From: Flavobacterium cyanobacteriorum
Lineage (GTDB): Bacteria > Bacteroidota > Bacteroidia > Flavobacteriales > Flavobacteriaceae
Reading direction: 5' to 3'
Length of the DNA stretch: 35,247 nucleotides
Assembly (NCBI RefSeq): GCF_002251835.1
Contig: NZ_NOXV01000302.1
Span: forward strand, 29,735 to 64,981
The position numbers and the translations under genes are program-made. This document shows positions 1 through 35,247 of the stretch, in pieces; the stretch's first letter is position 1, and each line of letters begins with the position of its first letter. Under the pieces are notes generated by a model. The model had not been told where the DNA came from. It saw only the letters and a program-made list of their open reading frames with translations, and searched no databases.

Positions 1-719
1 ATACGATATACTTTTTGAAGTACCCATTGTATGGCCTGTACTATTTTTATACTGCCTAAAAGCGGGAATGAAATCCAGCCGTTAAGATTTGCCAACTTCG
101 ATACAAAGTTGTTGTAGCTTTCGTTGTCATACAGCATGTTGTGTATTATATAGTTTACGTTGTACACGTAGCTGCCTACCTTCATGCTCCGTTGTGAAAA
201 ATGCCCAAATTCGTGTGCAATAATTCCCTTGAACTCATCAACAGTTACAGAATTCATTAACCCTAAGCCAATATGCAGGTTTTTACGAACAGGCAGGAAC
301 ATGCTCCAAAAGCTGGAGTTATAAAATACGGACGCATTTACTTCAGACGACAGGTATACTTTTCTGGGAAACTGAGTACCTGCTTCCTGAACCACATCAT
401 GAATCAGCGCAAATAGTTCCGGTTGATCTTCTTCATTTATCTCAAGGTAGTTTGACAGGTCTGTTTTATTCCTTGTGAAGATAAATTTTATCAGGAAAAA
501 AAGGGTGAGCACGCCTACTGCCGCAATACCGAGCCCCAACATTAATGTAACAAAATGTGCTTTAAATGATACAAGCATAATAGCACCATAGCCACATAAA
601 ACGGTGAGGCCTACAGCCAGCGCAAAGAGTGCCAGGTAGGTAACTACAAATAATATGATTGAAAAAATTGCTTTAGTTGCTTTCTGTTTAAATTCGGGTG
701 TAACTGTAATGTTTTCCAT
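1..719 (-). CDS. M48 family metallopeptidase, C-terminus cut by window edge
   Basis: This is the N-terminal part of a membrane zinc metalloprotease; the gene runs out of the window at base 1, leaving about 239 codons. Translation from the ATG at 719 begins MENITVTPEFKQKATK. Two strongly hydrophobic stretches follow within the first 80 residues, then a soluble region with the zinc-binding motif HEFGH at about residues 169-173 (bases 201-215). HExxH after paired N-terminal membrane helices is the pattern of M48 (HtpX/Ste24-like) peptidases, which are usually linked to membrane-protein quality control. The second glutamate ligand expected downstream lies outside the window. The start is 15 bases after the stop of the RNA methyltransferase gene on the same strand, so the two are probably co-transcribed. 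The family is secure; the substrate is unknown. Confidence 0.88.
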   Translation of the reverse strand, partial: MENITVTPEFKQKATKAIFSIILFVVTYLALFALAVGLTVLCGYGAIMLVSFKAHFVTLMLGLGIAAVGVLTLFFLIKFIFTRNKTDLSNYLEINEEDQPELFALIHDVVQEAGTQFPRKVYLSSEVNASVFYNSSFWSMFLPVRKNLHIGLGLMNSVTVDEFKGIIAHEFGHFSQRSMKVGSYVYNVNYIIHNMLYDNESYNNFVSKLANLNGWISFPLLGSIKIVQAIQWVLQKVYR

Positions 720-734
720 AGATATAGGGCACTA

Positions 735-1523
735 TTAAAATCCTCTTTGCCTTTTGGCTTCAAAAATAAGTATGGCAGCGGCTACCGAAACATTCATGGA
801 GTCGATTTCGCCGTGCATGGGTATAATGATATTTTTTGTTGATGTTTCGCGCCACGTGTCAGATAATCCGGTGGCTTCGGTGCCAACCACCAGCGCGGTG
901 GGTGTGGTATAATCCCGGGTGTGGTATGGTGTAGAGTCCTGCAGCGTGGCACAATAAATGCTGATGTTGCAATCTTTAAGGAAGGCTATAACCTCATCGG
1001 TACTGCCGGTAGCTATGTTATTTGTAAACAGGCAGCCCACACTGGAACGTACAATATTAGGGTTATACATATCGCTCCTGGGGTTGGCAATAATAACAGC
1101 ATCAAGGTTGGCGGCATCGGCAGTGCGGAGGAGCGCCCCGATGTTCCCCGGCTTTTCCGGCGCTTCGGCTACCAATATCAGCGGGTTTTCTCGCAGTTGC
1201 AAATCGGCCAGTTCCAGGCTTTTACTGCGGGCTATGGCTATTATGCCTTCGGTAGTATCCCGGTAGGCCAGCTTTTGGTACACCTCTTTATTTATTTCAA
1301 TCAGTCCGGCATTGCGGCCTGCCAGGTGGCGCACCTCATTTTCGCTAAGCATTTCCGGCAGAAATAAAACAGTTTCTAAAATGTACCCACCTTTTTTTGC
1401 CAGCATTACCTCCCGCTGCCCCTCAATCAGGAATGTGCCGCTTTGCCTGCGGGCCTTAGCCTTTTCCTGCAACTGCACAAGTTGCTTAATTAGCGGGTTC
1501 TGCGGGCTGGTGATGAGTTTCAA
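735..1523 (-). CDS. TrmH/SpoU family RNA 2'-O-methyltransferase
   Basis: This 262-residue protein should transfer a methyl group from S-adenosylmethionine to a ribose 2'-hydroxyl in rRNA or tRNA. The N-terminal part (about 1-100) looks like the SpoU substrate-binding domain. The C-terminal SPOUT knot domain has all three family motifs: PGNIGALLRTADA at 125-137 with the conserved Asn and Arg, VVGTEATGLS at 212-221, and IPMHGEIDSMNVSVAAA from 234 with the conserved Asn at 244. The length is normal for a TrmH/RlmB-type enzyme. The sequence alone cannot separate RlmB-like from other TrmH specificities, so no symbol is given. The ATG at 1523 is the natural start of the conserved domain. It is the first gene of a likely two-gene unit with the M48 protease. 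Confidence 0.92.
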   Translation of the reverse strand: MKLITSPQNPLIKQLVQLQEKAKARRQSGTFLIEGQREVMLAKKGGYILETVLFLPEMLSENEVRHLAGRNAGLIEINKEVYQKLAYRDTTEGIIAIARSKSLELADLQLRENPLILVAEAPEKPGNIGALLRTADAANLDAVIIANPRSDMYNPNIVRSSVGCLFTNNIATGSTDEVIAFLKDCNISIYCATLQDSTPYHTRDYTTPTALVVGTEATGLSDTWRETSTKNIIIPMHGEIDSMNVSVAAAILIFEAKRQRGF

Positions 1524-1549
1524 TGGTTGCGGGTTATTGGTTTTGGCAT

Positions 1550-1557
1550 CAAAAATA
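1550..1557 (-). promoter_or_regulatory. candidate -7 box for the RNA methyltransferase gene
   Basis: On the minus strand these bases read TATTTTTG, a full match to the Bacteroidetes -7 consensus TAnnTTTG. They lie 26 bases upstream of the ATG, giving a short leader of about 20 bases. No clear TTTG -33 element is seen at the usual spacing, so this is a tentative call. Confidence 0.4.
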
Positions 1558-1702
1558 ATGAATTTTCATTGTTTGCATATTTTTAGTTCTTGAAGGAATC
1601 CGGTGTGAAAACCTAAATTTTATTCTCAAATGAACTTTTGCATATTTAGACAGTATAAGGTATGCTGAAAACTTCTATTAATATTTGGTTTATAATCAGT
1701 AA

Positions 1703-1728
1703 TTGTAGCTTATTCGTACTTATATTTG
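1703..1728 (+). promoter_or_regulatory. candidate promoter for the 1733-2363 remnant
   Basis: TATATTTG at 1721-1728 fully matches TAnnTTTG. A TTG at 1703-1705 could be the -33 element, but the spacing of 15 bases is shorter than usual. Transcription would start at about 1733, which is where the ATG of the upstream reading frame lies. This suggests the original gene began there rather than at 1806. Confidence 0.4.
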
Positions 1729-1732
1729 AATT

Positions 1733-2363
1733 ATGGATGAGATTTCTTCAAAAATTTGCGATGTAATTTCGCTTAACGGCCTTATAATATCTTTTTGGAG
1801 TATTGATGTATAAAGGCTACAGGGAGAAGGCAGCATTATTTTTTGGTCTTTTTATACTAACCTATTGTGGCAGCGCGTTCCAGTACACGTTACTCAATTA
1901 TTTTTATTTTCCCATAGATTTTTCCTGCTTTCCTCTTAGTCTTTTCCTGTTGTTTGTAAAGAAAATTTCGGGAACTTACCGCAATAGTGATATTGCATAC
2001 CTGATTCCGGGTGCCTTAGATATAATAATTTCTGTATTGATGCCATTCAATCCTGAAAAACAAGGGATTACAGGCGCTACAATGGCTTATTTAGGGCTGT
2101 CTTTGTATGCGTTTTCTTTTCAGTCAAGCCGCGACTGGACAAAGCCTGTTTATAAAATTGATTTCAAGCCTAAGAAGGCTAATCAGTGGGAAGAGGTAGA
2201 ACTTGATTTAAATACGCTTTATGAAGAAGTAGTAGGGGAAAAGACAGGTGCGGCAGTTACAAAAAAAGTACTTTCTGATGTAGCACGCGTAGGGATTATT
2301 ACAAATGAAAAAAGGGAAGGTAAATTCCAGCTGGATGTAGCCGAAATAGAGTTTTTAAATTAA
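1733..2363 (+). pseudogene. frameshifted, possibly chimeric membrane-protein remnant
   Basis: The main reading frame (TTG 1803 or ATG 1806 to 2363, up to 186 residues) starts in the middle of what looks like a multi-helix membrane domain. A second frame opens with ATG at 1733, encodes 26 residues ending in a hydrophobic helix (SLNGLIISFWSIDV), and stops at 1811-1813, eight bases into the main frame. Joined by a frameshift near 1800, the two give a plausible N-terminus like that of the helical membrane sensor region of Bacteroidetes AraC- or LytTR-type regulators. No DNA-binding domain follows. From about residue 95 the sequence instead resembles a beta-sandwich of the CIA30 or carbohydrate-binding type, with WEEVELDLNTLY and later GKFQLDVAEIEF. 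The ORF may therefore be a deletion-fused remnant. An intact small membrane protein that starts at 1806, with the 1733 ORF as an upstream leader, cannot be excluded. Confidence 0.45.
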
Positions 2364-2484
2364 TTCAGACGTGTTATCCAGGTACAACTGTATGTAAATA
2401 GGTGTTAAACTCCCTATTTGGCATATAAGTATCTTTTTTTAAATAAGTTGTAATTTTCTTGAACCTATTCAAAAATTAAAAGTC

Positions 2485-2525
2485 GAATTTATAAAGCTAC
2501 TTTATATGAGTAGCTTTATAAATTC
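2485..2525. terminator. bidirectional terminator hairpin between convergent genes
   Basis: There is a perfect 17-base inverted repeat (GAATTTATAAAGCTACT at 2485-2501 and its complement at 2509-2525) with a 7-base loop. It lies between the plus-strand remnant ending at 2363 and the minus-strand lipoprotein gene ending at 2539. On the minus strand it is followed by a T-rich tract, so it best terminates the lipoprotein transcript. A weaker 7-bp hairpin (2396-2419) lies just after the plus-strand gene. Confidence 0.65.
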
Positions 2526-2538
2526 TAATTATCAGATA

Positions 2539-3114
2539 TTATTTTGAAAACTGTTGCTGCATGCCAAAATTTCTTTGTGCGAGGAGCAATTCTGTTTCTT
2601 TTTCCTTCTTTTCATCAGGCGTATGCCACTTTATTTCCCGGATTACCTGTATGTTTTTATCTTTAAAGCGGTTTGATAAATTCATTTTTTCAGTTTTATC
2701 AATGCTGTTTACCGATAAAAGTAGTGTGTAGAAGCTGTTGAAGTGCGGCAGGTTATTTTCCATCTCCATCTGCTGGCTGATTAAGAACATTTTTTGTTCT
2801 TCATTTCCCTCGTTAAGTGCCTTTCTGTTTAATTTAATAAACCATATATTCTTAAGGTTGGTATCAAAGTCCTGTCCTTGGGATTTGCTTATATCCTGTT
2901 TGTACAATTCCAGCATGTCTGCCAGAGTGAGGGTATTAGCTTTTTGGAGTGTAGTAAAAACATTCAATCCTGGGGGGATTTCGCCTTTTACCCTTCCCGT
3001 TGCTGCACTTATTTTGGCAGTTGAAGTTTCATTATTAATAACTGTCTCCTTATCCTCTGAGCAGCCAAAAGCCAGTAAAGCTGAAATGGCTATGACAATA
3101 ATATTTTTTTTCAT
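2539..3114 (-). CDS. putative surface lipoprotein of unknown function
   Basis: This 191-residue protein has a classic lipoprotein signal peptide: MKK, a hydrophobic stretch, then the lipobox LAFGC with the lipidated cysteine at residue 18. The cysteine is followed by SEDKE, an acidic run resembling the export signal described for surface-exposed lipoproteins in Flavobacterium and Capnocytophaga. It may therefore sit on the outer face of the outer membrane, which is an inference. The rest is mainly hydrophilic and predicted helical, and I recognise no domain. It starts 19 bases after the stop of the small Cys-rich remnant on the same strand, so they may once have formed one transcription unit. 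A strong hairpin lies 13 bases beyond its stop. Confidence 0.75.
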   Translation of the reverse strand: MKKNIIVIAISALLAFGCSEDKETVINNETSTAKISAATGRVKGEIPPGLNVFTTLQKANTLTLADMLELYKQDISKSQGQDFDTNLKNIWFIKLNRKALNEGNEEQKMFLISQQMEMENNLPHFNSFYTLLLSVNSIDKTEKMNLSNRFKDKNIQVIREIKWHTPDEKKEKETELLLAQRNFGMQQQFSK

Positions 3115-3133
3115 GATAATAAAGGTTTAATTG

Positions 3134-3401
3134 TTAAGCTGCACCACCACTGCAACAATCTTTTTGTGCATCGTTATAATTCTCATATTCCTGAGCTGAT
3201 GTTAATGTGTATGTACCATTTCCATTATCTCCAGGTTAAAGACACAGCTGGCAGAGCACGATTTACCGTACCAGGTGTACAACAGTTGGATCCTCCTCGT
3301 TTTGGGTCATCAACTGAATATTCAATAGTTGACCCAGATGACATACTACCACAGGCACACCTTTCTATATTTGCTGTAAAGCAGACTTTTATAAAAATAA
3401 T
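3134..3401 (-). pseudogene. remnant of a small cysteine-rich ORF
   Basis: Reading the minus strand, one frame is open from 3401 to a stop at 3225-3227 and gives CACGSMSSGSTIEYSVDDPK followed by RGGSNCCTPGTVNRALPAV. A second frame, open from about 3235 to the stop at 3134-3136, gives GDNGNGTYTLTSAQEYENYN and ends in DAQKDCCSGGAA. The two look like one small polar, Cys-pair-rich protein split by a frameshift near 3225-3238. No ATG occurs in any frame in the AT-rich stretch upstream of 3401. The first ATG in the open frame (3344) would give only 39 residues, so the original start and signal peptide seem to be lost. I recognise no family. A 79-residue frame on the plus strand overlaps it and is judged spurious. 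The remnant could be a relic of a secreted peptide co-transcribed with the lipoprotein. Confidence 0.4.
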
Positions 3402-3514
3402 TTAATAGTTGAAATTTGGAATTTATGTAAAATTGTAAAATATATTGTTAAAGTAAAGTTAAATATTTAATTTTTTGGGGTGCTGATCATAAGGCCATTA
3501 GATTAGGAGGCAAA

Positions 3515-4846
3515 TTACAATATCCCCCTCGCCTTAATCTCCAGGTATTTATTGATGCTGTCAATAGTTAGGTTTTCAGGCTGGGTAAGTACCGAGTAGA
3601 TGCCATACTTTTTAAGCTCATTCACTATCAGGCGCTTTTCAAAAGCAAACTTTTCTGCAATAACCTTATCATACACTTCCTGTATATTGCGTGCCTTGTT
3701 GTACATCATTTCTTTTAGTTCGGTATTTTCAAAGAAAACCACAACCAGCAGGTGGCTTTTGGCAATGCCTTTCAGGTAGGGCAGCTGGCGGTGCAGGCCA
3801 TCGACGGTTTCAAAATTAGTGTAGAGCAATATCAGGCTACGCTGGTTGATGTTCTTCTTTATGTCGGCATACAGTCGGCCGAAGTCGCTCTCAAAAAAGT
3901 TGGTGTTTACATTATACAGCGTTTCCAGCACTTTCTGCATCTGGCCGGAGCGCCTTTCGGCAGCCACACGGTTCTCTACTTTTTTAGAGAAGGCAAACAT
4001 ACCGGCCTTATCCCCTTTTTTAAGTATAACGTTTGAAAGCACTAAGGTTGAATTTATGGCATAATCAAGCAGGCTGAGCCCTTCAAAAGGCATTTTCATT
4101 ACACGTCCCTTATCAATAGCCATATATACGTTTTGTGAGCGCTCGTCCTGGAACTGGTTCACCATAAGCTGGTTCTTTTTAGCAGTGGCTTTCCAGTTTA
4201 TTGTACGTATGTCATCGCCCTGTATATACTCTTTTATCTGCTCAAATTCCATAGTGTGGCCTATACGGCGTATCTTTTTCAGCCCATACTGGAACAGCCT
4301 GTTTGAAAATGCAACCAGGTCATATTTCCTCAGCTGGATGTAGCTTGGGTACACCGGCACCATTTGCCCTTCGCCAAAAATATAGCGGCGCGATACCAGG
4401 CGCAGGGGAGAGGATACATAAATATTCAGCTTGCCGAAGAAGTACTCGCCGCGTTCGGTTGGGCGCAGCGTATATTCAAAATTGTCGGCCGCACCTGCTG
4501 CCACTTTCCGGCTGATCCCGAAATTGCGCAGCTGGAACTGGAAAGGTATCTCGTCAATAACTTTTACATTAACGGCAAACGGGTAGGTGCTCTGCATTTT
4601 AACCAGTACGGCATTGTCATCGCCGTTACTCAGTTTTTCAGGCGTATGCCTTGATGCTGTTAACTTTGCGCCACCGGCAAAAAGCAGCAATATATCTATT
4701 GCCGTAAAGGCGGCATATACATACACAAGCAGCCATACCGCTTTATACAGCGCAGGGAATACATACGAAAGTACAAAGCATACCATGATGCCTATAAGCA
4801 CATAGAAAAAGAAATTATTGAGGTATATTTTTTTAAACCACTTCAT
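3515..4846 (-). CDS. DUF58 domain protein, vWA-like partner of MoxR
   Basis: This 443-residue protein has two N-terminal membrane helices (about residues 11-31 and 36-57), then a beta-rich region. The DUF58 signature follows at about 208-235: YIQGDDIRTINWKATAKK, then FQDER. Next comes a vWA-like core beginning VYMAIDKGR with a metal-site-like aspartate. DUF58 proteins are almost always encoded beside a MoxR AAA+ ATPase and are thought to be its membrane-linked partner or substrate adaptor; the biochemical role is unsettled. The ATG shares one base with the MoxR stop (TAATG on the minus strand), so the pair is probably translationally coupled. It is the last gene of the six-gene unit; no hairpin terminator was noticed after it. 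Confidence 0.9.
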   Translation of the reverse strand: MKWFKKIYLNNFFFYVLIGIMVCFVLSYVFPALYKAVWLLVYVYAAFTAIDILLLFAGGAKLTASRHTPEKLSNGDDNAVLVKMQSTYPFAVNVKVIDEIPFQFQLRNFGISRKVAAGAADNFEYTLRPTERGEYFFGKLNIYVSSPLRLVSRRYIFGEGQMVPVYPSYIQLRKYDLVAFSNRLFQYGLKKIRRIGHTMEFEQIKEYIQGDDIRTINWKATAKKNQLMVNQFQDERSQNVYMAIDKGRVMKMPFEGLSLLDYAINSTLVLSNVILKKGDKAGMFAFSKKVENRVAAERRSGQMQKVLETLYNVNTNFFESDFGRLYADIKKNINQRSLILLYTNFETVDGLHRQLPYLKGIAKSHLLVVVFFENTELKEMMYNKARNIQEVYDKVIAEKFAFEKRLIVNELKKYGIYSVLTQPENLTIDSINKYLEIKARGIL

Positions 4847-5877
4847 TAACGCGGTATTTCAACAGTGTCTATTATCTGCCTTATTATTTCGGGGCTGGTA
4901 AGCCCTTCCATTTCACGTTCAGGCGCTACTACTACCCTGTGCTGCAGGACAGGCACAGCAGCTTCCTTAATGTCTTCAGGTGTTACAAAATCACGCCCCC
5001 TGAGTGCTGCGTAGCCTTTAGCCGCATTTAGTATAGCAATAGAGGCGCGCGGCGAAGCGCCCAGGTAAAGGAACGCATTATCCCTGGTGTTGGTAACTAT
5101 CTTGGCAATGTACTCTATAAGTTGTGGCTCTATAACAATGTGCTTTACAATACCCTGGTATTTTATTATATCGGCCTGTGAGAGTACCTGCTTTATATTC
5201 TCCAGCTTATCACGCTCCTGAAGGGCATTTTCACGCTGTAGTATAGCGATTTCCTCATCAAGCTTAGGATAGTCGATAGTTATTTTGAACAGGAAACGGT
5301 CAAGCTGCGCTTCCGGCAGGCGATATGTCCCTTCCTGCTCAACAGGGTTTTGTGTGGCAATAACCAGGAAAGGCGCTTCCATGGCGTGCGTTTTGCCCTC
5401 AACGGTTATCTGGCGTTCTTCCATAACCTCAAACAATGCTGCCTGTGTTTTGGCAGGTGCGCGGTTTATCTCGTCAATCAGTATAAAATTAGAGAATACC
5501 GGCCCTTTTTTAAAGTCAAATGCCGATTTGGAAAGGTCGAATACCGATGTACCCAGAATATCCGAAGGCATCAGGTCAGGCGTAAACTGAATCCTGCTGA
5601 AACCGAGTGAAAGTGTTTTGGAGAGAAGTTTTGCCGTTATGGTCTTGGCCACGCCGGGTACGCCTTCGAGCAGCACATGCCCGTTGCTCAAAATTGCCAC
5701 CAGCAGCTGGTCAATCATTTTTTGCTGTCCCACAATCACATTGCTTATTTCGTGCTTAACGGCATCAATGCTCTGCTGCAGGCCGGTCAGGTCGATCCTT
5801 GACTGGAAGTTGATACTTTCATTTTCTGCATTGTCCTTTTGCAGGTTTATGTTGTTGTTCTCAAAATTATCTGTCAT
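4846..5877 (-). CDS. MoxR-family AAA+ ATPase
   Basis: This is a 343-residue soluble AAA+ ATPase. After an Asn/Glu-rich N-terminus it has Walker A GVPGVAKT (72-79), Walker B LIDEINR (133-139), sensor 1 ATQNP (174-178) and the MoxR-typical EAQLDRF (189-195). A C-terminal AAA lid contains GASPRASIAIL and ends near residue 340. MoxR proteins act as chaperone-like ATPases that mature or remodel protein complexes, usually together with vWA/DUF58 proteins. The start overlaps the DUF4350 stop by four bases and the stop overlaps the DUF58 start, so stoichiometric co-translation is likely. All ATPase motifs are intact. The client complex is not known and may be the membrane proteins encoded upstream. 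Confidence 0.95.
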   Translation of the reverse strand: MTDNFENNNINLQKDNAENESINFQSRIDLTGLQQSIDAVKHEISNVIVGQQKMIDQLLVAILSNGHVLLEGVPGVAKTITAKLLSKTLSLGFSRIQFTPDLMPSDILGTSVFDLSKSAFDFKKGPVFSNFILIDEINRAPAKTQAALFEVMEERQITVEGKTHAMEAPFLVIATQNPVEQEGTYRLPEAQLDRFLFKITIDYPKLDEEIAILQRENALQERDKLENIKQVLSQADIIKYQGIVKHIVIEPQLIEYIAKIVTNTRDNAFLYLGASPRASIAILNAAKGYAALRGRDFVTPEDIKEAAVPVLQHRVVVAPEREMEGLTSPEIIRQIIDTVEIPR

Positions 5878-7058
5878 AACATTAAGTTTTCTATTGCTTT
5901 ATTTATTTCTATTACATCGGCTTCAGTGCTGTCAAACTTGTGCCGGTATACTTTTATTATCCTTACCAGGTTCCTTATATCTTCTATCGGCTTACCTGTT
6001 TTAAGATGCAGTTTCTCTATAAACTCATCATCAAGGGCGTAGGTATCTATAAGGTATTCATTCCTTATTTTTTCAAGGAAATAAATAATCTTTTTGTCAA
6101 TAATAGTGTGGTGGTTGCCTTCCTGGTAGTACAGGTTGCCTATGGTTTTAGTAAAATCAACTGTAGTGTTGCGCACCGGGGGTATTTCGGGTACAATGCG
6201 CTGCTTCCTTTTGGCATTAAAGAATATAAATATTACCAGCCCTATAAGACCGAAATATAAGGCCCACTTAAGTCCGGGCTGCTTAATGATGTAGCGCAGG
6301 GGAGACGAAGATACACCGGTAATCTTTTCACTGTACCAGTATATAGTCCCCGGCTTTATATATGACAGTAATTTTTCGGTGTACTGGTAATGGTTGCCTT
6401 TTAGCAGATGGAAATTACTGAACACCGCGGGCTGGGTGTGGAGCAGGAAACTGCCATTGCCGAAAGGCGCCTTGATAAAGTTAGCCCGCTGTTGTTTATT
6501 TACTTCCTGGTAGCCCAGGGTTTTGGCATATTGGTTATTAATGCTGTCAAAATAGGTAAAGCCCATACCCTCATTAAAGTAGTACTTTTGCCTGGCAGCA
6601 CCATCAGCAGTAATGTACATGGGAATGGAATCAATCCTGGCAAATTCCATGTTTACAGTCACCTGCAGCGTATCGAGCAGTTCCTCGGGGAAATCTTTCA
6701 TGCTGAGCAGAACTGTGTTTCCATGCTCAGCGAAATACAGCAGTTCCTTAACAGATTCTTTGTCAAGGTTAGCCGATTCATTGATGTGCAGGAACGTTCC
6801 GCTTATTTTATAGTTGCTTGTACTATGGTCATACTGTTCGTCAAGAAACTCATAAGGTGTTACGGTTATACGCTTAATATTATTGCCGGTCAGCCCCTTC
6901 AGTTCCCTGTCCAGTACATAAAGCCCCAGGGGGTACTTATCTTTTGGCAGGTAGGTGGGTGTCCAGTTTATGGGTTTTGGCTTGCTGGCATCAATAAAAA
7001 TAATAAGCCCTACAATCATGCCCAGGAGTACTATGTAAAATATTAGCTTCCGGTTCAT
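5874..7058 (-). CDS. DUF4350-type membrane protein
   Basis: This 394-residue protein has one N-terminal helix (FYIVLLGMIVGLIIFIDA), an extracytoplasmic domain of about 230 residues, and a second helix near residues 265-282 (WALYFGLIGLVIFIFF). A basic stretch (NAKRKQR) and a cytoplasmic helical tail follow. The layout and the position between DUF4129-like and MoxR genes match DUF4350 proteins, whose extracellular part often looks like a glutamine-amidotransferase-like fold of unknown activity. The start follows the preceding stop by one base, and the 3' end overlaps MoxR by four bases. The family call rests on topology, context and sequence flavour rather than one diagnostic motif. Confidence 0.75.
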   Translation of the reverse strand: MNRKLIFYIVLLGMIVGLIIFIDASKPKPINWTPTYLPKDKYPLGLYVLDRELKGLTGNNIKRITVTPYEFLDEQYDHSTSNYKISGTFLHINESANLDKESVKELLYFAEHGNTVLLSMKDFPEELLDTLQVTVNMEFARIDSIPMYITADGAARQKYYFNEGMGFTYFDSINNQYAKTLGYQEVNKQQRANFIKAPFGNGSFLLHTQPAVFSNFHLLKGNHYQYTEKLLSYIKPGTIYWYSEKITGVSSSPLRYIIKQPGLKWALYFGLIGLVIFIFFNAKRKQRIVPEIPPVRNTTVDFTKTIGNLYYQEGNHHTIIDKKIIYFLEKIRNEYLIDTYALDDEFIEKLHLKTGKPIEDIRNLVRIIKVYRHKFDSTEADVIEINKAIENLML

Positions 7059-7059
7059 A

Positions 7060-7848
7060 CTACAGCGTATTAATAGTTTTTAAAAATGCTTTTTCAGCCT
7101 TGCCGAAAGCCAGTTCATTAATAGGGAACTCGCCGTACCAGCTGTAATCGTACAGGTATGAAAGATACTCAAAATCTTTCCTGAGCCCCGCATCCTTTAT
7201 TTCATACCGGTAGTCAGTATTGGTCTTGTCCCAGTGCCAGTCGATAATTTCGCGGTTAGAGAGTTTTTTAAGCAGCCAAAGGTAATAATACCGAACGCCG
7301 AGGCGGTAGTCCTGTTTTTGTTTTGTGCTCTCTATCAGCTGCCTGAAATCCATCTGGTGGATGTCTCCTTCTGTTACATTTTGTACAGATATCTTTTTGC
7401 CCGATCTGCCAAATATCCTGAAGCTGCCTTCTTTGTTTACAATAGCTTTTACTATCAGGTAAACTACAAAAAGCAGCAAAAGCCCCAGCAATATCCTTAC
7501 AATAATGGCATAGGCGGGGGTATTGGTGGCACTATTGCCAAATGAAAAAATATCGTTTAATACTTTACTGAGCCAATCCAGGAAGCGTTGCCAGTTCGTT
7601 TTAGCCTGTGGTTTCAGTTCGTAAATAAATTCCTCTCCTTTATATTTGGTTTTAAAGCCGCTTTCGAACCTCTTCGGGGTATAAGCAACCAGAGTATCTG
7701 AAGGTACAGTGGCGTTGGCCGACTTGTCTTCAGTGAGGAAATTTACTGTGGCAGTAGTGTCGGCATCAATAATCATATTTCCGCTGTCCTGTGCGGTAAT
7801 TAACGCCGGGGCAAAAAATAGCAATATGTAAACGGGTAGCTTATTCAC
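7060..7848 (-). CDS. DUF4129-like single-pass membrane protein
   Basis: This 262-residue protein has a signal peptide (cleavage probably after about residue 19, near ALITAQ), a periplasmic segment, and one membrane helix near residues 112-134 (AYAIIVRILLGLLLLFVVYL). The cytoplasmic C-terminal part contains YRLGVRYYYLWLLKKLSNR and YDYSWYGEFPINE. This resembles the DUF4129 domain, found elsewhere at the C-terminus of transglutaminase-like TgpA proteins and in MoxR clusters. The trailing part may contact the ATPase, which is an inference. It overlaps the upstream gene by eight bases and is one base from the downstream gene. Confidence 0.78.
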   Translation of the reverse strand: MNKLPVYILLFFAPALITAQDSGNMIIDADTTATVNFLTEDKSANATVPSDTLVAYTPKRFESGFKTKYKGEEFIYELKPQAKTNWQRFLDWLSKVLNDIFSFGNSATNTPAYAIIVRILLGLLLLFVVYLIVKAIVNKEGSFRIFGRSGKKISVQNVTEGDIHQMDFRQLIESTKQKQDYRLGVRYYYLWLLKKLSNREIIDWHWDKTNTDYRYEIKDAGLRKDFEYLSYLYDYSWYGEFPINELAFGKAEKAFLKTINTL

Positions 7849-8776
7849 TGTCGCTGCCTATTAGGTCAATTTCTGATTTGGCAGAATGATTCTCATTTTC
7901 TTCCCGGTAACTGTAGTATATCATGCCCTGGTTGATGTAAATAAGGTTACCCAGTACATAATTGCTTATAGTTGTAATAATAAAGGTTATCAGCGCTACA
8001 ATGCCCATAAATGAAAGTACTTCCTCCTGTGTCTGGCCTTCGGTGTCAGTGAAGATTGAGGCCATGCCAAAAATATGCGGGATCAGCGATATTACCAGCT
8101 GCACTATGTATATGATGATGGCAAATATAACCGTTGAGCCTGCATGGGTCCAGAATTTTGATGAAACTATGGTCAGCCCTTTACCAAAAGATGTAAAATA
8201 GCCTTCGCCAGAATTGAGGTAATGGTAGAATGATAAAGTCATCCAGCTGAAAACCGCTGCCAGTATGATAAAAGCAAAAGGAATCCCGATAATAAGCACA
8301 AATAAGAACACACATACAAAACCTACCAGTATAAATACAGGCAGGAAGCTGATAAACCAAAGCAGGGCGAAAAGTATTATTTTGCTAATGCTTTTTTTGA
8401 GCTCCTGTACTATCTGGGTTGTTGTAGGTTCATTATTGTCTTCATACAGCCTCATGTAAATAACGGGGTAGCTGTAGTTTATCATGGCAATTATGATGAA
8501 CAGCAGCCCTATACCTATAATTGATGTAATAAAGAACGTGAGGTTGTTGCTGAAAAAATCTTCGATGATACGTTGTGAACCTGCAGTGCCGAAACCTGAA
8601 AGGGCGGCGTCAAAAAATACTTTTCCCGTAAAGTAGCCAAGCACTATAAGTACAAGCAGGAACGGGCTGTTTACAAGGACATAGTTCTTAAAATAGTTTT
8701 TACCGGTGATTTTTATGAAGCCGAAGGTATCGTTGAAAATATCGCTGAAATTACGTGTTTTAAATAGCTTGAACAT
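7841..8776 (-). CDS. polytopic membrane protein, function unknown
   Basis: This 311-residue protein has about six hydrophobic segments: near 30-50, 90-110, 135-155, 155-180, 210-235 and 255-280. A polar N-terminus (RNFSDIFNDTFGFIK) and an acidic tail lie outside the membrane. I recognise no catalytic motif. The arrangement resembles the multi-helix membrane proteins (DUF4013-like or the membrane domain of some glycerophosphodiester phosphodiesterases) that accompany SpoIIM, RDD and MoxR genes, but the assignment is loose. It overlaps the SpoIIM-like gene upstream by 17 bases and the DUF4129-like gene downstream by 8, so it is a fixed member of this operon. Confidence 0.7.
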   Translation of the reverse strand: MFKLFKTRNFSDIFNDTFGFIKITGKNYFKNYVLVNSPFLLVLIVLGYFTGKVFFDAALSGFGTAGSQRIIEDFFSNNLTFFITSIIGIGLLFIIIAMINYSYPVIYMRLYEDNNEPTTTQIVQELKKSISKIILFALLWFISFLPVFILVGFVCVFLFVLIIGIPFAFIILAAVFSWMTLSFYHYLNSGEGYFTSFGKGLTIVSSKFWTHAGSTVIFAIIIYIVQLVISLIPHIFGMASIFTDTEGQTQEEVLSFMGIVALITFIITTISNYVLGNLIYINQGMIYYSYREENENHSAKSEIDLIGSDSE

Positions 8777-9734
8777 CTTTAGTTTTTTTATTTACCTTAT
8801 AAGGGTACACAAGGTAGTACCAGGCAATTAATGATAATGTAGAAAATATAATAAAAAGGTTTAATACAACAGGCATGTCAGGAGAGTAGCGGGTTACAAA
8901 TCCTTCAAGTATACCCGAGGCAATTGTAAAAGGCATGGTGCTGAGCACTATTTTCAGGCTGTTTTTCAGGCCCTGTTTAAATGAGGCCATCCTTGAAAAT
9001 GTTTTTGGGAACAGGATAGAAGCTCCAAGTATCAGCCCCGCACCGGCCTCAATAACCATGGCAAATATTTCCATACTGCCGTGTATCCATATACCGCGTA
9101 CGCTTTCCCAAAAAACGTCTTTTTCATAAAAAAAATACTGGAACGAGCCAAGCATTATGGCATTTTGCATGAGCACCCATGCCGTGCCTATACCACCTGT
9201 AATACCAAGTATAAAGGAAAGTATGCCTACCCTGAGGTTGTTAAGGGTTATGGCAAAAGCGCTGCCCCAGTTGCTGCCGCTTTTGTAAACAGCTACGGGG
9301 TTGCCTTTTTCAATATTCTCAAGGGTCATATTAACGTAATGATCACCCATGATAAGCCTTGCAAAGTCGGTATCTTTTGAAGCCGACAGTACACCTATTG
9401 CCGTAAAGACAAAGAACAGCACAAAAGCGTAAAGCATGTACCTGCGGTAGCGGTACATTATAAGGGGCACTTCGGTTTTAAAGAGATACACCAGCCTGTT
9501 AGTTTCCTCACGTTTCGTTTTATATATTTTTTGATAGGTAGTCGCAGCCAGATAGTTAAGATAAACAACTGTTTTGCTTTTCGGGTAGTAGCTTTGAGCG
9601 TACGAGAGGTCGTTCACCAGGTGGATGTACAGGCTTGCCAGCTCATCAGGATTTTTTTTTGCTTTACCAAAAATAGCCTGCTCAAATTCAAGCCATTTTT
9701 CTTTATTTTGCTTAATAAATGCAACTTCTCTCAT
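8760..9734 (-). CDS. SpoIIM-like (stage II sporulation protein M family) membrane protein
   Basis: This 324-residue protein has a soluble helical N-terminus of about 100 residues and then five or six membrane helices. Family-like segments include NNLRVGILSFILGITGGIGT and IWIHGSMEIFAMVIEAGAGL, the latter containing the HGxxE pattern typical of the SpoIIM/DUF95 family. In Bacillus, SpoIIM takes part in septal peptidoglycan remodelling during engulfment. In non-sporulating bacteria such as this one, the homologues are thought to act in membrane or envelope maintenance, with no settled role. It is the first gene of the six-gene minus-strand unit and diverges from the RDD gene with only 21 bases between start codons. 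Confidence 0.88.
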   Translation of the reverse strand: MREVAFIKQNKEKWLEFEQAIFGKAKKNPDELASLYIHLVNDLSYAQSYYPKSKTVVYLNYLAATTYQKIYKTKREETNRLVYLFKTEVPLIMYRYRRYMLYAFVLFFVFTAIGVLSASKDTDFARLIMGDHYVNMTLENIEKGNPVAVYKSGSNWGSAFAITLNNLRVGILSFILGITGGIGTAWVLMQNAIMLGSFQYFFYEKDVFWESVRGIWIHGSMEIFAMVIEAGAGLILGASILFPKTFSRMASFKQGLKNSLKIVLSTMPFTIASGILEGFVTRYSPDMPVVLNLFIIFSTLSLIAWYYLVYPYKVNKKTKDVQAI

Positions 9735-9755
9735 ACAGAGGCTAAAATATAAAAT

Positions 9756-10499
9756 ATGTCAGAACTTTCTATAACTACTACCCAAAATGTTACGATAAAT
9801 TTTAACACAGCGTCAGTAGGGGACCGGATACTTGCTTACCTTGTAGACCTTCTTATCATTACAGCTTATTATTTTACTATATATTACCTGATAATGAGTG
9901 TATTCGGCCTTAGCAGCTATGTAGAAAGGCTGGATGACTGGTCACAGTTTGCCATACAGGGTTTTATCTCTTTGCCTGTACTGTTTTATGCACTCTGGCA
10001 GGAAAATTTTTTCGAGGGTCAGACGGTAGGCAAAAAGATAATGAAGATAAAAGTGATAAAAATTGACGGCTACCAGGCCGGTTTCAGCGATTATGTCATC
10101 CGGTGGATGTTCCGGATCATTGAGGTGACACCGCCGCTTAGCTTTGTGGGGCTCATTGCCATGCTGGTAAACAACAAGACCCAGCGACTGGGCGATATTG
10201 CTGCCGGTACCGCCATAATTACACTTAAAAACAATATATCTATTGACCATACCATACTGAAGGAGATTGACCATAATTATGTGCCGGTATATCCGCTTGT
10301 TATAAAACTTACGGATAATGATATGCGGATTATAAAGGAAACCTATGAAACAAGCCTAAGGCAGGCTGACTTTGAGATGATAGCAAAGCTCCAGGCGAAG
10401 ATAGAAAAAGTTACAGGCATTAAATCCGTATCGGCCAACGCCACTGCCTTTGTTGATACCGTTATTAATGATTATAATTACTACACCCGCAGTATGTAA
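9756..10499 (+). CDS. RDD family membrane protein
   Basis: This 247-residue protein carries the RDD domain: GDRILAYLVDLLIITAYYF in the first helix (about 22-40), a second helix near 70-85, the loop FFEGQTVGKKIMKIKV, and QRLGDIAAGTAII near 150-162. These contain the conserved Arg and Asp residues of the family. RDD proteins are small membrane proteins; some are reported to transport ions or compatible solutes, but most are uncharacterised. The C-terminal 80 residues form a soluble helical tail. It is divergent from the SpoIIM-like gene, an arrangement that commonly accompanies MoxR/DUF58 clusters, so it may work with that complex. Its stop overlaps the start of the next gene by one base. Confidence 0.9.
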   Translation: MSELSITTTQNVTINFNTASVGDRILAYLVDLLIITAYYFTIYYLIMSVFGLSSYVERLDDWSQFAIQGFISLPVLFYALWQENFFEGQTVGKKIMKIKVIKIDGYQAGFSDYVIRWMFRIIEVTPPLSFVGLIAMLVNNKTQRLGDIAAGTAIITLKNNISIDHTILKEIDHNYVPVYPLVIKLTDNDMRIIKETYETSLRQADFEMIAKLQAKIEKVTGIKSVSANATAFVDTVINDYNYYTRSM

Positions 10500-11098
10500 T
10501 GCTGTACATTATTGACATACTGGGTACTATGGCCTTTGCCATATCGGGCATGCTTACTGCCATGAATAAGCGCATGGACCCCTTTGGGGTATTTGTCATC
10601 GCTTTTGTTACGGCAGTGGGAGGGGGTACCCTGCGCGATGTACTTATTGGGCGGACGCCTGTTGGCTGGATGCAGGACCTCAACTATGTTTATATCATCA
10701 TTTTTGGCTTTTTTGTGGCACTAATTTTCAGGAAAAAGCTAGATAAACTCCGTACATCTTTATTCCTGTTCGATACCATAGGCCTGGGAGTATTTACCCT
10801 TATAGGCATAAGGCGTGGTCTTATTGTGGGGCTCGACCCGGTTATCTGCGTAGCCCTTGGTACCATGACAGCCTGTTTTGGCGGGGTCATCCGTGATATA
10901 TTGTGTAATGAGATACCTGTTATATTCCGAAAAGAAATTTACGCTACTATTTGTATATTCGGTGGGATTGTATTTTTTATATTACGCCGGCTGGGTTTTC
11001 CCGAAGACCTGCTTTACCTTGTAACCTCATTGCTCATTATTATCATCAGGCTTATGGCTGTAGTGTTTAAATGGTCCTTGCCACCATTGGAGAAATAA
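10499..11098 (+). CDS. TRIC/UPF0126 family cation-channel-like membrane protein
   Basis: This 199-residue protein has seven predicted membrane helices and the internal duplication typical of the UPF0126 (YadS-like) family, which is related to trimeric intracellular cation channels. The two repeats carry the glycine-rich signatures AVGGGTLRDVLIG (about 40-52) and ACFGGVIRDILCNEIP (about 126-141). Bacterial members have been linked to monovalent cation conductance; the substrate here is not defined. The ATG overlaps the RDD stop by one base, so the two genes are probably translated from one message. A weak 5-bp hairpin lies beyond the stop, and the next gene is convergent at 11132. Confidence 0.9.
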   Translation: MLYIIDILGTMAFAISGMLTAMNKRMDPFGVFVIAFVTAVGGGTLRDVLIGRTPVGWMQDLNYVYIIIFGFFVALIFRKKLDKLRTSLFLFDTIGLGVFTLIGIRRGLIVGLDPVICVALGTMTACFGGVIRDILCNEIPVIFRKEIYATICIFGGIVFFILRRLGFPEDLLYLVTSLLIIIIRLMAVVFKWSLPPLEK

Positions 11099-11131
11099 TA
11101 ATACTCTATTTGAACGAATAGAAATCGAATA

Positions 11132-12404
11132 CTACTCAGCGGCAAGAATTTCATTTAATCCTTCCTTTTCAAACAATACCTTTCCAATCTTAATGTCAGT
11201 CCAGCCTTCTTTAAGTTGATAAGTAAAAGCGGGATTATTATCCTTTAAACTGCAATCAAGGTAATGGCATGCTATCTGCCCGGCTGTTATCTGTGGGATA
11301 GTAACCAACTGGTGCAGGTGGCTTGAAACTAAAAACATACTATTTTTATAGTTTAGCAATCCTTTCAGTGTTGTCTCACTTATTTCGAAAGCATCTTCTA
11401 TATTGGTTCCCCTGAAAAGCTCATCAAATACAGCAAAGCATCTTGATGATTTTGCAGTAGTCACAACTTGTTTTAGATTAATGACTTCCGTCATAAAATG
11501 ACTGTAGCCGCTTTGTAAATCATCATTAAGATTTATAAATACAAAAATGCTGTCATATTTTGGTATGGCTGCTTCTGCTGCCGGGACAGGAAAGCCTGCA
11601 TTGGCAAGATAAACACAAATTCCCAAAGCTTTTAGAAGTGTTGATTTACCTGACATGTTAGGTCCGGTTAGTAATGTAACATTGGCTTCAGGATTAAAAC
11701 AGTTTTTAACCGGCTCCTTTAGCAGCGGATGGTAAAAATCCTTTAAATGCAGTACATTATCAGTAATATCTGGAAAAGTAAATTTGTTTTTATAAGTACC
11801 CAGGCTGATAGAGATATAAGCTTCAAAAGTTGTATAAGCATCCTCAAATACTTTAATCCTGCCCTCATTGTAGTGTACTGATACAAGTTTTATAAACGCT
11901 ACTATTGCCTTAATTTTAAATCCGCCTGACCAGATTAGCGCTTCAAAATAGTCAAGCCTCAGGAAATTAAAAAAATCATCCAGTTTTTTTATATCATCTT
12001 TATAAGTTTCAGGGAATGCAGCAATAGTAAGGTTTTTGATGTATAGGGTTATGCAGCCTGTGGTACAAAAGTATTACCTGTACACAACGGCTGCGGTACA
12101 GATAGTATCGTTTTTTATTTAGCAGCAACAGCGTAGATAGCCTTTTTGGAAGGTATTCTTTATCAGTATATCCTGACATGAATTGTGATACTTCACGATA
12201 ATCTATCCTTGAGTAGGAGTACGATGTATACAAGCTGATATTAGTAAGGAAGCCTTTTACAATTTTCTGCCTTGTTATTATGGCATCTTTTGTATTTAAA
12301 GGTGTGAGTATAAATTTTTTTACTTTTATCCTTGCATCCTCATTCCAGGTAAAGTCAAAAAATGGCAGTATCTCTTTTTCAATATTTAAATCTTTTACCT
12401 GCAT
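11132..12404 (-). pseudogene. MutS-like DNA mismatch repair ATPase with one frameshift
   Basis: The gene reads from the ATG at 12404 through LNIEKEILPFFDFTWNEDAR and stays open until a stop at 12009-12011. From about 12050 a second frame takes over (LYIKNLTIAAFPETYKDD) and stays open to the stop at 11132. One extra base, or two lost, near 12041-12056 separates the halves; corrected, the product would be about 423 residues. The C-terminal part has the MutS ATPase motifs: Walker A GPNMSGKST (about residue 247 on), Walker B-like CFAVFDEL followed by FRGTN, and SSHLHQL. This is a short MutS-related protein of the kind common in Bacteroidetes, without the mismatch-recognition domain. Its start lies 4 bases after the stop of the T9SS type B gene. 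It could be a recent pseudogene, a sequencing error, or, less likely, programmed frameshifting. Confidence 0.8.
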
Positions 12405-12408
12405 AGTT

Positions 12409-14217
12409 TTATTTCGTTACATACACCCATCCCACTATAGGCTTAGGATAATCAGGCTCGTTAAGTTCCAATACAAAATAGTAGGTTCCTGAGGGCACAT
12501 TAGCATCAGCAGGGCCCACTTTTTCCTCATTGGCTATACCATCCCAATCCTGGGTAGCATTGTTTCCTGTCCATACCAGGTTGCCCCATCGGTTATAAAT
12601 GCTCATTTTAAAATTCAGGAAAATATTGCGCAGGCCTTTTACAAAAAAAGTATCGTTAAGCCCGTCTCCGTTCGGGGTTACATAGTTGTATGTTTCCGGC
12701 GGGCAAAGCCTTGTATTCAGCAGGAAGGAGCCGATGGCATAGCAGCCGTTTTCCGCTTCCAGCCGTACCAAGATTTCTTTGGGGCTTGAGGTTGCCCTAT
12801 AGTTTGATGGATCCAGAATTGGATTTGCTCCCTGGGTGGCATCTGCCGTATTTTCATAAAAGGTAACACTGTCTTCCGGGTTGTTTTTCAGGCTTTCAGA
12901 ATATCCTGAAAAATCAAATGTACCCGCCCCGAAACCTTCGTTGCATGACAGGAGCGGCGGTATAGGGGGCAGCGTGGGCACGATTAATTTTGACAAATTC
13001 AGGGTGTAGGTATTATTGGTTTCATCGGTTTCTTTTATACTGGCCACACCGTTAAGGTTATCGGCAATTAGCTTCACTTCAAAGTTATCCTCCGTGTTCT
13101 CCGGCAAAGTTATAGTTATTGAGCCACTCTCGCTCCCGCCTACAGGCAATGGGGCTGTAGTGGTGAAATGAGTAATAAAAATACCGTCAACATAGACGGA
13201 TACCGCCGTGCCGGCGGGAAGTACATCGGTACTGTTTACATTAAACACGGTATAATTAAGCTGTACCTGGCCTGAACCGCACTGCTGCCCCACATTGTTT
13301 ACAGTCACCGTAGCGTCTGGCAGCTGGCTGTTTAGTTTAGTAAGGATGGTATTGATCATCACAAAGTCCTGCCCTGATTCTAAAGTTATTTCCGCGCTCA
13401 GGCTACCGATATTTATAAAGCCTTGTATATCATATACATCAAGATCCATGTTGTATAACGTATTTGAACCCGTGATACTGTTGGTGCCATTAAAAGCATT
13501 GGTTAAGGGATTGAGGGGAGGGTTTTGCAACGAGTTGCCGTTGATTTTGAGCCGCTCATTAATAGCCAGGTTGGCATCGCCTTCCCATGCTAAAAACCCG
13601 ATTTTAGCACCGATGTTGTCTATAACATTAAGGCTTGATAAGGTTATATCTACCGAATTAGGTACAAATTCCAGCCCGTCATATAAATTAATCTGGTTAA
13701 GCGGAAAATTGTCATTTTTATAAATTACAATAATGGCCCATCCCCCAAAATTAGTGCTGTTATTGCAATAGATACGCGGTACTTGTGAAATAACAGGGTT
13801 TAAATCAAAATCCGATACCGTATAGGTACCATTACCGGTAGCCTGTACCTGTTGGGTAACATCGGCAAAGTTGCTGAAATACACCCTTGCAACATCAGTA
13901 GTATTAGTCACCAAAAATCCCCGTGTTGCTGAAATATCCTGCCCGTTTAGCTTAATAGTATCAACACCCGATCCTGAGCCTGCCCAGTAAAGGTATGCGG
14001 CTATTATGGTATCGCCCGGGCCAAGGTTAAGGTTTGCCGATGATGACGTATTTATGGTACAGGTGTTAATAATATTATTTTCGGTAGGGTTAAGTGTATT
14101 CCCTACAAAGGTAAAATCATACCGCCCGTTGAACTGTTGATATAAGCTTATGTCAACCTGGGCATGGCAGGCAGGCCCTAAAAAAATAAGCACCAGTAGT
14201 GGCATTATGTATTTCAC
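12409..14217 (-). CDS. T9SS type B (gliding-motility-associated C-terminal domain) surface protein
   Basis: This 602-residue exported protein has a signal peptide ending near CHAQ (residues 16-19) and then a long beta-rich region. At about 300-410 there is a CARDB-like adhesin domain (ATVTVNNVGQQCGSGQVQLN, later ETDETNNTYTLNL). The C-terminal domain of about 90 residues begins YVTPNGDGLNDTFFVKGL, continues IYNRWGNLVW and NVPSGTYYFVLEL, and ends GWVYVTK. This is the CHU_C/type B sorting domain that directs export through the type IX system. Such proteins are usually adhesins or parts of extracellular assemblies; the ligand cannot be named. The MutS-like gene follows 4 bases downstream. Confidence 0.92.
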   Translation of the reverse strand: MKYIMPLLVLIFLGPACHAQVDISLYQQFNGRYDFTFVGNTLNPTENNIINTCTINTSSSANLNLGPGDTIIAAYLYWAGSGSGVDTIKLNGQDISATRGFLVTNTTDVARVYFSNFADVTQQVQATGNGTYTVSDFDLNPVISQVPRIYCNNSTNFGGWAIIVIYKNDNFPLNQINLYDGLEFVPNSVDITLSSLNVIDNIGAKIGFLAWEGDANLAINERLKINGNSLQNPPLNPLTNAFNGTNSITGSNTLYNMDLDVYDIQGFINIGSLSAEITLESGQDFVMINTILTKLNSQLPDATVTVNNVGQQCGSGQVQLNYTVFNVNSTDVLPAGTAVSVYVDGIFITHFTTTAPLPVGGSESGSITITLPENTEDNFEVKLIADNLNGVASIKETDETNNTYTLNLSKLIVPTLPPIPPLLSCNEGFGAGTFDFSGYSESLKNNPEDSVTFYENTADATQGANPILDPSNYRATSSPKEILVRLEAENGCYAIGSFLLNTRLCPPETYNYVTPNGDGLNDTFFVKGLRNIFLNFKMSIYNRWGNLVWTGNNATQDWDGIANEEKVGPADANVPSGTYYFVLELNEPDYPKPIVGWVYVTK

Positions 14218-14294
14218 GGCGATAATTTTTTTTAAAAATAATAAAAAATATGAACGGGTTTTACCACATATAGATGTAAAACGGCAAACTATAT

Positions 14295-14302
14295 TATTTT
14301 TG
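14295..14302 (+). promoter_or_regulatory. candidate -7 box for the FemAB-like gene
   Basis: TATTTTTG is a full match to TAnnTTTG, 32 bases upstream of the ATG at 14334. No convincing -33 TTTG is visible at the usual distance. The region between the divergent genes (14218-14333) is otherwise AT-rich with no other feature seen. Confidence 0.4.
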
Positions 14303-14333
14303 TTACTTTTACTTCCTGTATCGGCAGCAATTA

Positions 14334-15305
14334 ATGTATAGCATAGTTAAATACTCACCTGAATATTACAGCCAGTGGAATGCTTTTGTGGAAGCATCAA
14401 AAAACGGTACTTTCCTTTTTCACCGGGATTTTATGGAATATCATTCCGACCGGTTTGAAGATTTTTCCTTATTAATTTTTGAAGGTGCGAAACTCCTGGC
14501 CGTATTGCCCGCTAATAAAGTGGGTGATGAGGTGCATTCGCATGGCGGGCTTACTTATGGGGGGCTTGTTTATAATGATAAAGTTAAACTTGCACAAGTA
14601 ATAAGGATATTACGGGCTTTACTAAAATATTTGCATGATGCAGGTTTTTTAAAGTTATATGTGAAGATCATACCTCCTATATACCATAAAATTCCCGCAC
14701 AGGAAATTGACTATGCCTTGTTTGTTGCAGGCGCTGCTTTAATAAAAAAGGATAGCCTCAGCGTATATGACCCAACCACGGGAACTACATTTTCTAAAGA
14801 CAGGAAACAATGCATAAACAGGGGAATAAAAAATAACCTTAAAATAGTAGAGGAGCCTGAGTTTGACTTGTTCTGGAATACTGTGCTTATACCAAACCTG
14901 AAGAATAAACATGGCGTAATGCCGGTACATTCGGCAGGTGAGATTACATTGCTACATTCAAGATTTCCCGAAAACATACGCCAGTTTAACCTTTATCATG
15001 AGGGCAAAATAGTAGCGGGTACAACAATTTTTGTAACTGATATGGTAGCACACCCGCAATATATATCAGGTAACGCTGATAAAAATAAACTCGGAAGCCT
15101 TGATTATCTGTATCACTATTTTATAACAGAAATCTTTAGAGATAAAAGATACTTTGATTTTGGGCCTTCGAACCTTGAACATGGTAAAAAGCTGAATGAA
15201 AATTTAGTATTTTGGAAAGAAAGTTTTGGAGCACGTACCGTAACCCAGGATTTTTATGAGGTAGAAACTAAAAATTATAAATTGCTGGATAAGGTGCTTT
15301 TTTAA
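14334..15305 (+). CDS. FemAB/GNAT-like acyl or aminoacyl transferase
   Basis: This 323-residue soluble protein has the layout of the FemAB-type branch of the GNAT superfamily. Its N-terminal segment includes WNAFVEASKNGTFLFHRDFM, a pattern common in Bacteroidetes members found in surface polysaccharide loci. A second GNAT-like part contains FNLYHEGKIVAGTTIFV and later YFDFGPSN. Such proteins transfer an acyl or aminoacyl group, often to a sugar or cell-wall precursor. The substrate here is probably a lipid-linked glycan intermediate, an inference from the flippase that starts 3 bases downstream. It is the first gene of a three-gene run (14334-17514). Confidence 0.78.
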   Translation: MYSIVKYSPEYYSQWNAFVEASKNGTFLFHRDFMEYHSDRFEDFSLLIFEGAKLLAVLPANKVGDEVHSHGGLTYGGLVYNDKVKLAQVIRILRALLKYLHDAGFLKLYVKIIPPIYHKIPAQEIDYALFVAGAALIKKDSLSVYDPTTGTTFSKDRKQCINRGIKNNLKIVEEPEFDLFWNTVLIPNLKNKHGVMPVHSAGEITLLHSRFPENIRQFNLYHEGKIVAGTTIFVTDMVAHPQYISGNADKNKLGSLDYLYHYFITEIFRDKRYFDFGPSNLEHGKKLNENLVFWKESFGARTVTQDFYEVETKNYKLLDKVLF

Positions 15306-15307
15306 CA

Positions 15308-16789
15308 ATGTCTGAAACTACTGCATATAGAAATATAATTAAATCAGGATCATTATTTGGCATGGTTCAAATTGCCAATATTGTAATTGCTCTAATACGT
15401 TCAAAGTGTCTTGCAATTTTCATTGGCCCAATGGGTTATGGTATTTTCGGCCTTCTTAATTCTACTATAGATATGGTAAGAATGGCAACTGGTTTTGGCA
15501 TGGAAATAAGTAGTGTTAAACATATAGCAGAGATATCCAATGATTCACCCCGTATATTACAGGTTAAAGCCTCTGCGGTAATTAAGCTCGCCATTGCTAC
15601 AGGAATTGCCGGGGCATTAACAGCAATTTTTTTTTCTAAATATTTAAGTATCTGGACTTTTAAAAATACAGGAATGACAGTCCCTATAATCTGTATTTCA
15701 GTTTCAATAATAATGCAGCAACTTACCTTTTCACATACCGCAATTATGCAGGGTATGAATAGGTTTAAGTATTTGGCTAAAACAAATTTGTATGGCAATA
15801 TCGGCGGATTGTTGCTCACACTTCCATTATATTATTTCTTAGGTATTGATGCTATAGTTCCGGCTATTATAATTACAGCACTATTTAATTTATTAATTTC
15901 AGTTTTTTTTTATAAAAAATTAAACATTGCATATACAAGAATAAGTTTTAATGAAACATTAGCGCATGGGCGAGAAATATTGCATTTAGGATCTTTATTA
16001 GCATTAAGTAGCTTTCTGCCTGTATTTTCAAATTTTGTAATACAGATATTTATAAGCAACATGTCTTCAGTGAGTACAGTTGGTCTGTTTACAATCGGAA
16101 TGGCTATGGTTAACTCTTATGTAGGGATTTTATTTACTGCTATGAGTGCAGAATATTTTCCACGTCTTGCCTCTATAAGCAAGGATAATTACTTAATAAA
16201 TAAAGCGGTTAACCAGCAGGCAATAATTGCTATGCTGGCAATTATACCAATAATTATTTTTTTTCTTGGATACTCACCTCTGGTTGTAAAAGTTCTGCTC
16301 TCAGCAAAGTTTAACGAAGTAATTCCAATGCTTTCATGGGCAGTAGCAGCAATGTTTTTTAAAGCTGTTTCCTTTACAATGGGCTATGTGATTATTGCAA
16401 AAGGTGATTCTAAAGTTTTTATCAGAACAGCTGTTTTTTTCAACTCAGTTTATATCCTATTTTGTATTACAGGTTTTTATTACGGCTCCCTTGAAGGTTT
16501 AGGAATAGCTTTATTCATATACTATGCTTCTCATTTGATAATTATAGGCCTTATTAGCTGTTTAAGGTACAGGATTAGCTTTGGTAGTAATTTTGTTAAG
16601 GTGTTTATTTCAGGTTTTATGCTATGTTTACTTGGTATTGTTATTAGCAGAATGTATTTTGGAAGTGCTAAACATATAATTTTTTTAATTCTTTTACTTG
16701 TGTCAATTGTATATTCCTATAAAGAAATTGACAAACTAATATTTATAAAAAGCATGTTGAAGGATTTATTAAAAAAGAAAAACAAATGA
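15308..16789 (+). CDS. Wzx-like oligosaccharide flippase
   Basis: This 493-residue integral membrane protein has 12 to 14 predicted helices through its whole length. It belongs to the polysaccharide-export flippase family, with an N-terminus typical of O-antigen translocases (KSGSLFGMVQIANIVIALIR, followed by GPMGYGIFGLLN). It would move undecaprenyl-linked oligosaccharide units across the inner membrane. Codon use is AT-rich compared with the housekeeping genes in this window, as is common for surface-polysaccharide genes exchanged between strains. The stop overlaps the start of the acyltransferase by four bases, so the two are likely co-translated. Confidence 0.9.
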   Translation: MSETTAYRNIIKSGSLFGMVQIANIVIALIRSKCLAIFIGPMGYGIFGLLNSTIDMVRMATGFGMEISSVKHIAEISNDSPRILQVKASAVIKLAIATGIAGALTAIFFSKYLSIWTFKNTGMTVPIICISVSIIMQQLTFSHTAIMQGMNRFKYLAKTNLYGNIGGLLLTLPLYYFLGIDAIVPAIIITALFNLLISVFFYKKLNIAYTRISFNETLAHGREILHLGSLLALSSFLPVFSNFVIQIFISNMSSVSTVGLFTIGMAMVNSYVGILFTAMSAEYFPRLASISKDNYLINKAVNQQAIIAMLAIIPIIIFFLGYSPLVVKVLLSAKFNEVIPMLSWAVAAMFFKAVSFTMGYVIIAKGDSKVFIRTAVFFNSVYILFCITGFYYGSLEGLGIALFIYYASHLIIIGLISCLRYRISFGSNFVKVFISGFMLCLLGIVISRMYFGSAKHIIFLILLLVSIVYSYKEIDKLIFIKSMLKDLLKKKNK

Positions 16790-17514
16790 GAACCCTTTAC
16801 CATAAATTAAAATTTTACCGTAAAGTAAACTGGCTGAAAACTTTATATTTCAATTTTAAAAAATTTAATTTTTTAACAGCTTTGAAATTACCGGTTTTTT
16901 TTTACGGGCCTGTTAAGTTTCAAAACATAAACGGCAGGATTATAATCAATGCTCCATTAAAAAGAGGGATGATAGGCTTTGGCCAGCCGTACGAAAAAAC
17001 TACTGTACATAAAGGTTATGCAGAATTAGCAATCGAGGGAACAATAATATTTAATGGGCATGTACAATTCGGGAAAGATTACTTTGTGTATGTGGCACCT
17101 GATGCTGTTGCTGAATTTGGGCATATGTCATCTATGGCATCATCGGGTAAGATAATATGTACCTATAAAGTTATTTTAGGAGATTATGCCCGTATTGGTT
17201 CTGAATCGCAAATATTGGATACGAACTTTCACACCATGATAAATACGCTGACTGGTGAGAAATATTCAATCAAAGGCCCTGTACATATAGGTAGCTTTAA
17301 TTATATTGGAAACAGGGTTTCAATCATGAAAGATACTGTAACGCCTGATTATTGTTCTGTTGCATCAAATAGTGTATGTAATAAAAATTATGTTTCATTA
17401 GGACAAAACATTTTAATCGGTGGTGTACCCGCCGCTCTTCTTAAAAATAATATTTCACGTGATTGGGAAAGAGAGAAAGAGTTACTTCTTAAATGGCTGA
17501 TAATTAAATTATGA
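16786..17514 (+). CDS. hexapeptide-repeat (left-handed beta-helix) acyltransferase
   Basis: This 242-residue protein has imperfect hexapeptide repeats through about residues 80-220, for example IVILGDYARIG-type turns, GPVHIGSFNYIGNRVSIM and then VSLGQNILIGGVPA. The C-terminus ends in a helix after the GGVPA signature common to sugar O- or N-acetyltransferases. It probably acetylates a sugar of the glycan handled by the upstream flippase. The N-terminal 70 residues are basic and less typical. Donor and acceptor cannot be named. It overlaps the flippase gene by four bases and is the last gene of the run. Confidence 0.82.
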   Translation: MRTLYHKLKFYRKVNWLKTLYFNFKKFNFLTALKLPVFFYGPVKFQNINGRIIINAPLKRGMIGFGQPYEKTTVHKGYAELAIEGTIIFNGHVQFGKDYFVYVAPDAVAEFGHMSSMASSGKIICTYKVILGDYARIGSESQILDTNFHTMINTLTGEKYSIKGPVHIGSFNYIGNRVSIMKDTVTPDYCSVASNSVCNKNYVSLGQNILIGGVPAALLKNNISRDWEREKELLLKWLIIKL

Positions 17515-17594
17515 GTTTTAAGTTATTTCATAGATATTTTGTTAATTTTTTCATAAAATATTACAAAAATAAGTTTAATATATTTCATTTTCAA

Positions 17595-17602
17595 TAGTTT
17601 TG
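17595..17602 (+). promoter_or_regulatory. candidate -7 box for the tail-fibre-like/subtilisin pair
   Basis: TAGTTTTG matches TAnnTTTG fully and lies 28 bases before the ATG at 17630. A TTTA at 17574-17577, 17 bases upstream, is a weak -33 candidate. The 115-base gap after the acyltransferase stop is very AT-rich and supports an independent promoter for this gene pair. Confidence 0.5.
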
Positions 17603-17629
17603 TGATATAAACCAATTAATCATTTTACT

Positions 17630-18649
17630 ATGAAAAATTTATTTTCAGCAGGATTTTTTTTATTATTTCTGCAATTTTCAAATGCACAAACTACAATTTA
17701 CACAGGTGATGGAACCCTTTCAGCGACAAGGACTGTAACAATGAATGGAAAACATCTGACGTTTAAACCTACAACGGGTTCTGTTTTTATTAATGGCTCA
17801 AATGGTAATGTAGGTATAAATACTTCTTCTCCTTCAGAAAAATTAGATGTTAATGGAAGTATAAGGGCGAGTAGCGCTAAATTATCAAATTCATTATCAA
17901 ATGGACAGACCTTTACTTCTTGGGAGGATAGAAACTTGAAATGTCAGGTTTTAACAGGTGGAATGGTTATAGATGTGCCTTCACAAGCTCGATTACTAAA
18001 TTTTTTTGATTTTCCTTCTTCAAACTATAATCCTACCCCAGAAGTTTTTTTTACAATAGCTGATAGAAGTGCAAAAAATAGGTTTGCATTTAATGCAGAG
18101 CAGGGTAGTGGTGGATATTTTAGATTATTTGATAAAAATCAGGAAATAAACTTTAGAGTTACAGATGATGGTAACAGTTCTGTTACTATTGATTTACCAA
18201 AAACAAACTCCAGAATTGTTGTTGGAGGTTGGGCTAATTATTTACCTGAGCATAAATTTGTAGTTAGAGGTAGTTCAATGATTGAAGGAAATGTTCTAAC
18301 AGATTCAAACATCGGTATTGGTACATCATCTTTCACGGATGGTTCTGATAATTATAGATTATCTGTAAATGGAAATATAAGAGCGTATCGGGTAAAAGTT
18401 TATACAACTTGGGCAGATTATGTATTTGAAGATGACTATGAGTTACCCACACTTGAGGAAGTGGAACAACATATAAAAGAAAAAGGGCATTTAAAAGACA
18501 TACCTTCAGCTAAAGAGGTTGAAGCAAAAGGTATTGAATTAGGTGAAATGAATAAGTTGCTGCTACAAAAGATTGAAGAACTAACTTTATATACTATAGA
18601 GCTTAATAAAGAGCTAAAAATATTAAAAGAGCAACTTAATAAAAAATAA
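17630..18649 (+). CDS. secreted tail-fibre-like protein with C-terminal coiled coil
   Basis: This 339-residue protein has a signal peptide ending near SNAQ (residues 17-20). It has two copies of a tail-fibre-type motif: NVGINTSSPSEKLDVNGSIR at about 60-79 and NIGIGTSSFTDGSDNYRLSV from 227. Between them is a beta-rich segment of about 140 residues with no recognised motif. The C-terminus has the block common to Bacteroidetes tail-fibre-domain proteins (YELPTLEEVEQHIKEKGHLK, then DIPSAKEVEAKGIELGEMN) and ends in a Leu-rich coiled coil (about 306-339) likely to trimerise. Unlike many relatives it ends at the coiled coil, without a recognisable chaperone or sorting domain. Its stop is one base before the subtilisin start, suggesting joint expression and perhaps a structural or substrate relation. 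Confidence 0.82.
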   Translation: MKNLFSAGFFLLFLQFSNAQTTIYTGDGTLSATRTVTMNGKHLTFKPTTGSVFINGSNGNVGINTSSPSEKLDVNGSIRASSAKLSNSLSNGQTFTSWEDRNLKCQVLTGGMVIDVPSQARLLNFFDFPSSNYNPTPEVFFTIADRSAKNRFAFNAEQGSGGYFRLFDKNQEINFRVTDDGNSSVTIDLPKTNSRIVVGGWANYLPEHKFVVRGSSMIEGNVLTDSNIGIGTSSFTDGSDNYRLSVNGNIRAYRVKVYTTWADYVFEDDYELPTLEEVEQHIKEKGHLKDIPSAKEVEAKGIELGEMNKLLLQKIEELTLYTIELNKELKILKEQLNKK

Positions 18650-18650
18650 A

Positions 18651-20690
18651 ATGAAAAAGAGCTTATTAATTTTCTACAGCTTATTTTTCTTATCGGCATA
18701 TAGTCAGAAACAGGAAAGGCCAATTTATTCGTTCTATGTCCACATAAATAGCTATTCTAATGCACCGAAATTTGAACAAGTAGGTAATAAGTTAATTTAT
18801 AGTGGTACTAATTTAGAAGAAAAAGATTTTTTTTCTAAATATGAAATCCTGCAATTTGAGCAATCATTTCCAGCATCAAAACGTATAAATACCCTCAACG
18901 TATTTAGTGTCGTAAGCTATAATAGTAGTCTTCTTCAAGACATGAAAAAAAAGTTTGACAAATATTTAATATTTGAGGAAACTACGGGAAATAAAATCGA
19001 GTTATTAAATTCTTATCCAAACGATTATGGTTCCACAAGTCCTGTCATAAATTTAGGAGCAAACGCCAGTAGAAAAGATTTAGATTATATTAACGCGCCT
19101 AAAGCATGGGATATAACTACAGGGTCAAATCAAATAAAGATTGGGATTTCTGACAGTAATATTGACACTACAGACGTTGATTTGCAATTGAAAACACAAA
19201 GGTTATTTCCTTTAAGAAATATTTATACTAATCCTGCTTATTTTGATGTGAATAATACAGGTAGTTGGCATGGTACTTCTACAGCAAGTTTAGCTGCTGC
19301 CCAAGGAAATAATGGTGCAGGTACTGTAGGAGTTTGTTATGATTGTAGTATTGTTGCAAATTCTTATACATACTTTTATAATCATCAGGGCCAATCTTAC
19401 AACATGCTTTTACAATTAGCACAATCAGGTGTTAAGGTTATTAATATGAGTTGGGCTATAATGTTGGTATCCGAGGGATATACAGCGGAACAATGGATTA
19501 TTGATGAAATAACCGAAGATTATAATGTTGTAATGGTTGCTGGTGCTGGTAACAGAACTTCTTTTGCAACAACAAATTCTAATCATTCTGGGGCAGGAGG
19601 TGGGTATTATACAGGTATACAATATGGTTATCCGGCTAGTTATGATAAGGTAATTTCTGTATCTGGAATCAATCATACATATTCTCAAATGACGGATACA
19701 GGTGCTTATTGTTGTACATCTGATTGGTTTCCAAACTATGTCAATATTGAAGATTCAGTATCACCTGTGGTAGATGGTACAGATATCCAAAATCCTATAG
19801 GAGTCACACATAATGGCTATTACCAATCACCTACAAACACAAATGGTTTAGTGTGGATGCATACTCTTAATAAGCATGTTGATATTTTAGCTCCTAGTTA
19901 CAAAATTTTTCAGGCGCCTTGGTATAGTCATAATCTTACAGAAGTTTATGGATCTGGAACCTCCTCTGCGGCTCCTCTTGTAACAGGTACAGTGGGCTTG
20001 ATGGTTTCAGTTGATCAGTGTCTGAATTATAAAGAAGTTGAAGATATTTTACAGCTAACTACAAAAGATGTAGAACACATGCCTATAAATCAAAATTTTT
20101 ACGGTATAGTTGGTGCGGGTAAACTTGAAACAGGTGATGCTGTTGAATTTGTCGCTGAAATGATAAGCCCTACAGGTAGTGCAGTAATAGATAATCATAT
20201 TTTTTATAGGTTCAACTTCGAATTAAATAGGATTAATAATAGGCTGTCAATTCAAAATGTGGTATTTAAAGATAAATGCACTGCAGATTTCACCGCTCGG
20301 AATATTGTTGATGTTTTGCCAGGAAGTGATTTGGCACCAAATGCTGAGGGTTTTATTGATTTAAAAATTGATGCGAATCTTGATATTGGATGCAGCAATA
20401 CCAGCAGAATTGCTGCCAGGGAAAAGGAGAAAGTAAGTAAGAATGTAAATGCAATAGCTGAAACAAAGCTTTTTCCGAATCCTAACAATGGAATATTCAA
20501 TATAACTTTGGCTAATAAACATAATAGCGTAAATATCCAAGTTTTTGATATATCAGGGAAGCTAATTTATGAAAATAAAGCAACTGGCGCTTCATTTAGT
20601 ATAAGCCTTCCGGGTATTGCACCAGGTATTTATCTGGTAAAATTGTCGTCAGATACTTATTCTGAGACAATAAAGTTTGTTAAAAAATAA
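18651..20690 (+). CDS. T9SS-exported S8 subtilisin-like serine protease
   Basis: This 679-residue secreted protease has a signal peptide (about 1-18, cut near AYSQ), a propeptide-like region to about residue 140, and an S8 catalytic domain. The likely triad is Asp168 (in IGISDSNID), His207 (in SWHGTS) and Ser438 (in GSGTSSAAP), with the oxyanion Asn301 in AGAGNR. The aspartate is followed by Ser-Asn rather than the usual Thr/Ser-Gly. A linker follows, then a type A T9SS sorting domain from about 606 (LFPNPNNGIFNITL, later ISGKLIYE and ends IKFVKK). It should be exported across the outer membrane and released or anchored. CYDC (229-232) and GAYCCTSDW (351-359) could form disulfides. Substrates are unknown; the adjacent tail-fibre-like protein is one candidate partner. 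Confidence 0.93.
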   Translation: MKKSLLIFYSLFFLSAYSQKQERPIYSFYVHINSYSNAPKFEQVGNKLIYSGTNLEEKDFFSKYEILQFEQSFPASKRINTLNVFSVVSYNSSLLQDMKKKFDKYLIFEETTGNKIELLNSYPNDYGSTSPVINLGANASRKDLDYINAPKAWDITTGSNQIKIGISDSNIDTTDVDLQLKTQRLFPLRNIYTNPAYFDVNNTGSWHGTSTASLAAAQGNNGAGTVGVCYDCSIVANSYTYFYNHQGQSYNMLLQLAQSGVKVINMSWAIMLVSEGYTAEQWIIDEITEDYNVVMVAGAGNRTSFATTNSNHSGAGGGYYTGIQYGYPASYDKVISVSGINHTYSQMTDTGAYCCTSDWFPNYVNIEDSVSPVVDGTDIQNPIGVTHNGYYQSPTNTNGLVWMHTLNKHVDILAPSYKIFQAPWYSHNLTEVYGSGTSSAAPLVTGTVGLMVSVDQCLNYKEVEDILQLTTKDVEHMPINQNFYGIVGAGKLETGDAVEFVAEMISPTGSAVIDNHIFYRFNFELNRINNRLSIQNVVFKDKCTADFTARNIVDVLPGSDLAPNAEGFIDLKIDANLDIGCSNTSRIAAREKEKVSKNVNAIAETKLFPNPNNGIFNITLANKHNSVNIQVFDISGKLIYENKATGASFSISLPGIAPGIYLVKLSSDTYSETIKFVKK

Positions 20691-20693
20691 TTT

Positions 20694-20718
20694 AAAGCCG
20701 GTTTAAAACCGGCTTTTT
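20694..20718. terminator. bidirectional rho-independent terminator
   Basis: AAAGCCGG at 20694-20701 pairs with CCGGCTTT at 20709-20716; the stem can extend into the AT-rich centre. It is followed by T on the plus strand, and the flanking sequence is A-rich on the other side, so it can serve both directions. It lies immediately after the subtilisin stop and beside the convergent glycosyltransferase stop. Confidence 0.85.
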
Positions 20719-21856
20719 ATATTTGCCACGCCTCAAGATACTGCTGAGCTATAGCGATATAGTGATGTTCTTTTTCAATAAAAGCTCTTGCCCTTTGGCT
20801 TATGGCCACAATCTCCTCAGGATTATCAATAAGAGCGCCCAGATCATTGGCTATAGCCTGAGCATCAGGCACGGCATGTATGGCCACACGGTCATTTAAG
20901 CCATAATACGCCATAAATTCAGCGCCCGCACCGGTAAAAACCACTTTACCTGCCGCCATGGCCTCCAGTGCGTTATATCCCTGGTCCAATCCATAAGTAT
21001 AATCCAGCAGTATATGCGCTTCTTCATAAAGTTTTTTATACCGGGCGTAGGGCGTATTTTCAGCAATAATGACCTTTACCTTATCAGGGTACTTTTCCTT
21101 TACAATTTCCAGCGCTTCTTCAAAATAAGGAATGCCTTTTTTGATATAGCTCAGCCTGTTAATGCCAAGGAATATTACTATTTTGCCCCGTTGTGAAACC
21201 GCAGTGGCACGTATCTTTTCTGTATTTATGGGGTTAGGGATGTGTGTTACCTCGTACCCCATGCGTTCCATAGGGATTTTATAGTCAAGGTCAGAGGTAA
21301 CCAATACTGAAGCGTTTGCCTTGACATAATCAAACAGCCTCCTGTAATTCCTTTTGGTGTACTTGAGCGGGTACTTGTAGGTGTTTTTTAATGTAGGATT
21401 TTCAAAAAAGGGGGTAAGAATATTGGGCTGCAGCTCATTTTTAAGCAGGTAATCAATAACAGGGGTTTCATCACCGCATACCAGCAGGCTCATTTTTTTA
21501 TTTTGCCGCAGCAGTTTTTGGTACAGCCATTTTTCAAAGCGGGGATGGGTTTCCAGCGCATCAGAATTGATTAACTGTACATGGTCAAATCCTTTTAACT
21601 TTGGCAGCAGAAAGTAAAACCGCAATCCTTTTTCTGTTTTTTCAAGGTCAATGCCTGTAAGCAGGTAAAAAGCGTTTTTACACTTGCGGGGCAGGAGGTA
21701 TTTGGTAAAAAACAGCGGAGCTATGGAATAATCCACATCATAGTTCTTGAAGTTGTCGCCGGTAGCTACTATGACGGCCTCATGACCCAGGGCCTGCAGC
21801 CCTTCCTTCAGTGAATTGTGCAGCCTGCTGTATTCGCCCACTAAAAGTATTTTCAT
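20717..21856 (-). CDS. GT4-like glycosyltransferase
   Basis: The protein of 379 residues starts at the ATG at 21854-21856 (MKILLVGEYSRLHNSL), the standard N-terminus of a GT-B-fold glycosyltransferase. The longer open frame to 22231 overlaps the divergent GT2 gene and adds a low-quality leader, so it is rejected. The C-terminal nucleotide-sugar-binding half has DYTYGLDQGYNALEAMAAGK, matching the family's E-x7-E type signature, and then VFTGAGAEF. It would transfer a sugar from an activated donor to a glycan or lipid-linked acceptor. It is alone on the minus strand between the subtilisin and the next glycosyltransferase. The specific sugar is unknown. Confidence 0.85.
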   Translation of the reverse strand: MKILLVGEYSRLHNSLKEGLQALGHEAVIVATGDNFKNYDVDYSIAPLFFTKYLLPRKCKNAFYLLTGIDLEKTEKGLRFYFLLPKLKGFDHVQLINSDALETHPRFEKWLYQKLLRQNKKMSLLVCGDETPVIDYLLKNELQPNILTPFFENPTLKNTYKYPLKYTKRNYRRLFDYVKANASVLVTSDLDYKIPMERMGYEVTHIPNPINTEKIRATAVSQRGKIVIFLGINRLSYIKKGIPYFEEALEIVKEKYPDKVKVIIAENTPYARYKKLYEEAHILLDYTYGLDQGYNALEAMAAGKVVFTGAGAEFMAYYGLNDRVAIHAVPDAQAIANDLGALIDNPEEIVAISQRARAFIEKEHHYIAIAQQYLEAWQI

Positions 21857-21872
21857 CCTTTGCCAGAAATAG

Positions 21873-21880
21873 TATATTTG
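21873..21880 (+). promoter_or_regulatory. candidate -7 box for the GT2/ketoisomerase/GT4 run
   Basis: TATATTTG matches TAnnTTTG fully. A start about 7 bases on (near 21887) would leave a leader of only about 10 bases before the TTG start at 21897. No good -33 TTTG is seen: the nearest TTTG is only about 10 bases upstream. Confidence 0.4.
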
Positions 21881-21896
21881 CGTAAATATATGATAA

Positions 21897-22736
21897 TTGG
21901 CCGAAATTTTTAAAAAATCTGATATCGAGGTACTGGTTGCTACCATGCACCGCACTACACTCGATTTTTTAAAGCCGATGTTCCCCTTTGCGGAAGTATA
22001 TGATTTTTCTATACTTATCATAAACCAAACCACGCCCGATAAACTCCTCAAAGCTGATAACCCGCAAATAAGGGTAGTCAACTCTTTTGAAAAAGGCCTC
22101 TCGAGGAGCCGTAACCTTGCCCTGCAACACGCAAAAGGCAAAATTTTGCTCATTGCAGATGATGATATAGTATATTGTGATGACTTCACAGAGACAGTGT
22201 CCGGTGCTTTTTCTGAATATCCTGGCGCCACGCTTATTACTTTCAGGACATTAAACGGGCAGGGGAAGTTGTTTAAAAAATATACAAAGATGGGGTATTC
22301 CGCAATTTCTACTTTTCAAAAACTGGGCATTATGTCTGTAGAAATGGCGCTAAACCATCAAAAGGCTAAAATGGCCGGGCTGCGGTTTGATACCCGGTTT
22401 GGCTTAGGGACTGATTATCCGTTAGGTGAAGAAGCTGTTTTTGTGCATCAGTTGCAGCAAAAAAAACACCAACTAGTGATGTTCCCGGGTGTCATAAATA
22501 TCCATCCGGATAATGCCGGGTCTGAAACTATGGACGTTATAAAAAAATATTTTACCTTAGGAGCAGTGTATTCTGCTATTTTTGGCAAACGATATTTTTA
22601 TTGGATATTTATAAAGCTTTTTTTTGACTGTAAACAACAAAAAATCACACTCTCTCAAGTTTATAACCTTTGGAAGCATGCTACACGCGGCCACAAAAAC
22701 TTTTCTTCTGTAAATGGAAAACACGACAATACATGA
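21897..22736 (+). CDS. GT2 family glycosyltransferase
   Basis: This 279-residue protein has the GT-A/GT2 pattern: IEVLVATMHRTTLDFL at the N-terminus, SFEKGLSRSRNLALQHAKGK for nucleotide binding, and LLIADDDIVYCDDF with the metal-binding aspartates. The start is TTG at 21897. The codon just upstream (21894-21896) is TAA, and the only ATG in frame (21945) would remove the conserved first beta strand, so TTG is the best choice. An ATG at 21890 is out of frame. It would add a sugar to a surface glycan. Its 3' end overlaps the ketoisomerase gene by 23 bases, placing it in one unit with the following two genes. Confidence 0.85.
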   Translation: MAEIFKKSDIEVLVATMHRTTLDFLKPMFPFAEVYDFSILIINQTTPDKLLKADNPQIRVVNSFEKGLSRSRNLALQHAKGKILLIADDDIVYCDDFTETVSGAFSEYPGATLITFRTLNGQGKLFKKYTKMGYSAISTFQKLGIMSVEMALNHQKAKMAGLRFDTRFGLGTDYPLGEEAVFVHQLQQKKHQLVMFPGVINIHPDNAGSETMDVIKKYFTLGAVYSAIFGKRYFYWIFIKLFFDCKQQKITLSQVYNLWKHATRGHKNFSSVNGKHDNT

Positions 22737-23136
22737 TGTCCGCATTATTGAACTGCCCCGTATTAACGACAGGCGTGGAAATTTATCAGTCATAGAGGGC
22801 AGCACAATCCCTTTTCAAATTAATAGGGTTTATTACCTTTACGATATTCCCAGCAACGCACGGCGCGGGGGTCATGCACACATAGCCCAGCAGGAGCTCC
22901 TGGTGGCATTGAGCGGCAGTTTTGACGTTGTAGTAAATGATGGTTTACAAAAACATACATATACCCTCAACAATCCCGGAAAGGGGCTTTTGATTGTGCA
23001 GGGAATATGGCGCGAACTGAAACATTTTTCTGCCGGTGCAGTATGCCTGGTAGTGTCGTCTGATATTTTTTCGGAAAATGATTATATACGAAATATCAAA
23101 GACTTTAGAGAATATAAAAGAAATTCCGGAGAGTGA
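22714..23136 (+). CDS. FdtA/QdtA-like nucleotide-sugar 3,4-ketoisomerase (WxcM-like cupin)
   Basis: This 140-residue protein is a single small cupin of the WxcM/FdtA type. The signature RRGGHAH (50-56) carries the two histidines that act in FdtA-type enzymes, followed by cupin strands (LLVALSGSFDVVVNDG) and a C-terminal strand (DNDYIR-like ENDYIRNIKDFREY). Relatives convert dTDP-4-keto-6-deoxyglucose to the 3-keto sugar, a step toward 3-amino-3,6-dideoxyhexoses (Fuc3NAc or Qui3NAc type). FdtA and QdtA specificity cannot be told apart here. The expected aminotransferase, acetyltransferase and RmlA/RmlB genes are not visible in this window. Overlaps on both sides (23 bases upstream, 4 downstream) suggest tight coupling with the two glycosyltransferases. 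Confidence 0.88.
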   Translation: MENTTIHDVRIIELPRINDRRGNLSVIEGSTIPFQINRVYYLYDIPSNARRGGHAHIAQQELLVALSGSFDVVVNDGLQKHTYTLNNPGKGLLIVQGIWRELKHFSAGAVCLVVSSDIFSENDYIRNIKDFREYKRNSGE

Positions 23137-24215
23137 AACTTCTGTATATTACGACAACAATAAATGGGGCAGGAGGCTTGCAGCGTGTCCTTGTGGACAA
23201 AGCTAATACATTTGCCTCCATGGGGTATGAGGTTGCTGTCCTGTGTACAAACCCTTCTTCCGAACCTTCCCTTTACCCGCTTTTGCCGCAGGTAGGCCTT
23301 GCCATTATCCGACCCAAAAAAGGATTAAATTATTTTTTTTCATATAAAAAACTACTTTTAAAGCACATAAAAGCTTTCCGGCCCGACATCCTGATTATGT
23401 GCGACAATGGAATCAAAAGTTTCCTGCTGCCTTATTTTACCCCACGCAGGTATAAACTCGTTTACGAAATGCATGGTTCCAAAAATATCTGGCTGGCTTT
23501 CATCAGGCCTTATTTTCTTCGGGCCATGCTCTACAGGTTCATGGATGTCTCTGTGTCCAGGTATGACCGCTTGGTGGTTTTATCGCCATCTGCCCGGAAA
23601 GAATGGAATTGCAGCAATGCGGACATTATTCCTAATTATCTGTGGTTTAATGAGACAGGCAAAAGTTCACTCATGGCAAAAAAAGCCATAGCCGTAGGCA
23701 GGCATGTACCCGAAAAAGGATATGACAGGCTATTACTTGCCTGGAAAAGCGTTACCGAAAAATATCCGGAATGGGTTTTGGAAATTTACGGAGAAGAAAA
23801 TCCCGATTATGACCTGAGGGAAATGGCAAACCGGCTTGGGATCAGCAATCATGTAGTTTTTCATGAGCCGCGGCCTGATATCCATAAGGCATACATTACT
23901 GCTTCGGTGTGCCTTGTAGCTTCTTACTCAGAGGGTTTTGGGATGGTATTGCTCGAAGCAATGGCCTGCGGCGTCCCTTGTGTAGCATTTGACTGCCCTG
24001 TGGGCCCGGCTGATATAATAGTTGACAGGCAAAACGGGTTACTCGTACCTGAGGGCAACCTTGAATTATATATAAAAGCTGTTCTGGAAATAATAGAAAA
24101 TGAAAACCTGCGGCATTACCTTGGCTCTAAAGCGTCGGAAATAAAAGATAGGTATAGCAAAGCCGCTAGCGTGGCACGTTGGAATAAACTTTTTACTTCA
24201 TTGGCTGGCCGGTAA
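23133..24215 (+). CDS. GT4 family glycosyltransferase
   Basis: This 360-residue GT-B-fold protein begins YITTTINGAGGLQRVLVDKA near the N-terminus, where GAGGLQR is the donor loop typical of GT4. The C-terminal half has SEGFGMVLLEAMACGVPCVA, the E-x7-E motif, and then GLLVPEGN. The start is GTG at 23133, which overlaps the ketoisomerase stop by four bases. It would add a hexose or deoxyhexose to the surface glycan. The stop lies inside the end of the convergent GT2 gene, an 18-base overlap with no terminator seen. Confidence 0.9.
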   Translation: MKLLYITTTINGAGGLQRVLVDKANTFASMGYEVAVLCTNPSSEPSLYPLLPQVGLAIIRPKKGLNYFFSYKKLLLKHIKAFRPDILIMCDNGIKSFLLPYFTPRRYKLVYEMHGSKNIWLAFIRPYFLRAMLYRFMDVSVSRYDRLVVLSPSARKEWNCSNADIIPNYLWFNETGKSSLMAKKAIAVGRHVPEKGYDRLLLAWKSVTEKYPEWVLEIYGEENPDYDLREMANRLGISNHVVFHEPRPDIHKAYITASVCLVASYSEGFGMVLLEAMACGVPCVAFDCPVGPADIIVDRQNGLLVPEGNLELYIKAVLEIIENENLRHYLGSKASEIKDRYSKAASVARWNKLFTSLAGR

Positions 24216-25091
24216 ACTGCACATATAGCCTATCCGGTAGAAATCAAACAGTTTCAGCGACGGATGGCTGCCCAGAAGATTTTTTAGCATCGCTTTCCGG
24301 GTTGCAACGAATATAAATGAAACGGTAGCAGCCAGCCCTGCTTTCCTGAGACGGGCATATAACCTCCCCATGCCTACATAATCATCGGGCAATAAACCTT
24401 CCTGTAGTAAAAATTTAAGTCCGGCAATTGCTTCTTCAGATTTTCTAATGAACTGTATGCTGTTATCAAGCCCTAAGTGATATACGTTATTATCAATATG
24501 CTCTACTGGTAAGCCTGCCACCATTAAATCGTAAGAAAATAAAGTGTCCTCATGCCTTACATTGGGTATATTTTCATTGAACCTTACTTTCTCAAAAACA
24601 TCTTTATGTGCAAGAAAATTAAGGGTCAGTAGCCTCAGGTAAGGCCGTTGCTGCCTTTCCTCTGCTTCTAGGGCTTCGCGCCGGTTACCATATACCCACC
24701 TTAGCAGTTGCATGGTTTCGGGTTTGTTTTCTTTATATTTTATGCCTCCGTAAACCACTTTAACATGGTTATCCATGTGCGGCAGGTAATTCTTTATCAG
24801 GTTTTCATCAACAGGCAGCGTATCGGCATCCAGGAAAAGCATCCACGTGTAGTTAGCTTTCGATGCCAGCAAGTTGCGTATGGCGCTCCTGCCAATATTG
24901 GCGCTTAAAGCGCTGAAGCTGCACCTGTGGAGATAATTTATTTTATCATTTTCAGCATTTAAGGCAGATCCGGAGCCATCATCAATGACAATAATTTCAA
25001 ATGCAATATTACTGCCCGCACATTGCTTTTGTATTGCCGCTGCTAAGGGATAAACATTAAAATTATAAGTAGGTATAAGTACGGACAGCAT
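24198..25091 (-). CDS. GT2 family glycosyltransferase
   Basis: This 297-residue protein is a GT-A-fold GT2 enzyme. It begins MLSVLIPTYNF, has EIIVIDDGSGSALN for nucleotide binding, NIGRSAIRN, then MLFLDADTLP with the DxD metal motif. Further on are the acceptor-side NVRHEDTLFSYDL (ED motif) and helical sections. Flavobacterial genomes often have such a GT2 gene next to ftsE, as here (16 bases separate them), so it may share the ftsE promoter. The 3' end overlaps the convergent GT4 by 18 bases. The substrate sugar is unknown. Confidence 0.9.
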   Translation of the reverse strand: MLSVLIPTYNFNVYPLAAAIQKQCAGSNIAFEIIVIDDGSGSALNAENDKINYLHRCSFSALSANIGRSAIRNLLASKANYTWMLFLDADTLPVDENLIKNYLPHMDNHVKVVYGGIKYKENKPETMQLLRWVYGNRREALEAEERQQRPYLRLLTLNFLAHKDVFEKVRFNENIPNVRHEDTLFSYDLMVAGLPVEHIDNNVYHLGLDNSIQFIRKSEEAIAGLKFLLQEGLLPDDYVGMGRLYARLRKAGLAATVSFIFVATRKAMLKNLLGSHPSLKLFDFYRIGYMCSLPASQ

Positions 25092-25107
25092 TTATTCAGG
25101 CTCAGGC

Positions 25108-25791
25108 TTACACGGTTCGCTGCACTACTTCAAATAAAGTACCGTCTTCAACCTTCAATGTTTTAGAAGGGAATTTCATCAGCAGGGCATAATCATGGGT
25201 TGCCATAATTATAGTTTTGCCGTTCTGGTTTATCTCGCGCAGCAGCTGCATTACCTCAACGCTGGTTTGCGGGTCCAGGTTACCGGTAGGCTCGTCAGCC
25301 AGTATAACTTCAGGATCATTAAGCAGGGCGCGTGCTACCGCCACCCTTTGCTGCTCACCACCCGAAAGCTGGTGCGGCATTTTGTTGGAGCTGTTATTGA
25401 CGCCAACCTTGCCCAGCACTTCATGTATTTTTTCGAGCATATCCTTTTGGTCTTTCCAGCCCGTGGCTTTCAGCACAAAAAGGAGATTGTCAGTTATGCT
25501 CCGGTCAGGCAGGAGCTTAAAATCCTGGAAAACAATACCTATTTTTCTGCGTAGATAAGGTATATCCCTGTCTTTAAGCCGCGCCAGGTCATATTCAACA
25601 AATATGCCTTCACCTTCGCGCAGTTTAAGGTCAGCATAAAGCGTTTTCATGAAGCTGCTCTTCCCGGAACCCGTTTTTCCAATGATATACAAAAATTCGC
25701 CATGGTTCACCTCAAGGTTCACTTCTTTTAATATAGCGGTATTATCCTGGTATATTGTAACGTTCCTGAGCGAAAGTACTGGATTGGGCAT
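25108..25791 (-). CDS. ftsE: cell-division ABC transporter ATP-binding protein FtsE
   Basis: This is a 227-residue ABC ATPase with Walker [10 protein letters not shown] (about 38-46), Q-loop region [11 protein letters not shown], signature LSGGEQQR, Walker [13 protein letters not shown] and the switch histidine in MATHDYAL. The sequence flavour ([20 protein letters not shown] and [14 protein letters not shown]) is that of Bacteroidetes FtsE, which with FtsX controls peptidoglycan hydrolases at the septum. FtsX is not in the window, and Bacteroidetes often encode it elsewhere. It is the first gene of a unit with the GT2 gene and has a good promoter just upstream. Confidence 0.9.
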
Positions 25792-25811
25792 GTTTGTCTA
25801 CATTTATTTGG

Positions 25812-25842
25812 TAAAAGTAATAAGATAACGCCGCTATTCAAA
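25812..25842 (-). promoter_or_regulatory. candidate promoter of ftsE
   Basis: On the minus strand TTTG (25842-25839) is followed after a 19-base spacer by TACTTTTA (25819-25812), one mismatch from TAnnTTTG. The spacing fits the usual Bacteroidetes -33/-7 distance, and the leader would be about 15 bases. Confidence 0.55.
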
Positions 25843-25960
25843 ATTTTGTATAAAAATGTCGCTCGAGTATGCCTATTTTTATGTTTATCTCAAATTCGCC
25901 TATTTCCAGATTAAATCCAAAAACTGGTAATCCAGTAATCGGAAAATCGTTTTTTTCATT

Positions 25961-25968
25961 TATTTTTG
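25961..25968 (+). promoter_or_regulatory. candidate -7 box at the guaA start
   Basis: TATTTTTG is a perfect TAnnTTTG match only three bases before the guaA ATG at 25972. If used, the message would be leaderless or nearly so. No -33 TTTG lies at the expected place (about 25938-25943), so it may be chance in an AT-rich spacer. Confidence 0.3.
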
Positions 25969-25971
25969 CCC

Positions 25972-27501
25972 ATGCAACACAACGTACTTATTTTAGACTT
26001 TGGCTCGCAATATACACAACTCGTTGCGAGAAGGGTTCGCGAGTTAAACATCTTCTGCGAAATTTTCCCTTACAACAACCCGCCGGCTGATTTATCATCT
26101 TATAAAGCGGTAATACTTTCAGGCAGCCCGTTCTCGGTACGTGCCGAAGATGCCCCGCATCCTGACCTGTCCCAAATCCGCGGTAAGCTCCCTTTGCTGG
26201 CTGTTTGTTACGGTGCACAGTACCTGGCCCATTTTAACGGGGGCGAGGTGGCGCCAAGCAACATTCGCGAATATGGCCGTGCCAACCTGGCCTATATTAA
26301 AGAGGGTGAGCCTTTTTTTGAGGGCGTGAACTTAAACAGCCAGGTGTGGATGAGCCACAGCGACACGATTAAAAAACTGCCCGATGGTGCTGTAAGGCTG
26401 GCCAGTACTAAAGATGTGGAGAATGCTGCCTACAAAATTGAAGGCGAAATTACCTATGCGATACAATACCACCCGGAAGTATACCATTCTAGTGATGGTA
26501 AGCAAATGCTGGAAAATTTTTTAGTTAAAATAGCCCAGGTACCCCAAAACTTTACCCCAAATTCTTTTGTTGAAGATATTGTAGAAGAACTAAGGGTAAG
26601 ACTGGGCAACGATAAAGTGGTGCTGGGCCTTTCGGGCGGGGTAGACTCCACCGTAGCAGCAGTATTACTTAACAGGGCTATAGGCAGCAACCTGTATTGC
26701 ATTTTTGTAAACAATGGCCTGCTAAGGAAAGATGAATTCCAAAACGTGCTTCACCAGTATAAAGACATGGGATTGAATGTAAAAGGTGTTGATGCATCTG
26801 ACCGTTTCCTCTCACAGCTTGCAGGGATTGATGACCCCGAAACGAAGCGTAAAACTATTGGACGTGTATTCATAGAAGTATTCGACGATGAAGCACACCA
26901 GATCACCGATGTAAAGTGGCTGGCACAGGGTACTATATATCCTGATGTAATCGAATCGGTTTCTGTAAAAGGGCCTTCAGCCACTATCAAATCACACCAT
27001 AATGTGGGAGGATTGCCTGATTTTATGAAGCTGCAGGTGGTAGAGCCGCTGCGTATGCTTTTTAAAGACGAAGTACGCAGGGTAGGGGCAACACTGGGGA
27101 TTGACCCTGAACTTTTAGGCCGTCACCCCTTCCCGGGACCAGGGCTTTCCATAAGGATATTAGGGGATATTACACCTGAAAAGGTAAGGATATTGCAGGA
27201 AGTTGACCATATATTTATACAAGGGCTTAAAGACCATGGGCTGTATGACAAAGTGTGGCAGGCGGGGGCAATACTCCTGCCTGTTAATAGTGTAGGGGTA
27301 ATGGGCGATGAGCGTACGTACGAAAAAGTGGTAGCCCTGAGGGCGGTAGAAAGCACTGACGGCATGACGGCCGACTGGGTACACCTCCCCTATGATTTCC
27401 TTATGAAAATATCAAATGAAATAATTAATAAAGTAAAAGGAGTAAACAGGGTTGTATATGATATTAGTTCCAAACCGCCCGCAACAATAGAATGGGAATA
27501 A
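25972..27501 (+). CDS. guaA: GMP synthase (glutamine-hydrolysing)
   Basis: The enzyme converts XMP, glutamine and ATP to GMP. It starts at ATG 25972 ([20 protein letters not shown]); the TTG at 25966 adds only two residues and overlaps a promoter-like box. Numbered from that ATG (509 residues), the class I glutamine amidotransferase domain has catalytic Cys79 (AVCYGAQ), His167 and Glu169 (QYHPEVYH). The ATP-pyrophosphatase domain has the P-loop SGGVDS at 221-226. The C-terminal dimerisation domain includes [16 protein letters not shown] and ends KPPATIEWE. All motifs are intact and the length is normal. It is divergent from ftsE and apparently monocistronic. Confidence 0.98.
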
Positions 27502-27664
27502 TATTGTTAAAATGGGTTGTGGCTTTTTGTCGCTGTAAAGCAGTTTTTTCTGCATGTTATCGATTTATATAGCCATTTGGTCGAAAATATTTACAGGTTA
27601 TGGCTACATTTTTGTAGCTTTAACCCAAGAAATTTAAGGGCTAATCACATCTACAACTATACAA

Positions 27665-28744
27665 ATGAAAGCAAAACTGATACTCGTAAGTTCTCTTCTG
27701 GTTGCGAATTTTGCTATGGCTGCTCCGTTTCAGCTCCCACAGCAAAATTCTGAAAAAGAGACATCCGAACAGACAGCAATTCACCATGTTGCCCTTGGGG
27801 AAACCATGGTTATCATTGCCAAAAAGTATATGGTGCTTCCACAGGACATTTATGAACTAAACCCTGATGCGGTAAACGGCATTAGCCAGGGTATGATGCT
27901 CCGGATTCCGGTTGGTAAAAAGGTTAAGGTGCAGGCTGAAGAAAAGAATCTTGATTATCAGGTTGTAGATGCTGCAACCATTCTGAAAGATAAGCAGAAA
28001 AAGCAACAGGAAGATGTTGCATACATATCAGAAGGAGCCAAAATAAGGCAGGCTTACTCACCAAAAACTCAGTCGCCGGTTGCGGAATCAAAGCCTGAAA
28101 ATGTAAACCATGAAGTGAAACCGGGCGAAACGCTTAGTGGCCTTGCCAAAAAGTATAATACTACTATTGCAGAAATTACGTCTGCTAACAGCAAAATGCT
28201 AAAAAGAGGGCTTCAGGCAGGGCAGGTACTTGTGATTCCCGCAACCCACGGGGAAGGTCCTTCTGCCGTGCCACAGGTACATGTTCTTGCCTCCCAAAAA
28301 TCTGAAGTCGCAGAAATGCCGGTAACAGATAATCCTGAAACACATTATGTTAAGCCGGGTGAAACCCTGCATAGCCTTGCCAGAAAATATGGCCTCACAG
28401 TTGCCGAAATTACCGCGGCTAATGAAAAACTCCTTAAAAGAGGTTTACAGGCAGGCCAAACTTTAGTAATACCCGGTGGCAATAAAACAGCTGAAACGGA
28501 AACCGTATTGAAACCTGAGCCGGTTATTGTTACAAATTATGCATCTTATTCTGATGAGCCGGTTGGCACAACAGAGCATAAAGTAGTAAGTGGGGAGACC
28601 CTTATTGGCTTAGCAAAGAAATATAATACTACAGTTGATGCTATAACTACCGCAAACCAAAAACTCCTGAAGAAAGGCCTTCAGGCAGGACAGACCTTAA
28701 AAATACCGGTTCCGGTTGTAATCGCCGATAATGTTAAGGAATAA
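27665..28744 (+). CDS. secreted protein with four LysM domains
   Basis: This 359-residue protein has a signal peptide (cut near NFAMAA, residues 15-20) and four LysM peptidoglycan-binding domains at about 40-83, 148-192, 226-270 and 303-348. The last three are near-copies (for example GETLSGLAKKYNTT, GETLHSLARKYGLT and GETLIGLAKKYNTT), suggesting recent internal duplication, while the first is more divergent. No catalytic domain is present, so it probably binds wall glycan rather than cutting it. A 163-base spacer separates it from guaA; only a weak promoter-like pattern was seen there (TTTG at 27576-27579 and a TTTTTG box near 27609-27614, spacing too long). A strong terminator follows. Confidence 0.9.
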   Translation: MKAKLILVSSLLVANFAMAAPFQLPQQNSEKETSEQTAIHHVALGETMVIIAKKYMVLPQDIYELNPDAVNGISQGMMLRIPVGKKVKVQAEEKNLDYQVVDAATILKDKQKKQQEDVAYISEGAKIRQAYSPKTQSPVAESKPENVNHEVKPGETLSGLAKKYNTTIAEITSANSKMLKRGLQAGQVLVIPATHGEGPSAVPQVHVLASQKSEVAEMPVTDNPETHYVKPGETLHSLARKYGLTVAEITAANEKLLKRGLQAGQTLVIPGGNKTAETETVLKPEPVIVTNYASYSDEPVGTTEHKVVSGETLIGLAKKYNTTVDAITTANQKLLKKGLQAGQTLKIPVPVVIADNVKE

Positions 28745-28787
28745 TAATCTGTCGAACTGTTTTTAACGTTTCCACCATTATAAAAAA

Positions 28788-28818
28788 TTGTATTAAGTCG
28801 TTACAAAAACTACCTTTG
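28788..28818 (+). promoter_or_regulatory. promoter of the LysM/PBP1-like gene, overlapping a terminator
   Basis: TTG at 28788-28790 and TACCTTTG at 28811-28818 are separated by 20 bases, a full match to the Bacteroidetes -33/-7 pattern. Transcription would start near 28825, leaving a leader of about 25 bases before the ATG at 28850. The -7 box lies in the loop and 3' arm of the terminator hairpin of the upstream gene. Confidence 0.65.
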
Positions 28819-28837
28819 TAACGGCTTAATTTTTTTT
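28793..28837 (+). terminator. rho-independent terminator of the first LysM gene
   Basis: TTAAGTCGTTACAAA (28793-28807) pairs with TTTGTAACGGCTTAA (28815-28829) with only one G-U pair, a 7-base loop, and a run of eight T (28830-28837). It lies 48 bases after the stop of the four-LysM gene. Confidence 0.85.
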
Positions 28838-28849
28838 AATACATTACAA

Positions 28850-30766
28850 ATGAAATACAGGGTGATTATAATACTGTTGGCAGTCTTTTTTTCTTGGTCA
28901 GCACCTGCGCAGGATTATATAAAGCATAAAGTAGCAAAAAAAGAAACAGTTGCTGATATAGCAAGGAAATATAAAGTTACCCCTTTTGATATTTACCGGT
29001 TAAATCCGGACTCTAAAAACGGTATTAAAGAGAACAGCATATTGCTTGTGCCCAAAAAAGTTTTGCCTCAGCAACCTGAATCAGTCCCAGAAAAAACAAC
29101 AAAAATAGCTAATACAAGGCATAAGGTCGGCCCTGGTGAAACACTTTATAGCATTGCAAAGAAGTATAATGTGTCTTTTGATGATATAAAAAAAGCAAAC
29201 CAGGATGCCGGCGACGCGCTTAAAGTTGGGCAGGAAGTTATAATCCCTGTCAAAGGCAGTCCGGTAGCGGCACAGGTAAAGGAAGCCAGAAAAGCAGAGG
29301 CCAAAACACCTCCACCCTCATATTTTTATCATACCGTTGCACCGGGCGAAACAAAATATTCCATAGCAAAGCAGTATGGCATGACGCTCCAGCTGCTCGA
29401 AGCCCTAAACCCTGATGTAAAAGATACCCTGCCTGTAGGTTACAGGCTTAAGCTCGATAAAAATTCTGTATTGGTTAAGGAAACGCAGCCAGCTGTACCG
29501 GTACCACCCGCTCCGCCTGCATCACAAAAAACTTATTTGGACTACCAGGTACAGCCTAAAGAAACACTTTACAGCCTTTCAAAAAGGGCTAACCTTACCG
29601 AGGAAGAACTTATAGCGCTTAACCCGGAAATGAAGGAAGGCCTCCGGGAAGGGATGGTGATAAAGATGCCTGTTGGGTCGGGTGCAGGTGCACCGGGTGC
29701 TAAAACGGTAGCCGATCTTTCTAAAGACTTAAAAAAATCTGCACCAAAAGAAATTGCGCTCTTGCTGCCTTTTAACCTGCCTAAGTCAGAGTCCGATACA
29801 ACCAGGATATCCCGCCTTAAAAGTGAAAAATTCCTGAACATGACACTTGATTTCTACGCTGGTGCACTCATGGCTATTGATTCAGCCAGGACACTTGGTG
29901 TACCCGTAAAAGTTAAAATTTATGATTCAAAAGAAACCCGTACTTCGTCTGATGTGGCTTCACTGAAGAGTAGCCTGTCAACTACCGATGCCGTCATAGG
30001 CCCATTTTTCCAGGGAAATGTAGAGTCGGCTGCGGCTGCTCTGGGCAACATACCCGTAATTTCACCACTGTCAAAAGAAAGTGGCAAAGCCTATGGTAAC
30101 CTCTACCAGTCAGTACCTTCTGAGGAAAGTGTTAAAGTGGCTATGCTTGATTACTTGCGCAGTAAAAATGCCAATATTATTGCTATTGTCGATTCTAAGA
30201 AGCTAAGTTCAAGACAACTGATTAAAAGGCATAGCCCTGAAGTTAAATTTCTGGAGGGCGCAGTTACTGATGCGACACTAAAAGCAATGTTAGATGCGGA
30301 CAGGCCAAACTATTTAATCATGGAGACAGAGAATGTTACCATGATTTTAAATACAACCAAAGTACTCGAGAATGTGTCCACAGGCTATACTGTGCAGCTG
30401 GCAGTACTTGAAAAAACCGATGCCCTTGAAAATACAGAAGTGCCCGTTTCCAGGTTAGCAGGCCTGAAGATGCTATACCCTTCAGTAACCAACGATGGCG
30501 AAACTCCTGAAATGGCTTTATTCAGTAAGGTTTTCAGGCAGAAAAACGGCATTGCGCCTAACCAGTTTGCCACCCGTGGATTTGATGTAACTTTTGACGT
30601 TATCATGAGGGTATTCCAGGAGGAAGGCTTTGCCGCTGCAACATCAAAAGCAACAGAGTATGTGGAAAATAAATTTTCTTACGAAACTTCAGAAACAGGC
30701 AATTATAATACTGCGGTTTACATCATGCAGTACAATCCTGACCTTACCATAACACAGGCAAAATAA
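28850..30766 (+). CDS. LysM and periplasmic-binding-fold (PBP1-like) protein
   Basis: This 638-residue exported protein has a signal peptide (cut near APAQ, residues 18-21). Four LysM repeats follow at about 25-68, 90-134, 160-202 and 231-274, then a C-terminal domain of about 340 residues. That domain reads EIALLLPFNLP, later DFYAGALMAIDSARTLGVPV and TDAVIGPFFQGNVESAAAAL. This is the type 1 periplasmic-binding-protein fold seen in amino-acid receptor relatives and in LpoA-like activators. The same domain pairing is common in flavobacteria. It could sense or regulate wall metabolism, an inference. The first gene's LysM domains are related but the proteins differ in length and tail. The OsmC-like gene follows two bases after the stop. 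Confidence 0.9.
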   Translation: MKYRVIIILLAVFFSWSAPAQDYIKHKVAKKETVADIARKYKVTPFDIYRLNPDSKNGIKENSILLVPKKVLPQQPESVPEKTTKIANTRHKVGPGETLYSIAKKYNVSFDDIKKANQDAGDALKVGQEVIIPVKGSPVAAQVKEARKAEAKTPPPSYFYHTVAPGETKYSIAKQYGMTLQLLEALNPDVKDTLPVGYRLKLDKNSVLVKETQPAVPVPPAPPASQKTYLDYQVQPKETLYSLSKRANLTEEELIALNPEMKEGLREGMVIKMPVGSGAGAPGAKTVADLSKDLKKSAPKEIALLLPFNLPKSESDTTRISRLKSEKFLNMTLDFYAGALMAIDSARTLGVPVKVKIYDSKETRTSSDVASLKSSLSTTDAVIGPFFQGNVESAAAALGNIPVISPLSKESGKAYGNLYQSVPSEESVKVAMLDYLRSKNANIIAIVDSKKLSSRQLIKRHSPEVKFLEGAVTDATLKAMLDADRPNYLIMETENVTMILNTTKVLENVSTGYTVQLAVLEKTDALENTEVPVSRLAGLKMLYPSVTNDGETPEMALFSKVFRQKNGIAPNQFATRGFDVTFDVIMRVFQEEGFAAATSKATEYVENKFSYETSETGNYNTAVYIMQYNPDLTITQAK

Positions 30767-30768
30767 AC

Positions 30769-31167
30769 ATGACATCTAAAGTAACCTACCTCGGCGGCCT
30801 TCGCACCTCATCAATACATTTACAGTCAGGGAGCGAAATAATTTCTGATGCGCCTTTAGACAATAACGGCAAAGGAGAAGCTTTCTCACCTACTGATATG
30901 GTAGCTAATGCCCTTGCAGGCTGCATGATGACCGTAATGGGTATAAAAGCGGCAGGCATAGGCGTGGCGATGGAGGGTTCCGTTGCCGAGGTTACCAAGA
31001 TAATGCAGGCCGAACCCCGAAAGATTTCGCGTATAGAAGTGATTTTTCACATGAAGGGTAATGCCGATGAAAAAGCACGTACCATACTGGAAAGGACTGC
31101 GCTTACCTGCCCTGTTTACCTGAGCCTGCACCCGGATATTGAAAAGCAGGTAGTTTTTAACTGGTAG
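30769..31167 (+). CDS. OsmC family protein
   Basis: This 132-residue protein has the OsmC/Ohr fold pattern with two cysteines at usual positions: Cys52 in LAGCMMTVMG and Cys114 in LTCPVYLSLHPDI. These are the peroxidatic and resolving thiols in OsmC-type organic hydroperoxide reductases. The sequence is nearer to the YhfA/OsmC-like branch than to Ohr, so the physiological substrate is uncertain. It starts two bases after the LysM/PBP1 gene and precedes the DUF3820 gene by four, so the three are probably co-transcribed. Confidence 0.88.
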   Translation: MTSKVTYLGGLRTSSIHLQSGSEIISDAPLDNNGKGEAFSPTDMVANALAGCMMTVMGIKAAGIGVAMEGSVAEVTKIMQAEPRKISRIEVIFHMKGNADEKARTILERTALTCPVYLSLHPDIEKQVVFNW

Positions 31168-31171
31168 GCTT

Positions 31172-31402
31172 TTGGACCCTCAAAAACAACATCTTATAAA
31201 ACTGGCCCATACTAAAATGCCTTTCGGCAGGTATGAAGGTCGCTACCTCATTGACCTGCCTGAGTATTATATTGTATGGTACAAGTCTAAAGGTTTACCT
31301 AAAGGGCAGCTGGGGCAAATGCTTGGGCTGGTGTATGAACTCAAACTGAATGGGCTTGAAGAGCTGGTGCGGAATATCAAGCGGCAGTATCCTAAGCCAT
31401 AG
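31172..31402 (+). CDS. small DUF3820 family protein
   Basis: This 76-residue protein has the DUF3820 core MPFGRYEGRYLIDLPEYYIV, then WYKSKGLPKGQLGQML and ELKLNGLEEL, which spans almost the whole sequence. Relatives are described as putative quorum-sensing-regulated factors or nucleic-acid-associated proteins, without firm function. The start is TTG at 31172: no ATG lies upstream in frame after the TAG at 31151-31153, and the ATG at residue 16 would cut into the core. It is the last gene of the 28850-31402 run and is followed by a long inverted repeat. Confidence 0.8.
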   Translation: MDPQKQHLIKLAHTKMPFGRYEGRYLIDLPEYYIVWYKSKGLPKGQLGQMLGLVYELKLNGLEELVRNIKRQYPKP

Positions 31403-31404
31403 TT

Positions 31405-31474
31405 AATTTGAAAATTTGAAAATTTTAAATGATTAAGTACAGTTGTACAATTTTAAAATTTTCAAATCTTCAAA

Positions 31475-31476
<2 letters not shown>
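31405..31476. repeat. 26-base inverted repeat, probable terminator/intergenic palindromic element
   Basis: The left arm 31405-31430 and right arm 31451-31476 match at 24 of 26 positions as reverse complements, built from AATTTGAAAATTTGAAAA-type tracts. The 20-base centre contains a further GTAC-AGTT-GTAC hairpin. It lies just after the DUF3820 stop and before pyrG. Similar TTTGAAAATTTG palindromes occur in flavobacterial intergenic regions (recalled, not checked). It probably terminates the upstream message. Confidence 0.75.
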
Positions 31477-33164
<1,688 letters not shown>

Positions 33165-33231
33165 GCCGGCTCAACAGCCCGGGCTTGTAAGATAACAGGG
33201 GATACATCCCTTTTGTGAAATAAATAAATAA

Positions 33232-35130
33232 ATGGAAGAAAAAAAATTAGACTTAAAGTCGCTAATCGGGTTTGCATTAATATTCCTGTTGCTGCTGTGG
33301 ATGATTTATAACAACACAGCCAGCAATGAAGCGGAATTAAAAGAAAAAGCCAAAAAAGAACAAATAGAAAAAGCCAGGCAGAAACAAATACCTGAGCAGC
33401 AAACGGCCATACAGCCAAAAGATAGTGCCGTAACCGATTCACTCAGGCTGCAGCAGCTTAAAAACTCGCTTGGTGCATTTGCATACAGTGCCTCACTGCC
33501 TTCCGCAAAAGCAGGTGTTACTGAGCTGAAAAACGACATACTTACGCTCCGCATTGCCAACAAAGGCGGTTATATTGCCGAAGCCAACATAAACGGCTTT
33601 GAGCAGTTCAGCAAAGGTTCAAAGCAAAGGGTTGAGCTTATTAAGGACAATAATGCTGATTTCAACCTGCAGTTCAAAACAAAAGACAACCGTATCCTTA
33701 ATACGAGGGATATGGATTTTGAGCCTGTACTTACAAAAGAAGGCAATAACCAGGTGCTTACTATGCGGCTCAAAGCAGGCGAAAACCAGTTCCTGGAGTA
33801 CCGCTATGTAATGAAACCGAATGATTACATGCTCGATTTTTCTGTGCGTTCACAAGGTTTGTCCCAGGTGCTTGACGTATCAAAGCCTATGGAACTGGAG
33901 TGGATGCTAAAGGCTTACAGGAACGAGAAAAGTGTTTCTTATGAAAACCGCTATACCGAACTGGTATTTGAGTATGAAGACGGAAAGGATAATTACCTTG
34001 GGCAGGGCAAAAATGAGGCTGATAAAGCTGATGCCGTAACGTATGTAGCGTTCAAGCAGCACTTTTTTACCGCTATACTTTTAACCGATACACCTTTTAA
34101 AACGGCTGATTTCACTTCAGAAAATCTTGTGAAGGATGAAAAGACCGATACTACTTTTACCAAAAAGTTCACGGCTAAAATGCCGCTTGAATTTAAAGGT
34201 GGTGAGGTAGCCTATAATATGAACTGGTATTATGGCCCTGCCGATTATAAGATACTGAATCAGTATGATAAGAACCTGGATGAGGTAATGCCACTCGGCT
34301 GGGGGATTTTCGGGTGGATAAACCGTTATGTTTTTATCCCGGTATTTACACTGATTAGTTCCTTTATTCCTTACGGTATTGCCATTATCATATTTACCAT
34401 ACTGGTAAGGCTGGTAATGTCGCCGGTTACTTATAAGTCATACGTATCGCAGGCAAAAATGAAAGTGCTCCGCCCGGAGATCAATGAAATTGCTGAGAAG
34501 TACAAAAAGGACCCTATGAAGAAGCAGCAGGAAACCATGAAGCTGTATAATAGCGCAGGGGTAAACCCTATGGCAGGCTGTTTGCCGGCCCTGATGCAGA
34601 TACCTGTGTTTTATGCACTATTCCAGTTCTTCCCTTCATTCTTTGACCTGAGGCAAAAGAGTTTCCTTTGGGCTGATGACCTTTCATCTTATGACTCAAT
34701 CGTGCATCTGCCGTTCTATATACCATTCTACGGCAACCACGTAAGTTTGTTCCCAATCCTTGCTTCTGTGGCTATCTTCTTTTACATGAAAATGACTACC
34801 GGCGACCAGGCGATGTCCGCACCGCCACAGGAAGGTATGCCTGATATGAGCAAAGTAATGAAGATAATGATATACGTGTCACCAATAATGATGCTTATCT
34901 TCTTTAACAACTATGCTTCGGGGCTATCGCTTTACTACTTCATATCAAACCTTATTACTATAGGTATTATGATAGTGATCAAAAAATATATAGTAAACGA
35001 GGATAAGATACATGCACAGCTGCAGGCTAACAAGGCCAAGCCAAAAACACAGGGCCGTTTCCAGCGCAAAATGCAGGAAATGATGGAGCAGGCCCAGGAA
35101 CAGCAAAAGGCACGCCAGAACAAAAAATAG
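33232..35130 (+). CDS. yidC: membrane protein insertase YidC
   Basis: This 632-residue protein has an N-terminal membrane helix (about 11-26) and a large periplasmic beta-domain to about residue 350. The conserved YidC/Oxa1 membrane core (about 350-600) includes YGIAIIIFTILVRLVMSPVT with the functional arginine, then NPMAGCLPALMQIPVFYALF. A basic Gln/Lys-rich tail ends at 632 and probably contacts ribosomes. It inserts membrane proteins alone or with SecYEG. The length is normal for Bacteroidetes YidC with the large periplasmic domain. A strong terminator follows five bases after the stop. Confidence 0.97.
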   Translation: MEEKKLDLKSLIGFALIFLLLLWMIYNNTASNEAELKEKAKKEQIEKARQKQIPEQQTAIQPKDSAVTDSLRLQQLKNSLGAFAYSASLPSAKAGVTELKNDILTLRIANKGGYIAEANINGFEQFSKGSKQRVELIKDNNADFNLQFKTKDNRILNTRDMDFEPVLTKEGNNQVLTMRLKAGENQFLEYRYVMKPNDYMLDFSVRSQGLSQVLDVSKPMELEWMLKAYRNEKSVSYENRYTELVFEYEDGKDNYLGQGKNEADKADAVTYVAFKQHFFTAILLTDTPFKTADFTSENLVKDEKTDTTFTKKFTAKMPLEFKGGEVAYNMNWYYGPADYKILNQYDKNLDEVMPLGWGIFGWINRYVFIPVFTLISSFIPYGIAIIIFTILVRLVMSPVTYKSYVSQAKMKVLRPEINEIAEKYKKDPMKKQQETMKLYNSAGVNPMAGCLPALMQIPVFYALFQFFPSFFDLRQKSFLWADDLSSYDSIVHLPFYIPFYGNHVSLFPILASVAIFFYMKMTTGDQAMSAPPQEGMPDMSKVMKIMIYVSPIMMLIFFNNYASGLSLYYFISNLITIGIMIVIKKYIVNEDKIHAQLQANKAKPKTQGRFQRKMQEMMEQAQEQQKARQNKK

Positions 35131-35134
35131 ATAT

Positions 35135-35158
35135 AAGCATCCTTCGGGATGCTTTTTT
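35135..35158 (+). terminator. rho-independent terminator of yidC
   Basis: AAGCATCC (35135-35142), a TTCG tetraloop and GGATGCTT (35147-35154) are followed by T residues to 35158. This is a textbook stem with a very stable UUCG loop. Confidence 0.92.
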
Positions 35159-35167
35159 GTGGCAGCA

Positions 35168-35199
35168 TTTGTGTAATGTTTGCTTTGGCAATAAATTTG
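35168..35199 (+). promoter_or_regulatory. candidate promoter for a gene beyond the window
   Basis: TTTG at 35168-35171 and TAAATTTG at 35192-35199 are 20 bases apart, a full match to the Bacteroidetes -33/-7 pattern. No gene starts before the window ends at 35247; a short ATG frame near 35206 stops at once. Confidence 0.5.
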
Positions 35200-35247
35200 T
35201 ACGCCATGTTCAAGTTATAAGTGCAACAGGCCAAGTAGATTTTAGTT

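Follow-up and report, generated by a model that had tools for sequence, protein, structure and literature searches.

In cohesin-dockerin display, interchangeable enzymes that bear one common module sit on a common partner, and in Bordetella SphB1 matures or sheds filamentous haemagglutinin. The mosaic adhesive trimer (MAT) fibres of Bdellovibrio bacteriovorus, among them Bd2133, Bd1334 and Bd3182, are adhesins that end in an S74 or another kind of tip, and they are described as having a conserved N-terminal beta-rich domain of ~130 residues and trimeric assembly (PMC10769870). SspA of Riemerella anatipestifer is a subtilisin exported by the type IX secretion system (T9SS), as is predicted for the protease considered below, though the passage cited mentions no fibre partner (PMC10202324).

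We analysed a 35,247-nucleotide stretch of Flavobacterium cyanobacteriorum DNA, here called the window, in which a gene for a fibre-like protein is followed after one base (junction TAA-A-ATG) by a gene for an S8 protease with a type A T9SS sorting domain (Table 1). This arrangement had been proposed in a preliminary description, and the open reading frames together with Pfam and NCBIfam matches confirm it. We gave the conserved C-terminal domain of the fibre-like protein our own name, FIBC. Like the MAT fibres as that source portrays them, the window fibre has VGxGT..P...L motifs, a signal peptide and a variable body, but it is much shorter, is paired with a T9SS enzyme and is a putative trimer. 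Phage and MyRF fibres of the S74, or intramolecular chaperone, kind have the same type of motif before the C-terminal domain, but the window fibre lacks SDxxxK and did not match S74 at E 1 or better. The NCBIfam domain GCX_COOH (3-coathanger stack, NF045639) appears to have a divergent copy just before the sorting domain of the window protease, although the NF045639 profile itself does not list this protein. The likeness to cohesin-dockerin display, with its swappable enzymes, single module and common partner, is one of logic and carries no claim of sequence relation; in the FIBC system, by contrast, every enzyme comes with a fibre gene of its own next to it and with T9SS export. The components belong to known types, and the pairing and its partner rule are apparently undescribed in the open-licence PMC papers searched, where we found no account of either; a search for a paper on the 3-coathanger stack domain by its name also returned none.

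Table 1. Features of the fibre-protease locus, with positions in the window.
Feature	Position	Strand	Basis or remark
TAnnTTTG box TAGTTTTG	17595..17602	+	weak promoter candidate; 5' of fibre gene
Fibre-like protein gene	17630..18649	+	ORF, 339 aa
First fibre motif, NVGINTSSP	17807..17833	+	residues 60-68; within the span of the PHROG tail matches
Middle beta domain	17921..18214	+	~residues 98-195; AlphaFold2 model
Second fibre motif, NIGIGTSSF	18308..18334	+	residues 227-235; variant
FIBC, conserved C-terminal part of fibre	18311..18646	+	alignments and profile
C-terminal long helix	18539..18643	+	residues 304-338; coiled-coil candidate (model)
S8 protease gene with T9SS type A sorting domain	18651..20690	+	ORF, 679 aa; PF00082, PF18962, TIGR04183
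Subtilase catalytic domain	19128..20105	+	D168, H207, S438
Divergent coathanger-type module of protease	20184..20414	+	residues 512-588
T9SS type A C-terminal sorting domain	20469..20687	+	PF18962 and TIGR04183
Intrinsic terminator hairpin	20694..20716		strong; usable on both strands

The two proteins and their locus

By eye, the N-terminus of the fibre reads as a Sec signal peptide that ends before Gln20, a residue invariant in an alignment of 13 relatives and in agreement with the Bacteroidota Q-rule (PMC5837995). Searches of the fibre against NCBIfam gave no match and those against Pfam a sub-threshold Laminin_G_3 hit only (E 0.4); neither library detected a T9SS sorting domain on it. The preliminary description had counted two NVGIxTSSP-type tail-fibre motifs. 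The first, at residue 60, stands and satisfies the MAT motif V-G-x-G-T-x-x-P-x-x-x-L (NVGINTSSPSEKL), whereas the second copy lacks the proline. Alignment of relatives indicates that the body of the fibre differs between pairs while FIBC stays constant. The AlphaFold2 model (pLDDT 77.5) is confident for the middle beta domain and the C-terminal helices, including a high-confidence prediction for the long helix at residues 304-338, and has no resolved structure at residues 200-234. The protein is probably trimeric.

A profile built from 48 FIBC proteins matched Bd2133 (8ond) at 1.8e-13, with weaker matches to three further MAT sequences; with the FIBC domain alone only the motif part matched (E 0.007). 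The family profile also matched MyRF weakly (0.0084). Fold searches of the fibre gave nothing at E 0.001 or better against the PDB and 12 weak matches against viral structures, phage S74 folds included (best 5.1e-5, TM-scores ~0.1-0.2). On structural re-comparison the top match was OspA, with Z 8.9 over 83 residues, and the MAT fibre 8onc gave Z 5.7 over 131 residues. We assign the fibre to no fold. PHROG tail matches are confined to residues 49-88 of the fibre. A phage origin was considered and tentatively set aside, as tblastn at 1e-3 found no match in INPHARED, though 15 IMG/VR loci encode FIBC.

The protease matches PF00082 (8e-28), PF18962 (9.4e-14, 51.9 bits against a cut-off of 27) and TIGR04183 (2.1e-15, 56.4 against a cut-off of 23), and by the sorting domain it is predicted type A T9SS cargo; the source genome holds 41 PF18962 matches. 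The Asp-His-Ser triad is complete, as found in Peptidase S8, and all three residues occur in 34 of 37 aligned relatives, the exceptions being L067_10, L064_6, whose gene is broken, and L067_14, which is truncated by the end of its contig. Both the catalytic residues and the sorting domain are observed directly. The protease model (pLDDT 81.9) contains a subtilisin domain, which resembles subtilisins in structure comparison, a confident beta module at about residues 510-573 and the sorting domain.

The AT-rich setting noted earlier is real, with 32-34% GC in the pair and 33% in the three genes that precede it versus 40% in the whole window. TAnnTTTG is the -7 box consensus of Bacteroidota, and one such box lies 5' of the fibre gene. 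These boxes are only as frequent as chance predicts (49 in the window versus 46.5 expected), as are sigma-70-like sites (15 versus 16.2), and the extended form TTTG-N14-24-TAnnTTTG occurs twice in the window, versus 4.4 expected, with neither site near the pair. Since box and sigma-70-like counts match expectation, the shared promoter proposed in the preliminary description is unsupported above chance and we rejected it. The strong terminator said to end the pair is indeed stable (z -4.4; none of 200 shuffled sequences folded as well), but it is bidirectional, and a convergent open reading frame also ends at the hairpin, which sits between the two.

Recurrence of the pair

We surveyed 249 Flavobacteriaceae genomes at cut-offs of E 1e-20 or better for the protease and 1e-5 or better for the fibre, and found the protease subfamily in 34 and the fibre in 101. 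FIBC was present in 33 of the 34 genomes with the protease versus 68 of the 215 without it (P 7e-14, counted by eye), and in 31 of the 34 a FIBC gene lies at the protease locus. The three exceptions are G041, G076 and G243, the last of which is cut by a contig end. In 14 of the 34 (the window's genome, G019, G039, G042, G072, G090, G105, G118, G134, G138, G161, G179, G198 and G206) the two genes are immediate neighbours on one strand. Among these, G072 has its protease split into two open reading frames, G090 has two adjacent pairs, and G179 has the gene order reversed. In the usual order the gap from FIBC to protease runs from -23 to +10 bases, taking open reading frames from their first start codons, and Flavobacterium salilacus (L061) keeps the pair with a 2-base gap. 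The adjacency, order and short gaps are thus directly observed across genera. The pair also occurs in G925 and G955, which belong to another family of the order. With many genera and a second family showing it, the adjacency is not unique to the source genome, and the earlier view of the pair as a two-gene cassette is supported.

The preliminary description had also placed the cassette in a surface-glycan region, and as a general context this fails: 17 of the 34 protease loci are instances of another, common locus in which a short FIBC protein (called at ~151-206 aa) is accompanied by an ABC ATPase of 226-237 aa and an S8 protease in convergent orientation, mostly adjoined by a gene of ~1000 aa. 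Pfam analysis of one such locus, L071, identified the long gene as TPR-rich and the ATPase as ABC_tran. BLAST found no sorting domain on the 17 common-locus proteases, nor did NCBIfam on that of L071, and in the adjacent proteases of G118, G206, G198, G042, G039 and G161 BLAST found nothing that matched the sorting domain of the window protease. Short and long versions of the pair lie side by side in G090 and G105, which suggests duplication of the pair in those two genomes.

Wider searches with the protease, which scored three candidates per genome and therefore give lower bounds that make no claim of absence, found it in at least 2 of 395 genomes of the phylum (protease profile) and at least 6 of 395 of the order; in the order search, 20 of 20 same-genus genomes among those listed had no protease match. 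Across the full set of 34 pairs, sequence distances between fibres correlate with those between proteases (r 0.53, 0 of 2000); in neither the long group (r 0.18, 281 of 2000) nor the short group (r 0.25, 86 of 2000) taken by itself is the correlation significant. In the long pairs the protease is less well conserved than FIBC.

Partners of FIBC and the coathanger module

Genes downstream of FIBC were examined in 47 further loci, 40 found by similarity to the fibre and 7 fetched for fibre hits. The sample had 50 downstream neighbours, of which we counted the 42 that are co-directional and within 300 bases, dropping seven on the other strand and one with a gap above 300. A T9SS tail was found on 12 of the 42; overlapping family counts gave RHS repeats in 8, tyrosinases in 5 and OmpH-like proteins in 5. 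Of 120 genes taken from these loci as controls, 6 had RHS repeats and at most 2 had PF18962, the latter limit reflecting that the family is not among the 25 families listed. With 2 taken for the controls, the excess of T9SS tails after FIBC has a P of 1.5e-6. FIBC partners with such tails, as named by scans of single loci, include tyrosinases (L116, L128, L213 and L222), BNR proteins (L144 and L200), a beta-helix protein whose tail is just under the cut-off (L127), M12 proteases (L197 and, below cut-off, L096), an M36 protease (L196) and further S8 proteases (L194 and L220). Partner swapping, with varied enzymes behind a constant FIBC, is therefore a direct observation. FIBC also lies 5' of RHS genes, OmpH-like genes and small T9SS proteins. 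The RHS and OmpH-like followers, the proteases on which BLAST found no sorting domain and the non-significant within-group distance correlation count against a simple display model.

The 3-coathanger stack was identified by NCBIfam in 9 of the 42 followers, and this module, common to many partners, is seen in many of them just before the sorting domain. A survey of 199 family genomes at E 1e-6 or better returned 29 coathanger genes. In 12 of them the next gene upstream encodes FIBC and reads in the same direction, and in 16 FIBC lies within three genes upstream, several loci ending too soon to tell. Fourteen of the 29 bear a T9SS tail. FIBC lies directly upstream of 12 of these 14, the exceptions being L195 and L212, versus 0 of the other 15 (P 1.8e-6), tail status among the 15 having been scanned in three (L206, L208 and L211) and judged from C-terminal residues or size in 12. 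The 12 positive cases come from nine genomes, and six of them (L198, L217, L218, L220, L221 and L222) were already known before the survey; among the tail-bearing genes new to it, FIBC is directly upstream in 6 of 8.

Residues 512-588 of the window protease matched a 28-member coathanger profile with a score of 32.0 and a probability of 87.5 (P 3.6e-6 for one comparison), whereas 100 column shuffles reached at most 15.6. Of 24 sliding windows along the protease, the three that hold most of the module scored 27-32 and the other 21 below 10. The same residues matched a set of 6 coathanger copies weakly (probability 47 local, 2 global). No coathanger match was found on the small T9SS protein L130, itself a FIBC partner.

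Possible roles of the pairing

The best reading, which we hold tentatively, is that the two genes are a conserved cassette for the display of an enzyme on a fibre. One, the upstream gene, would encode a secreted, probably trimeric fibre-like protein with a constant FIBC and a variable body, and the other an enzyme exported by the T9SS, in this case a subtilisin, whose sorting domain follows closely on a coathanger-type module. Both genes are probably carried on one transcript, and FIBC and the coathanger module would join the two proteins to each other. Export would be led by the sorting domain of the enzyme, and since the fibre has no recognised sorting domain it may leave the cell together with its partner; at the surface, its body would hold or aim the enzyme. 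Display of the protease with the fibre is the part of the earlier interpretation that fits best, and the pairing gives a hint of a common means by which extracellular enzymes are held or aimed. A broader and more doubtful possibility is that FIBC and the coathanger module are a general Bacteroidota surface docking pair, in which fibres of constant base and variable body are co-exported without a sorting domain of their own and carry interchangeable T9SS enzymes (S8, M12, M36, tyrosinase, BNR and beta-helix). Such a docking pair would amount to a modular stalk-and-enzyme display, with cohesin-dockerin-like logic and phage-fibre-like parts. If the two proteins form a complex, a function would follow for a common fibre domain whose window copy is named by neither Pfam nor NCBIfam, and for the coathanger domain as well; the complex would reveal how enzymes are mounted or aimed once the type IX system has secreted them, and partners of FIBC could be predicted from gene order. 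Under the display reading, a fibre that lacks a sorting domain is predicted to need a partner that bears one, which can be tested directly.

Other explanations deserve consideration. The fibre might instead be a periplasmic chaperone, inhibitor or export helper, akin to an intramolecular chaperone but provided in trans, which folds or silences the enzyme until export with no surface complex. The usual placement of its gene first with short gaps, the better conservation of FIBC than of the protease in long pairs, the FIBC genes 5' of OmpH/Skp-like genes and the lack of a detected sorting domain on the fibre are all consistent with this idea, yet a variable body does not suit a chaperone dedicated to a single class of enzyme, the family profile has its match in adhesive MAT fibres, and neither an S74 match nor an SDxxxK motif was found; we consider it unlikely. 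An active-site-complete protease adjoining a secreted fibre also brings to mind maturation or shedding of the fibre, as by SphB1 with filamentous haemagglutinin, and proteases of other kinds (M12, M36 and other S8) likewise follow FIBC genes. Non-proteases follow them equally, however, and because FIBC precedes tyrosinases, BNR and beta-helix proteins as well as other protease classes, processing of the fibre, which the preliminary description had raised, is disfavoured as the general reason for the pairing, though possible for the window pair itself; we regard this alternative as quite unlikely. That the cassette serves to attack neighbouring cells, with FIBC fibres helping RHS-type and enzyme effectors to reach or stay on their targets, seems improbable: RHS repeats in 8 of 42 FIBC followers versus 6 of 120 control genes and the profile match to Bdellovibrio MAT fibres are in its favour, but tyrosinase and BNR partners do not point to toxins.

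Finally, the adjacency might be a coincidence in genomes rich in FIBC, and some genomes do carry many copies (13 in G019 and 9 in G240). We searched 12 whole genomes, picked for carrying FIBC and so not random, 10 of them with the protease and two (G085 and G240) with FIBC alone. They hold 42 FIBC loci and 73 S8 segments, 12 of which lie within 2.5 kb of FIBC, and as random placement would give 0.33, chance does not explain the adjacency. The coathanger domain has 6 copies in these genomes, 2 of them near FIBC versus 0.04 expected. Seven of the 12 (G000, G134, G179, G118, G206, G188 and G085) have a single FIBC gene. In six of the seven it lies at the protease locus (one gene away in G188), and in G085 it is directly 5' of an M12-like metalloprotease (Pfam score just under the cut-off) that has a T9SS tail. 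These seven genomes hold 387 T9SS tails with one FIBC gene per genome, so FIBC is no general companion of T9SS cargo. Together with the occurrence of the pair in a second family, the counts nearly eliminate coincidence, which is close to refuted.

Genes directly downstream of the fibre C-terminal domain

Several kinds of gene follow FIBC, the C-terminal domain of the window's fibre-like protein. Counts below refer to 42 downstream neighbours (co-directional genes at most 300 bases after FIBC runs, drawn from 47 further loci). Very long RHS-repeat proteins are encoded immediately after FIBC genes at loci L124, L118, L119, L123, L129, L137 and others, and RHS repeats occur in 8 of the 42 neighbours. 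At L116, L128, L131, L136, L140 and L213 the gene after FIBC encodes a secreted tyrosinase that carries a T9SS tail, tyrosinases accounting for 5/42; reading of the L212 tyrosinase locus revealed no upstream FIBC gene. A FIBC array at L100 is directly followed by an OmpH/Skp-like chaperone gene, and such genes with a similar C-terminus come after arrays at L097, L120, L122 and L125 (OmpH/Skp-like neighbours, 5/42). In several genomes (L101, L115, L117, L142) FIBC genes precede one for a small protein of ~152–155 aa, and a scan of the L101 copy found no Pfam match.

Coordinates of features adjoining FIBC genes
Feature	Locus	Positions
OmpH/Skp-like chaperone gene	L100	7272-7850
Small protein gene	L101	7484-7939
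Split protease	L064	7783-9605
Secretion-gene region	L110	643-2973

A split protease

The FIBC-adjoining protease of the Flavobacteriaceae genome G072 (locus L064) lies in two ORFs (131 and 456 aa), indicating that the gene may be broken there.

Viral contigs and secretion genes

FIBC domains are encoded at 15 IMG/VR viral-contig loci (L179-L193), which may be phage genes or host flanks; two of the domains belong to proteins 1741 and 1744 aa long.

At L110, a type II/IV secretion ATPase (T2SSE match, 1.4e-127) and a pilin-like gene (match of 3.7e-4, below the cut-off) adjoin a FIBC array in divergent orientation, an arrangement that L113, L125, L129 and L137 resemble in gene order and lengths. 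Among 120 control genes from the same loci as the 42 neighbours, T2SSE occurs in five and T2SSF in three.
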